Program-made: the position numbers and the translations under genes | Virus record (IMG/VR): IMGVR_UViG_3300037488_001841 | Span: 1-64,000 of that record | From: a virus | Length of the DNA stretch: 64,000 bases | Direction: 5' to 3' (one strand) | Notes under the pieces: generated by a model | Database searches by the model: none | The model's input: only the letters and a program-made list of their open reading frames with translations | What the model was told of the DNA's origin: nothing | Shown: positions 1-64,000 of the stretch, piece after piece | How the letters are laid out: each line of letters opens with the position of its first letter | Position numbering within the stretch: position 1 is the stretch's first letter

Positions 1-7600: not shown

Positions 7601-9738
7601 TAACAATACCACAAAAAGATGGAAGTATATTTGAAGAGGTTGATTGTACAAAAAATATTACGCTGACACCAACAGAAAATCCAACATCAGGTGATATTAA
7701 TAATTCAAGTATAGCTCAGTGGTACTCAATACCTGCAATGGCTTGTAGGAGAGTTCGTATTGCAAGAATAGAACCAAGTGTACCTAAACCACCAACGCCA
7801 CCTCCGGCTCCACCTCCACCTCCATCACCACCTCCGGGACCACCACCACCTCCACCTCCGGGACCACCATCACCACCAACACCACCAACACCACCAGGTC
7901 CTAAACCTGTTAGAAAACCGGACCCACTTAAGAAAGTTAAGGAAGGTATATCAAAAAAGATATTAAGATATTTGTTTAGTGAGTGTGATTATTTTGAGGT
8001 TATAAAGGAAACTAATCCTATGGTTTATGATTCCATTAAGGAAAAAATTAAATATTTTAGTCCTGCTTTCCACTCAACAACACCTGAGGGGTTAAATGCG
8101 AGATTAACTTTCTTAAATCAATGTATGAGACCGGGTCAAACAATTCCGGTTATTGGACCTGATGGTAGACCAAAACATAATGATGCGTTAAATACGTCAT
8201 TTGGGGCTCCACCTGTATTAGTTTTAAGGATTGGTGACTTCTACCACACTAAAATAATACCAAACAATATTAGTATCACTTATGATCCGTTAGTGTTTGA
8301 TATCAACCCTGAGGGTATTGGTGTACAACCTATGATTGCTAAAGTTAGTTTAGGTTTTGATTTTATTGGTGGTAGTGGATTAGCTGGTCCGATAGAACAA
8401 TTACAAAATGCGTTATCGTTTAACTACTATGCAAATACTGAAATTTATGATGAAAGAGCAATAGCGACTGAAGATACTTCAGAGAGGGATGAAAAAATTG
8501 TTGGTAAACTAATTTCAAATGGTTCTGCACCATTAACTGTTGAAAAAATACCAAACGACATCTCTAATAGAGGTGGTCAGGCTATTGGTACGGTGGTAAG
8601 TGCAATTGCTAATACTGAAGGAACTGTTGAAACGGGTGAGATAGATTATGATAACCTCATCGGTGAGTTATCAACTAATACTAAAGAATTCTTTTCAACG
8701 ATATATAATAAATTAAAAAGTATAAAAGACGTTAGTAATTATGGTATTTTACAACTTGTTAATTATAAAACAAAATATTTTGATGGTAATATAAGTGAGT
8801 TTCCTGGTACGGTACCAACACCATTAAAAATTTATGGTAAACCTGATGATGTTGAAAAATTACTTAAAAACCTTGTGGATCAGGCGGTAAAAGATTGTAA
8901 GAATAATTTATCGCCCGTTCTTAGAGTGATTGTTGATAATCCGTTATATTCACCTGTTGCTCAAAGACAAGTAAGAAATAAAATGGAAGAAATTATAACT
9001 ACGAGATATGCTGAAATTAACGACGCGATTATTGGTCCAATAAATGATTTAACAAGTTATCAAGAAAACTTTAACTACACATTTAGAAAAACCGATGTTG
9101 TTGTATCAAAATTTGATGGTATATTATTAGAAAGTGGAGAACCAAAAGTTTATTCTTTAACGGGTGAAAGTGCAACAACAGTTACGGACAAAATATTAAC
9201 TGTGTATACAAATCAAGTGGGTAAAACAATAACAGAATTTTTAGATGTTATGTCTAAAAGATATATTATGAATAATGAGGGTGTTAAATATAACACATCA
9301 ACTAATTTAATGACTTTTCCTGGTAATTGGTTAGATACCTTCTTATATCCTGAATACACAAGATTTTATATGGTTATGTCAGAAATAATGTTAGATGATA
9401 ACAAATATAATTCCTTTATTAATAGTTTAACCTCATTAGAAAAAATAAAATCAAATCCGGATTTGGTAAGTGACTTAACCGAAAGATTCAAAAATTATAG
9501 GTCAAATTGTCAAATGGAAAAATTTGAAGAGGATAAGTTATTTACCGATTATGAGGCAAGTCCGGAATACCAAAAATTCCAAAGTTTTGAAATACTTCCT
9601 TTTGAGGCTAAAGTGGGTTATACTACAAGTAAGGATGTACAAAATTATAATGATGGTGTTAATAGAATTAAGAATTTATATTCAAAACAGAATCTTAACA
9701 ACGATGATAAATACAATGGTAAAGTAAAATTTAATTAA
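4660..9738 (+). CDS. Giant baseplate/tube-cap protein with OmpA-like and polyproline segments
   Basis: This 1692-residue virion protein has no whole-length match I recognise. Two tube-like segments stand out: a middle one around WKIVVDTPSAMN, and a C-terminal one with DFYHTKIIPNNISITYDP and then VSLGFDFIGGSGLAGPIEQL, which resembles the tube-initiator/cap fold (gp48/gp54 type). Between them lies an OmpA-like region (about residues 825-985: FYFDNDYPEG ... IELQGSASAP ... LSKRRINSV), the fold that binds peptidoglycan in bacteria, followed by a proline-rich linker (about 1038-1085) of PPxPP repeats. The gene sits between tape measure and LysM/hub genes, so a central-baseplate role is likely. An 8-mer TATTTATA precedes it. 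Confidence 0.65.
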   Translation: MPESVLSFASSSSFRDTLIARNLAPYQVQGVYTPPPGNVTYEISPLNDSNVVDSPDNLISTNQLSNNLYPLNQWGPDGGFQGKYSVGNLVPVPANEGPYDPNDTQLDLINEFYIDAAYVTNIYGPEGGYKDLVIITDLQLSSHYYLPYYDGVPSNYIPSTYSPYAILFSDNPSGDNGNLSQDSYLAKIGAVELKGYFEDRIAQELIQLTLGSANLSSLQDPFSASMLATGQQPFFTKNWKITVPENPLLAAVSFANRLTGTYFPVSFIPGDYFDDPDPVYSPQTENALNTVNNLTGGALGGVLNKFRSPSEIFLANTGNGQQSVLFKSLEYNLYRPNYDKPPLQQFTSAISNLFGVGPNGGGGYYVGSEEAEPSLITQPANQVAVNYLGVQQGTLVYGPSELGKLFEGNEGKINFGLQAESYSNQGGITGKFVWTSPKYKENAGWKVGPGGDPKIIDGEFNEIQNSYNQNLSTDIEFRGGSILDQTQRIINAADNVGGAARLKHAGNAMNQVSKVFNDGYKEMTKGSQVIAYYDSSTGEDVIGVDGIEVGREYCRVFQKDTPYLTYADLQKTDGITESGRKFNNSVLDNTYNLNIAPIRNPGSTNIVDSKVKKYMFSLENLAWRTSDQPGYTYDDLPTCEKGPNGGRIMWFPPYDISFNEDVRASWNPTKFLGRPEPIYTYANTTRSGSVSWKIVVDTPSAMNTIIEKQLANRPAKEVDSIIDSFFAGCVKYDIYDLAAKFNTIPTSELYTYQQLLNEPRLTEEELGSIYSNISKDKSTDIGNKGDGNAGGGDTRLVGDENDDNDTLETDENEKVDITSIEKFIDYSFYFDNDYPEGQYSEAVTASQPYDYWYNQYLSVKGTKYITNPPEYVYVGTKKYENKSVIQKFYNDIIIGNYQTIQTDFLNKLKEIIIEKNGSVKIELQGSASAPAKINYNRNLSKRRINSVTQWFRNQTIGDKTIAALESEGKITFIENSNGEEITIPQKDGSIFEEVDCTKNITLTPTENPTSGDINNSSIAQWYSIPAMACRRVRIARIEPSVPKPPTPPPAPPPPPSPPPGPPPPPPPGPPSPPTPPTPPGPKPVRKPDPLKKVKEGISKKILRYLFSECDYFEVIKETNPMVYDSIKEKIKYFSPAFHSTTPEGLNARLTFLNQCMRPGQTIPVIGPDGRPKHNDALNTSFGAPPVLVLRIGDFYHTKIIPNNISITYDPLVFDINPEGIGVQPMIAKVSLGFDFIGGSGLAGPIEQLQNALSFNYYANTEIYDERAIATEDTSERDEKIVGKLISNGSAPLTVEKIPNDISNRGGQAIGTVVSAIANTEGTVETGEIDYDNLIGELSTNTKEFFSTIYNKLKSIKDVSNYGILQLVNYKTKYFDGNISEFPGTVPTPLKIYGKPDDVEKLLKNLVDQAVKDCKNNLSPVLRVIVDNPLYSPVAQRQVRNKMEEIITTRYAEINDAIIGPINDLTSYQENFNYTFRKTDVVVSKFDGILLESGEPKVYSLTGESATTVTDKILTVYTNQVGKTITEFLDVMSKRYIMNNEGVKYNTSTNLMTFPGNWLDTFLYPEYTRFYMVMSEIMLDDNKYNSFINSLTSLEKIKSNPDLVSDLTERFKNYRSNCQMEKFEEDKLFTDYEASPEYQKFQSFEILPFEAKVGYTTSKDVQNYNDGVNRIKNLYSKQNLNNDDKYNGKVKFN

Positions 9739-9739
9739 A

Positions 9740-10063
9740 ATGCAGTTACAGTATTATAATAGATATAGTCCATTTTTAGTTAACGGAGAACAAACCGTGG
9801 TTCCGTATATTAATTTACCTGCAAAATCATCAGACAAAAGGTACATTTATAAAGTTGGAATTTCAAGATTGGATAAAGTATCACAACAACATTATAACTC
9901 ACCATTTTTTGGTTGGTTAATATTACAAGCAAACCCCCAATATACAGGGTTTGAGTTTAACATACCTGATGGGGCTGTATTGACTATTCCATATCCATTA
10001 CTAACTTCATTACAGGATTATAAAAACGAATTAGACAATTACACATTCTATTATGGTAAATAA
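9740..10063 (+). CDS. LysM-like baseplate protein (gp53/gpX-like)
   Basis: The 107-residue protein has a LysM-like core: YKVGISRLDKVSQQHYNSPF, then GWLILQANPQ and an ending DGAVLTIPYPL. This follows the 'start on time - short helix - NP - G..L.IP' pattern of LysM and of small baseplate proteins such as P2 gpX and the LysM part of T4 gp53. It starts 2 bases after the preceding gene and overlaps the hub gene by 11 bases, so the three are translationally linked. In phages this domain usually connects wedge to hub or tube rather than binding cell wall. The assignment is by motif and context. Confidence 0.65.
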   Translation: MQLQYYNRYSPFLVNGEQTVVPYINLPAKSSDKRYIYKVGISRLDKVSQQHYNSPFFGWLILQANPQYTGFEFNIPDGAVLTIPYPLLTSLQDYKNELDNYTFYYGK

Positions 10064-13000
10064 CGGGGAAAATATATTAGTTGAATTTGACTACCAAAAC
10101 ATATCAGTTATTGACCCAAACAAAGTTATTGACGAAGAAGGTAGACCAAAAGAACGACTTATAGATCACGAAAATCTTGTGTTCTATGCGAATTTGGAAT
10201 GTACGGTTTTACCGAGAACTAAATTGGCTTTGGGGGTTCCATTAAATGAATCCGTTAAAACTATATCGGTAGGAAGAATAAACTTCTTAAATCCTGGTTT
10301 CAAAAAGTTTTTGGATAATGGATGGTCGGATGAATTAACGGGTAAGAATACATTAAAAGGTGAGGGTGTTAATCAACCGAGAAAATCGGTAAGTGTTAGT
10401 CCTGACAAACCTGATGATTTTTATTTTAGTCAAAGTTTAGTTTCTAACGGGGTTCCTGGTGCTGTTGATAATGGTTTATTAGGGATTACACAAATAAACT
10501 ATACTTGTGGTTTGGATTTTGTTCCTACTATTGATATAACACTTGAAGATGTTAAAGGTAGATCTTTATTTGAGGGGGGTAATAATTCTCCTTACGCGGC
10601 TTTCTTCCAATTCCCATATCCATTATTTTATTTAACAATAAAAGGTTATTTGGGTAAGGCGGTTAGATTACCATTAATGTTAGAAAAATTCGGATCATCT
10701 TTTGATCCAAGTACCGGTAATTTTAGAGTTAGGTTAGAAATGAAGACATATAAGTATACAATTATGTCTCATGTTAGTTTTGGGGCAATGATGGGGACTC
10801 CATTAATGTATAAGTCAATTGTTTCTACAAACCAAACAAAACCTAACAATAGTACTAATGACTCAACCTCAGTTGTAAAAACATTTGCGAGTGAGGGGTA
10901 TCAGAAAATGAAAGAGTTGTACTCTGAATATAAATCAAAAGGTTTAATTGATGATAATTTTCCTGAAATAACGATACAACAATTAAAATATAGATTAGAT
11001 AGGTTTATTAAAAACATTCTAGATAGTTTTAAAAAAACTAATTTAAATGTATTAAACAATTTAAATGATTATGAAACTCAATTAACGGAATATGAGGGTA
11101 ATGTATTTCTTTATACTCCGGATTCTTGGGCGAAAACAAATTTAGATCAAACTAATGTTTATATTCTTAATGATAGTGGTGAATATGTGTATCAATGGAA
11201 GAAAGAATATAGAGATGATCGGGCAAAACAAGTTGCTCCATTTAATGAACTTAATGGTTTAATCACAAGATTTAATCTTGCTTTAGCAAATAATAAAACT
11301 CTTGGAAAAAATCAACCTGATTATATCCCAAATAAAATTGATATAAATAGTTGTATTACTAAGGCGAAGTTTAGTGATATTAATATAAGTAAAACATATT
11401 ATATTAGAACAAATAAAGAATTACCTGGTAATCCATCTGAAGTTTTGGCGTTTACAAAAACATTAGAGATAGAATTCCAAAAGAACAAAAACTTTCAATT
11501 TGAAGGAAAAGGATATTTTATGGATTTTACAAAGAAAATCCAACAAAAGTATCAAACTGCAAGACAATCAATTGAGGAAAATTTAACTGCACAATTGGCG
11601 GATCAAATGAGTGATACCTCATCAGGAATTGGGTTCGCACCAACTATGAGAAATATTCTTGCGGTGTTCTTTGCTCAAGGTGAAGCGTTTTTACGTTTAA
11701 TGGATGATGTCCACACTAAAGCGTGGAATTTAAGGGAAGACCCATATCGTAAAGATGCGGTGTTTGGAAGTAACTCAACGGTACCAAGTGTTGATATAAA
11801 AGGTGACGGTATAGAAAATACTCCAATTTATCCTTGGCCTCAATTAATTGTTGAGAATACAAAGAATGATGGTGGTGAAAAATATGAATTAAAATATCCT
11901 GGTGACCCTGTTTTATCAAGTAAGTTGAAAGCGTTTATTCCTGAAATATGGCCTGAGGTAGAATTTGTTGAAGAGTTTATTAAAGGTTATACGGAAAGAG
12001 AATTACCAATCCCCGATCCTGAATATACAAATAATGGTTTAACAAGGCCAAATAGATTAAGTTTCAATGCTATTGAATTCCCAATTAATAATCAAGTATT
12101 TCAAAATACGGAAGAAGTTAAGTTTTTTTACGAAATTTATGAAAGATTAATGTTAAATTCTTTCTATAGTTTAATGAGTAGAGATTCGGCTAAAATTTAC
12201 AACATGGGATTTTATTCTGCTGAAGCTGAGGTTACGAACATTATAAAGGCGTTGAGTGATGATAACCCATATTTAACAAAAAAATTAAAGGAATATAATA
12301 TAAACTCTCAAGTTTATTTGGGTTTCCTAAGACATATTTCTAACCAAGGTGAAGGTCAATCTTGGCAAAACTTTATTAGAGGTGAGTTTAATACAACATA
12401 TATTAAAAATGAATCAACCAATCCTTTTGAACTTTTAGATGGTAAGATATTGGACAATGAAATATCACAACCAAACGTTGGTTTAGAAAATAGTGAATTA
12501 GTTGAAAAATATATTGGTGTTGATAATGTTCCTGAAACATATGGTATATGTGATTTATATCCATTAACCAATTTAACTTGGGATAAAAATTATTTGGCAA
12601 ATGGAACAATATTACAGAATAGTGAATCTGTGTATAAAACTTCGGATGTATTAAAATATAATTTAAATAACAAATCAATTGTTAATTTTAATGAAAATCA
12701 GGTTATAAAACCAATTACTAACTTTAATTATGCTAATAGTGTTTTTGATCAAACAGTTTTTACGACTTTCTTAAAAACATTCTACCAAAATAGAGAAATA
12801 AAAAATCAATTCATTACTGAGGGTAATATTTTTTATAAAAACTATAATGGTAATTTAATTGCGGATCAGACGACATCTATGTTGAATACCCCCTATTTTA
12901 TAAATGCAATCCAAAAAGGAGTTTATAATTTTAGGTATAATAGTGGTGATCTTGCTCCGTATAAATTGGCGGCATATTTGTTTTTAAATAGTTTACCTTT

Positions 13001-16000
13001 AGCAACATTAAAAGAAAGATATAAATTAGTTGATGATACAAACAACACAACAAATGAGTTGAGTTATATAATGTCAACAATTAAGAAATTTGGTGTGGTT
13101 CATAAATTACCATATGCTTGGGTTTTAAAATATGGTTCACTTTGGCACAGATATAAAACTTGGGTTGATACGGGAAATGACATATTAAGTGATGTATGGA
13201 AAGATTTTAATTATTCATATAACTATGACCCTATTAATAGTGCGACAACTAAAACATATGATGTTACGATTAATGGCGTACCTCAAGAAATAGTATTACA
13301 AGACAACTTAACTACAACTGTTGCTGGTAGTAATTACACTAAAACTGTTATAAACAATGGGTTCTACCCTAAAACCTTGGATGACTTCAATGTGTTTTAT
13401 CAAGGGAGAATGTTATTTGATGCGATGGTTCAAATTGGGGGGACCTGTGCGATTGTTAATGGAAATCAATTAGAAGTATTAACAATAAATGCGAATGAGA
13501 TTATTGATGGTATGGTAATATCTGGTACAGGATTACAATATAATACAACAATAGTTTCACAAGTAAGTGGTACAACAGGAGGTGCTGGTAGATATAATAT
13601 AATACCTAATCAAGTGCCAAACGGAACAACAATAACCCTAAATCAATTAGGACCTACATTAAACTTTATTATTACAAACCCTAATTCAATTGGATATACA
13701 AATCCCGAAGTACAATTAGCGTTAGATACGAAACTATCTATGGTTAAAACAACTGATTCAGTTATTAATAAAGCCATTGGTTTTGATCCTTTTGTTGTTA
13801 ATAGGTCTTTAAGTTTAACTCCTTGGTCTTGTTATGTAAAAACAACTGATCCTGCCTTTGTTTATCCTTTACCTTCATTTGGGGGGTTAGTGAATCAAAC
13901 AAAAGATGAATGTTTTAATATTAATGGTACTATAAAAACAGAAGTTGTTAATAATCCGGCAATGTATAATGGTTCGGTAAGATTATTTTGGAAAGCACCT
14001 AACTACGGATACTACGATAATAGTAAGGTGGTCTCACCAGAGCCTGATAGTTACTTAAAAGAAATTTACAATAGTGGTACAACACAACAGAATTTCTCTA
14101 TTAATGGAGATGTTAATGACTACTCCAAATTGGATGAAATGTTTACAACTTTTGATAAAGATGCATTAGATATATTGGAAATTGAATTTTTAAATTTTAG
14201 TAGATCGGTTTATGATTATGACACTTTAATTACTTCTATTAACGAAAATGAAACGGAAAGTGAGAAATCATATAAAAATTTCCAAATGTTAATGAGAATG
14301 ATGATGAAGGTTCCAACACCAACATCAACAGTGGATAATACAATTGTGGAGGAAATACAAAATAGTCAAATTAAATCTTTTAAAACATATTTATCTGGTT
14401 TTATGAATTATGAGGTTGTTATGAAATATGGTAACCCATCTAATTTTAATAAAAAATTATTTTATACGTTCTCCAACAAATATATAGAAGATCCATATGT
14501 GTATCAGGGATATAAACAATCATCACCTAATACATTACCAACCGCAACACAAAGTCCTGTAACATTGGCTCAATCAAAGGCTAATAATCCTCAAACATGG
14601 AAAACGTTAGAGACATATGTTGGATTTTCTGAAATACCACAATTACAATATAAAAATACCGGTTCATATATAACGGATTTCTTTATTGATTTGGATGTAC
14701 AATTTAATGAAAAGAATGTAATACAGTTTGCTCCGATTATAAAAATTTATGCGACTCAAAAACTTAAAAATAATAATATTACAAGAAGTGAGTTTTACTC
14801 ATTAATGAATGATTATTTAAATAAAAATGAGGATTATATTGATACTGTTCTTGATTTGGAATTAACAAGATTGAGAAATAAATTACCGAATGTTATTGTA
14901 ACTCCGGATAGAACAAGTGTAAAATCTGATTTACAGGGGGAACAAAGTAGATACGAACTTTGGGATACATTCAAATCTATAAACGATAAGTTTATTTCGG
15001 GTAATGATTACAAAACTAAAACATTATTTGAGGATATATTATTATTTGATAGAGCAAGTAGGGATGTGGGTCAAAAAATTTATGCTGACATTTTTAAGGT
15101 AAAAGATTTAATTGAGTATGGTAAGTACAGTAATACTATGTTAGATATGGTTACCACAATTTTAACTGAAAATAATTTTACTTATTTTACTATGCCGGCA
15201 TATGCTAATTTTTATAACGTACAAGACGCTAGTAAAAACCCAACACCAAATCCTGAGGGAACTTTAGAGTTTGCTAATTCGTTATTTGGTACATTTCTAA
15301 GTTTGGATTATAGAGATACAACTTCAAAGTTTTTATGTTTATATGCTAACAAACCTAGTGAACATTTGGCGTTAAATGATAATGTGGATTATCGTTTTAG
15401 GGATGATGCGTTTGATTTAAGAAGGGCAAGTGACAATCCATTACTTGATAATCTAAATGGAAAAACAGATTGGGACAAATCAAATAAAGTTGTTGGATTT
15501 AATGTGGACATTGGACCTCAAAACCAACAAATATTCAAACAGTTTGACATTTCTCAAGATCCTGGTATGCCAACAACGGAGTCGTTAGAGGTATTAAACC
15601 AAATGGCAAACTTGAATCGTAATAGAAGTGAATCAACACAGAGTGTTTCGTTATATAATCTTTATAGAAATAGAAGTTATAAGTGTAACATTGATATGTT
15701 AGGTAATGCAATGATTCAACCGATGATGTACTTCAATTTAAGAAATGTTCCTATGTTTAGTGGTCCATATATGATTTTAAAGGTATCACATAGAATAAGT
15801 GAAAATGGGTTTGATACAGAATTTGAAGGTCAAAGACAACCATTTTATAGTATACCGGCAATAGATAAATTTTTACAATCTTTAAGTACTAAAATTTTAG
15901 AAACAATACGGGAACAAATTGTAAAAGAAGAAACAGCATTACTTGAATCTGAAAGTAATATTTTACAAGAACAAAGTGACATTATTAATAATGCAAATAA

Positions 16001-16598
16001 CGGTAATGGATTATTAACAACTAACCAAAACTGTTCGGATAAATTAAATAGTTCTTATGTGAGTTATACAAATGAAACTCCGATTAAAACAACATTAACT
16101 TTAAAAAATGCCATTGATATAATAAAAGTTGAAATGAATAACGCTAATATAACAACAAACAATCAAACATTAATGTTGGCATTTTTATTCTCTGTCATGT
16201 ATATTGATTCGTATAAATCCGATAAATTTGAGGCATATGGTCATAATTATGGATCAATAAGATTAGATGTTTCTTATGGAGGAGCGGCTTCTCTTATGGA
16301 GAATAAGTACTATTGTGTTAATCAAGGTACTACCCAAAATATACCTCTTGCTACTTTTAGCACTGATAGTGCGTTTATTAGATTTGCCATTACCAAATTT
16401 AAAGAAAAACTTTCTTATATACAAAATCAACCATTATCAACTGAAGATGAACAAATAAAGGCTTTATCAAAAACATTCATATTAAGGTGGCCTGTTAACC
16501 AACCTGATAATGTATATGAAAAAATGACCGAACAAGATAAAAAAACAGTAGAGAATAAATTCAGGAAGGCATTTGATATTGTTAAATCAATAAACTAA
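10053..16598 (+). CDS. Giant baseplate hub protein (gp27/gpD-like) with extra domains
   Basis: The 2181-residue protein has an N-terminal part with LVFYANLECTVLPRT and ITQINYTCGLDFVPTIDITL. Near residues 1876-1930 it has YKCNIDMLGNAMIQPMMYF followed by SGPYMILKVSHRI, typical of the hub domain of gp27/late-control D proteins (Ig/OB-like ring that caps the tube). About residues 1124-1202 match the small beta domain common in phage fibres, with ISGTGLQYNTTI and GGAGRYNI. The last ~170 residues (FEAYGHNYGSIRLD ... YYCVN ... PLATFSTDSAFIRFAI) look like a compact helical enzyme-type domain, possibly of the glucosaminidase/lysozyme group; this last point is weak. It probably replaces gp27 plus gp5. 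Confidence 0.68.
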   Translation: MVNNGENILVEFDYQNISVIDPNKVIDEEGRPKERLIDHENLVFYANLECTVLPRTKLALGVPLNESVKTISVGRINFLNPGFKKFLDNGWSDELTGKNTLKGEGVNQPRKSVSVSPDKPDDFYFSQSLVSNGVPGAVDNGLLGITQINYTCGLDFVPTIDITLEDVKGRSLFEGGNNSPYAAFFQFPYPLFYLTIKGYLGKAVRLPLMLEKFGSSFDPSTGNFRVRLEMKTYKYTIMSHVSFGAMMGTPLMYKSIVSTNQTKPNNSTNDSTSVVKTFASEGYQKMKELYSEYKSKGLIDDNFPEITIQQLKYRLDRFIKNILDSFKKTNLNVLNNLNDYETQLTEYEGNVFLYTPDSWAKTNLDQTNVYILNDSGEYVYQWKKEYRDDRAKQVAPFNELNGLITRFNLALANNKTLGKNQPDYIPNKIDINSCITKAKFSDINISKTYYIRTNKELPGNPSEVLAFTKTLEIEFQKNKNFQFEGKGYFMDFTKKIQQKYQTARQSIEENLTAQLADQMSDTSSGIGFAPTMRNILAVFFAQGEAFLRLMDDVHTKAWNLREDPYRKDAVFGSNSTVPSVDIKGDGIENTPIYPWPQLIVENTKNDGGEKYELKYPGDPVLSSKLKAFIPEIWPEVEFVEEFIKGYTERELPIPDPEYTNNGLTRPNRLSFNAIEFPINNQVFQNTEEVKFFYEIYERLMLNSFYSLMSRDSAKIYNMGFYSAEAEVTNIIKALSDDNPYLTKKLKEYNINSQVYLGFLRHISNQGEGQSWQNFIRGEFNTTYIKNESTNPFELLDGKILDNEISQPNVGLENSELVEKYIGVDNVPETYGICDLYPLTNLTWDKNYLANGTILQNSESVYKTSDVLKYNLNNKSIVNFNENQVIKPITNFNYANSVFDQTVFTTFLKTFYQNREIKNQFITEGNIFYKNYNGNLIADQTTSMLNTPYFINAIQKGVYNFRYNSGDLAPYKLAAYLFLNSLPLATLKERYKLVDDTNNTTNELSYIMSTIKKFGVVHKLPYAWVLKYGSLWHRYKTWVDTGNDILSDVWKDFNYSYNYDPINSATTKTYDVTINGVPQEIVLQDNLTTTVAGSNYTKTVINNGFYPKTLDDFNVFYQGRMLFDAMVQIGGTCAIVNGNQLEVLTINANEIIDGMVISGTGLQYNTTIVSQVSGTTGGAGRYNIIPNQVPNGTTITLNQLGPTLNFIITNPNSIGYTNPEVQLALDTKLSMVKTTDSVINKAIGFDPFVVNRSLSLTPWSCYVKTTDPAFVYPLPSFGGLVNQTKDECFNINGTIKTEVVNNPAMYNGSVRLFWKAPNYGYYDNSKVVSPEPDSYLKEIYNSGTTQQNFSINGDVNDYSKLDEMFTTFDKDALDILEIEFLNFSRSVYDYDTLITSINENETESEKSYKNFQMLMRMMMKVPTPTSTVDNTIVEEIQNSQIKSFKTYLSGFMNYEVVMKYGNPSNFNKKLFYTFSNKYIEDPYVYQGYKQSSPNTLPTATQSPVTLAQSKANNPQTWKTLETYVGFSEIPQLQYKNTGSYITDFFIDLDVQFNEKNVIQFAPIIKIYATQKLKNNNITRSEFYSLMNDYLNKNEDYIDTVLDLELTRLRNKLPNVIVTPDRTSVKSDLQGEQSRYELWDTFKSINDKFISGNDYKTKTLFEDILLFDRASRDVGQKIYADIFKVKDLIEYGKYSNTMLDMVTTILTENNFTYFTMPAYANFYNVQDASKNPTPNPEGTLEFANSLFGTFLSLDYRDTTSKFLCLYANKPSEHLALNDNVDYRFRDDAFDLRRASDNPLLDNLNGKTDWDKSNKVVGFNVDIGPQNQQIFKQFDISQDPGMPTTESLEVLNQMANLNRNRSESTQSVSLYNLYRNRSYKCNIDMLGNAMIQPMMYFNLRNVPMFSGPYMILKVSHRISENGFDTEFEGQRQPFYSIPAIDKFLQSLSTKILETIREQIVKEETALLESESNILQEQSDIINNANNGNGLLTTNQNCSDKLNSSYVSYTNETPIKTTLTLKNAIDIIKVEMNNANITTNNQTLMLAFLFSVMYIDSYKSDKFEAYGHNYGSIRLDVSYGGAASLMENKYYCVNQGTTQNIPLATFSTDSAFIRFAITKFKEKLSYIQNQPLSTEDEQIKALSKTFILRWPVNQPDNVYEKMTEQDKKTVENKFRKAFDIVKSIN

Positions 16599-16620
16599 CA
16601 AAATGTTTTTTTTTGTTTTA
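16597..16620 (+). terminator. Weak hairpin with T tract after hub gene
   Basis: AACAAAA (16597-16603) can pair with TTTTGTT (16611-16617) across a T-rich loop. The stem is A-T-rich, so termination may be partial. It separates the baseplate transcript from the TATTTATA motif of the next gene. Confidence 0.35.
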
Positions 16621-16625
16621 TTAGA

Positions 16626-16640
16626 TATTTATAATAAAAA
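16626..16640 (+). promoter_or_regulatory. TATTTATA motif, candidate phage promoter
   Basis: TATTTATAATAAAAA again, 11 bases from the end of the 8-mer to the ATG at 16645. Confidence 0.48.
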
Positions 16641-16644
16641 AACT

Positions 16645-16869
16645 ATGAGCACAAAATTAATTTTAGACAACTATCTTGGTAAGAATACCAGAATGTCAGA
16701 GAAAGATGCGGGTAACGGATTTAAAGAGGTATGTGATTTAGATACCGGAGATTGTTATACAATAAGAATGAAAGATGGATTAATTGAGCGTGTGGATAAT
16801 ACAATGAACACACATAAAAAAATCCAAGTTGAAACTAAAAGTGGAATTAAACAATTATTAAACGGTTAA
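16645..16869 (+). CDS. Small protein of unknown function (74 aa)
   Basis: Not recognised. The ATG at 16645 is chosen because it follows an A-rich context; an in-frame ATG at 16603 would add a Phe/Leu-rich 14-residue leader encoded by the T-rich hairpin region and would place the TATTTATA motif inside the gene. The protein (MSTKLILDNYLGKNTRMSEK...) has two short DxxTGDCYTIRMKDG strands that suggest a small beta fold. It is followed after one base by the Pro/Ala-rich gene, so the two form one unit between the hub and the SSB genes. Confidence 0.6.
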   Translation: MSTKLILDNYLGKNTRMSEKDAGNGFKEVCDLDTGDCYTIRMKDGLIERVDNTMNTHKKIQVETKSGIKQLLNG

Positions 16870-16870
16870 A

Positions 16871-17482
16871 ATGGCAATAGATAAAAAAATTTTAGAAGAA
16901 ATTAAAAGACATAATAATATTAATAAATATATTATGGAACAAGGTGAATTACCTCCACCTCCGGCTGAGGCAGCACCTGCAATACCATCTCCTGAGGTTG
17001 CACCTGCGGCACCGGTGGCTCCTGAGGTACCACCAACACCACAACCTGTGGATATTGAAAATGATCCTGATGTTGAGGAAGTAGGTAATGAAACTGAAGA
17101 ATTAGACATTACTGATTTAGTTGATACCCAAAAAACTTTTGCCGATAAGCAAGAAGAGTATTTTAATAATCTTTTTAGTCAATTACAAAATCTTGAAAGT
17201 AAATTAGGTGAAATGGATAACTTAGTTAATACCGTTAATAATTTAGAGGTAAAGATTGAAAAAATGAGACCTAAAACACCTGAAGAAAAATTAGAACTAA
17301 GAAGTTTAGATTCAGGACCCTTCAATCAAAAATTAAGTGAATTCTTTGACGATAAAGCGGATGATATGGAAAAATCAGGAAAGAATGAATATGTTTTAAC
17401 TACAGATGAGGTTGAAGAATATTCCCCAAGTGAAATCAAAGGAAGTTTTCGTGAATACGATGACGAAGACGAATTTATGTAA
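16871..17482 (+). CDS. Pro/Ala-rich coiled-coil protein of unknown function
   Basis: The 203-residue protein has a helical N-terminus (KKILEEIKRHNNINKYI), a Pro/Ala-rich linker (about residues 28-60), an acidic stretch, a coiled-coil-like segment (about 85-135: NNLFSQLQNLESKLGEMDNL), and an acidic C-terminus ending EYDDEDEFM. The layout, short helix plus flexible linker plus coiled coil, resembles scaffold or adaptor proteins, but no family is recognised. It lies between virion genes and the SSB gene and ends in a strong terminator, so it probably belongs to the upstream (late) unit. Confidence 0.6.
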   Translation: MAIDKKILEEIKRHNNINKYIMEQGELPPPPAEAAPAIPSPEVAPAAPVAPEVPPTPQPVDIENDPDVEEVGNETEELDITDLVDTQKTFADKQEEYFNNLFSQLQNLESKLGEMDNLVNTVNNLEVKIEKMRPKTPEEKLELRSLDSGPFNQKLSEFFDDKADDMEKSGKNEYVLTTDEVEEYSPSEIKGSFREYDDEDEFM

Positions 17483-17486
17483 TACG

Positions 17487-17514
17487 TGGGGTGTCTAACA
17501 CCCCAATTTTTTTT
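17487..17514 (+). terminator. Rho-independent terminator before SSB gene
   Basis: A perfect 8-bp stem TGGGGTGT/ACACCCCA (17487-17494 and 17498-17505) with CTA loop is followed by eight T. It separates the structural block from the replication block. Confidence 0.9.
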
Positions 17515-17586
17515 AATATACCTTATTGACTACTACTTTTATTTAACTTATATTTCTACTGTAAACTTTTAATTAATATATATAAT

Positions 17587-18453
17587 ATGGCGACAAACAA
17601 TGTTTTAGATGCGGTTTTGGCTCAGTATGAGAACTCAAAACAAAGTGGTTCTTCTTCCACTTCAAAAATGTCTCAAGAAGAAAGAATGAAAAAGTATTTC
17701 GCGGCAATCCTTAAAGACAGCGAAAAACAAGGACAAAGAAAAATCCGTATTTTACCTACAACTGATGGATCATCTCCTTTTAAAGAGGTTTGGTTCCACG
17801 AAATCAATGTTGATGGAAAATGGCAGAAGTTCTATGATCCGGGAAAAAATGACAACGAACGTTCACCTTTGAATGAGGTTTACGAAGAGTTAATGTCAAC
17901 AGGTCGTGAATCAGACAAACAATTAGCAACACAATACAAAGCTCGTAAGTTTTATATTGTTAAAGTGGTTGACCGAGATCACGAAGAAGACGGTGTTAAA
18001 TTTTGGAGATTTAAACACAACTACAAACAAGAAGGAATCCTTGATAAAATTATTCCAATTTGGAAAGCAAAGGGAGATGTTACCGATTCAGATAATGGAC
18101 GTGATTTAATCCTTGAACTTACAAAGGCAAAGACACCAAAAGGTGCAACATATACAGTTATTCAAACTGTAATGTATGACGATCCAACACCAACACATGA
18201 AGACGCTGAACAAGCATCTACATGGATCAACGATGAGTTGACATGGGAAGACGTTTATTCTAAAAAACCTGTTGAATATCTTGAAGCAATTGCAAGAGGT
18301 GAAACTCCAAGATGGGATACAGATGCGGGTAAATACATCTACTCTAATAGTGAACAATCAGAAGTTTCAATGGGAGGATCAACTCCAAAATCAATTAATG
18401 AGGTTGCAGATCCTCAGGTAAATGATGTTGAGGACGAAGATTTACCGTTCTAA
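17587..18453 (+). CDS. Single-stranded DNA-binding protein (gp32-like) with SSB-type tip
   Basis: The 288-residue protein is close to T4 gp32 (301). The core with KIRILPTTDGSSPFKEVWFHE and FYIVKVVDRDHEEDGVKFWRF matches the gp32 OB-fold region. Two points are odd. It contains no cysteine at all, so the zinc site of T4 gp32 (His/Cys3) is absent. And it ends DVEDEDLPF, close to the DDDIPF tip by which bacterial SSB recruits repair and replication proteins, rather than the T4 acidic tail. It is followed by a strong terminator and UvsX, its usual partner. It probably coats ssDNA and loads the replication and recombination proteins encoded downstream. Confidence 0.85.
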   Translation: MATNNVLDAVLAQYENSKQSGSSSTSKMSQEERMKKYFAAILKDSEKQGQRKIRILPTTDGSSPFKEVWFHEINVDGKWQKFYDPGKNDNERSPLNEVYEELMSTGRESDKQLATQYKARKFYIVKVVDRDHEEDGVKFWRFKHNYKQEGILDKIIPIWKAKGDVTDSDNGRDLILELTKAKTPKGATYTVIQTVMYDDPTPTHEDAEQASTWINDELTWEDVYSKKPVEYLEAIARGETPRWDTDAGKYIYSNSEQSEVSMGGSTPKSINEVADPQVNDVEDEDLPF

Positions 18454-18469
18454 TTAAATTAATAACTTA

Positions 18470-18509
18470 TACTAGGACACTCTGTCTATGTTAGTGTCCT
18501 AGTATTTTT
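18470..18509 (+). terminator. Rho-independent terminator after SSB gene
   Basis: A perfect 12-bp stem (18470-18481 with 18493-18504) with an 11-nt loop and a short T run. It isolates the SSB gene as its own strongly expressed transcript between this hairpin and the one at 17487. Confidence 0.85.
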
Positions 18510-18521
18510 AAATCAAACAAA

Positions 18522-18743
18522 ATGAATAAGATTTCAGAAAAAATGTATGAGGCATTGACCTTAAAATATCGCTCAGAAATGGCGGAAACTGAAGCAACTT
18601 TATTAGTGTATTTTACAAATCCTGTTGGTATTGGAGAACATCCACAACATATTGAGGAAATGGATGGTTTAGTTGAAAAAATGGTTAACGCAAAAGATAA
18701 ACTTGAAATGCTAGAAGTGTTTCACAAATATAATTTAAAATAA
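18522..18743 (+). CDS. Small conserved-looking phage protein (73 aa)
   Basis: The motif FTNPVGIGEHPQHIEEMD in a short helical protein recalls small hypothetical proteins found beside replication genes of T4-like phages. It is predicted to be two or three helices with an NPVGIGEHP turn. It ends one base before the UvsX ATG, so it is co-transcribed with uvsX. The function is unknown. Confidence 0.65.
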   Translation: MNKISEKMYEALTLKYRSEMAETEATLLVYFTNPVGIGEHPQHIEEMDGLVEKMVNAKDKLEMLEVFHKYNLK

Positions 18744-18744
18744 T

Positions 18745-19752
18745 ATGGCAATTAAGAAGAATGACTTTAGTTCATTAAAGAAGAAATTTTCCACTTCGGC
18801 AAAATACAAACCACAACGTTTCTTTGATTTGGGGTCTGAATTCTTAGATGCTGTTGGTTTACCTGGCCCTGCGATTGGACACCTTAATATGTTGTTAGGT
18901 CACTCTGATACGGGAAAAACTACTGCACTTGTTAAAACTGCGGTAGATGCTCAAAAGAAAGGTATTCTTCCTGTGTTTATTATTACAGAACAAAAATGGT
19001 CCTTTGAACACGCAAAATTGATGGGATTTGAATGTGATGAAGTAGTGGATACAGAAACAGGGGAAGTAGATTGGGATGGGTTTTATATATTCAATAATGA
19101 TTTTGATTATATTGAGCAAATTACAGATTATGTTAACCAATTATTGGATGCTCAAGATAAAGGTGAATTAGATTATTCATTATGTTTCTTATGGGATTCA
19201 GTTGGATCGGTTCCTTGTAAAATGACTTATGAGGGTAAAGGAGGTAAACAACACAATGCAAGTGTTTTAGCTGACAAAATTGGTATGGGTATTAACCAAC
19301 GAATTTCAGGATCTCGTAAAGCAGATTCTAAATTTGAAAATACCTTAATCATTGTTAATCAACCTTGGGTAGAATTACCTGACAATCCATTTGGTCAACC
19401 TAAGATCAAAGCAAAAGGTGGTGAAGCAATTTGGTTAAACTCTTCTTTGGTATTCTTATTTGGTAATCAAAAAGGTGCGGGAACAACAAAGATTACGGCA
19501 ACAAAAGACAAGAGAACTGTAAAGTTTGCTTCAAGAACAAAAGTGTCGGTTATGAAAAACCACATCAATGGTCTTGGTTTTGAAGACGGAAGAATTATTG
19601 TGACACCACACGGATTCTTACCTGGTAAAGATACCACAGAAGAAAAAGCATCAATAGAAAAGTATAAAAAAGAATATGCTGACTATTGGAAAGATATAAT
19701 CGGAGTAGATGGTGACTTTGATTTGAAAGCAGAAAAAGAAGAAGTTGAGTAG
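18745..19752 (+). CDS. uvsX: UvsX-like RecA recombinase
   Basis: The 335-residue RecA-fold ATPase has Walker A GHSDTGKTT at residues 52-60 and a Walker B-type CFLWDS ending at D151. The later KAKGGEAIWLNSSLVFLF region corresponds to the DNA-binding L2 and following strand. It is close in length to T4 UvsX (391) but shorter. It forms the strand-exchange filament that starts recombination-dependent replication. Neighbours SSB, flap exonuclease and helicase support this. The gene begins one base after a small gene and is followed by rnh after 20 bases. Confidence 0.9.
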   Translation: MAIKKNDFSSLKKKFSTSAKYKPQRFFDLGSEFLDAVGLPGPAIGHLNMLLGHSDTGKTTALVKTAVDAQKKGILPVFIITEQKWSFEHAKLMGFECDEVVDTETGEVDWDGFYIFNNDFDYIEQITDYVNQLLDAQDKGELDYSLCFLWDSVGSVPCKMTYEGKGGKQHNASVLADKIGMGINQRISGSRKADSKFENTLIIVNQPWVELPDNPFGQPKIKAKGGEAIWLNSSLVFLFGNQKGAGTTKITATKDKRTVKFASRTKVSVMKNHINGLGFEDGRIIVTPHGFLPGKDTTEEKASIEKYKKEYADYWKDIIGVDGDFDLKAEKEEVE

Positions 19753-19772
19753 TAACAATTAAATTAAAAAAA

Positions 19773-20780
19773 ATGTCAAAAACCTTATTGGTTGATGGTA
19801 ACAATTTATTAAAGATAGGATTTCACGGGGCTCGTGACCTTTACAATAAAGGTGAACACGTCGGTGGTATTTGGCACTTTTTGAATACGTTACGTAAATT
19901 CTTAGAAGAAACTAACTTCAATAAAGTAGTTGTATTTTGGGATAGTAAAACAAGCTCTTCACAGAGAAGAATACTATACCCAAAGTACAAACTAAATCGT
20001 AATCCTTTAGAAAACGAAAGTAAGGAAGAATCATTTAGTAATCAAAAACAGAGAGTTAAACAATATCTTGAAGAGATGTTTGTAAGACAATTGGAGACAG
20101 AAAATTCGGAAGCGGATGATCTTATTGCTCACTACTGTAAAGTGTCTTCAGATGAAGAAAAAACCATATTCTCAAGTGATAGAGATTTAACTCAGTTGAT
20201 ATCAGAAAAGGTATCAATTTATTCCCCCCAAGCAAAAAGATACTTTAAGTTCGGTGATAAAATTAAACTTAAAGATTATGAATTTCCACATAATAACGTA
20301 AAGACCGTTAAAATATTGACGGGAGATAGTTCAGATAACATTGATGGTATATTTTACCTCGGAGAGAAAACTTTAGTTAAGTTTTTTCCTGAGATACTTG
20401 ATTCAGAGGTTTCTTTTACCGATATTTTAACAAAAGGTGAAGAGTTACTGAAAGAAAACAAAGATGTTGTTGTTCTACAAAATTTACTCAGTGGGAAGAC
20501 AAAAGAGGGGATTTACGGAGATGAGTTTTTTGTTGTTAATCAAAAAATAGTTGATTTATCTGAACCTTTAATATCCGATGAGGGAAAAGAATTAGTTGAA
20601 ATGTACCAATCAGAGTCGATGGATCCCGACGGTAGAGGACATAGAAATCTAATTAGAATGATGATGGAAGATGGGTTCTTCAAATACCTACCAAAGGGAG
20701 ATGATAATTGGGTTAATTTCTTAAAACCATTTTTGAAATTATCAAGAAAAGAAAAAACAAAATTTAGAAACAAAAAGTAA
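19773..20780 (+). CDS. rnh: 5'-3' exonuclease / flap endonuclease (T4 RNase H-like)
   Basis: The 335-residue PIN/FEN-fold nuclease has a full acidic set: D8 (LLVDGNN), D57 (VFWDSK), D115/D116 (SEADDLIAH), D136/D138 (FSSDRDL), and D185/D188/D191 (LTGDSSDNIDG). These coordinate two metal ions in T4 RNase H and bacterial polymerase I exonuclease domains. It removes RNA primers and flaps from lagging strands. It lies between uvsX and an unknown gene in the replication block. Length is close to T4 RNase H (305). Confidence 0.9.
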   Translation: MSKTLLVDGNNLLKIGFHGARDLYNKGEHVGGIWHFLNTLRKFLEETNFNKVVVFWDSKTSSSQRRILYPKYKLNRNPLENESKEESFSNQKQRVKQYLEEMFVRQLETENSEADDLIAHYCKVSSDEEKTIFSSDRDLTQLISEKVSIYSPQAKRYFKFGDKIKLKDYEFPHNNVKTVKILTGDSSDNIDGIFYLGEKTLVKFFPEILDSEVSFTDILTKGEELLKENKDVVVLQNLLSGKTKEGIYGDEFFVVNQKIVDLSEPLISDEGKELVEMYQSESMDPDGRGHRNLIRMMMEDGFFKYLPKGDDNWVNFLKPFLKLSRKEKTKFRNKK

Positions 20781-20790
20781 AAACAAAATT

Positions 20791-21240
20791 ATGAGAGATC
20801 AAGATGTAACAAAGGTAGAGTTTTTGTTAATGTGTAATGATAACATCGTAGTACAACGATTTTTTAATGTGAAAGGTTTTAATAGAAGCGCTCACAAATC
20901 AGAAGAGTTTTACGATTATATCCGTAGTTTTACAGAAAAACTACAATACAATTTAAAGATGAGAAGTATTGTCTATATGCTAGACAATAAATATGAAATA
21001 GGGGAGAACCCTGAGATGTTAAATACGTCAATTACTGACGGTCCTGAAAATTTTAATGTGTATATTAAGGTTGGGGACATGACAATTTGTCAGAGAACTT
21101 TTGATGCTAAACTATACCCACCAAAGGTAAGATACACCGTAGACCTACGCCCACAACTAAAAGGTATACTAAGTGACCTGACTGACATTTTTTCAGGCAA
21201 AAATTTTAATTTTTATTATCCCGAATTTATCCAAAACTAA
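20791..21240 (+). CDS. Conserved-looking protein of unknown function (149 aa)
   Basis: Not recognised. It is a soluble alpha/beta protein beginning with a strand (TKVEFLLMCNDNIVVQRFF), a helical middle (DYIRSFTEKLQYNLKM), and a C-terminal strand and turn region (VRYTVDLRPQLKGIL). It lies between the flap exonuclease and replicative helicase, so a replication-linked role is likely but unproven. The start ATG follows an A-rich stretch 10 bases after the previous stop. Confidence 0.6.
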   Translation: MRDQDVTKVEFLLMCNDNIVVQRFFNVKGFNRSAHKSEEFYDYIRSFTEKLQYNLKMRSIVYMLDNKYEIGENPEMLNTSITDGPENFNVYIKVGDMTICQRTFDAKLYPPKVRYTVDLRPQLKGILSDLTDIFSGKNFNFYYPEFIQN

Positions 21241-21243
21241 TAG

Positions 21244-21251
21244 TATTTATC
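21244..21251 (+). promoter_or_regulatory. TATTTAT-type motif before helicase gene
   Basis: TATTTATC lies just after the preceding stop and 23 bases before the helicase ATG. It matches seven of eight bases of the virion-gene motif; it overlaps TATCTTTA, near the host -7 box, so either reading is possible. An AGAAGGA about 8-14 bases before the ATG is one of the few Shine-Dalgarno-like sites in the window. Confidence 0.35.
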
Positions 21252-21274
21252 TTTACTAACAGAAGGAAAATTAT

Positions 21275-22666
21275 ATGGCGACAAACAAAAATTTTGAGTA
21301 TTTGGGTAACGTATTCCAATTACAATTATTAAATCAAATGGTCCTAGACAAGGACTTTTCACACTCAATTATTGATGTGATAGAGAACAATTATTTTGAG
21401 AATAAATATTTTAAAATAATTGTACAAATGATAAGAGAGTATTATACAAAATACAATCACACACCATCATTTGAAACATTAGAACAGATTACAAAATCTG
21501 AATTACAACAAGAAATTGCGTCTAAAGTTGTATTAGACACAATTAAGAAAATCAAGGATGCACCTATCGACGGAGTGGATTTTGTACAAGAAAAGGCATT
21601 AAAGTTCTGTAAACAACAAGAGTTACAGAAAGTAATGGGTAAGGCACAAAAGATCATTGACGGTGGTGAATTTGAGAACTACGATGCCCTTGAAGAGATG
21701 GTCAGAGGAGCATTACAAGTTGGAGAAAAAGATACAAGTATTTTGGATGTTTTCTCCAACATGGATCAGGTGTTAGACGACGATTACAGACATCCAATTC
21801 CAATGGGAATACCTGGTATTGACCGATTAATGAAAGGTGGTTTGGCTAAAGGAGAGATCGGTGTGATTTTAGCACCAACAGGGGTTGGTAAATCAACTGT
21901 CTTAACTAAAATTGCTAACCACGCATTTAACTTAGGATTTAACGTATTACAAATCTTTTTTGAGGATAACCCAAAGGTAATTCAGAGAAAACATTACACC
22001 CTTTGGACTAAGATACATCCTGACGAATTGTCAGAAAAAAGAGATGTGGTTATCCAAAAAGTTAAAGAGATTGAGGAAACCATGAGTAATAAGTTAATTA
22101 TGAAAAAATTACCATCCGATACTGTAACAATGTTACAAATTAAGAATCAAATTAGAAAGATGATTGCGGATGGTTTGAAGGTTGATATGGTTTTACTTGA
22201 TTACATTGACTGTGTTGTTCCTGATAAGAACTTGGGGGATGAATGGAAGAGTGAAGGATCTGTAATGAGAGGTTTTGAAGCGATGTGTCACGAACTTAAT
22301 TTAGTTGGATGGACAGCAACACAAGGAAATAGAAGTTCTATATCTTCTGAGGTTGTTACCACTGACCAAATGGGTGGATCTATTAAGAAGGCACAAGTTG
22401 GGCACGTTATCATTACCGTTGCTAAGACATTACAACAAAAAGAAATGAAATTAGCAACTATTGCCATCACTAAATCAAGAATAGGTGATGATGGAATTGT
22501 CTTTGAAAATTGTAAATTTGATAATGCGATGATTGATATTGACACTGAAAGTTCAATGACATTCTTAGGATTAGAGGAAAAACAAGAAGAAAGACAAAGA
22601 CAAAGAGTTAGAGAATTGTTGGAAAAAAGACAACAAAAACAAAAAGACGAAACAAAAAACAATTAA
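21275..22666 (+). CDS. Replicative DNA helicase (gp41/DnaB-like)
   Basis: The 463-residue protein has an N-terminal helical domain (1-150) and a RecA-like motor. P-loop APTGVGKST is at residues 200-208, Walker B is in VDMVLLDYID, and an arginine-rich C-terminal tail (ERQRQRVRELLEKRQQKQ) follows. Length matches T4 gp41 (475). It unwinds the fork as a hexamer and works with the primase encoded at 53839. It is followed after 15 bases by nrdB. Confidence 0.92.
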   Translation: MATNKNFEYLGNVFQLQLLNQMVLDKDFSHSIIDVIENNYFENKYFKIIVQMIREYYTKYNHTPSFETLEQITKSELQQEIASKVVLDTIKKIKDAPIDGVDFVQEKALKFCKQQELQKVMGKAQKIIDGGEFENYDALEEMVRGALQVGEKDTSILDVFSNMDQVLDDDYRHPIPMGIPGIDRLMKGGLAKGEIGVILAPTGVGKSTVLTKIANHAFNLGFNVLQIFFEDNPKVIQRKHYTLWTKIHPDELSEKRDVVIQKVKEIEETMSNKLIMKKLPSDTVTMLQIKNQIRKMIADGLKVDMVLLDYIDCVVPDKNLGDEWKSEGSVMRGFEAMCHELNLVGWTATQGNRSSISSEVVTTDQMGGSIKKAQVGHVIITVAKTLQQKEMKLATIAITKSRIGDDGIVFENCKFDNAMIDIDTESSMTFLGLEEKQEERQRQRVRELLEKRQQKQKDETKNN

Positions 22667-22681
22667 AAAAAATTAAAGAAA

Positions 22682-23629
22682 ATGGAAAAAATATTAGTTG
22701 AAAATCCTAATAGGTTTGTCATCTTCCCAATTGAACACAATGATATTTGGGAATATTACAAAATGCATCAAGCTGCTTTTTGGACGGCTGAGGAGGTTGA
22801 TTTAACGAATGATATTCGTGACTGGGAAAAATTGACGGATAATGAAAAATTCTTTGTGAAGAACGTATTATCGTTTTTTGCGGCTTCTGATGGAATTGTT
22901 AATGAGAATTTGGCGGAAAACTTTTACCGAGAGGTTCAGTATCCTGAAGCGAAATTCTTTTATGGGTTCCAATTAGCGATGGAGAATATTCACTCGTTAA
23001 TGTACTCATTATTGATTGATACTTACATTAGTGACCCAAAAGAGAAAGATGAGTGTTTTAATGCGATTGAGAACTTACCGGCAGTTAAGAAGAAAGCGAC
23101 TTGGGCATTAAATTGGATAGATAATTCATCATTCCAAGAAAGATTAGTGGCGTTTGCGGCAGTTGAAGGGATCTTCTTTTCAGGGTCATTTTGTTCTATC
23201 TTTTGGATGAAATCAAGAGGGATCATGCAAGGATTATGTAACGCTAATTCACTAATATTTAAAGATGAAAATTTACATTGTGATTTTGCCATCCATTTAT
23301 TGAATAATCATTGTGATGAAAAACCGTCTGAAAAAAGAATTAAAGAAATTTTGTTATCCGCTTTGGAGATTGAAAAAGAATTCATTACTGAATCATTACC
23401 TGTTTCATTAATTGGAATGAATTCAAACCTAATGAAACAATACTTAGAGTTTGTTGTTGATGGATTACTTCTTAAGTTTGGATGTAGTAAAGAATTTAAT
23501 GTTGAACAACCATTTAAGTTCATGGAACAAATTGCGGTTGAAACAAAAGGTAATTTCTTTGAATCCAGAACAATGGAATATCAAAAGGCGAAATTAAATG
23601 AAACAATTACATTTGAAGAAGATTTTTAA
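22682..23629 (+). CDS. nrdB: Ribonucleotide reductase, class I small subunit
   Basis: The 315-residue ferritin-like protein has the metal and radical set in place: D70 ([13 protein letters not shown]), E101 and H104 (ENIHS), radical tyrosine Y108, then E in AAVEGIFF and E/H in KDENLHCDF. It matches the NrdB type with N-terminal [14 protein letters not shown]. It generates the tyrosyl radical for NrdA and so supplies dNTPs during infection. The C-terminal ETITFEEDF is the usual docking tail for the large subunit. nrdA follows after 11 bases. Confidence 0.93.
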
Positions 23630-23640
23630 ATAAAAAATAT

Positions 23641-26073
23641 ATGATGTCACTTAAAATACTTAAAAGAGATGGGGATAATGTATCATTTAACCCACAAAAA
23701 ATTTACAATCGTGTAAAACGATCAGCAAAAGGTCTGAACGTAAATTCAGATGAGATTTTTATTAAAGTTATTACTTCAGTACCTACTGAAGGTGAAATAA
23801 CAACAAAAGAATTGGATAAACTTGTATATGAGATTGCCGCTTCATATACCGGTAGTCACCATGATTACTCAAGATTAGCATCTTCAGTTGCTATCTCATC
23901 ATATCATAAAGAAACAAACCCTAGTTTTTCTGAAACTATGATGTTACTTTATAGTGATGATATCATTAATGAAAAATTAATTGAAACCATTAAAGAGTAT
24001 GGTGAAGATAGTATTGATGCGGTTATTAATCACGATAATGATTATAATTTTGATTATTTCGCTTGGAGATCACTACAAGAAATGTATCTTTTAAAGAGAC
24101 CTAATGGTGTTACGGTTGAAAGACCACAACATATGTATATGAGAATAGCATTGTGGGTTACAGATACGTTTGTTGAAGCGGTAGAGTATTACAAATCACT
24201 ATCAAATCAACTTATATCTAAAGCAACTCCGATTATGATTAATTCTGGTACAAAAGTACCTCAATTAGCATCTTGTGTATTACACTATAATAACTCTGAC
24301 TCAAGAAAAGGGTTGTTAGATACTTTAACGGACATTTCAACGTTCTCATCTGATGCGGCAGGTATTGGTTTATCTATGTCAAACATTAGAAGTAAAGAAA
24401 GTAGAATTTCAAGTTCAGGTGGATATGCTGGTGGTTTGTTAAAATACCTTAAAATTGTTAACGAATCATTACGTTTCTTTAATCAACAAGGTCGTAGACC
24501 TGGATCGGCAGCGATTTATCTTGAGCCTTGGCACAAAGATATAATAGATCTATTAGACATTAAAAAGAACACCGGTGCGGAAGAATTGAGAGCACGTGAT
24601 TTATTTACAGCGCTTTGGTTACCCGATAACTTCATGAAAGCGGTTAAAGATAATACTGATTGGTATTTGTTCTGTCCTAATGATATTAGTAAGGCAGGTT
24701 TAAAACCACTACAAGAATGTTATGGTGATGAATACGAGCAGATGTATGATAAAGCGGTACAAATGGGGTTAGGTAAAAAAGTTTCAGCACAAACAATTTG
24801 GACTAAAATTATTGAATCACAAGTTGAAACTGGTGTTCCATATTTATGTTCTAAAGATAGTGCTAACAGAAAAACAAACCATCAGAACATCGGAGTAATC
24901 AAACAATCAAACCTTTGTAATGAGATTTACCAATACACAGATGAGGAAACAACTGCGATCTGTACGTTATCTTCAATCGTATTAAAAAACTTTGTTAAAA
25001 GTAATAAATTTGATTTTCAATTGTTATTTGAGGAAGTTAGAAAAGTCGTTAGAACTTTGAATAAAGTTGTTGATATTAATAACTACTCAACACAAAAAGG
25101 ATTAAAAGGTGGGCTAGAACAAAGAGCAATTGCTGTAGGTACTCAAGGATTAGCAGATGTGTTTTATTTACTTGATTTAATCTTTACTGAAGAAGAGGCA
25201 AAAACTTTAAACAAACAAATTTTTGAGACCATTTATTATGGGGCGATTTACGAAAGTAATGATTTGTGTAAAAAAGGTAAGTACAAACCATATAAATTCT
25301 TTAAGGGATCGCCAATGTCAAAAGGAGTTTTCCAATACGATATGTGGGGGTTAACTGAAAATGATTTATCGGGATATTGGGATTGGAATAAATTAAAGAA
25401 TGATGTTAGTGAATATGGGGTATGTAATTCATTATTTACGGCACAAATGCCTGTTGCTTCTTCCGCTAAAATCACAGGATCATTTGAAATGACTGAACCG
25501 GCTCACTCGGCTTTATTTAATAGACGTGTGGTTGGGGGTGAGATTATGATTGTAAACAAATATCTAATCGCTGACTTTGAGAAAATTGGAATATGGTCTG
25601 AGGACTTAAAGAATGAGATCATCATGAATGAAGGTTCTATTCAAAACATCAATTTTAATAATTATTTAGATCCTGAGGATAAGAATTACAATAAGAAAGT
25701 GAAACGAATTGAACATTTAATCCCTAAATACAAAACAATTTGGGAGATTTCACAAAAACAACTTATTGATATGGCGGCAGATAGAGCACCATTTATTGAT
25801 CAATCACAATCAATGAATATCTATATGTCAAACCCAACATTATCAAAAATTACCTCATCACACTTCCATTCATGGGAAAAAGGATTGAAAACTTTATGTT
25901 ATTATGTTAGAACTAAGGCAATCTCAACAGGAGCAAAACACTTGGCGTTGGATATGACTAAAAGAGATAAACCAAAAGTTACACCAGAACCACCAAAAGT
26001 TGATTATACAAATATGAACTTACCACCAAAACCTGATAGTTCAGAGTTTGAGTGTTTTGGATGTTCATCGTAA
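23641..26073 (+). CDS. nrdA: Ribonucleotide reductase, class I large subunit
   Basis: The 810-residue protein has an N-terminal ATP-cone (LKILKRDGDNVSFNPQKI), suggesting dATP feedback control. The catalytic cysteines are C212 (LASCVLHY) and C441 (AICTLSS); the active-site N424-x-C426-x-E428 (NLCNE) and C-terminal redox pair C805/C808 (ECFGCSS) are present. It reduces ribonucleotides with NrdB. No intron or intein interrupts it, unlike many phage nrd genes. A terminator follows, closing the replication/nucleotide block. Confidence 0.94.
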   Translation: MMSLKILKRDGDNVSFNPQKIYNRVKRSAKGLNVNSDEIFIKVITSVPTEGEITTKELDKLVYEIAASYTGSHHDYSRLASSVAISSYHKETNPSFSETMMLLYSDDIINEKLIETIKEYGEDSIDAVINHDNDYNFDYFAWRSLQEMYLLKRPNGVTVERPQHMYMRIALWVTDTFVEAVEYYKSLSNQLISKATPIMINSGTKVPQLASCVLHYNNSDSRKGLLDTLTDISTFSSDAAGIGLSMSNIRSKESRISSSGGYAGGLLKYLKIVNESLRFFNQQGRRPGSAAIYLEPWHKDIIDLLDIKKNTGAEELRARDLFTALWLPDNFMKAVKDNTDWYLFCPNDISKAGLKPLQECYGDEYEQMYDKAVQMGLGKKVSAQTIWTKIIESQVETGVPYLCSKDSANRKTNHQNIGVIKQSNLCNEIYQYTDEETTAICTLSSIVLKNFVKSNKFDFQLLFEEVRKVVRTLNKVVDINNYSTQKGLKGGLEQRAIAVGTQGLADVFYLLDLIFTEEEAKTLNKQIFETIYYGAIYESNDLCKKGKYKPYKFFKGSPMSKGVFQYDMWGLTENDLSGYWDWNKLKNDVSEYGVCNSLFTAQMPVASSAKITGSFEMTEPAHSALFNRRVVGGEIMIVNKYLIADFEKIGIWSEDLKNEIIMNEGSIQNINFNNYLDPEDKNYNKKVKRIEHLIPKYKTIWEISQKQLIDMAADRAPFIDQSQSMNIYMSNPTLSKITSSHFHSWEKGLKTLCYYVRTKAISTGAKHLALDMTKRDKPKVTPEPPKVDYTNMNLPPKPDSSEFECFGCSS

Positions 26074-26095
26074 GATGGATCGCGTATCATCAGAG

Positions 26096-26120
26096 AATCC
26101 CGGCTAAGTCGGGATTTTTT
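26096..26120 (+). terminator. Rho-independent terminator after nrdA
   Basis: AATCCCG pairs with CGGGATT around a GCTAAGT loop, followed by T's. It ends the replication block before the outer-baseplate block. Confidence 0.8.
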
Positions 26121-26131
26121 ATTTTCTAATG

Positions 26132-26139
26132 TATTTATT
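26132..26139 (+). promoter_or_regulatory. TATTTAT-type motif before gp25 gene
   Basis: TATTTATT lies 12 bases after the nrdA terminator and 30 bases before the chosen ATG; a second TATTTATT is at 26158-26165, only 4 bases before the ATG. Confidence 0.4.
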
Positions 26140-26169
26140 CAAAAATTATTGAGAGTATATTTATTGAAT

Positions 26170-26628
26170 ATGGCAAATGGAATAACATATGGTTTAACTT
26201 TCCCGTTTAGAGATTCATTCGTTGGTAGATATTTGGATACTTCTAATGATACTGATGAGGAAATAAGAAGTAATCTTGTGCACTTATTATTAAGTAAAAA
26301 GGGAACAAGGTATTTTTTACCTGATTTTGGATCAAGATTATATGAATATATCTTTGAACCATTGGATGGCCCAACATTTAGTGAAATTGAAAGTGAGATA
26401 AGGGATTCGGTTGGTAAATATATGCCAGGTATCCTGATTACTAACATTAAGATCACAGACGCTTCAATGGGGGATGAAAATCAAGGAACTTATATAAACC
26501 AATATGGTGAGAAAGAATTTACAGTTCCAAACATTGCTCAATTAGAACACACGGCAAAAGTAAGAATTGATTATAGAAACACTAATAATGCTTTCAATTC
26601 AAGCGATTTTGTAATTATCAATATTTAA
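26170..26628 (+). CDS. Baseplate wedge protein, gp25/GPW family
   Basis: From the ATG at 26170 the protein is 152 residues; an upstream in-frame TTG would add seven but would include the promoter-like motif. It has the GPW/gp25 pattern: GLTFPFRDSFVGRYLDT, then IRSNLVHLLLSKKGTRYFLPDFGS and RLYEYIFEP. In T4 gp25 (132 residues) this connects the wedge to the sheath; the EPR-like contact site is YIFEP here. The gp6-like gene follows after 6 bases, the usual W-J order of contractile baseplates. Confidence 0.92.
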   Translation: MANGITYGLTFPFRDSFVGRYLDTSNDTDEEIRSNLVHLLLSKKGTRYFLPDFGSRLYEYIFEPLDGPTFSEIESEIRDSVGKYMPGILITNIKITDASMGDENQGTYINQYGEKEFTVPNIAQLEHTAKVRIDYRNTNNAFNSSDFVIINI

Positions 26629-26634
26629 TAGTAT

Positions 26635-28473
26635 ATGGCGAATAAAAAAATATCGTACACAACGAGAGATTTTGCGGGAATAAGAACTGAACTTATTAAT
26701 TTTACAAGAACTTATTACCCTGACCTTGTTCAGAATTTTAATGATGCTGGGGTATTCTCGGTATTATTAGATTTAAATGCTGCGGTAACAGACAACTTAC
26801 AGTTTCAAATTGATAGAAGTATTCAAGAAACTGTTTTACAATACGCTCAACAAAAATCATCAATTTATAATATTGCAAGAACATATGGTTTAAAAATCCC
26901 CGGATCAAGACCATCTGTCGCTTTAGTTGATTTTTCTATTACTGTTCCTGCTTTTGGGGATAAGGAAGATTTAAGATACTGTGGTATTTTAAGACGAGGA
27001 TCTCAAGTAAATGGTGCAGGACAACCATTTGAAACTGTTTATGATATTGACTTTGCTTCCCCAACAAATGCGGAAGGGTCTCCAAATAGATTAAAAGTTC
27101 CAAATTTTGATTCTAATAATAATTTAATTAATTATACGATTACAAAAAGAGAAGTTGTTGTTAATGGTATAACGAAAGTTTTTAAAAGAGTAATCACCCC
27201 AAATGATGTTAAACCATTCTTTGAATTATTTTTACCTGAAAAAAATGTTTTAGGTATTACAAGTGTTTTACTTAAAGATGGGACACAATACACTTCGCCG
27301 CCTTCGGCTCAAGAATTTTTGGGATTAGAGAATAGATGGTATGAAGTACAAGCGTTAGCAGAAGACAGGGTTTTTATTGAAGACCCAACTAAACCGTCTG
27401 ATCAGCCCGGTATTAAGGTTGGTAAATATATTGTAACAAATACAAAATTTATTAGTGAGTTTACACCTGAAGGATTTTGTAAATTAACCTTCGGTGGGGG
27501 AAATGTGTCTGCTGAAGAACAATTAAGAGAATTTGCGAGAGACGGTGTAGGGTTTGACTTAAACAAATATGTAAATAATTTTGCTTTGGGTAGTGCGTTG
27601 AAATCAAATTCAACTTTATTCGTACAATATAGAGTCGGTGGAGGTCAAGCAACAAACTTGGGGGTTAATATAATTACTCAAATAGGTACGGTGTCATTTT
27701 TTGTTAATGGACCATCAGAGTCCGTTAATTCGACGGTAGTAAATTCACTTAGAGTAAATAACGTAACTGCGGCGATTGGAGGATCTAATCCGCCAACAAC
27801 AGAAGAAGTAAGGCAATATGTGACTTATAATTTTGCCGCACAAAATAGAGCCGTTACCATTAATGATTATGAGTCAGCATTAAGAACAATGCCTTCTCAA
27901 TTCGGAGCACCTGGTAAAGTTTCTATTGTTGAGGAAAATAATAAAGTTAAGATTAAAATGTTATCTTACGACACTAGTGGTAATTTAACGGAGGTAGTTT
28001 CAAACACACTTAAGAATAATGTTGCTAATTATTTGTCAAATTATAGAATGATTAACGATTACATATCGGTTGAAACTGCAAATGTAATTGATTTAGCGAT
28101 TGATGTTGATGTTATTTTGGATTCAAGTCAAAATCAAGGATCTATTGTCGCTAAGATAATTAATATTATAACCGCTTATTTTAGTCCGGCGGTTAGAGGG
28201 TTAGGCCAAAACGTTTATGTGTCTGAAATAAGACGATTAATACAAAGTGAAAATGGGGTAATATCTATTTCAGATATTTTTGTTTATAATAAGGTTGGGG
28301 GACAGTATTCATCATCCCAAACATCACAACCATATGAGGACCCCTCAACAAAACAAATCAAATTAGTTGCTGATACGGTATTTGCGGAACCAACCCAAAT
28401 ATATCAAATTAGGTATCCAAATAAGGATATTACGGTTAATGTTCTTAACTTCAGAACGATTAATTTCTCCTGA
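26635..28473 (+). CDS. Baseplate wedge protein, gp6/gpJ family
   Basis: The 612-residue protein is near T4 gp6 (660). It begins with ISYTTRDFAGIRTELINF, then VFSVLLDLNAAVTDNLQFQI and GLKIPGSRPS, the typical Baseplate_J N-terminal pattern; the C-terminal part has YVSEIRRLIQSENGVISI. This protein forms the wedge dimers that make the baseplate ring around the hub. It directly follows gp25, supporting the call. Confidence 0.9.
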   Translation: MANKKISYTTRDFAGIRTELINFTRTYYPDLVQNFNDAGVFSVLLDLNAAVTDNLQFQIDRSIQETVLQYAQQKSSIYNIARTYGLKIPGSRPSVALVDFSITVPAFGDKEDLRYCGILRRGSQVNGAGQPFETVYDIDFASPTNAEGSPNRLKVPNFDSNNNLINYTITKREVVVNGITKVFKRVITPNDVKPFFELFLPEKNVLGITSVLLKDGTQYTSPPSAQEFLGLENRWYEVQALAEDRVFIEDPTKPSDQPGIKVGKYIVTNTKFISEFTPEGFCKLTFGGGNVSAEEQLREFARDGVGFDLNKYVNNFALGSALKSNSTLFVQYRVGGGQATNLGVNIITQIGTVSFFVNGPSESVNSTVVNSLRVNNVTAAIGGSNPPTTEEVRQYVTYNFAAQNRAVTINDYESALRTMPSQFGAPGKVSIVEENNKVKIKMLSYDTSGNLTEVVSNTLKNNVANYLSNYRMINDYISVETANVIDLAIDVDVILDSSQNQGSIVAKIINIITAYFSPAVRGLGQNVYVSEIRRLIQSENGVISISDIFVYNKVGGQYSSSQTSQPYEDPSTKQIKLVADTVFAEPTQIYQIRYPNKDITVNVLNFRTINFS

Positions 28474-28477
28474 TAAT

Positions 28478-28513
28478 TTATTTTTCAAATAAAAGAATTA
28501 TTTTTTGAAAATA
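28478..28513 (+). terminator. Weak A/T-rich hairpin after gp6-like gene
   Basis: TTTTCAAA and TTTGAAAA arms can form an imperfect stem. It has little G/C and no clean T tail, so it may be only partially active. The rest of this 73-base gap carries a TATTTATC motif. Confidence 0.25.
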
Positions 28514-28523
28514 GGAAATAAAC

Positions 28524-28531
28524 TATTTATC
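28524..28531 (+). promoter_or_regulatory. TATTTAT-type motif before the 1879-residue gene
   Basis: TATTTATC ends 15 bases before the ATG at 28547, the same relative placement as upstream of the gene at 4660. Confidence 0.4.
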
Positions 28532-28546
28532 AAGAAAGAATAAATA

Positions 28547-31500
28547 ATGCCAAAATCATATAGAATACGTACAACACCTGGTACTGAGAAGACAATTAAT
28601 ATTCAATTAGAACAGGATTTTGAATTCTTGGAGATATTATCGCTAAAGATTAATCAGGGAGACATCTATAATAGAATGTGTTCTGATTATGGTGTTATTA
28701 TTGGCAGGGTGTTGGTTAACAACGGATACGGAGTTCCAAATGCTAGAGTTTCGGTTTTTATACCAATCGATGACATTGACATTGACAACCCAATAATCTC
28801 TGAACTTTATCCATATCGAACATTATCAGATGTGAGTGAGGATGGATATAGGTATAATTTATTACCAAAAGAACCATCATATACTGGTCATGCGGCAACA
28901 GGGACTTTCCCAAATAAAGAAGAAATATTAATTGATCAGTCATATGTTGAGGTTTATGACAAATATTATAGATTCTCTGTAAGAACAAATGATAGTGGTG
29001 ACTACATGATATTTGGTGTTCCAACAGGAACCCAAACAATATTGATGGATGTTGATTTATCGGATATTGGTTGTTTTTCACTTTCACCACAAGATTTAAT
29101 TGATTCGGGAGTTGCGGTTGAGTCACAAGTTAATGGGTCTAAATTTAAAACATCCACTAATCTTAGTGAATTACCTCAAATTGTGACATTAAATAAGATA
29201 ATTGAAGTTGCGCCGTTATGGGGTGAACCTGAGATATGTTTATTGGGTATCACTAGAGCTGATTTTGATTTAACGTCAAGCGCGAATATTACCATAAAAC
29301 CTAATGCGGTATTTATGGGTTCATTAATATCAACTACAGATGATGATGCTGTTAGAGCAATAACTTGTATGCCAAAAAATGATACGGGTAATTTATGTGA
29401 GTTAATTTCGGGTCCTGGTCAAATACTAACAATTAGACAAACTATAAATGTTGATCAAGATGGGAGACCAATTCTTGAAACACATGAATTAGATGAGGAT
29501 GGTAAAGTCATTGATGCTGATGGAGCATTTTTAATAAATGTTCCGATGAACTTAAATTATATTGTGACGAATGAATTTGGCGAACAAGTTTTATCTAATG
29601 ACCCTAAAAAAGGTATACCAACTAAAGGTAAATATAGATTTAAATTTAAGTGGCAAAATGAACAGGGGTTACAAAACCCATTTTTAAGGGGTCATTATTT
29701 GGTTCCTAACATAAAAGAACACGGGTGGGTAACTTCAGTTATAGATCCGTTAATAAACTATCCTACAACACAATATCAATTTACATTACCAGGGGGTACC
29801 TTTACTACAACAGTTACATTAAATAACACCTCAACAGGTGGGTTAGTTTTAGACAACAAGATTAATGTTGAAAGTTTTACCGTTTTATTAAATGGTATTC
29901 CTTATTTTGGTGACTTAGAAAGTATTCCAATAACAGTTATACCGACAACTATTACGATAAATGTTGTACCTATTAACCCTGGTACTTTAACTCAATTTAA
30001 TTATACATTCTACCAACAACCGACATTTGATGCTTTAAGATCATATGCGTTTAGTTTAGATTGGAATGATTACGGTGACAATACAACTGTTGTTGGTCAA
30101 CAAATGATACAAGAAGCAATTGATTGTGAGGATAAATTTTATGAGTTTAATTACAATAAAGTTTACACCACCTCAATGTTTTTGGATCGTTATAAAAAAG
30201 GTGCGGGTAGGGCAAAACATTTGGGTATTAAAGAAATTGACGATAGAACTTGTAAATCTACAGTTAATACATTTCCTGTTAATGATATCATCCGAAATTT
30301 TGATTTTATATTTTTTGTATTTAATTTATTAATCAATATCCTTGCAATACCAATATTGGTTATATTATTTGTTGCTCACTTTATTGCATTTATTTGGCCT
30401 GTTTTAAAATATTTATTAATTGTTTTAGGTGTTTATTTTGCTTATCAGGCAATATCAGATGGGGTTGAATTAACAAACTGGATTATTTCGGCAACTTCTA
30501 CCGTATCTGTTCCTGGCGGACCTGTATTTAGTGCGGGTCTTATATTACAAATTGCTTTGTATTATGCAAAACTTCTTTTTAAACTAGGGTTATCATTAGC
30601 GTTTATTGCATTTACCGTAAAATACCTAATAAAAATAACTAATTTCCCAAGAATAGGATTACCTATGATGTCGTATCCTGAATGTACAAGTTGTGATTGT
30701 GATTGTGGTAATGCGGAATTAGATGATGATATTGATGAGAATACAGTTAATGCAAGTATAGAAGAACAACAAAATGGTTTAGACGACAGTGGAATACAAT
30801 ATGCTCAATCAACATCTTTTATAGCTCCTCTTAACTTAACCTCGTCTTATGATGTTAATCACCCTAATTTAAATAACTTTCCTGGTGAAGATAGTGATGA
30901 TAATGACAAAGGTTATTTTTTCGCGGGAGCATCTCTCTCAACAAACAAACAATATAAATCACTTATTAATAGAGTTGTAGATGATCAAGTAGGTGGAGAT
31001 GTTATTATAGATGCGATTTTTGATTTTAAACGATTATTTTCTGGATTTGATATTTTATCAAGTACGACTGACCCTAATGCATTTAATAAGTTTCACGCAC
31101 CACAACCATTCTTATTTGCTGCGGAAAAAACCAATGGTGCGGACGATAGATGGTTTGGACATCCGTTAAGTGAGACATATCCTCAAAAATTAAATGAATT
31201 TAATACTAGAGATAAATATTTTGGTAATATTGGTGTTGGAGGTGGAGGTTCAAATATAATACGAACTACGGTAAACCCTCAATTAAGTGTTGCCCCATAT
31301 AACTTAGGTACCCAACCAACATTTACCGATCAAATTGTTGTTGTTTTAGCAAATGCGGGAACTGCGCAAACATTAGGTATTGGTGAATTAGTAACATTCC
31401 AAGACCCTAATTTTAATAACGGACAGGTAATATCAAGAAAAATAAATTTAACAGGTGCAACAACAAATACTTTTGGTAATAATGCGGTCACGGGAACAAC

Positions 31501-34186
31501 AATATTATCTGCGGCGCCAAATACAACATCTAACGTTGTCCCTATTGCGTCTAACGTTGTTTATGCAAATCCTATAAATGGACAAACGTCCTCAGTTAGT
31601 ATTAATATTTTACAAACAGGAGATACAATAACTGATTCCATTAAAGATGATTTCCTAAAATACCCAACCGACATGGAGTATTTCCAAGTGATTACAGGTG
31701 TGAGCGTTTCTGATTTTATTAATATGTCTAGTACTTCAAATACTAATTTATTCCCTAAAAGATTTTTAAGACATCAAATTGTATATACAATAAGTGATCC
31801 TTCAGATGTATCAAACATATCGTTTTCATGGTCATCTCCTATTATACCACCGGCAACAGTATATGAAAATACATATAATAATGCGAATGGTTCATCGGCA
31901 ATTGATGCGAATTACTTTGACTGTTTAGATAGTTTATCAGATGGTTTAAATTACGAGGTTCTTATGTTTGTAAGGGGAGTTGATCCGCACACTGAAAAAC
32001 AAAAAGTAAAATATGATCTTTCTCGTATCTTTGGATTTACAGGGTGGAACCAACCTGGATTGAACATAACTGGAGATTATTATTTAAATCAACCAATAAA
32101 ACCGGTTGGGGTTGCACCATTAACACATAATACTCCAACAAATACGTTTAATAATTTATATTTCCCTTCTTTTACTTTTAATATTAGTCCATCAATACCG
32201 GGTAATCAAAATTATACAGGGTTTACATCTACATTACCATATTATTATTTATCAACAGATGATAATTTTGCAACAGGATATATACCTGTCAACGGGTTTC
32301 CAACTAAAGGATTGTTATCTGCGACTTTACAGACGTTAATTGCCAACAGTAATTATACCTTACCAAGACAACAAACAGATTATATAGGTGGTGGACCATT
32401 TATTGCGTCATCGTTTAATACACCATATACGATTAATGGTATGTATTATGGTCAAGTTTCATCTGAGGATGATTACGGTTATCCAAATGTAATACCTAAT
32501 CAGTTCTTTGCGTTATATTCTACCGCATATTTTAAATATCCGGCATTAGTTGGTGTTAATTTTAACAATAGAAATAGAATAGTGATGAGGAGTGATAGAT
32601 TACCAACATCAACCTGTGTTGAAAATGCTCCGGGTAATAGAACCGCATATGCTTTACATCAAAATAATGATTTTTGTTATTACAAAACTGACGGAGTTGG
32701 AAGTCAACAATCAAATAGTTTTAGTAGTATATATGAAATTGCGGGTAATCTTGATCAATTTAGTGGTAGTACGGGGTTAACGCAAACACTTACTTGTGAT
32801 GGGTTAGTGTCATTAGAATGTTATTCAGGTACTGGTACTAATGTGGGTGTGATTCCCGCTAATCAATGTTCTGTTCCTGAAAATAGGGTAACTAAAGGTT
32901 GTTATTGTTTATTAAATAAGACATATCTCCTTGAATTTGGTTCGGACGCTAGATTATTTATGGAATGGAAAACAAGATTTACGTTAGTATTTGCAACCTG
33001 TAGAGGTGTTTTTGCTCAGACATTCCAAAACAATTGGATTAATGGTACATTATATATGCCATCTTTTAATAAGAGATCAATATATCCTACAAATAATCTT
33101 ACAAATATATCAACACCTAATTATGTGTATTGTAAAGATATTGTCGTTTACAATAACATAAGTAATAATTTTTACTATAGAAGTTCCCCTTGGAGTGACA
33201 ATGTACAAGAGTTTATTGGTAAAGAAATACCTCAACCACCAAATTGGATAACGCTTAATTTTAATCCGGGATATAACGAAAAGAATATAATGTTCCCGAC
33301 TACAATATTAGACATGGGGCCAAGAGATTCATATATAAGTGAAATATGTAATAACCCAAGTTTTAAAGGATACATGAGTGATCAATTTAGATCAACTAGT
33401 TATAATGAAAATGGTGATATAATACAATTAGGGTTTTTATCTAGAATTTTAAATGAAAATTTTAGACAAGTAATGATACCTATTACTACAGGTGGTAATA
33501 ATTCGGAAGGTAAGGGACTTGCACAATTCTTTAATAGTGGTAGAGGTGGAGATAGAATTGATGGTGATTTTGCACAAGCATTATCAATAAATTCTGAATT
33601 TAAAATTAATCCATTTATTGATGAAAACTACGGTAATGTGGATATTTTTATTGGTGATGACGGACAATTACCATCACCAAGTAAACCTGTTTTTGGTGTA
33701 TTTTATAGATCATCAAATATTGAATATTCATATAGAAGAAAATTAACTCCAGGAATTGAAATTTATAACATATCACCTTTATTACAAGACGCTTATGGAC
33801 ACCCTAAAACTCAAGTGGTACCACATTATAAATGGATATTACAACCATCTAATGTTATTTTTGGTGCGGAATCTAATAATTGGTGGACAATTCCTAATCA
33901 AAGTGGTGGTGTTGGATTCTTCAAAAAAGGGTATCAAGATTTAGATTATAGTGTTGATCCTTATTTTACAACACCGGCATTACAACCTGGTAATCCATTA
34001 CCGTTATTACCTCAAGGTTTTATAACAAATTTTAATCAAAATACAGGATTACCTGAGCCTTCATTCACAGTAAATGGTAATCTTTATTTGGTTGGAGCTC
34101 CAAGTCATTTTTATTTTGGGTTAAATAATGGAAAAACGGCAATGAATAGATTCATAAAAAAATATATTGATACTGCAGACATATAA
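28547..34186 (+). CDS. Giant outer-baseplate protein with membrane-like segment and Cys cluster
   Basis: The 1879-residue protein follows gp25 and gp6. Residues ~45-165 contain a carboxypeptidase-regulatory/Ig-like unit (IIGRVLVNNGYGVPNARVSV ... TNDSGDYMIFGVPTGT). Around residues 583-700 there are three or four strongly hydrophobic stretches (e.g. FVFNLLINILAIPILVILF), very unusual in a virion protein. They are followed by C713-x2-C716-x-C718-x-C720 and an acidic stretch. The remaining ~1100 residues look like beta-rich fibre/wedge domains. It may insert into or contact a membrane at infection, or the hydrophobic part may be buried in the baseplate. No enzymatic motif was seen. Confidence 0.65.
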   Translation: MPKSYRIRTTPGTEKTINIQLEQDFEFLEILSLKINQGDIYNRMCSDYGVIIGRVLVNNGYGVPNARVSVFIPIDDIDIDNPIISELYPYRTLSDVSEDGYRYNLLPKEPSYTGHAATGTFPNKEEILIDQSYVEVYDKYYRFSVRTNDSGDYMIFGVPTGTQTILMDVDLSDIGCFSLSPQDLIDSGVAVESQVNGSKFKTSTNLSELPQIVTLNKIIEVAPLWGEPEICLLGITRADFDLTSSANITIKPNAVFMGSLISTTDDDAVRAITCMPKNDTGNLCELISGPGQILTIRQTINVDQDGRPILETHELDEDGKVIDADGAFLINVPMNLNYIVTNEFGEQVLSNDPKKGIPTKGKYRFKFKWQNEQGLQNPFLRGHYLVPNIKEHGWVTSVIDPLINYPTTQYQFTLPGGTFTTTVTLNNTSTGGLVLDNKINVESFTVLLNGIPYFGDLESIPITVIPTTITINVVPINPGTLTQFNYTFYQQPTFDALRSYAFSLDWNDYGDNTTVVGQQMIQEAIDCEDKFYEFNYNKVYTTSMFLDRYKKGAGRAKHLGIKEIDDRTCKSTVNTFPVNDIIRNFDFIFFVFNLLINILAIPILVILFVAHFIAFIWPVLKYLLIVLGVYFAYQAISDGVELTNWIISATSTVSVPGGPVFSAGLILQIALYYAKLLFKLGLSLAFIAFTVKYLIKITNFPRIGLPMMSYPECTSCDCDCGNAELDDDIDENTVNASIEEQQNGLDDSGIQYAQSTSFIAPLNLTSSYDVNHPNLNNFPGEDSDDNDKGYFFAGASLSTNKQYKSLINRVVDDQVGGDVIIDAIFDFKRLFSGFDILSSTTDPNAFNKFHAPQPFLFAAEKTNGADDRWFGHPLSETYPQKLNEFNTRDKYFGNIGVGGGGSNIIRTTVNPQLSVAPYNLGTQPTFTDQIVVVLANAGTAQTLGIGELVTFQDPNFNNGQVISRKINLTGATTNTFGNNAVTGTTILSAAPNTTSNVVPIASNVVYANPINGQTSSVSINILQTGDTITDSIKDDFLKYPTDMEYFQVITGVSVSDFINMSSTSNTNLFPKRFLRHQIVYTISDPSDVSNISFSWSSPIIPPATVYENTYNNANGSSAIDANYFDCLDSLSDGLNYEVLMFVRGVDPHTEKQKVKYDLSRIFGFTGWNQPGLNITGDYYLNQPIKPVGVAPLTHNTPTNTFNNLYFPSFTFNISPSIPGNQNYTGFTSTLPYYYLSTDDNFATGYIPVNGFPTKGLLSATLQTLIANSNYTLPRQQTDYIGGGPFIASSFNTPYTINGMYYGQVSSEDDYGYPNVIPNQFFALYSTAYFKYPALVGVNFNNRNRIVMRSDRLPTSTCVENAPGNRTAYALHQNNDFCYYKTDGVGSQQSNSFSSIYEIAGNLDQFSGSTGLTQTLTCDGLVSLECYSGTGTNVGVIPANQCSVPENRVTKGCYCLLNKTYLLEFGSDARLFMEWKTRFTLVFATCRGVFAQTFQNNWINGTLYMPSFNKRSIYPTNNLTNISTPNYVYCKDIVVYNNISNNFYYRSSPWSDNVQEFIGKEIPQPPNWITLNFNPGYNEKNIMFPTTILDMGPRDSYISEICNNPSFKGYMSDQFRSTSYNENGDIIQLGFLSRILNENFRQVMIPITTGGNNSEGKGLAQFFNSGRGGDRIDGDFAQALSINSEFKINPFIDENYGNVDIFIGDDGQLPSPSKPVFGVFYRSSNIEYSYRRKLTPGIEIYNISPLLQDAYGHPKTQVVPHYKWILQPSNVIFGAESNNWWTIPNQSGGVGFFKKGYQDLDYSVDPYFTTPALQPGNPLPLLPQGFITNFNQNTGLPEPSFTVNGNLYLVGAPSHFYFGLNNGKTAMNRFIKKYIDTADI

Positions 34187-35952
34187 TGGGAGTAAATGAT
34201 ACAACAAAAATTGTTTTAGGATCTTTGAGATACAAAGCGTCTCCAAATACGGTATTGTCCGTAAATGTTGATTTAAATCAAAATGAAAAAGAATTAATTG
34301 AATTTGATAGAAATGTTGATTTAAGTTTACAACAAGTTTTTACTGATGAGAGACAATTAGGTACAATATTTAGACCTGTTACCAAATATTCGGTCATCTT
34401 TAAGAATGAGTATACTGGTACAACAAATTATAATCCTTTTAAGGATAATTTATATTACACCAATGCTATTGCTAACACAATATCAACATTCCCTAATGGT
34501 AATTTACCTCCAATACAACCTAACTTAAATGTACTTTGGGAGGGTTATCCACAATATTTTGAATTTGATTTTATTAGAACTGATAACAATGTTGTTGGTT
34601 ATACGGTACCGCCAAATAACCATATAAATTTTGTTAATAAAAGTGCTAGTACATATAATTGGACTCATTATATGAGTTATGCGTTTACTAATGAACCAAA
34701 TAGACAAATGTATGCTATTGATAGTATTACAACTACAAGTTGGGCTTGGGTTGCTTCCGATGGTATACCATTCATTATCAATGAAGGTAATGATGATTTT
34801 GGTCCGGTCATTTCATTCAGATGCCCAATGAAACACGGGTTAAACGTAAATGAATTTGTTGAATTATCATTAACATATAACAACACTAATGTGTTTCAGG
34901 TTATAAGTTTAGGTGACCCCGCTTTCGGTAGTGATGAATATATTTTCAACATATATAATATTGGGTATATTGGAACAACTTTTAATAATGGTAATACAGG
35001 TACCTTTAAACGAGTTATTAATAGAAGTAACCTCAATGAAACTAGATCTGAATATTATGTTAGAGTACATAAAATTTTAACAAATGCTGAAGATGCGGTT
35101 TTAGTTAAAGCGGGGTTTGAACAAAATATTTTTAATCCTAAAACTAAATTTGAAACGGCGGTATTAACTCCAAATGGAGTATCAAGGTCATCTGTTAAAG
35201 AAGGTGGTCAAGCATATTCACTTTCTTTTAATGTGGATGTTGATGTACAACCACTTAGGGATAATCAAAACAGACCAATATCTGAATTATACTTTACAAC
35301 AGTGTGGAAAGGGTATTTTGGGTGGACAAAAAAATTAAAACAAGGTTGGGGGTTCAATATACCACTTAGCAATTCAATCCCAAACCCTTGGTGGGATGTT
35401 TCAAATCCACTATCAAACACTAATATTGTTACTAACACATATAATAGTTTAACTATTCCACCTTCAGGATTTACGTATAATGAAAACCTTAAACCGGGAG
35501 ATCTAATTGATGGTGATTATTGTGAGTGGAATGATTATGAGCAAACCGAGAGAGTTATTTCAAGATATAATCAAAAAATTACTTTTAACCAAACTTATTT
35601 TTGGTTAAATACAGATGCTCCCCAATCCAACCAATTTGGATATTATTATAACCCTCACGACCCAATAGTGATAAGAAGATATTCAACATATATTGAGGAA
35701 GGAGATCCATTAAAGGTGATTAACATTCCTGATTATGCTTTTTATTCAAACTTATCAAATAGTTTTAGATGGAGAGATATATATCCATATGGGTTTGTTG
35801 ATAATGATGGGGTTGGTGTTGACTATCCGTTTATCAATGGAAAACATTACCCATTTGTGAATACCATTTTTAGAATAACACCTGAAGGAAGTAATGTGGG
35901 TGTAGATGACATAACCGTAATAGCAGAACCAATAGTAGATGATTGTGAATAA
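34186..35952 (+). CDS. Putative baseplate wedge protein (gp8 position)
   Basis: This 588-residue beta-rich protein starts at the last base of the preceding stop codon and overlaps the next gene by 14 bases. It is rich in Asn, Tyr, Phe and Trp (e.g. TTVWKGYFGWTKKLKQGWGF). No family is firmly recognised; position after the gp6 and giant baseplate genes suggests a gp8-like or fibre-attachment role. The tight overlaps imply stoichiometric co-translation. Confidence 0.5.
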   Translation: MGVNDTTKIVLGSLRYKASPNTVLSVNVDLNQNEKELIEFDRNVDLSLQQVFTDERQLGTIFRPVTKYSVIFKNEYTGTTNYNPFKDNLYYTNAIANTISTFPNGNLPPIQPNLNVLWEGYPQYFEFDFIRTDNNVVGYTVPPNNHINFVNKSASTYNWTHYMSYAFTNEPNRQMYAIDSITTTSWAWVASDGIPFIINEGNDDFGPVISFRCPMKHGLNVNEFVELSLTYNNTNVFQVISLGDPAFGSDEYIFNIYNIGYIGTTFNNGNTGTFKRVINRSNLNETRSEYYVRVHKILTNAEDAVLVKAGFEQNIFNPKTKFETAVLTPNGVSRSSVKEGGQAYSLSFNVDVDVQPLRDNQNRPISELYFTTVWKGYFGWTKKLKQGWGFNIPLSNSIPNPWWDVSNPLSNTNIVTNTYNSLTIPPSGFTYNENLKPGDLIDGDYCEWNDYEQTERVISRYNQKITFNQTYFWLNTDAPQSNQFGYYYNPHDPIVIRRYSTYIEEGDPLKVINIPDYAFYSNLSNSFRWRDIYPYGFVDNDGVGVDYPFINGKHYPFVNTIFRITPEGSNVGVDDITVIAEPIVDDCE

Positions 35953-36760
35953 ATATAAAATAGTACTACCAGAGAACGATCAGTATCTTAACATACCTTT
36001 AGAAATGAATTGGGATTTTCTTGGTAGGGACGATAGTATTGAAGTTTATCAAGAAACAATGGTTAAGGAGGTTGTTGGTGGGGTTAATGATTTTGAGGTC
36101 CTTCAATTTTCACACAATGAATACGTTAATAATTCAAATTTTGAAAAGACAAATATAAATTATGAATTTTATTTTTATGATAATGTTATACCAATAACGT
36201 CACCATTAGTTAATAGTACGAATTGGAATAATAGTTATTTAGACGAAGGTTTTACGGTTGATGAGGTTTATTATTATACAAAACCATTCACAAAGTCATT
36301 TTTTAAGTTGGATTTATATGATACGGATGATGAAAAAACTCAAGTATTATATCTAACTATTATTTTACCCGTACAACAAGGATTTACTCAAACGGCATCA
36401 TTATCATCATTATTGACTAACGTTGATATAAGAATACCAAAGTTTAGTTTGGATTATGTGGGGGATAAAGAAGGATTCCATATATATTGGTTAAGAAAAC
36501 AATTATATATTGATATTAGTGAATTCTATATGACGGCTAAATTTTTTGATGGTAGATTGGGTGTTTATGTTAGAATGACAAACACACCACAATCAAACAT
36601 TGCTAATAAATTCACATTTAATCCGAATGATTATTTCTATTACAAGGTTAATTTGGATTACACAAATAAAACTTATGAAGTTTATGCAACTTCTAATCTA
36701 ACACAAAGAGTTGGTATTGATGGATTTCCAATTTTGTGGTATGAATATGTAAACCCGTAA
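35939..36760 (+). CDS. Virion protein of unknown function (273 aa)
   Basis: Not recognised. It overlaps the previous gene by 14 bases and is separated from the next by one base. It is a beta-rich protein (e.g. KFSLDYVGDKEGFHIYWLRK, FFDGRLGVYVRM) with aromatic-rich strands and no cysteine pairs or enzyme motifs. The C-terminal FHIYWLRKQLYIDIS region looks like a lectin-type sandwich strand pair, but this is only an impression. It probably joins the outer baseplate or fibre network. Confidence 0.55.
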   Translation: MIVNKYKIVLPENDQYLNIPLEMNWDFLGRDDSIEVYQETMVKEVVGGVNDFEVLQFSHNEYVNNSNFEKTNINYEFYFYDNVIPITSPLVNSTNWNNSYLDEGFTVDEVYYYTKPFTKSFFKLDLYDTDDEKTQVLYLTIILPVQQGFTQTASLSSLLTNVDIRIPKFSLDYVGDKEGFHIYWLRKQLYIDISEFYMTAKFFDGRLGVYVRMTNTPQSNIANKFTFNPNDYFYYKVNLDYTNKTYEVYATSNLTQRVGIDGFPILWYEYVNP

Positions 36761-36761
36761 G

Positions 36762-37934
36762 ATGGAAGAACAAAAATATTATTTTAAAATATCACCTGAA
36801 AATGTTAAACGAGACATTGTGGAAGTTACCTATGTTGAGAATACTGGATATGCGTATAGTGCCGACCCTTGTTGTTCAATTACCTCAGTAACCCCCACTT
36901 CATTAACTGGTTTTACCGGTGTTTATTCGGGTATGTCTCAGATTTTATCGGGAGGAACTAATGGGCAATCATTATTAACGGGATTAACGGTTCCAATCCT
37001 TTTAACGGAGGTGGCAACAGATCTTGGGTATTATTCGGTTTTTGATGGGGCGATATTACAAAAAGAAGTTATTACGAATTTTTTATTTTCGGCAACAACA
37101 AGTAATCCATATACGTTTTATTTCTTTAATACTTCGGATACGGAGTTTAAGAAGTTTTTGTCCGTCTCAACATATACTGTTGATTGGGGTGATGGATCAC
37201 CAATACAAACTGTAACAAGTCCAACACAATATACTCATGTTTACCCTGTTGTTAATCAAACTTTTACAATTACATTAAAGGCAACTTCACCTTGGGGGAT
37301 ATCTATTATAACCAAAACGGTTACGGTACCATTTACTAATGTTCCAATTTTGAACCCTAATGGTGTGGCAACTTTTACTCCTGCTGGTGGTAGTTGGGCA
37401 AATACATCATTTAGTTATGATTACATTTTTTCGGGGGATTCAAATACAGATGTAAATGATTATATAAGTTCTAATTATACTACGGTACCATTTGTGATTA
37501 CGGGATTAACACAATCAAATGTTAATGATTTAAGGGTATATGGTCCAACATATAATTTATTTGCGGGTAAATACAAATTAGGGATACAAGTTACGGGAAC
37601 ATCAGAATCTGTTGGGACTTATTGGGGTCCTGATCCAACAAATACATACACTGCTTATACAATTAATGACATTCTTTACTATGATTACAATGATGGTACA
37701 ACAATATACATTATTGAATCATCAGGATTTACACAAAATGATTTGATATTGTCGGCTATAACCAAGAACGAGGCATTACTTAATGTTATTGATCAACCCG
37801 AAATTCAAACAGATGTGTATGTAGAAAGAGGTAAAAACTCGGCATTAGAATTTGTTGAACGACTTGGTGAGGTAGATAATGTTGGGGATTTAGAAAAATA
37901 TGGATATGGATTTTTTAATGTTGAAAAACAATGA
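36762..37934 (+). CDS. Virion protein with PKD-like domain
   Basis: The 390-residue protein has a near-canonical PKD repeat around residues 128-185: VDWGDGSPIQ, then YTHVYPVVNQTFTITLKAT and ITKTVTV. PKD domains are extracellular beta sandwiches used in adhesins. It begins with a Cys-pair region (SADPCCSITSVTP) resembling part of the fibre at 41907 (NADPCCGG). It sits one base after the preceding gene and before another virion protein, so an outer-baseplate/fibre connector role is likely. Confidence 0.6.
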   Translation: MEEQKYYFKISPENVKRDIVEVTYVENTGYAYSADPCCSITSVTPTSLTGFTGVYSGMSQILSGGTNGQSLLTGLTVPILLTEVATDLGYYSVFDGAILQKEVITNFLFSATTSNPYTFYFFNTSDTEFKKFLSVSTYTVDWGDGSPIQTVTSPTQYTHVYPVVNQTFTITLKATSPWGISIITKTVTVPFTNVPILNPNGVATFTPAGGSWANTSFSYDYIFSGDSNTDVNDYISSNYTTVPFVITGLTQSNVNDLRVYGPTYNLFAGKYKLGIQVTGTSESVGTYWGPDPTNTYTAYTINDILYYDYNDGTTIYIIESSGFTQNDLILSAITKNEALLNVIDQPEIQTDVYVERGKNSALEFVERLGEVDNVGDLEKYGYGFFNVEKQ

Positions 37935-37941
37935 TTTTGAG

Positions 37942-37949
37942 TATTTATA
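37942..37949 (+). promoter_or_regulatory. TATTTATA motif before the 302-residue gene
   Basis: TATTTATA lies just past the stop of the PKD gene, 35 bases before the GTG start at 37985. Confidence 0.45.
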
Positions 37950-37984
37950 TTTAAACGATAAACAAACTTTAAAAACTAATAATT

Positions 37985-38893
37985 GTGGCTACAGGTAATT
38001 ACGGAACAATAAGAAGTGCAGATGTTAGCCCTGATGACGTAGAAATAATTTTAAATTATACACCATCAAGAGACGAGACAGACAATTTCGTACTAACAAA
38101 ATTAAACGCTAGTACGGTATTACGACCATATTTCCACAATGGAACTACTGGTGGTAATGCGAATGTTGAAATACTTGGGGGTTTATATAATCTTAAGTTA
38201 CCTACCGACCAATTCAACCAATTAGGGATATACACACTTTATATTAGACCCGCAGAAATTAGAACTAAAATTCTTGACTGTGGTATTTTATCTGCATTAC
38301 CAAATGTTAAAGGTATTGTTGTGGATATTAATAATGTTCCTGCTAACTTTAGAAACAAATTTATTAATCAAGGTTTAGTAGGTTTTAGAGTTGAGTATTT
38401 GAATTCAGATGGAACAAAAATACCTAATTTCTTTAGGATAATAACCTCATCGTTTTATTGTGAACCTGTGGTTGAAAATTTAACAAACACTAGTCAAAAG
38501 GCGATAAGATATAGATATGTGGAAGCATCAACAAACTTGATTTTTTGTACATTATCCCCATCATCATCACCAACCAATAAACCAAATGCAACACCATTTA
38601 TTGGACAACCCGATCAAAATATAATAATCTCAAATACATTCTTCAACCCAACAACGGTTGAAATTGAAATTGTTGAACACGATATATCAACATTGGCAAT
38701 TGCGTTATACGGTAATCAAACCAAATCTATGGATGATGGTATATACACCATTTACGATAGTGATAACAATATCTACAAACAATACAACCTTTATGAGATT
38801 AGAGATCAATTTAATAATTTATTATATGAGGTAAGACAAGATAGAGGTGATAACATTGATTTTAGTAAAAACTTCTCAAATATAACTTCATAA
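37985..38893 (+). CDS. Virion protein of unknown function (302 aa, GTG start)
   Basis: Not recognised. GTG start following an A-rich context; no nearby ATG keeps the N-terminus. The protein is mainly beta (YTLYIRPAEIRTKILDCGIL) with a C-terminal region of short strands and charged turns (YKQYNLYEIRDQFNNLLYEV). Its stop overlaps the ATG of the gpI/gp7-like gene by one base, so it is probably a wedge-associated protein. Confidence 0.6.
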   Translation: MATGNYGTIRSADVSPDDVEIILNYTPSRDETDNFVLTKLNASTVLRPYFHNGTTGGNANVEILGGLYNLKLPTDQFNQLGIYTLYIRPAEIRTKILDCGILSALPNVKGIVVDINNVPANFRNKFINQGLVGFRVEYLNSDGTKIPNFFRIITSSFYCEPVVENLTNTSQKAIRYRYVEASTNLIFCTLSPSSSPTNKPNATPFIGQPDQNIIISNTFFNPTTVEIEIVEHDISTLAIALYGNQTKSMDDGIYTIYDSDNNIYKQYNLYEIRDQFNNLLYEVRQDRGDNIDFSKNFSNITS

Positions 38894-41800
38894 TGGCGGT
38901 AAATAATTATAAATGTCCTCCTCAGCCTGCCAGCGGTCAAGGCACTTTTTCTGACAACTTAGTTGGTTTACAATTAGTTGATGGGGGAGGTCTTACCCAA
39001 GCGAATTTTGAGTTTACTACAAATATTACTGAAAAACAAAATAGAACATTTTCAATTGGGTCATTTTCTGATCCGATATCCTTAGATAGTTTAAATATTA
39101 ATAGTATTGAGGAATCAAAAAAATTAATTGCCGATAACTTTAGAGTTTATCCTAATTTTGATTTAAGTCAGGTTACTAATTTCACCATGTTTGGTTCTTT
39201 AACAAAAAGGATGTCAACTTCGGTGACTAACATAATAAATTTTTTCCCTGCGGCTTTAGATGTACAAAGTACTCAGCCTAATTTCGTAACTTCTATCACG
39301 GTTCAAAATGCGTCGTATGATAGTGTTGAGGACGAAACATATTTTGAGATACCTATTTCTGTTATTAGAAATCCATTTGGAATTGATTATACGGTTAATG
39401 CAACAAGAAACTTAGAATTAAGAGAAATACCTGTTTCTTATTTAAGAAACTTTACCACACAATATTTAAAGTATTCATTATTCTTTAATGATGTTGAATA
39501 TCCTGTGTCTGATTTTATACCGGCGCAACCAACAGATACAGTATTAAAAATTTATGTTAATGGTAATCCATTTTTAGGTGTTCCAAGTGTTAGTGATAAC
39601 TTTATAATAAGACCAAAACAACTTTATGTTAATAAGGTCTTCAATGAGAATTTAGATCAAGTTGAGAATTTCTTACTTAATAGAAATATCGTCCCTATTT
39701 ATAGTGCGTATTTCCAAGTCCCTAAAGAAAATGAGGATGGGACATATTCTTACAGTCAAGAAGTTGCGATATTTCCATTAGTTGGTACATGGAACTTAGA
39801 TATCGTATCTCCAAGATTTACAAATTATTTAACAAAATTAAATAATATTTCGGAATACATTGATTTATATAAAACAAACTTAATTACAAGATTTTTAACT
39901 GCGGATGCAATCAAAGAGTTTGATACCGCGGACAGAAAAATGGAAAAGGTTTTACAAATCTATGGTAGAAGTTTTGATGAAACAAGAAAATTCATTACGG
40001 CTCTTGCTAATATGAATTCTGTAAATTATAATATTAAAAATGATATACCATCACAATTACTTAAAAATTTAGCACAAACATTAGGTTGGAATATAAATAT
40101 TTCCCCAATAACTAATGATCAATTATTAAGTTCTGTGTTTAGTGATGGTAGTAATGCTTTTACGGGGTTACCTCAAGGACAAACACCTGAGGAGTTAAAC
40201 TACCAATATTTTAGAAACTTAATATTAAATTCCGCCTTTTTATTCAAATCAAAAGGTACGAGAAAGTCAATTGAAATTTTATTAAGAATGGTTGGGGCTC
40301 CTGAAGCATTAACCGAATTTAACGAACACGTATATGTTGCGGATCAAAAAATCAATTTAAGACAATTTGGAATACAATACGCTCAAATATCGGGAGGAAC
40401 TTATTCCCAAGAATTACCCGTTTTAGATACGAATGATTTGTTTTCTATAATGGGTGTTCAGTACACAGGGTTTACAACAACAACCATCACACAAGATGTG
40501 TCATTAACGATAAATGATTATCCTATTGATAGTTTTGGTTACCCAAGTATGCCTGTCCCAACAGACACATACTTCTTCCAAATTGGTGGAGGTTGGTTTG
40601 AGTCAACACCACAACATAGGATGCCGGCTCAAGCGGATTTAACAAATAGTGTGTTTACGGGAGCAAATCCAAACTATCAAACAAAATTACTTCCGTTTAA
40701 TTATGGTCAGGAATACTTAGAAAGATATCGTAGTTTCCCTTACATGGATTTAGGGTTTAATCTTCGAAAAACGGTGGATAATAAGAAAAGTTGGACTGAT
40801 AATGAGAAGTATTTAAGAAAGAATTTTGATGGGAACTTTAATGCTTATTATGGGGTTTCTGATGATAGGTTAGTTATAAATGTAAAAAATGTTGATCTTT
40901 TTATGAATCCGGCTCAAGGGTTGGTTTATGATGTGTGGACAATGTCAAGAAGATATAATTATCCGATACCTGAAGAAGGTTTGTTCTATGTGGATCCAAC
41001 TTACTGTAATCCATATCCAAATATTGAATACCCAAATAGAGGTGGTATAGATTGGACTGTAATTGTACCTAAACCAAAACAAAAAACATTCTTTGAGTTT
41101 GCTCAAACTTTTTGGAAGAATATGATTAATGTTAGGAATAGACAGTTTATGACCGACGGTAAAACTAGTGGGTATCCAACATTATCCTCAATATATTGGA
41201 AATATTTAGAATCTGAACAAGCAATTAATGTTCGTAATGACAACTTCAATTATCAAACAATGATTGATTATGTTGATGGAATGGGAGATTATTGGATTAG
41301 ATTGGTAGAACAAATGATTCCGGCGACAACAATATGGAATACCGGTGTTAAATATGAGAATTCAATTTTCCATAGACAAAAATTTGTATGGAGAAGACAA
41401 CGAGGATGTGAAATTATTCCTGTTCCTTGTAAACCTTGTAAGTTAATTACTCAAATATTCTCATATGACTGTCCTGTACAAGAAACTGTTGTTGGTTTAT
41501 ATCCTTGGGATACAAACCCATCAATAACTTCATTTGGGGCTCTTTTAGGTAGTTCATTAACCACATATGGAAATGCCAATAATGTGAATATTAATAATGA
41601 TTGTTTATTGAATACATTAGAAAGTGATTGGTATATTGATATTAGAATCGATGGTACTCCGATCTTAATTTATGAATTCTTCAATGGGGTAGGATACTCA
41701 AATCCTGCTTTAAGTGCTCCAACGGCGAATGATTGGCTTAACGGATTATATGATGCTTTAGTTGGTTTACTTGATTATGGTTTAGATTATATTATTGATA

Positions 41801-41910
41801 CCACTAATCAAACCATAACAATTTATAATAATAATTGTTTACCGATAAATAAAACCCAAAATTTTGAAATAAATGTGGGTATAAACTTTGATATACTATG
41901 TAATCCGTGA
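38893..41910 (+). CDS. Baseplate wedge protein, gp7/gpI-like
   Basis: The 1005-residue protein has a central section typical of tail-protein-I/gp7 wedge proteins: YFRNLILNSAFLFKSKGT, then RKSIEILLRMVGAPEALTEF, followed by TQTFWKNMINVRNRQF-like and WIRLVEQMIPATTIW segments. T4 gp7 is 1032 residues. It binds gp6 in the wedge. A C-terminal ~130-residue domain (after RQRGCEIIPVPCKPC) ends in INFDILCNP and resembles a domain in the middle of the next protein (43620-44060), perhaps a shared docking unit. GTG start of the fibre gene overlaps its stop by four bases. Confidence 0.75.
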   Translation: MAVNNYKCPPQPASGQGTFSDNLVGLQLVDGGGLTQANFEFTTNITEKQNRTFSIGSFSDPISLDSLNINSIEESKKLIADNFRVYPNFDLSQVTNFTMFGSLTKRMSTSVTNIINFFPAALDVQSTQPNFVTSITVQNASYDSVEDETYFEIPISVIRNPFGIDYTVNATRNLELREIPVSYLRNFTTQYLKYSLFFNDVEYPVSDFIPAQPTDTVLKIYVNGNPFLGVPSVSDNFIIRPKQLYVNKVFNENLDQVENFLLNRNIVPIYSAYFQVPKENEDGTYSYSQEVAIFPLVGTWNLDIVSPRFTNYLTKLNNISEYIDLYKTNLITRFLTADAIKEFDTADRKMEKVLQIYGRSFDETRKFITALANMNSVNYNIKNDIPSQLLKNLAQTLGWNINISPITNDQLLSSVFSDGSNAFTGLPQGQTPEELNYQYFRNLILNSAFLFKSKGTRKSIEILLRMVGAPEALTEFNEHVYVADQKINLRQFGIQYAQISGGTYSQELPVLDTNDLFSIMGVQYTGFTTTTITQDVSLTINDYPIDSFGYPSMPVPTDTYFFQIGGGWFESTPQHRMPAQADLTNSVFTGANPNYQTKLLPFNYGQEYLERYRSFPYMDLGFNLRKTVDNKKSWTDNEKYLRKNFDGNFNAYYGVSDDRLVINVKNVDLFMNPAQGLVYDVWTMSRRYNYPIPEEGLFYVDPTYCNPYPNIEYPNRGGIDWTVIVPKPKQKTFFEFAQTFWKNMINVRNRQFMTDGKTSGYPTLSSIYWKYLESEQAINVRNDNFNYQTMIDYVDGMGDYWIRLVEQMIPATTIWNTGVKYENSIFHRQKFVWRRQRGCEIIPVPCKPCKLITQIFSYDCPVQETVVGLYPWDTNPSITSFGALLGSSLTTYGNANNVNINNDCLLNTLESDWYIDIRIDGTPILIYEFFNGVGYSNPALSAPTANDWLNGLYDALVGLLDYGLDYIIDTTNQTITIYNNNCLPINKTQNFEINVGINFDILCNP

Positions 41911-44900
41911 GTTGTGGACAAATACTATATAACCTTTATATAACCGGCGATTGTACTAATACAAACGTTGGGGAAATTTACGTTGAAATAACGGGAGGTA
42001 CGTCTCCGTATACTGTTTATGAGGTTACATCAACAGGATTATTACCAACATCGGCGGCAACAACCACATATTATTATAGTGGTCTTTCTGCTGATACCTA
42101 TGTTTTGGCGATACAAGATTCTTGTATTTCTGGAGTGACTACCGAATATCTTAATATACCGATATCTTCGGGAACTTCAATAAGTGTTGAATCCTCAACA
42201 AATACAATATGTGGTGTTGATAATGGTGAAATTACTTTTGGGTTTACTCCTTTTTATGGTTATGGTGAAGGTCTATTATACGAAACAACAAATGGTTATA
42301 TAACCAGTGGATCAACAGGAACCAGCGGGTTAACATTTTCAAATTTATCAGGGGGTACTTATTATATTATTGGTGATAATGGAGCTGGTTGTACAGGATC
42401 AAGTGCTAGTGTTATTATTTTAACCTCAACAACATTAGATTATGGTTTTTATGTTGTTGATGATGCTAGTTGTAATGTGGCAAGTGGGTCAGGTAAAATA
42501 TTTGTGACAGGTCAAACAGGTATTGGACCATATACTTACATTTGGAGTAATGGTCAAACAGGGTCTACCGCAACAGGGTTAACAATAGGGTTTTACGACG
42601 TAACCGTAACCGATTCAACGGGATGTTCTGCAACTAGTGGGACATCGGTTAATAATGTACCACCAATTGGAATTGCATCATTTACCACAACGGGAAGTAC
42701 TTGTTTTAATAGTGATGGGGCGGTTGAAGTAACGGTAACTGGTGGTACGGCTCCGTTTTTTTTCTCAGGATCCAACGGGGATACAATAATAACGTTTGGT
42801 AATTCATACACGTTTGAAAATTTACCTTCAGGTACATTAACGGTAACAGTTAAAGATGCTGGTTTGTGTAGTGATACCCAATCGGTATCGTTAATAACTC
42901 CTAATGGATTTGCGGTATCTTCAATATCTTCAACTAATTCAATTTGTGGAAGTAATGGGTCAATTAATATTTTAGTTAATACGGGGTCTCCAACGGGAAC
43001 ATTTACGTATACTATATTGGATTCTTCGGGAAATACTGTTAACACAATTACGGTAGGTACTAATGCGACATTTAATAATTTACCTTCAGATACATATACA
43101 ATATTAATTGATAATAATTCGGGTTGTGTTTATACAGGATCAACAACTATTACAAATGTTAATTTATTTACAATAACTGCGGTAACAACTAATACAACTT
43201 GTGGGTTAAATAATGGGTCTATTCAGATCTTAACTACCACGGGAGGAACTTTACCTTATAGTTATCAAATAACTGGATATGCGGTTTCACCTATTAATAG
43301 TTATAATAACTTACCTTCAGGATTTTATACGGTTACTGTTACTGATGCAAATGGGTGTTCTCAGGTGACTACAACATATGTTGGGACATCAAGTTCGGTA
43401 TTCTGTAATTTATATACAATACAACCGGTTAATGGTAATGATGGTGAAATAACCGCATTTGTTAGTAGTGGTACTCCTCCTTTTACGTATAATTGGAGTC
43501 CAAATGTTAATTCCCAAACTGGTGATACTGTTACAAATTTAAGTGCGGGAACATATACATTACAAGTTGTGGATGATCTTGGATGTGTCACAACTAAAAG
43601 TGTTATCTTACAGGGGACTATTCTTTTAGGTGATTATCAAGTTTATAATATTAGCGATACTAATTTTGTTGATAGTGGAGTTGATGGTAGAAGGGGAATA
43701 GGTCAAATGTATAATGAAGGATTTTTTGATCTAACTGATAATGATACAAATTGTATTGTTAATAGTGGTCAATTTATAATAGAAACAATTGTTAATGGTG
43801 AGGTTAAACAAAATTTATTTTATACCTCAACAGGAATATACGATTACCCTACAGATACTGAATGGACTAATATTGTTAAAAGTACTTTGTTAAGTTATCC
43901 TGATATTGGTGAGGTTGATATTGATATTACTAAAAATAAAATGACAATTGTTAATGATTGTAAAGATATTAACAAAAGTTGTGTTCAAACAAAATTTAAC
44001 ACATTAGCAGATGCTAAAGTGATAGTTAATTTAATAATTAATTATGATATTTCTTGTGTTCAATGTGATCTACCGGTAATTACTCCTACCCCGACGCCAA
44101 CTAACACTGTGACACCAACAAACACACCAACTAACACTGTGACACCAACAAACACACCAACAAATACATTAACACCAACAAACACATTAACACCAGGGTT
44201 ATCACCAACAAGTACTCCGACAATGACAATGACTAACACGGTTACATCAACTCCGACTATAACACCTACGAATACAAATACCGCAACTCCGACTATAACA
44301 CCTACAAATACAATTACGCCAACAAATACAACAACGCCAACAAATACCAAAACTCCAACCTCAACCGCAAGTAATACTCCAACGCCAACAAATACAATTA
44401 CGCCAACAAATACAATTACGACAACAAATACTGAAACGCCAACACAAACACCAACTAATACCATAACACCTACAAACACCGAAACACCAACACAAACACC
44501 AACAAATACAAATACACCAACAAATACGGAAACTCCAACCAATACGCCAACGACAACAAACACCGAGACGCCTACAAATACACCAACAAATACAATGACA
44601 TCTACCCCAGCTGCGACCCCAAATAATAGTCCAACTGCTACTTCAATCCCAACAACAACTCCAACCCCAACAAACACTGAAACACCTACAAATACGCCAA
44701 CAAATACCATAACTCCAACTAACACTGAAACGCCAACAACAACTCCAACACCTACAAATACGCCAACAAATACTATAACACCAACTAACACTGAAACGCC
44801 AACACAAACACCAACACCTACTGTAACTCCAACTAACACTATAACTCCAACAAACACCATAACACCAACAAACACTGAAACACCTACAAATACGCCAACA

Positions 44901-45512
44901 AATACTCCAACTCCAACAAGAACTCCTACACCAACAACAGATTATATTTTTGCAAATGCGGATCCTTGTTGTGGAGGACCAACACAAGTGATGTATTTAC
45001 CAAGTGTTTACCAAAACCTTTCAATCTTATATATTGTGGGAGCAACAAATGGACAATGTTATACGATTGGTGGACCAACAACTGGCCCGGCAAATATAAC
45101 TTGGGATGGTAATCTACCATATGGTGAAGATGATTGTAACGCTTGTCCATACTTATGTCTTACACCAACACCAACAAATACCATAACTCCAACAAACACT
45201 GAAACACCTACAAATACGCCAACAAATACCATAACTCCAACTAACACTGAAACACCAACTAATACACCAACACCAACTCAAACTCCACCAACTCCTGTGA
45301 GTTGTAAACAAGGATCTATCCCTGAATTTACACCATATAGTTTCTATGATTGTTGTGGTATTCTACAAACAGGAACCACTAACGGAACAACGGCATTTGA
45401 TTGCTATGATTCAAATCAACCATACTCAGGTATCTCAGGTGGAAGTGATTGTGCGTCACCACCTTCATGTACCGTAACACCTACACCAACGAATACTCCA
45501 ACCCCAAAATAA
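41907..45512 (+). CDS. Tail fibre/adhesin with SprB-like repeats and Thr/Pro stalk
   Basis: The 1201-residue protein starts at GTG overlapping the upstream stop. Residues 1-575 hold about seven repeats of ~75-85 residues with the pattern C...G.I...V.GG..PY.Y....L..G.Y.VTV.D..GC, as in SprB repeats of gliding-motility adhesins. Next comes a domain also seen at the end of the preceding protein. Then about 280 residues (44080-44940) of TPTNT-type low complexity form a long stalk, followed by Cys-pair modules ([26 protein letters not shown]) separated by more Thr/Pro linkers. The Thr/Pro content suggests O-glycosylation; the next gene is a glycosyltransferase. It is probably the main receptor-binding fibre. 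Confidence 0.78.
44080..44940 (+). repeat. Degenerate Thr-Pro-Thr-Asn-Thr coding repeat (stalk)
   Basis: Roughly 860 bases of imperfect repeats built on ACN-CCN-ACN-AAY-ACN codons, coding (T-P-T-N-T/E)n. Codon choice varies between copies, so this is not a recent simple duplication; many shared 12-18-mers remain. The opposite strand carries a long Val/Gly/Phe-rich reading frame that is only its shadow. Confidence 0.85.
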
Positions 45513-45611
45513 TAAGAGAATTGGGTAACACTATATAACAAGAACTAAACCATACTTAATTCCAAAGTGGATAAAATACACTTTTAAAAAATAATAAGTA
45601 TCTTTTAAGTT

Positions 45612-46592
45612 ATGAAAGATATAATTTTTGTTACGGCACAACCTGATGTTCCTTATTTTCATTGGCAGGTTAAATTATATACACATAATTTCATTGAGAT
45701 GGGTATTGAACCATGTCAAATTCACGTCATTTTTGGATTAACAAATGGTCAAAAAGAACCTTCTAAAGGTGCTTTAGAATTATGTGATTATGGTTTTAAT
45801 GTTCATTTTTATTATGATGATAGAATTGGTAAAAATTACATACCAAGTATAAAACCATATTTAATATCAAGATGGTTATATGAACATCCACAATATGGTA
45901 AAGTATTTTTCTTACACGATGCTGATATAATTTTTAGGGAATTACCTGATTTTGATAAATTAATGTCTGATAACGTTTGTTATTTATCTGATACAATTGG
46001 TTATATTGGATACAATTACATTATGGATTGTTGTAAAAGATATGAGAATGTTCACCCAAAATCAGAAAAAGGTCAATTGTTAAGTGAAATGGCTGGTATT
46101 GTTGGATTAGATGTTGATACAATTAAAAATAATCAAGAAAGTTCGGGAGGTGGTCAATATCTCTTAAAAAATATGACATACGATCTTTGGGAAAAAATAT
46201 ACTTAGATTGTGTTCCTCTTTATAAACAAATGCATGATTACCATAAAAGACATCCAATAAGTCCTGGTGAAATACAATTTTGGACTGCGGAAATGTGGTC
46301 TTTATTGTGGAATTTATGGTTACATAATTATGAGACCAAAGTGGTTGATGATTTAAATTTTTCTTGGGCTACAGATGATATTAAAATATATGAAGAAAGA
46401 CCAATATTACACATGGCTGGTGTTACAGATAATTTAAGAGGAACTAAATTTTATAAGGGGGAATATATAAATGTTGATCCAATAGAAAAGTTGAAAGAGA
46501 ACCCATTACATTTTGATTACATTGAAAAGAATAGTACGACAATAAAATATATTGAAGTAATGAAATCATTTATTCAAAAAACAATAAATTGA
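45612..46592 (+). CDS. Glycosyltransferase, GT-A-like, possible peptidyl O-glycosyltransferase
   Basis: The 326-residue soluble protein begins KDIIFVTAQPDVPYFHWQV. The segment from YIPSIKPYLISRWLYEHPQY to VFFLHDADIIFRELPDF places D103-A-D105 as the DxD metal/sugar-nucleotide motif. The 'KPY...WL' then 'DxD.IF' order recalls the hydroxyproline arabinosyl- and serine galactosyltransferase families of plants and related microbial proteins. Later SGGGQYLLKN and HMAGV segments fit the same fold. It sits alone between the Thr/Pro stalk fibre and another Cys/Thr-rich fibre, with short gaps both sides. Inference: it glycosylates Thr-rich fibre linkers; a host-surface or nucleotide target is the alternative. 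Confidence 0.7.
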   Translation: MKDIIFVTAQPDVPYFHWQVKLYTHNFIEMGIEPCQIHVIFGLTNGQKEPSKGALELCDYGFNVHFYYDDRIGKNYIPSIKPYLISRWLYEHPQYGKVFFLHDADIIFRELPDFDKLMSDNVCYLSDTIGYIGYNYIMDCCKRYENVHPKSEKGQLLSEMAGIVGLDVDTIKNNQESSGGGQYLLKNMTYDLWEKIYLDCVPLYKQMHDYHKRHPISPGEIQFWTAEMWSLLWNLWLHNYETKVVDDLNFSWATDDIKIYEERPILHMAGVTDNLRGTKFYKGEYINVDPIEKLKENPLHFDYIEKNSTTIKYIEVMKSFIQKTIN

Positions 46593-46593
46593 T

Positions 46594-46602
46594 TATTTAT
46601 AT
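46594..46602 (+). promoter_or_regulatory. TATTTATA motif before fibre gene at 46621
   Basis: TATTTATAT starts one base past the glycosyltransferase stop and ends 18 bases before the ATG. Confidence 0.42.
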
Positions 46603-46620
46603 ATTAAACAAATAACTTAA

Positions 46621-48681
46621 ATGGCGATAATATATAAGGTAGAAAATATAAACCCGGTTATATACAATAACTTCACATTTGTTGATGGTAATGGGGTTAG
46701 TAAATCAATGGATTTATTACCAAATGTATCATATTACATCAATGGTAATAGTGTCATTTCGCCCGCGTTATTTATTACGGTACTTAATTTAGGTAAAGAA
46801 ACTATTAGATACTGTTTCCAAAGTTGTTGTAATAATGACATTATTGATTTTGATGGGAGTAATCAATTCCCATTTAGTACTTACCAAGTTGGCGATACCA
46901 TATATTTTGATCAAGCAATCACATCTTCAAATCCTAATAACTATAAAACAGGTTGTTATGAGTTAATAAGTTTCGGACCCACTAATACACACTCATGTTC
47001 AATAGCCGGATCTGAAAATGTTAGTGTTGTTTCTTTTGAAAGTAACCCATATGATAGTTGTAATAACTGTATTGTTGATCACAGTTGTTGTGTGAGTTAT
47101 ATAGTTACAAACCAATCATCAACGAATGTTAAAACATCAATTGAATTTACTCCTTGTTGTGATGAAACTAAAACATCTCCATATTTCATACCATTCCAAA
47201 CAGGTATATTAGTATGTAGTTCAACAGGTATAAAAGTTTTGGGTGGTGACGTTCAAGTTATAAATAATGGGAATTGTCCTGATTGTCCTGTTATCACAAC
47301 AACAACAACGGGACCTGTAGTAACAACCACAACAACATTTGCTCCTCCAATACCACCAATTGAGCCTCTTAATGAATGTTCTGTAATAACTATTTTCCCT
47401 CTTGGGGTTGAATGTTTTACAGTTGACCCAACAACAAGTGGATCTTTCGATGGTGCGGTCACTTTAGGTATAACGGGAGGGACACCACCATATGAGGTTG
47501 TTTGGGAAAATGGATCATTATCTCAATCGTTAAGTAATATTGGAGTTGGGGAATACAATTCAATTGTTACAGATTATTATGGTGATTTTACTGCATATAC
47601 CACTTGTGTATTAACCGCTGAAACACCGGTTACAACAACTACAACAACTCAAGAACCATTACCATCTTATGAAGATATATGTATAACAATTATTAGAGGT
47701 AACAAACTATTTTCTTACGCTGAATATTACCAATTTGATTTTAATAATTATATCGGAGATTATCCTACTTGGACTAATACAATAGATGGGTTAGATATTG
47801 TGTGGGGCGAAACTAACAATCAATGGGAGGTTTCTGGATGGACTATAGGTCAAATTATTAATACTAATCCGGCAATACCACCACTAAATGGGTGGGATTC
47901 TTTAGGGCCTACATTACCTGATAGAGTATTATCAATAACTGCGGTTTCAGGACTATGTCAATTATTAAGTATGCCTAACTTAACGATACGTGTTAATCAA
48001 CCTGAGTGTGGTTGTGACGGAAGTTTAATCTTAACTCCTTTTGGAGGTACTCCACCTTACACTTTTTCTATTGATGGTGGTACGACTTATGCTGCAACAA
48101 CAATATATAATGATTTATGTCAAGGAACTTATATTGTTTATGTGAAAGATTCTTCAGGATTTACATATAGTGAAACTGTTACTTTATCGGCACCTACATC
48201 ATCGGTTAATTATATTTTAACTATGGCATATTTGGGTGGTAATACATTTGGTGTTAGTATATCTCCTTCATTATCTATTGGGACCACAGTTACTTTTGAT
48301 GTTATACATACTAACACATTTATTGTTGGACCTTTACAGTCAAGTGCAACTTATAATAATACGGTTACATTAAACGTTAATGGGGTTCCGGTTTCTTATA
48401 CTCCACCACCTGTACTAACCCAACTTTCACCGGTACCTCAACAATTCCCTTGTCAAGGATCTTTCCAATACACAACAACAAAACAGTTTACGTGGGTTGG
48501 TTTAAGTATGACGTTTGGTACAATAATAAATGGTTCGTTTACTAATACAATATCGCCTGTTTTACCAACACCACAATGTTTTGTTGCAACTACATCATAT
48601 TATATTTATATAAATAATGTAAGAATAAATAATGATTGTGATACGATAAGAGTTGTTAACCCTAAACCACCAAAAATTTAA
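46621..48681 (+). CDS. Fibre/adhesin with Cys-pair modules and SprB-like repeats
   Basis: The 686-residue protein has N-terminal Cys-pair modules (YCFQSCCNND ... CYELISF ... DSCNNCIVDHSCCVSYIVTN) and a Thr-rich linker near residue 225 (TTTTTGPVVTTTTT). Two SprB-like units follow (VTLGITGGTPPYEVVWENG; ECGCDGSLILTPFGGTPPYT ending VYVKDSSG), with beta-rich C-terminal domains. The CVSYIVTNQS region matches CVQYLLTNNS in the - strand adhesin at 51957, so the modules are shared. It probably is a second fibre or fibre-tip protein and a target for the neighbouring glycosyltransferase. Confidence 0.65.
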   Translation: MAIIYKVENINPVIYNNFTFVDGNGVSKSMDLLPNVSYYINGNSVISPALFITVLNLGKETIRYCFQSCCNNDIIDFDGSNQFPFSTYQVGDTIYFDQAITSSNPNNYKTGCYELISFGPTNTHSCSIAGSENVSVVSFESNPYDSCNNCIVDHSCCVSYIVTNQSSTNVKTSIEFTPCCDETKTSPYFIPFQTGILVCSSTGIKVLGGDVQVINNGNCPDCPVITTTTTGPVVTTTTTFAPPIPPIEPLNECSVITIFPLGVECFTVDPTTSGSFDGAVTLGITGGTPPYEVVWENGSLSQSLSNIGVGEYNSIVTDYYGDFTAYTTCVLTAETPVTTTTTTQEPLPSYEDICITIIRGNKLFSYAEYYQFDFNNYIGDYPTWTNTIDGLDIVWGETNNQWEVSGWTIGQIINTNPAIPPLNGWDSLGPTLPDRVLSITAVSGLCQLLSMPNLTIRVNQPECGCDGSLILTPFGGTPPYTFSIDGGTTYAATTIYNDLCQGTYIVYVKDSSGFTYSETVTLSAPTSSVNYILTMAYLGGNTFGVSISPSLSIGTTVTFDVIHTNTFIVGPLQSSATYNNTVTLNVNGVPVSYTPPPVLTQLSPVPQQFPCQGSFQYTTTKQFTWVGLSMTFGTIINGSFTNTISPVLPTPQCFVATTSYYIYINNVRINNDCDTIRVVNPKPPKI

Positions 48682-48689
48682 TAATTAAC

Positions 48690-48698
48690 TATTTATAT
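48690..48698 (+). promoter_or_regulatory. TATTTATA motif before gene at 48704
   Basis: TATTTATAT ends only 5 bases before the ATG; if it is a -10-type element the mRNA would be nearly leaderless. Confidence 0.4.
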
Positions 48699-48703
48699 AC
48701 AAA

Positions 48704-51238
48704 ATGGCATATATAATAAAAAATACATCAGGACTTGTTAATACTAGAATGACAGATACAGGTAGATTGAAGATGTCTCAGGGCAATTTCAATATATCAT
48801 ATTTCCAAATTGGTGATAGTGAAGTTTCTTACGATAAAGTTTCTAGTACTTATAATCAAGCAAATAGTTTTGTATTAATACCACCATTTGGTAGTCAAAA
48901 TAGTGATGGGATACCAAAATCAAACAAACAAAATGTTAAATATCCATATTATGTTGACGGTAATGCAGGAAACACATATGGTATTCCATATATGGATTCT
49001 ACGGTTGAAAATGTTTTTAACAGAGCGCCATTGAGGGGGTTTTTTACCGGTAATACCACGGCAAGTACAATAACATGGAGTGCATTAACAAGTAGTAATT
49101 ATGTTAAAACATCTAACTATTTGGTTGATCCTTTTTCGTTAAACGGGACTAATGAAATAACATTAATTTATTCTGGTTGTAATACCTCATCATTTGGTTC
49201 ATTTGATGTGGGTGATTTTATTACAATTTATTTTGATGGGTTAGGTTGTCATAATTGTACTTGTACTAATTTACCAACTCCAACACCTACGGCATCACAA
49301 GGATCAACCCCGACACCTACTCCAACACCTTCGGCAACTAGTGGAACTATTAATTGTGCTAGTCCAACTCCAACCCCAACACCTTCAAAAACACAATGTT
49401 TAACCCCAACACCAAGTAGACAATGTCCGGCACCGCCAGATCCTGTTTGTTTAATGGATATGTATAGTTGTTATCCAATATTAACATATAGAATTATTGC
49501 GATTTGTGATAATAAAATAACTTTAGATAGAACTACTCCAAACTTTGGGTTAATTAGTAATGAATGTTGTTTTAGGGCTTTAGTGTATCCTAAAACTATG
49601 ACAGAATTATATGATAGTATAACACCAAGTCCACATTGGGATAATGATGTTATTAACTATGAAACAATATGTGATGTTGATCAGTTTGATGTTAAAATTT
49701 GGAATATGAATATTCCTTGGACTGAAAGTCCTGCGGGTCTAAGATCAACTCAATTTGAGGACTATACTTATTTTGGATCAGTTAATTATATAGGAAGTAA
49801 GGAGTATTTTGGTTATAATTCAAATTCAGGACAAACTTTCTATGTTAATTCAACTTTAAGTGCTGAAACTACTGACACATATTACTACAACTCATTTGAT
49901 GAGGTGGTAAAAGTTGAACCTGAAGAACAAAAAGCGATTGCGATAATACATTATACAAATCAAACGATTGACTTCTTCTATGGTGAGAAATTTGCGTTAG
50001 AACCGTATGATCCATCTAACCCTGACGATACAACAGGGCAAGCAAGAAACTTTAAATTACATATTCCTTGGATTATGTGGCATAAAAATCCTGAATGTTG
50101 TTTTGGAGATACATTTTGGGTAGACCCTCCGGGATTTGATGGTAAGGGATTATTTGAGGTTCATTTTATGGAATCTAATCTTAATAATGACATGAATAAT
50201 CCTGGTTTAAGATATTACCATTTATGGGACACACACCCTAATTCTAATGGATTACCAAGTAGAATAGGTAAAGTTTTCCCTGATAGTCAAACTATTATTA
50301 TTGATGATGAAGAAATTGTTGCGGCAATGTCATATAAGGCAAATCGAAATTGGACATTACCGGCACCTCAAGTATCATTAATAACTCCAAACATATGTGA
50401 TACAACCTCATCTACAATTAATGGTATATTAACAGGTAATAATGAAACTATGTATATTACATATCGTTTAACTAACGAATATGGATTTACTAATTCATTA
50501 CATTCAAATTATTATATAAAAATTACAGGTAATAATAATGATTGTTTCCCTGATACGTCTAAGAACGTTGCAATAAGATTCGGGGGAGAGTTTGGTTGTT
50601 TGGTGGTACCTGGTTATAACCCAACGACTACAACAACAACTTATAGTCCAATTACTACTACTACAACAACATATATTCCTGTAACAACTACAACAACAAT
50701 ATGTCCTACCTGTGACATACCAAATGGATTTTACGCCACAAAATTTGAGGTTTTAGCTCAGAAGGTACCAACAGGAACCAGACCTAACCCATCTAATTGG
50801 AGATTAATTGATTTTACAAATAGTATAAGTGCGGATACAATTAATGGTTATATAACTGAGGATGCTTTAACAGGTACTACATTTATAGTGACGGAAACAT
50901 TATATAATTCGGCACCATATTATAATCTAAATGATTATATTGATTTAACACCACTTGGTAATACAAGTCCGAAGTTAAATTTTGGGGATGAGTATTATTT
51001 TTATGGTGGAATTGAAACAGATATTCAGGCAACAATATATGAAATGATGTATAAAGTTAACTTAAATTATACAGAATTCCAAAATACTTCAAACCCAACA
51101 TGGACTCCTGGCACAAAATCTTACATTACCGAAATTGCATTATTGGACGACAAGAAAGATGTTTTGGTGGTTTCAAAACTACAATCACCGGTGTTAAGAC
51201 AAGGGATACAACAGTTTTTAGTTAAGTTTGATTTATAG
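48704..51238 (+). CDS. Fibre/baseplate-attached adhesin with Thr/Pro linkers
   Basis: The 844-residue protein has an N-terminal region with GLVNTRMTDTGRLKMSQGNF and SYFQIGDSEVSYDK that looks like a virion attachment domain. A Cys-rich and TPTPTP linker section (about residues 180-245) includes CHNCTC and CLTPTPSRQC. A large beta domain follows, then Thr-runs (about 640-666: TTTTTTYSPITTTTTT) and a C-terminal domain ending KFDL. Shares linkers with the + strand fibre at 41907 and - strand adhesin at 51957. Probably a fibre subunit anchored to the baseplate by its N-terminus. Confidence 0.6.
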   Translation: MAYIIKNTSGLVNTRMTDTGRLKMSQGNFNISYFQIGDSEVSYDKVSSTYNQANSFVLIPPFGSQNSDGIPKSNKQNVKYPYYVDGNAGNTYGIPYMDSTVENVFNRAPLRGFFTGNTTASTITWSALTSSNYVKTSNYLVDPFSLNGTNEITLIYSGCNTSSFGSFDVGDFITIYFDGLGCHNCTCTNLPTPTPTASQGSTPTPTPTPSATSGTINCASPTPTPTPSKTQCLTPTPSRQCPAPPDPVCLMDMYSCYPILTYRIIAICDNKITLDRTTPNFGLISNECCFRALVYPKTMTELYDSITPSPHWDNDVINYETICDVDQFDVKIWNMNIPWTESPAGLRSTQFEDYTYFGSVNYIGSKEYFGYNSNSGQTFYVNSTLSAETTDTYYYNSFDEVVKVEPEEQKAIAIIHYTNQTIDFFYGEKFALEPYDPSNPDDTTGQARNFKLHIPWIMWHKNPECCFGDTFWVDPPGFDGKGLFEVHFMESNLNNDMNNPGLRYYHLWDTHPNSNGLPSRIGKVFPDSQTIIIDDEEIVAAMSYKANRNWTLPAPQVSLITPNICDTTSSTINGILTGNNETMYITYRLTNEYGFTNSLHSNYYIKITGNNNDCFPDTSKNVAIRFGGEFGCLVVPGYNPTTTTTTYSPITTTTTTYIPVTTTTTICPTCDIPNGFYATKFEVLAQKVPTGTRPNPSNWRLIDFTNSISADTINGYITEDALTGTTFIVTETLYNSAPYYNLNDYIDLTPLGNTSPKLNFGDEYYFYGGIETDIQATIYEMMYKVNLNYTEFQNTSNPTWTPGTKSYITEIALLDDKKDVLVVSKLQSPVLRQGIQQFLVKFDL

Positions 51239-51292
51239 CAAAAACTTTAGTTTTACATTCGTCCAATTATATTATAATAAAATAATCATTAT

Positions 51293-51901
51293 ATGAGAAC
51301 ACCAATTAAAAACTCACCTAAAGTTTTAGGATTAGATATTTCCACTAAAACCATAGGTTGGGCTCTTTTTGACATAAAAACTCAAGAACTATTAGAATTA
51401 ACTCACGTATCCCCACGACCAAAATCAAAAGATACTGAAGAAAATAAAATGTTAGAATTAATACTTAAATCTGAAATTTTTAAGACAAAATTAGAGGACT
51501 ATAAAAAATTAGGTATTGTTAGTGTTATTATTGAAGAACCACTACTTAATTCAAATAATGTTTATACCATTCAAACCTTATTAAGATTTAACACATTAAT
51601 ATGTAAAACGATTTATGATATTATTGGGATCGTCCCCGAATTCATATCCACATATAATTCAAGAAAGTTTGCGTTCCCTGAATTGGTTAAAGAAAATGAT
51701 AAGAAGAAACACGTACTATTTGGGGGGTTACCAAAAGACATTGATAAGAAAATGGTTATATGGGAACTTGTTGCAAAAAGAGAACCACAGATCCAATGGC
51801 AGTATACTAAAAATCAAACACTTAAGAAAGAAAACTTTGATCAAACCGATGCTTATACCTGTGTATTAGGTTATATGAGAAGTAAAGGAATTTGGGCTTA
51901 A
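51293..51901 (+). CDS. RuvC-like Holliday junction resolvase
   Basis: The 202-residue RNase H-fold nuclease has D15 (VLGLDISTKTIGWAL), a glutamate pair in VIIEEPLLNSNN near residue 82, and a C-terminal FDQTDAYTC that supplies the remaining acidic residues; this is the RuvC catalytic layout. It would cut branched intermediates made by UvsX-driven recombination before packaging, replacing T4 endonuclease VII. It is the last gene of a + strand unit and ends at a hairpin that also receives the converging - strand operon. Confidence 0.8.
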   Translation: MRTPIKNSPKVLGLDISTKTIGWALFDIKTQELLELTHVSPRPKSKDTEENKMLELILKSEIFKTKLEDYKKLGIVSVIIEEPLLNSNNVYTIQTLLRFNTLICKTIYDIIGIVPEFISTYNSRKFAFPELVKENDKKKHVLFGGLPKDIDKKMVIWELVAKREPQIQWQYTKNQTLKKENFDQTDAYTCVLGYMRSKGIWA

Positions 51902-51927
51902 TATCGTTTAATATACCGATAATTTGA

Positions 51928-51958
51928 AATATCGTCTTTATGGACGATATTTTTTTTT
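51928..51958. terminator. Terminator between converging genes
   Basis: A 9-bp perfect stem (51928-51936 with 51943-51951, loop TTTATG) is followed by a run of T's on the + strand. The - strand stop codon at 51957-51959 lies within that tail. It clearly stops the + strand resolvase transcript; its effect on the - strand is less certain because few T's follow there. Confidence 0.82.
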
Positions 51959-53543
51959 ATGGACAAAGTATAACATCAATTATTGTACCTGTTGAATCTA
52001 CTTGTACTGCATAAACTACAACTGCTGGTGCTAATACAGATGATATTGCAATCCATTGATTATTTTGACCTGTTATTGGTAAATTTGATAAAGCATCAAT
52101 TAATGGAATTCCGACAACAGGTAATGAAGTAGATGTAATCCATCCATTACTTGCAAATGATACATAATTACTACAAGCCAATATATCCGTAGACCACCAA
52201 TTTGCTCCACTAGTCCAATTATAACTTGTAATTTGGTTTGTGGATGATGGTGTTGGTGTGTGTGTTGGAGTAGGTGTTGGACTTGGGAAACAAGGGACTC
52301 CCGTTTCACTAACATCTATTGATCCAAGTAACGAATATGGTGTTGATAATGAATTAACAATTATACTCTGATATGCGTTTAATGTTTGAATTGTTGATAA
52401 CCCTGATAAATCAGTGAAAACATATGTTTGATTGTTAATAGGGCTATTATTAGTTAATAAATATTGAACACAAAGAGTATTGTTACAACATACTCCCACA
52501 TTGGTTATTATTGCGGTTCCTATTGAGATTGTTGGCACTGTGGTAGAACAAATGTGAATTACACGATCTCCCCAAGATTGTGCACCTACAGATGATGGTC
52601 TTAAATCAACCAATCTATTATCCGAACAATCATTAAATGTTATAACTGTGTTTTGAGCGGTACCATCAAAATTCGATATAGTGTAAGCATTACATGAACA
52701 CGGTTTTGTTGGTGTTGGGGTCATTGTTGGGGTCATTGTTGGAGTAGAAGTAATAGGAATACAATTTAAGCAACTACCATCACTTGACGGACCATATTCT
52801 GTGGTTATAACAACCTTATCCCCACCACTTATATTATCAACTATTGTTTGGAATATAAAACAAGATGATTTACCATTTATTGTTCCACCATAAACATCTC
52901 CAATAACTAATAAGTTTCCAATGGAGTCAAATAGAGTTTGTGTTGTGTAGTACTCAATACCGGTAAAACAATCCTCAAATTTCTTACTTGTTGCACAAAC
53001 AATAAATCCATCAACGTTATTAAATTTTGCCACCCCATCATAATTACATGGTCTATCAATTGGTGATGAAGGGGTTGGAGTATTAGTAGGTGTTGGAGTT
53101 GGGGTTGGTGAGTATGTATTTGCCGTTACGTTTAATGAAACACCACCACATACATTGGTTGGGGTTGGTGTCATAGTTGGAGTTGGTGTTATAGTTGAGG
53201 TAGGGGTAGGTGTTGGTGTCGGTGGAACATCACAATCAAACTCTGCGTTAAAATCAATATCACAAGGTACTGGTGGTGGTGGAGTTGGTGGACAAGGCCC
53301 ATTAGATAAAATTGATGTGTAGAAATCGGGACAACTACTTGATGTTGGGGTTGGACCAAATAAGAGACAAGGGTCTCCTAAATTAGCCGCTAAACACCAT
53401 CTATTTTCTGTTATTGAATAAAAAACGTAGTAACCATTTGTTGCTCCAGTATAATAATCTAAACTATAGTATTGGCCATCAATGGTATATGTGTCATCAT
53501 ATATTCCCGCATTACTTATACAAATATCTGTACTACAACTCAT
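51957..53543 (-). CDS. Thr/Pro-linked, Cys-rich adhesin on the opposite strand
   Basis: The 528-residue protein alternates short Cys-rich beta modules (CSTDICISNAGIY, CFIFQTIVDN ... GSCLNCIPI, CVQYLLTNNS) with [12 protein letters not shown] linkers. It shares module types with the + strand fibres at 41907, 46621 and 48704, including a ~70-residue CV.Y..TN.S unit. It is the second gene of the only - strand operon, following the small beta protein by one base. It is likely an adhesin or fibre tip. Being on the other strand amid + strand fibre genes, it could be an inserted or inverted cassette. Confidence 0.65.
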   Translation of the reverse strand: MSCSTDICISNAGIYDDTYTIDGQYYSLDYYTGATNGYYVFYSITENRWCLAANLGDPCLLFGPTPTSSSCPDFYTSILSNGPCPPTPPPPVPCDIDFNAEFDCDVPPTPTPTPTSTITPTPTMTPTPTNVCGGVSLNVTANTYSPTPTPTPTNTPTPSSPIDRPCNYDGVAKFNNVDGFIVCATSKKFEDCFTGIEYYTTQTLFDSIGNLLVIGDVYGGTINGKSSCFIFQTIVDNISGGDKVVITTEYGPSSDGSCLNCIPITSTPTMTPTMTPTPTKPCSCNAYTISNFDGTAQNTVITFNDCSDNRLVDLRPSSVGAQSWGDRVIHICSTTVPTISIGTAIITNVGVCCNNTLCVQYLLTNNSPINNQTYVFTDLSGLSTIQTLNAYQSIIVNSLSTPYSLLGSIDVSETGVPCFPSPTPTPTHTPTPSSTNQITSYNWTSGANWWSTDILACSNYVSFASNGWITSTSLPVVGIPLIDALSNLPITGQNNQWIAISSVLAPAVVVYAVQVDSTGTIIDVILCP

Positions 53544-53544
53544 A

Positions 53545-53766
53545 TTATATATTTAAAGTATCTGTTACGATACAATCATTATTATCCACCACTTTTACAA
53601 CAAATTGAGTTAAACTTCCATATACTACCGGAATATTAAAACTATATGGTAAATCAACCGTATTAATGGTTGAAACATAAATACAAGTTGTTATAGGAGA
53701 ATCACACACATAAACATCAAATGGTTGTGCTCCGGTAACATTGTTAATTGTTATATTTGTTGGCAT
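53545..53766 (-). CDS. Small Ig-like beta protein (73 aa)
   Basis: From the ATG whose complement is at 53764-53766 the protein is MPTNITINNVTGAQPFDVYV..., ending VVKVVDNNDCIVTDTLNI, a single beta-sandwich-like unit of the kind seen in the fibre repeats. An upstream in-frame start at 53790 would cover a TATTTATA motif, so the shorter form is preferred. It immediately precedes the adhesin and is probably its partner or anchoring subunit. Confidence 0.55.
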   Translation of the reverse strand: MPTNITINNVTGAQPFDVYVCDSPITTCIYVSTINTVDLPYSFNIPVVYGSLTQFVVKVVDNNDCIVTDTLNI

Positions 53767-53769
53767 ATC

Positions 53770-53777
53770 TATAAATA
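53770..53777 (-). promoter_or_regulatory. TATTTATA motif on the - strand
   Basis: On the - strand this reads TATTTATA and lies 3 bases upstream of the chosen ATG, in the same orientation relative to its gene as the + strand motifs. This is the best evidence that the motif is directional. The short spacing would mean a leaderless mRNA or an additional start further upstream. Confidence 0.42.
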
Positions 53778-53794
53778 TAGAACTTATCAAAAAC

Positions 53795-53823
53795 TTGTGA
53801 AGTTGATATGTTCTTTTATTTTG
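53795..53823 (+). promoter_or_regulatory. Candidate host-like promoter for primase gene
   Basis: TTG (53795-53797), 19 bases, then TATTTTG (53817-53823), one base short of TAnnTTTG, in the 72-base divergent gap, 15 bases before the primase ATG. Confidence 0.33.
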
Positions 53824-53838
53824 TCTATATTACTAAAA

Positions 53839-54738
53839 ATGGATGAAAGCGAAGCAATAGTTGAATTACTTGAGGATCTTTTAGGGGATCATGGATTACA
53901 TTATCCAAATAGGGGACAAATATCCTTTAATTGTCCTGTGTGCGATGAGGGTAGAAATAAACATAACTTAGAAATTAACTATATAAATAATGTTTATAAA
54001 TGTTGGTCGTGTGGTGATGTTGATGGAACTCACGGTTCTTTAGGTAAATTGTTTGATAAGTATGGTAACAGAAAATTAAAAAAATTATTCAATGTATTAA
54101 AACCTGAAACCGTACTACCAAAAAAACGAAGAACAAAAAAATTAACTTTACCTGAAGGATTTACCTTATTTAAAGAATCAAGTCCGGTATATCCTGTGAG
54201 AAGACAGGCGTATAATTACTTAATGAGTAGGGGTATAACCGATGAAATTATTGAAAAGTATAATATTGGTTTTTGTGATCGTGGGGATCATTTAGGTAGA
54301 ATTGTTGTTCCATCGTATAATAGTAATGGAGATTTAAATTATTACATTGCAAGAAGTTGGGATCCAAAAAGTAGATTTAAATATAAAAACCCTGAGGCAG
54401 AAAAAGATAAAATCATCTTCAACGAAAGATTAATTGATTGGGATAAAGACATTTATTTAGTGGAAGGGGTTTTTGATGGGTTCTTCTTAGATAATTCAAT
54501 CCCGATGTTAGGTAAACATATGTCGGAAGTTTTATTTGAGAAAATTTACACAAAGTCAAAAGGTGATATAATTATAACTCTTGATGGTGATGCTTGGGAT
54601 AATGCAGTTAAACTGTATCGTGAGTTAAATGGTGGTGAATTATATGATAGAATAAAAATTGTTCATTTACCATTAGATAAGGATGTTTGTGATTTAAGAG
54701 GAAAAATTGAAGATTTTTTTGTAAAAATTAGGGATTAA
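53839..54738 (+). CDS. DNA primase (gp61/DnaG-like)
   Basis: From the ATG at 53839 the protein is 299 residues; longer in-frame starts overlap the divergent operon and add unlike sequence. The N-terminal zinc finger has C32-x2-C35 and C55-x2-C58 (NCPVC ... KCWSC), and the Toprim core has DIYLVEGVFDGFF and IITLDGDAWDNA. It makes RNA primers for lagging-strand synthesis with the gp41-like helicase. It lies apart from the helicase, heading a second replication/recombination operon. Length is near T4 gp61 (342). Confidence 0.88.
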   Translation: MDESEAIVELLEDLLGDHGLHYPNRGQISFNCPVCDEGRNKHNLEINYINNVYKCWSCGDVDGTHGSLGKLFDKYGNRKLKKLFNVLKPETVLPKKRRTKKLTLPEGFTLFKESSPVYPVRRQAYNYLMSRGITDEIIEKYNIGFCDRGDHLGRIVVPSYNSNGDLNYYIARSWDPKSRFKYKNPEAEKDKIIFNERLIDWDKDIYLVEGVFDGFFLDNSIPMLGKHMSEVLFEKIYTKSKGDIIITLDGDAWDNAVKLYRELNGGELYDRIKIVHLPLDKDVCDLRGKIEDFFVKIRD

Positions 54739-54751
54739 TGAAAAAAAGTAT

Positions 54752-54759
54752 TATCTTTG
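54752..54759 (+). promoter_or_regulatory. Candidate host-type -7 box (TATCTTTG)
   Basis: TATCTTTG fits TAnnTTTG, 19 bases before the exonuclease ATG. A TTTG lies further upstream at 54718-54721, with spacing (about 30) longer than usual. Confidence 0.38.
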
Positions 54760-54778
54760 TTGGATTAAACATATAATT

Positions 54779-55633
54779 ATGGATTTAAAAGAAGTTGCTA
54801 AAGAGATAAGAGAGATTATTTCTCACAAACAAAAAGAACTTAATTTGACTTTTGAGGAAGATTCTCACAAGTATACAATGATAGATGTTGATGGTAAATT
54901 AAGAGACGATTTCCCATCGGTATCAAAAGTTTTAAAATCTTTTTATGAAGAGTTTGACTCTGAAGGTATTTCATATAGAAAGGCAAATGGTGATCCTTAT
55001 GAACAACAACGATTATTGGAAGAGTGGGCGGCCGCTGGTGAATATTCGGTTAACATAGGATCTCGTTCTCACTTCTTCTTAGAAGAACATACCTTAAATG
55101 AATTTGGTCTTGAAAAAGAATTAAGACAACCTGTTTTTAAGTGTGATGCCGAACAAATAGTTAAGAGTGATACTATGATTGTTGCGGGTAAAAATTACAT
55201 TGAGTTACTTAAAGAACGAGGATGTGTATTATTAGATACGGAGATTGTTTTAGGACACCCTGAATTAGGGTATACGGGTCAACCTGATAAGGTTTGGTTA
55301 GTTATTGGTGTTAATGGTCAAGTTGGTATTTTAATTACCGACTGGAAGACAAACAAACCGAAAAACTTTGAGACAAATAAATTTACAAAACAGATGAAAA
55401 AACCATTAACTCATCTACCTGATAATGCTCTTGGTCACTATAAAACTCAATTACCATTATACGGTAAGTTATTACTTAAAATGTTGGAAGGGTCTAAATA
55501 CGAGAATATTCCGTTGTTAGGTTGTATTATTGTTTTGATAACTGAAGAAAGAGAGTATGTTGAACATAGAGTTGATAAAAAGACAATTAATACTATCTTA
55601 GAGATGGATGTTAAACAATATTTGAAAAAATAA
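54779..55633 (+). CDS. PD-(D/E)XK exonuclease (RecB/Cas4-like fold)
   Basis: The 284-residue nuclease has the core GYTGQPDKVWLV (D170) and ILITDWKTNKP (D188-x-K190), with E in LLDTEIVLGHPE just before and a QxxxY-type helix in GHYKTQLPLYGKLL. These residues form a PD-(D/E)XK active site with RecB-family topology. T4-like phages often keep such an exonuclease near primase or gp46/47. It may process DNA ends for recombination. No Cys cluster for an iron-sulfur site is evident. Confidence 0.8.
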   Translation: MDLKEVAKEIREIISHKQKELNLTFEEDSHKYTMIDVDGKLRDDFPSVSKVLKSFYEEFDSEGISYRKANGDPYEQQRLLEEWAAAGEYSVNIGSRSHFFLEEHTLNEFGLEKELRQPVFKCDAEQIVKSDTMIVAGKNYIELLKERGCVLLDTEIVLGHPELGYTGQPDKVWLVIGVNGQVGILITDWKTNKPKNFETNKFTKQMKKPLTHLPDNALGHYKTQLPLYGKLLLKMLEGSKYENIPLLGCIIVLITEEREYVEHRVDKKTINTILEMDVKQYLKK

Positions 55634-55652
55634 ACTTAAAAAAATATATTAA

Positions 55653-55865
55653 ATGGATGATATTTTAAAACCTAGAATTGACCTTAAACAACAACCAACA
55701 ATCACTTGTGAGGATTGTGGATCAAAGTACTTCAAAGAAGTAGTATTATTAAAAAAAGTACCAAAATTATTAACCGGAAGTTCAGAAGATACAATTGTAC
55801 CATTCCCAACATATATGTGTAATTCGTGTGGGTTTGTTAATGAAGACTTCATATTATTTGATTAA
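55653..55865 (+). CDS. Small zinc-ribbon protein (70 aa)
   Basis: The sequence contains C19-x2-C22 and C56-x2-C59 (TCEDCGSKYF ... YMCNSCGFVN), a minimal zinc ribbon, with few other features. Such tiny ribbons in phages often bind nucleic acid or RNA polymerase. It is co-directional with the surrounding genes; the next gene begins one base after its stop. Confidence 0.7.
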   Translation: MDDILKPRIDLKQQPTITCEDCGSKYFKEVVLLKKVPKLLTGSSEDTIVPFPTYMCNSCGFVNEDFILFD

Positions 55866-55866
55866 A

Positions 55867-56013
55867 ATGGAAATTGGAAAAATGACAATAAGTGAGGTGT
55901 ATCCTCATTTGAAAACTATATCGCTTGCGTATGGTTTAAGATTAAACAGATCTAAAGATTTTAAGTTAGCAAGAATTATTTTAGCAAACCTTTATAGTAG
56001 AGAATTAGTATGA
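55867..56013 (+). CDS. Short helical protein (48 aa)
   Basis: From the ATG at 55867 the product is 48 residues with a helical amphipathic pattern (MTISEVYPHLKTISLAYGLR...). A longer in-frame start would overlap the zinc-ribbon gene extensively. ATGA overlap with the next gene supports it as a real coding region. Function unknown. Confidence 0.55.
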   Translation: MEIGKMTISEVYPHLKTISLAYGLRLNRSKDFKLARIILANLYSRELV

Positions 56014-56252
56014 CACATAAAGAATTTTACATTTGGTTAGATGGGTATCTAACAGGTAAACTTGAAAATAAACACATAGATATTGTACCTATTGTTGAAA
56101 AAATGAATGAGGTTAAAGATGAACCACAGGAGTCAGTTAAGATTACTCCATTTGAAAGAATACCAGTACCAATTAACCCTTTTCCAAAGATAGATCCATA
56201 CTCACCACCATATGAAGTTTATTGTGGAACAAAAGAACAATTAAACGATTAA
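56010..56252 (+). CDS. Small protein with Pro-rich C-terminus (80 aa)
   Basis: Not recognised. N-terminal MTHKEFYIWLDGYLTGKLEN resembles a short helix-turn that recurs in T4-like hypothetical proteins; the C-terminal half is proline-rich (ERIPVPINPFPKIDPYSPP). It overlaps the previous gene by four bases (ATGA). Confidence 0.55.
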   Translation: MTHKEFYIWLDGYLTGKLENKHIDIVPIVEKMNEVKDEPQESVKITPFERIPVPINPFPKIDPYSPPYEVYCGTKEQLND

Positions 56253-56267
56253 ACGATTAAAAAAAAT

Positions 56268-56462
56268 ATGAAACAAGAAATTAATGAGTTGTCAATAACT
56301 CAACAAATTAAAACCCAATTAGAAAACTCTAACTTAGATGTTGTTATCACACCGGTTATGTATGACCCAAACGACTTTACACCTGTGTTAGGTGTATTAG
56401 TAAAAAACGAAGATTCAAGTTATAGTAGAAAATACACAATAACGGTTAAACCGAACAATTAA
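56268..56462 (+). CDS. Small beta protein of unknown function (64 aa)
   Basis: Not recognised. It has short strands (DVVITPVMYDP, VLGVLVKNED, KYTITVKPNN) and ends directly before the gp47-like ATG. It is probably co-transcribed with gp47. Confidence 0.5.
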   Translation: MKQEINELSITQQIKTQLENSNLDVVITPVMYDPNDFTPVLGVLVKNEDSSYSRKYTITVKPNN

Positions 56463-57242
56463 ATGATTAAGAAAATAGTACACTTTTCTGATTTACATAT
56501 CAGATTATTTAAAGATCACGATTTATACCGATCAATATTAGAGACGGCAATTGAACAATGGAGAGAATTAGAGCCTGACCGTATTATATTTACGGGTGAT
56601 TTAGTTCATTCTAAAAACCAAATAACACCCGAACTTATTGAGATTGTGGCTTGGATTTTAACTGAATGTTCATTCATTGCTAAAACTGTTATTATACCTG
56701 GTAACCACGACTTTTTGGTAAACAATACCGAAAGATTAGATGCTCTTACTCCTATTATTAATTCATTAAGAAATGAGGATATTGTGTACTACCGAGATAG
56801 AGGTGTGTATGAGGATGAGAATATTAGTTGGTGTGTCTATTCACAATATCAGGCGAACATTCCACCAGATTTGAATGTTGCTACGGGAATTAAAATTGGT
56901 TTATTTCACGGACCAATCCAAGGAATGAAAACCGATCTTGGTTTTGATTTTGGAGAAGAAGCGTATGATGTGGATAAGTTCAACGGACTTGAAGCAGTAC
57001 TATGTGGTGATATACATAAAAGACAGGAATTCAAATTCAAAACCGGTAAAGGTTATATGATTGGAAGCCCTATTCAACAGAATATTGGAGAAAGTATTGG
57101 CAAACATGGATATGGTATTTATGACATTGTCACAAAAGAATATTCGTATGTTGATCTACCGAACCCAAAACCATTTTTAAAGTTCTCCATAAAATCATTT
57201 GAAGACATTGAAAATGGAACAGAAAAACTCCAAAATATTTAG
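56463..57242 (+). CDS. Recombination nuclease subunit (gp47/SbcD-like)
   Basis: The 259-residue metallophosphoesterase has D10/H12 (FSDLH), D46/H49 (TGDLVHS), N81-H82-D83 (PGNHD), a later FHGP and GDIHKRQ, all the expected metal ligands. T4 gp47 (339) is longer, so the C-terminal cap is short here. With the gp46-like ATPase at 58441 it resects double-strand ends to load UvsX. Its end overlaps the next gene by 29 bases. Confidence 0.88.
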   Translation: MIKKIVHFSDLHIRLFKDHDLYRSILETAIEQWRELEPDRIIFTGDLVHSKNQITPELIEIVAWILTECSFIAKTVIIPGNHDFLVNNTERLDALTPIINSLRNEDIVYYRDRGVYEDENISWCVYSQYQANIPPDLNVATGIKIGLFHGPIQGMKTDLGFDFGEEAYDVDKFNGLEAVLCGDIHKRQEFKFKTGKGYMIGSPIQQNIGESIGKHGYGIYDIVTKEYSYVDLPNPKPFLKFSIKSFEDIENGTEKLQNI

Positions 57243-57828
57243 TAAGGAAACGATTCAGTCAGTAACGGCATTTTGTGAATCCCAAGAAATAAAAGACGTA
57301 AACAACTTTATGTATTTATGTTTCAAACAAGGGTTTGATATAAAGAAATATGGATTTTTAGGGGAAACCGAACAAGAAAAAATAATAGAAGTTCCTATTG
57401 AAATCATTAAAGAGGTTGAGAAAATAGTTGAGGTTCCTGTTGAAAAAGTTGTCACAAAAATAGAATACATTCGTGACAAAAATAATGAAAACGAACTTGG
57501 TGAAAAAATTACCAAGTTGGAAAAAGAAATGTCTAAAAAGGATGAAGAATTAGATCAACTTAGACGTAATTTAGACATTATTTTAGACGAACCACCAGTT
57601 GAAATAATCAAAGAGGTGGAGAAAATAGTAGAAGTCATTAAAGAGGTTGAGAAACCGAATGATAGGATGGAAATGTTACAAGAAACATTACTTACCTTAA
57701 GAAAAGAACTTCAAACAAAAAACGAAAGAATAAAAGAATTAGAAAAAATAAACCGAGATCTTGAGAATCTCAGTTCACAAAAAGGTGCTGTTTTTCTTAG
57801 GGGATCAAATTTAAACAATAGATTATGA
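57214..57828 (+). CDS. Coiled-coil protein with EVEKIVEV repeats
   Basis: From ATG 57214 the protein is 204 residues and overlaps the gp47 gene by 29 bases. An upstream in-frame ATG (57199) would add five. It has a globular N-terminus (~50 residues) followed by a repeated IIKEVEKIVEV segment (about residues 60-75 and again near 130-145) and long heptad helices. It lies between the two nuclease subunits, suggesting a partner or scaffold for the gp46/47 complex, but no family is recognised. Confidence 0.55.
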   Translation: MEQKNSKIFSKETIQSVTAFCESQEIKDVNNFMYLCFKQGFDIKKYGFLGETEQEKIIEVPIEIIKEVEKIVEVPVEKVVTKIEYIRDKNNENELGEKITKLEKEMSKKDEELDQLRRNLDIILDEPPVEIIKEVEKIVEVIKEVEKPNDRMEMLQETLLTLRKELQTKNERIKELEKINRDLENLSSQKGAVFLRGSNLNNRL

Positions 57829-58178
57829 TAGAATTATTAATTTGGATGATTGTGGCATATGGTATGACCACAATATTAGTGTATGGATCAATCTTTAATG
57901 GGTTGAGAAATAATATTAAAAAAGCGGGTAGTAATGAAGGATGGTTCTTAACTAGACCATTTTTTAAATTTGTATCTGACTTAATTTCTTGTATGTTATG
58001 TACGGGAACATGGGTAGGGTTTTTCCTATCATTAACTTTTTATTCACCAATTTCACATTTTATTGGACTTAATGAATATTATTCTGTATTCTTTGATGGA
58101 ATGTTATCCGCAGGTTCAGTTTGGGGGATTAACGCAATAATTGAATGGTTTGAGGAAAATAGACCAAGTAATAAATAA
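57825..58178 (+). CDS. Small membrane protein with CxxC (DUF1360-like)
   Basis: The 117-residue protein has an N-terminal transmembrane helix (about 1-25), a second hydrophobic helix with C56-x2-C59 (ISCMLCTGTWVGFFLSL), and a third near 86-105. The CxxC-G-W pattern recalls the DUF1360-like small membrane proteins found in bacteria and phages. It overlaps the preceding gene by four bases. Role unknown; host membrane modification is possible. Confidence 0.55.
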   Translation: MIELLIWMIVAYGMTTILVYGSIFNGLRNNIKKAGSNEGWFLTRPFFKFVSDLISCMLCTGTWVGFFLSLTFYSPISHFIGLNEYYSVFFDGMLSAGSVWGINAIIEWFEENRPSNK

Positions 58179-58195
58179 TAACAAATAATATAACA

Positions 58196-58438
58196 ATGGG
58201 AAAAGCGGCAAAGGCTCACAGAGCAAAAGTGGAAAAACGAAACAGAATAATTGCACAAGACAAATACGCAATGAATAAGGCGATTGAACGAATGTTTGAG
58301 GCACGAAAAATGGCAATGGAAAATGAAGAAAACCTAAATGTTGAGTTAAACGGACAAGAATTAGGGTTTCAAGTTGTTGAAGAAGTAGAGGTTAATGAAC
58401 CACAAGTTGAAGACCAAGTTTCTGAGTTAGAAAAATAA
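58196..58438 (+). CDS. Small protein, basic N-terminus and acidic C-terminus (80 aa)
   Basis: Not recognised. Residues 1-40 are strongly basic and helical (GKAAKAHRAKVEKRNRIIAQ), and the rest is acidic and Val/Glu-rich. This split looks like a nucleic-acid or adaptor peptide. It ends two bases before the gp46-like gene, suggesting coupled translation. Confidence 0.5.
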   Translation: MGKAAKAHRAKVEKRNRIIAQDKYAMNKAIERMFEARKMAMENEENLNVELNGQELGFQVVEEVEVNEPQVEDQVSELEK

Positions 58439-58440
58439 AA

Positions 58441-60816
58441 ATGGATTTATTTAATCCCCCAAAATTATTTAATTACAATATAATGATAAAAGATTTAGAT
58501 TTTTCTACGTTTGAAAACCCATCAATACAAGTTGTATGGGAAGACTTACCTGAAAATTTCACACAAGACAAGATTAAGAGTGTTAAACATTATTTCCAAA
58601 AGAAATATAACACGACTAATGTGAATGTATTAACTAAGGTTAAAAACATTGAGAAAGATAGTATGCAAACTATTGATGTATCGGTGAATGTTGCTGATGT
58701 TAATTACCAACTTGACTTGTTGAAAAAATTCTTGGAATCAAAAGGTTATGACGGTCACTTGGATGATGTTTTAGGGATCAACAGAATGGTTGAGAACAAA
58801 ATGCAAGAAGAGGAAGTTGAAACCACACAATTCAAGAAATGGTATATCAGAAACATAGAGTTCTCTAATTTCTTATCATATGGTGAGAACCAAAGATTGG
58901 ATTTTGATAAGTGTGATGGTGTTGTGGTTGTAGAATCAAACCCACCAAACTTTGGGGGAAAAACAGTTCTTACGGTGGATTTGTTAATGTTCTTATTTTT
59001 TAATGAGACGACAAAAACTACTAAAGCGGAGGAGATCTTCAACCGATTTACTGACAAAAATAAAGTAACGGTTAAAGGTGAAATCACAATTGATGGTGAG
59101 GAGTACATTATAGTTAGAAACATTGAAAGAAAACTTTCTAAGAAAGGTGAATGGAATGTTAAGACGGAATTGGACTTCTTTAAAAAATTGGCTGACGGTA
59201 GTTTACAAAACTTCACCGGAGAACAAAGAAGGGAAACTGAGGCGTTCATTAAGAATTCCATCGGTACAAAGGAAGATTTCCTTATGACCATTTTAACTAC
59301 GGCAACAAACCTTGAGGAATTGTTGGAATCAAAACCAACGGCAAGAGGTCAAGTGTTGTCTCGTTTTATGGGACTTGAGTTTTTGAAACGGAAAGAGGAA
59401 GTTGCAAAAGAAGTTTATTCGGACTTTAACAAATCAAAATTATCTAATCTTTATAATTCTGAAATGTTGAAAACGGATAATAAAACTTATGTAACTCAAA
59501 TCGCTGAATTAAATGATCAAATTGAGGTATTAAAAACAGAGATTGGTGATGTTGATGAGAAAATCCTGAAAGGGAAAGAGTATCGCGACGATATGTTGAA
59601 GAAAAAACACGGAGACATTGACCATGAAATCAGTTTGATGAACCCGACTAAAACTCAGGAGGAAATTGATTCTTTGGAACGAGAGAAAACAGGGTTTCAA
59701 AATAAATCAGAAGAACTTAAAGTTATTGAACCAAAAGAATTTTATCACGAAGACCAACATGATAAAATTAAAGAGGAGTATAACGATACCTTTAAGTTGA
59801 AAATTGAGCTTGATACACAGATCAATGAAATTGAGAAATTGAAAAGTTCTGTGAGTGATGGTATCAAATGTGAGCACTGTGGAATTGAGTTAATGAATGC
59901 TTCAATAACCCAACAAAAAATTAGTCAACTTGCCGATTATATCATGCATAGAGACCAAAAAACAACCTTAATGACGGATTTATCAGGCAGAGAACAACAG
60001 TTCGTACAACTTAAGAAAGATTTTGATGAGTATGAAAAAAATAAACTTATCAAAGAAAAATATGAGTTAAGTGTTGAAAGTTGTGATTTGAAGATTGGGA
60101 CTTTAAAAGGTAAATTGGATAGTTGGGGTAAAGTTCAGGATAAAATCAAAGAGAACACTAAAATTGATGAAATGTTGATTAAGGCGGATCTAAGATTGGA
60201 TGAACTTGAAAACATTAAAAAGAATAAAAATTCTCAAATTTCAAATAACGAATATCAAATCAAATCTTTGGATGAAAAGATTGTTAATAACAAAGGGTTG
60301 ATTGATAAGATTAAGTTAGAAGAGGGTAGAGAAAAAATCTACAAGATTTATTTAGAGGCGTACGGTAAAAATGGGTTATCAAAAATCATTATGAAAACAA
60401 TGATGCCGTTGATTAACTCAGAACTACAAAGATTGATGGAAGATAGTTGTTACTTCAAATTAGAAATTAGAATTAATGACAAAAATGAAGTTGAATTTTT
60501 GATGGTGGATAATAGTACTGGTATTGAAAAATTAATGGTTTCAGGATCGGGTTACGAAAGAACAATTGCTTCTTTAGCTTTACGTTCTGTACTTACTAAG
60601 ATCTGTACTTTACCCAAACCAAATTTGGTCGTTATGGATGAGGTGTTTGGAAAAATATCTAATGATAACCTAGAAATGGTATCTGAGTTCTTCCAAAAAA
60701 TTAAAGAGTATTTTGGTAAAGTGTTCCTAATTAGCCATAACCCAATGATTAGTCAGTGGGGTGATACTATTGTAAAAATTGAAAAGGAAAATAATGTGTC
60801 AAGAGTGTTAAATTAA
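58441..60816 (+). CDS. Recombination ATPase (gp46/SbcC-like) with N-terminal extension
   Basis: The 791-residue SMC-type protein has an N-terminal ~132-residue extension with no known family, then the ABC head (YIRNIEFSNFLSYGE). The P-loop region reads ESNPPNFGGKTVL (about 165-177), which keeps GKT but departs from the usual GxxGxGKS/T. The zinc hook is C477-E-H-C480; the signature region is VSGSGYERTIASLAL and Walker B LVVMDEVFG. T4 gp46 is 560 residues. With gp47 it forms the end-resection machine. Confidence 0.85.
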   Translation: MDLFNPPKLFNYNIMIKDLDFSTFENPSIQVVWEDLPENFTQDKIKSVKHYFQKKYNTTNVNVLTKVKNIEKDSMQTIDVSVNVADVNYQLDLLKKFLESKGYDGHLDDVLGINRMVENKMQEEEVETTQFKKWYIRNIEFSNFLSYGENQRLDFDKCDGVVVVESNPPNFGGKTVLTVDLLMFLFFNETTKTTKAEEIFNRFTDKNKVTVKGEITIDGEEYIIVRNIERKLSKKGEWNVKTELDFFKKLADGSLQNFTGEQRRETEAFIKNSIGTKEDFLMTILTTATNLEELLESKPTARGQVLSRFMGLEFLKRKEEVAKEVYSDFNKSKLSNLYNSEMLKTDNKTYVTQIAELNDQIEVLKTEIGDVDEKILKGKEYRDDMLKKKHGDIDHEISLMNPTKTQEEIDSLEREKTGFQNKSEELKVIEPKEFYHEDQHDKIKEEYNDTFKLKIELDTQINEIEKLKSSVSDGIKCEHCGIELMNASITQQKISQLADYIMHRDQKTTLMTDLSGREQQFVQLKKDFDEYEKNKLIKEKYELSVESCDLKIGTLKGKLDSWGKVQDKIKENTKIDEMLIKADLRLDELENIKKNKNSQISNNEYQIKSLDEKIVNNKGLIDKIKLEEGREKIYKIYLEAYGKNGLSKIIMKTMMPLINSELQRLMEDSCYFKLEIRINDKNEVEFLMVDNSTGIEKLMVSGSGYERTIASLALRSVLTKICTLPKPNLVVMDEVFGKISNDNLEMVSEFFQKIKEYFGKVFLISHNPMISQWGDTIVKIEKENNVSRVLN

Positions 60817-60824
60817 TATAAAAA

Positions 60825-61436
60825 ATGTCTTTAGTAAAAATTTCTAATAAGTATTATAAATTAGATAAAATATCAAATCCTTGGATTGGATCTAAATATG
60901 AATATATTAGAGATGCGGGTACCGACATAACGGGTAAAATTGGTGAGGAATTTATTTATGAATTATTCTTAAAAATATTTGATGGTTGGGAAATATTTTG
61001 GGATAAAGATAAAAATACCGGACAAAAAGATGGTGTTTACGATATTAAATTAATTAATAGTAAATATAATATAACTTTAAGGATTGAGGTAAAAACTGCA
61101 ACCCAAGGAAAGGACGGTGGGTTCCAACATGAAAAAATATTAGGTAATGAATTTTGTGATAAATTATTATTTTTAGATATTAACCCAAATGATTTCTACA
61201 TAACAATATTAGATGTTAATGAAATAGACTTTAATTGTAATGAAAAAACTATTTTAGGTAGAAAACTTCATAAACGATCTAATAGTGATCAAACTAAATT
61301 AGATTTTGGAGATAAAACAATTAAAAATGGTTTAAAGTTGGGGAAAACTATTTATATTACAGATGATGAGAATCTAAAACAAATAAAAAATTTAAAAGGA
61401 TTCTTAATAAAAAGTCTAACTGAAAAATATGGATAA
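60825..61436 (+). CDS. Restriction-endonuclease-like PD-(D/E)XK nuclease
   Basis: The 203-residue protein has E41/E42 (KIGEEFIYELF), D73 (GVYDIKL) and E88-V-K90 (LRIEVKTA), a plausible PD-(D/E)XK site, and Q101-H102 shortly after. This layout is typical of type II restriction enzymes. It overlaps the following adenine methyltransferase gene by eight bases. Together they look like a restriction-modification pair. The gene is AT-richer than its neighbours and lies between gp46 and the sigma gene, so it was probably acquired. It could instead act as a counter-defence or homing-type nuclease. Confidence 0.62.
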   Translation: MSLVKISNKYYKLDKISNPWIGSKYEYIRDAGTDITGKIGEEFIYELFLKIFDGWEIFWDKDKNTGQKDGVYDIKLINSKYNITLRIEVKTATQGKDGGFQHEKILGNEFCDKLLFLDINPNDFYITILDVNEIDFNCNEKTILGRKLHKRSNSDQTKLDFGDKTIKNGLKLGKTIYITDDENLKQIKNLKGFLIKSLTEKYG

Positions 61437-62460
61437 TATATATGAATTTTTTATTGAAATATTAAGTAAATATTCGATAGATCATATAAAAAAAGAATTG
61501 GATGTTAATAAAAATACGATTGAAAGGTGGAAAAAATTAAAAAAAATTCCTAAACAATATTATTTTGATCTTTGTAGGATTGATAATATCCCTATAAATT
61601 ATTCTGAATTTTCGGAAAAAGACAAAGATCAATTTTATACTAGTGTTGAAGATGCTAAAAAATGTATATTAATATCAAAAACAATTGTTGAAAAATTTGG
61701 AGATAATTTTGATAATTATAATTTTATAGAGCCATCCGCTGGAAATGGTAGTTTTTTTAATTTATTACCCCAAGATAAAGTGGTTGGGATAGACATTGAG
61801 CCAAAGTTGGATCAAATTATAGAAGGTGATTTCTTAAAATGGTACCCTGAAACTAATAATAATTTAACAATTGGTAATCCTCCATTTGGGTTAAGAGGTA
61901 ATTTGGCTTTGAAATTTATAAATCGAGCGGCTAAATTCTCAGAGTATGTGTGTTTTATACTACCTCAATTATTTGATAGTAATGGTAAAGGATCTTGTAA
62001 AAAAAGAGTTAGGGGTTTAAATTTAATACATACTGAAAATATTGGATCAACATATTTTTTACCGAATGGAGATGAAGTAATAGTTAATGCTATATTCCAA
62101 ATATGGTCTAAAAGACATAAAATTGATGAAAATGAGGTTGACATATCTGAATATGTGAAAATATTTTCATTATCTGATGGGGGTACTCCAGGGTCAACAA
62201 GAAATAAAGATATGTTAGATATGTGTGATTTTTATTTGCCGTCAACTTGTTTTGGGGTAGATAAAGTTAAAATTTATAATGACTTTGAATCTTTACCTCA
62301 AAGAAGAGGTTACGGTCTTAAAGTGGTTGATGGAAATGAAAGAATTGCGAAAATAATAACAGAAATAGAATGGAGTAACGTGGCATTCACCTCAACAAAT
62401 GGAGCTTATAATTTACGCTTTGATTTAATAGAATGGGCAATCTTTAAAAAAATAGTATAA
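61429..62460 (+). CDS. Adenine-N6 DNA methyltransferase with N-terminal HTH
   Basis: The 343-residue protein starts with an HTH-like region (about 14-52: DHIKKELDVNKNTIERWKK), then KDQFYTSVEDAKKCI. SAM motif I is FIEPSAGNGSFF (99-110), and catalytic motif IV is NPPFG (150-154), giving N6-adenine specificity. The HTH could bind its own promoter, as in RM systems that regulate through the methyltransferase, or a target site. It overlaps the upstream nuclease gene by eight bases. Its stop codon lies inside a 21-bp tandem repeat. Confidence 0.75.
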   Translation: MDNIYEFFIEILSKYSIDHIKKELDVNKNTIERWKKLKKIPKQYYFDLCRIDNIPINYSEFSEKDKDQFYTSVEDAKKCILISKTIVEKFGDNFDNYNFIEPSAGNGSFFNLLPQDKVVGIDIEPKLDQIIEGDFLKWYPETNNNLTIGNPPFGLRGNLALKFINRAAKFSEYVCFILPQLFDSNGKGSCKKRVRGLNLIHTENIGSTYFLPNGDEVIVNAIFQIWSKRHKIDENEVDISEYVKIFSLSDGGTPGSTRNKDMLDMCDFYLPSTCFGVDKVKIYNDFESLPQRRGYGLKVVDGNERIAKIITEIEWSNVAFTSTNGAYNLRFDLIEWAIFKKIV

Positions 62461-62494
62461 ATACCCAAAAAAATAGTATAAATACCCAAAAAAA
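62446..62494. repeat. 21-bp tandem repeat containing TATAAATA
   Basis: Two perfect 21-bp units (62446-62466 and 62467-62487) and a third partial A-run. Each has seven A's, then TAGTATAAATACCC. The first unit includes the methyltransferase stop codon. TATAAATA lies at 62456-62463 and 62477-62484; on the - strand it reads TATTTATA, the motif seen upstream of virion genes. Possible operator, promoter pair or duplication scar. Confidence 0.75.
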
Positions 62495-62517
62495 TTAGTA
62501 CTTATTCTATTTTTTGA

Positions 62518-62526
62518 GTATTTTTG
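62518..62526 (+). promoter_or_regulatory. Candidate host-type -7 box before gene at 62550
   Basis: TATTTTTG fits TAnnTTTG and lies about 25 bases before the ATG at 62550. No reliable -33 element. Confidence 0.3.
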
Positions 62527-62549
62527 TTGAAATAATTAAAACATAATAT

Positions 62550-63041
62550 ATGAAGTACTTACTTTTTATCTATTATTCGGAAGGAGAAAAAACCGAAGAT
62601 GATATTTACCAAATTGCTGAAGAATTGGCACCCATCGTTGATTCAGACGAGATTAAATATGTGTACGGACCGTCACACGTAGTTTTTAACTTTGTGACCG
62701 AGATGTCTCAAAGTGAATTATCAATGTATGTTGATATTATAACAGAAGATATCGGTTATTTTAAGTATATTTTAATACCAACACCAAAGGTGATTGCATC
62801 AAACATGGAACCAGAGCATCTTAAACATCTTATGGAGGTTAATGGTCAAAATGAAGATAGTGGAGACGTATCACCCAACTTTATTGAGTTTCTAAAGGAG
62901 AGTTTTGGTGGGTCAAATCACAGTGTATGTAATTTAACAATAGATGAGATTTTAGAGAAAATTAAAGATCAGGGAGTACAATCCTTAACAAAAGAAGAAA
63001 AAGAAAAATTAGATAATTATTCACAATCAATCAAAAATTAA
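62550..63041 (+). CDS. Protein of unknown function (163 aa)
   Basis: Not recognised. N-terminal alpha/beta half (YLLFIYYSEGEKTEDDIYQI ... VVFNFVTEMSQSEL) looks like a small ferredoxin-like fold; the C-terminal half is helical and acidic (TIDEILEKIKDQGVQSLTKE). It precedes the sigma factor by three bases, so the two are translationally linked. It may be a sigma partner or regulator, but no family is known. Confidence 0.6.
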   Translation: MKYLLFIYYSEGEKTEDDIYQIAEELAPIVDSDEIKYVYGPSHVVFNFVTEMSQSELSMYVDIITEDIGYFKYILIPTPKVIASNMEPEHLKHLMEVNGQNEDSGDVSPNFIEFLKESFGGSNHSVCNLTIDEILEKIKDQGVQSLTKEEKEKLDNYSQSIKN

Positions 63042-63044
63042 TAA

Positions 63045-63845
63045 ATGAAGGACAAAAACTTAGGAATACCTATTAACCAAGACGAAGTTTACCACTACCT
63101 TAAAGATATCAGAAAAATTAAAGTAATGACTCCCGACAGAGAACGTGAGTTAGCCGTTAAAATGAAATCAAATGAGATTTCAGACAAAGAGAGAAAACAA
63201 ATTGAGGAAGAACTTCTTATAGGTAACTTAAGATTTGTCATTACTGTGGCGAAGCAGTATCAAAACCAAGGTTTAGATTTACAAGATCTAATTGCTGAGG
63301 GTAATTATGGTTTGATGAAAGCAATCAAAAACTTTGATTGGGGGAAGGACCTTAGATTTATATCTTATGCGGTGTGGTGGGTTAAACAATCAATCATTCA
63401 ATCGTTAAATGATAACGCAAGAACAATACGATTACCGGTGAATGTTGTTCAAGATCTTCATAGAGCAAAGAAAGAGTTGGAACAGACAGGTAAGAAGTTG
63501 GAAGACAAATTTTCCACATTACCATCAATCATTGATTTGGACATGAGAATTAATGATGAGGGAGATACTCTTATTGATATGATTGCGAATCAAGATGCTG
63601 AGGCTCCTGATGCTTCTTTTCATACAAAAGATATTCTAAAAGAAAAAATGATGACCTTGTTGGATGTTTTAGATGATCGTGAGAAGTCAATCATTGGGGA
63701 TTACTTTGGGTTAACAGGAACTCCAAGAACTTTAGAGGACATTGGTAGTGATTTTGGCCTCACAAAAGAAAGAGTACGTCAGATTAAAGAAAAGGCGTTA
63801 AGACGATTAAGAAACGATAGTTCGGAACTATTTGATTATTTGTAA
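63045..63845 (+). CDS. Sigma70-family RNA polymerase sigma factor
   Basis: The 266-residue protein has region 2 intact: LLIGNLRFVITVAKQYQNQG, DLIAEGNYGLMKAI and RFISYAVWWVKQSI. It continues into a reduced region 3 and region 4 with EDIGSDFGLTKERVRQIKEK. This resembles primary sigma factors of Bacteroidota rather than T4 gp55. It would redirect host RNA polymerase to phage promoters, possibly the TATTTATA motifs. Follows an unknown gene by three bases; a structured RNA begins right after its stop. Confidence 0.9.
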   Translation: MKDKNLGIPINQDEVYHYLKDIRKIKVMTPDRERELAVKMKSNEISDKERKQIEEELLIGNLRFVITVAKQYQNQGLDLQDLIAEGNYGLMKAIKNFDWGKDLRFISYAVWWVKQSIIQSLNDNARTIRLPVNVVQDLHRAKKELEQTGKKLEDKFSTLPSIIDLDMRINDEGDTLIDMIANQDAEAPDASFHTKDILKEKMMTLLDVLDDREKSIIGDYFGLTGTPRTLEDIGSDFGLTKERVRQIKEKALRRLRNDSSELFDYL

Positions 63846-63850
63846 GAAAA

Positions 63851-63921
63851 GGGTTGAACCGAGATTACCCTTATAACTCGGCGGAATGGGACACGAGGTT
63901 CCCTGGGTGAAATTCCTCAAC
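63851..63921 (+). ncRNA. Structured RNA, predicted three-way junction
   Basis: GTTGA (63853-57) pairs with TCAAC (63917-21). Inside, CCGAG (63859-63) pairs with CTCGG (63877-81), and GGAAT (63883-87) with ATTCC (63912-16), the latter containing a GGGA/TCCC hairpin. This closes a compact three-way junction with almost no linker. I do not recognise the RNA family. It could be a riboswitch-like leader for a gene beyond the window or a phage small RNA. Confidence 0.6.
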
Positions 63922-63940
63922 TATATCTATATGGTATAGT
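63920..63940 (+). other. Alternative hairpin downstream of the junction
   Basis: ACTATA (63920-63925) pairs with TATAGT (63935-63940). Its first two bases are shared with the closing stem of the junction, so the two folds could compete. Confidence 0.45.
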
Positions 63941-63950
63941 GAAACTACAT

Positions 63951-63980
63951 CCCCTCACTGGTACCGGTGGGGGGTTTTTT
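63951..63980 (+). terminator. Strong rho-independent terminator
   Basis: CCCCTCAC (63951-63958) pairs with GTGGGGGG (63967-63974), one T-G pair, followed by six T. It ends the sigma transcript or the structured RNA. Confidence 0.85.
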
Positions 63981-64000
63981 ATACCCATATAACTGTTTGC

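Follow-up and report, generated by a model that had tools for sequence, protein, structure and literature searches.

Compensatory changes support a pseudoknot-containing structured RNA beside the sigma factor gene of an uncultured phage

The locus and the architecture of the element

The window analysed here, a 64,000-nt stretch of DNA, comprises bases 1–64,000 of an IMG/VR virus record totalling 75,554 bases, and encodes, among other proteins, a DnaB-like helicase, a ribonucleotide reductase and a baseplate wedge protein. The element described in this study lies close to its 3′ end, where the upstream neighbours are an SbcC-like gene, a putative restriction-modification pair and a gene for a sigma-70-family RNA polymerase sigma factor of 266 aa (63045–63845, plus strand; Pfam Sigma70_r2 3.5e-16, r4 8.6e-16; phrog_351 1.5e-51). 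The restriction-modification-like cassette occupies 60825–62460, between the SbcC-like gene and sigma, with one of its two proteins weakly matching NOV_C and the other resembling a DNA methyltransferase, and AAAAAAATAGTATAAATACCC occurs in tandem at 62450–62510, immediately ahead of the gene preceding sigma. On the far side of the element, the last bases of the window (63979–64000, minus strand) hold the 3′ end of a convergent gene of 149 aa, here called X, which faces the element tail-to-tail and lies mostly beyond the window (63979–64428 of the record, equivalent to L002:1979–2428, minus strand); X or an X-like gene is similarly placed in relatives. At 46621–48681 the window encodes a phage protein with SprB repeats (Pfam), a motif known from surface adhesins of gliding Bacteroidetes. 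This protein, together with the Bacteroidetes-type promoters found upstream of related copies, suggests that the host belongs to the Bacteroidetes.

The element, counted with its terminator, extends over 63849–63980 on the plus strand and begins three bases past the sigma stop codon (63843–63845). Its 5′ part is formed by two crossing helices: the strand AAGGG (63849–63853) pairs with CCCTT (63868–63872) as P1, while CCGAG (63859–63863) pairs with CTCGG (63877–63881) as P2, and the crossing of P1 by P2 yields an H-type pseudoknot. Three hairpins follow on the same strand: P3, GGGAC ACGAG GTTCCC (63888–63903); P4, GGG ... CCT (63905–63917); and P5, ACTATATC TATAT GGTATAGT (63920–63940). The P3 pentaloop reads ACGAN in 38 of the 54 distinct copies that we aligned and CTGAN in the other 16, and the loop of P4 carries a T-loop-like UGNRA pentamer (63908–63912), found in 49 of the 54, which corresponds to the T-loop consensus. 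An intrinsic terminator (63951–63980), composed of a 10-bp stem at 63951–63974 and a T run, closes the element. Both P5, seen in the initial annotation as a hairpin following a junction, and the strong terminator that it proposed are confirmed.

Compensatory changes and the conserved fold

Relatives of the sigma protein are encoded in 340 of 379 candidate stretches, from which the best 80 loci were retained. A search of IMG/VR with the core of the element found 90 stretches carrying it, corresponding to 119 instances when overlapping fetches are included and to 61 distinct sequences, 54 of which were long enough to be aligned. Most of the 5′ core was fixed by the search pattern, so that its invariance is in part a matter of selection, the copies having been found via the core. 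A looser core pattern again returned 90 IMG/VR stretches, with one new locus (L399) among the matches listed, and a P1-variant pattern that also admitted the normal form added one locus (L161) to those of the core search. Patterns for P2 variants retrieved no relatives: with the stems left free and the middle of P2 required not to be G, 102 viral matches were obtained, none with more than six of the eight stem positions paired and no evident relative among the best 15 that were inspected, and with both sides of the P2 middle pair altered there were four matches, none of them a relative. At blastn sensitivity, none of 50,697 named phage records contains a match to the window element. Two divergent forms discussed below, those of L205 and L122, matched named phages over 13–18% of the query, near its 3′ end, and these matches were taken as chance.

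Folded on its own, the window sequence is somewhat more stable than chance (z −2.04; 6 of 200 shuffles equal it). Across the 54 distinct copies, a model consisting of P1 crossed by P2, P3, P4 and P5 gives 92.9% paired cells, a count that includes a few diverged rows (L083, L091, L099 and L153) in which MAFFT misplaced the P3 gap. The covariation score of this model is 0.274, which none of 500 shuffles attains (0.146 ± 0.008), and structures slid along the alignment score at most 0.100; a measure of ‘further pair types’ was no better than shuffles (26 versus 25.4). Pairs with double changes number five in P3, four in P5, one in P4 and one, an outer pair, in P1. At columns 3–25 of P1, the pair is AU in 29 copies, UA in 16 and other in 9, and at columns 60–74 of P4 it is AU in 24, GU in 19, GC in 8 and other in 3. 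We counted the minimum number of Watson–Crick switches for 46 copies on a sigma-gene tree built with FastTree, which may depart from the history of the RNA, such that recombination between RNA and sigma would inflate the counts: there are 7 switches at P1 columns 3–25, 10, 7 and 7 at three P3 pairs, which switch as a block, 7 in P4, and 8 each at P5 columns 79–96 and 80–95. A covariance model built from the alignment, the window sequence included, matches 63849–63950 with 117.6 bits.

The two helices of the pseudoknot contribute to this evidence in different ways. The three G–C pairs of P1 are invariant in the 54 copies, and P2, identical in 54 of 54 partly owing to the search pattern, permits no covariation; because P2 never varies, support for the pseudoknot comes from a single covarying pair in P1 together with invariant complementarity. 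Taken together, the compensatory changes support a fold in which an H-type pseudoknot is followed by the hairpins P3, P4 and P5 and then by an intrinsic terminator. That the helices vary while the loops and the core stay fixed would suit an RNA that binds a protein or a ligand, rather than an antisense RNA.

These results bear on the structure first proposed for the locus, in which a closing stem and two arms met in a three-way junction. A compact structured element directly after the sigma gene had been predicted, with compensatory changes in relatives named beforehand as its test; such changes are present, with covariation above all shuffles and slides, and the claim of a structured RNA survives. 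The junction does not. For the first 78 bases of the window element taken alone, it is the most favourable fold, with a closing stem GGTTGA/TCAACT and arms CCGAG/CTCGG and GGAAT/ATTCC. Across the 54 rows, however, double changes are absent from the closing stem (GTTGA/TCAAY), in which individual pairs are broken in 11, 4 and 2 rows, and equally from the second arm, in which one pair forms in just 9 rows. The competition postulated between the following hairpin and the closing stem is tied to that fold, and is peculiar to the window since the conserved structure is the pseudoknot with three hairpins.

The absence of a known family, also asserted at the outset, holds: neither the whole window nor seven related loci have a match in Rfam 15 at gathering score, and permissive Rfam scans produced weak matches below that score. 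ARAGORN found no tRNA or tmRNA in the window or in 11 related loci, and no paper on this RNA family, its 20-base core included, was found in the literature collection searched. As far as Rfam and these searches show, the element is a new family of phage structured RNA, of a kind that is already known.

Genomic contexts, promoters and terminators

We examined 67 non-identical contexts, including the bacterial locus L205. A sigma gene lies within 150 nt upstream in 30 of them, X is found downstream in 20 by similarity, and a terminator was detected in 60. For promoters, we scanned the last 60 nt upstream for TT(T)G-N17–23-TAnnTTTG, a pattern modelled on the Bacteroidetes consensus (TTTG ... TAnnTTTG) and read from sequence alone. 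Such a promoter precedes 12 of the 39 copies that do not abut sigma and have at least 60 nt upstream, where shuffles predict 0.17; the 12 amount to fewer independent cases because several are close relatives, and the other 27 lack a canonical promoter in those 60 nt. None was seen in the 27 copies that abut sigma, a group that includes one copy too short for the scan.

In the window, where the element abuts the sigma stop codon, it must form the 3′-terminal part of the sigma transcript. The whole element could then be a 3′-UTR module of the sigma mRNA, in which a nuclease block and a terminator set transcript stability and the RNA has no function of its own, and the direct abutment to the sigma stop codon in 28 of the 80 sigma relatives, as read from their flanks, agrees with this. 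However, the element also occurs away from sigma with a promoter of its own, the 3 kb around the divergent phage copies and around the copy in a metagenome-assembled genome (MAG) yielded no sigma gene, some of these flanks being shorter, and a simple block would presumably need neither an invariant pseudoknot nor invariant loops. We therefore consider this explanation unlikely.

The initial annotation had likened the arrangement to a riboswitch or to a stable phage small RNA. In a riboswitch or attenuator, the conserved part would be an aptamer fold and the terminator would decide read-through into the next gene, which in about half of the contexts is M, a gene for a membrane protein; an invariant pseudoknot followed by a terminator does resemble small riboswitches, and M lies co-directionally within 400 nt downstream in 34 of the 67 contexts. 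Yet in 25 of the 67, counting diverged X-like genes recognised by ORF reading, that place is taken by X or an X-like gene in convergent orientation, so that a consistent co-directional downstream gene is missing. The genes 3′ of the 12 promoter-bearing copies are X or X-like and convergent in nine cases and a co-directional M in one, with two cut off, of which one (L090, record G481) proved to have X, again convergent, in a whole-record search. Because most promoter-bearing copies precede a convergent gene, a riboswitch is less likely. In addition, when terminator arms were permuted among copies, pairing with the upstream RNA was weaker for a copy's own arms (−6.25 kcal/mol) than for arms dealt out from other copies (−6.52 ± 0.11 kcal/mol), and 99.2% of permutations were at least as strong, which is slightly the reverse of antiterminator coupling. 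We accordingly regard a riboswitch as quite unlikely, and the promoters, the terminators, the convergent genes and the lack of antiterminator pairing favour an RNA gene. One phage group, in particular, points to an RNA gene because its copies have their own host-type promoter and terminator. The alternative of a stable phage small RNA thus fits a sequence that is conserved, covaries, has its own terminator and, in some relatives, has its own promoter.

Divergent copies extend the family. The phage copies L083, L091, L099, L122 and L125 still fit the covariance model at 69–83 bits, and the Bacteroidetes MAG locus L205 fits it at 71 bits. An extended 3′ domain, with GCTCAGACAAA and adjacent bases in common, is present in L099, L122, L125, L153 and L205, and a longer version of this motif occurs in just 5 viral stretches. 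A loose-pattern scan of genome contigs gave at least 119 stretches; the model was applied to 77 of these, among which L205 alone was real and gave a strong match, and 42, mostly actinobacterial by title, lay outside this check. One of 395 genomes of the phylum carries the element by the exact pattern, and one by the covariance model, a search that scored 10 candidates per genome among the rows listed and may miss diverged copies; the same genome, G001, was the one found by both, as it was among 36 genomes of the order and among 395 genomes of the class at up to three mismatches. By ORF reading, the genes of the L205 contig look chromosomal (a histidine kinase, a response regulator and small lipoproteins), although a contig from a MAG may be misbinned.

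Neighbours and the proposed role of the RNA

X was followed in a sample of 50 of the 63 records first listed, some of which may be fragments. The RNA is present in 30 of the 50 and X in 21; X accompanies 17 of the 30 RNA-positive and 4 of the 20 RNA-negative records (Fisher p 0.018, uncorrected for kinship), and wherever the two occur together, in 17 of 17 cases, X is convergent with the RNA and no more than 150 nt away from it. By these counts, X is a frequent neighbour and a non-obligatory partner, and no protein partner of the RNA was found. The X family is very diverse, with a conserved N-terminal motif, LRESIRKxLLxEK, that is reminiscent of the capsid-targeting peptides known from T4-like phages. 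A weak match to DUF4258 (E 0.0011) was obtained for 1 of 15 members, and a guess based on motifs is that X might be a toxin-like RNase. Against PDB sequences nothing convincing was found for X (best E 0.036, a peptidylprolyl isomerase), and a fold search of the PDB gave nothing significant for its AF2 model, the quality of which is moderate (pLDDT 72).

This neighbourhood raises the idea that the RNA is an antitoxin or inhibitor of X. The constant tail-to-tail placement and the DUF4258 match are in its favour, as is the retention of an X-like gene in divergent phage records where sigma and M were not found nearby; X is nevertheless missing from 13 of the 30 RNA-positive records and present without the RNA in four, and its model offers no fold to lean on, so that we judge inhibition of X highly improbable. 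Type III RNA antitoxins (ToxI, CptI and TenpI) are described as pseudoknot repeats upstream of a co-directional toxin gene (PMC5086642). The element resembles them as a pseudoknot RNA followed by an intrinsic terminator, and differs from that description in having one pseudoknot per copy, three more hairpins and a convergent X. A related possibility is an anti-defence decoy that mimics a type III antitoxin or the ligand of another RNA-sensing defence: the element is phage-borne, contains an H-type pseudoknot and sits in a variable hotspot, and phage mimics of these pseudoknot antitoxins are known (PMC5086642). It lacks tandem repeats and carries three additional hairpins, however, and we find a decoy very unlikely.

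The interval between sigma and M contains three more conserved non-coding stretches with similar promoter-like sequences, which we call RNA2, RNA3 and RNA4. They gave 18, 14 and 7 matches, respectively, which are not independent genomes because the loci overlap. RNA2 (L062:5997–6139, plus strand; also L051, L086, L089, L098, L121, L135 and others) spans ∼143 nt between sigma and M, is conserved and non-coding, and has a Bacteroidetes-type promoter-like sequence and a terminator; AAAATCCTC is common to RNA2 and to P4 of many copies of the pseudoknot RNA. RNA3 (L047:5651–5790, plus strand; also L051, L034, L079, L025 and L012) is ∼140 nt long with 73–100% identity over its 14 matches, and its consensus fold has five double-change pairs in six sequences. 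RNA4 (L031:5984–6051, plus strand; also L014, L149 and L055) is short, with two GTCAGAAYAC motifs and a terminator-like end. At one locus, RNA3, RNA2 and the pseudoknot RNA follow one another within 1 kb past sigma (L051:5844–6844, plus strand), and a promoter-like start with a long non-coding stretch after sigma was seen at L065:5841–6018 (plus strand), at that locus only. Rfam has no matches in four loci carrying these candidates.

Conservation, structure, position and the promoter and terminator signals, all legible in the sequences, lead us to favour, as the somewhat more probable reading, a trans-acting phage structured RNA that would be bound by protein. It would be a non-coding RNA of ∼130 nt, of which there is also a longer form of ∼190–210 nt. 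In one phage group, it would be transcribed as an RNA gene from its own host-type promoter to its own terminator; in the window and its nearest relatives, it would form the last part of the sigma transcript, after which its fold would probably release or protect it. The invariant 5′ pseudoknot, the P3 loop (ACGAN or CTGAN) and the P4 T-loop could together present a rigid binding surface, with P5 and the terminator serving as a replaceable 3′ part. Most likely, the RNA would be part of a ribonucleoprotein and would act in trans during infection through its binding to a protein of the host or the phage. A bolder extension, which we regard as doubtful, is that the sigma-to-M interval is an island of several unlisted stand-alone structured RNAs (the pseudoknot RNA, RNA2, RNA3 and RNA4) using host-type promoters, that the trans target of the pseudoknot RNA is a host machine (RNA polymerase, the ribosome or an RNA-sensing defence), and that the long form in the MAG is a donor or a captured copy.

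T4 encodes two stable RNAs, C and D, which are small, have no known function and lie within its tRNA cluster; the element would be a small phage RNA of comparable size. GOLLD and ROOL are presented as structured phage non-coding RNAs of unknown function (PMC12286853). Like GOLLD as described there, the element joins a conserved and a less conserved part, the conserved one here being the 5′ end; unlike GOLLD and ROOL, which are several times larger and often lie near tRNA islands, it is ∼130 nt long and sigma-adjacent, with no tRNA in the window and no Rfam match. The manA and wcaG motifs of T4-like cyanophages are described as structured RNAs that likely regulate adjacent genes (PMC2864571), and the element shares with them its nature as a structured phage RNA, whereas the window has no match to any family in Rfam.

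Phage non-coding RNAs of unknown function, with GOLLD, ROOL and T4 RNAs C and D as examples, are a standing puzzle. Being small and strongly conserved, equipped in some members with clear promoters and terminators, and present in many uncultured phages, the RNA described here should be readily synthesised, probed and used as bait. The sigma-adjacent interval appears to hold further RNA families absent from Rfam, and if the RNA does bind a host protein, it would offer a handle on how Bacteroidetes phages manipulate their hosts.
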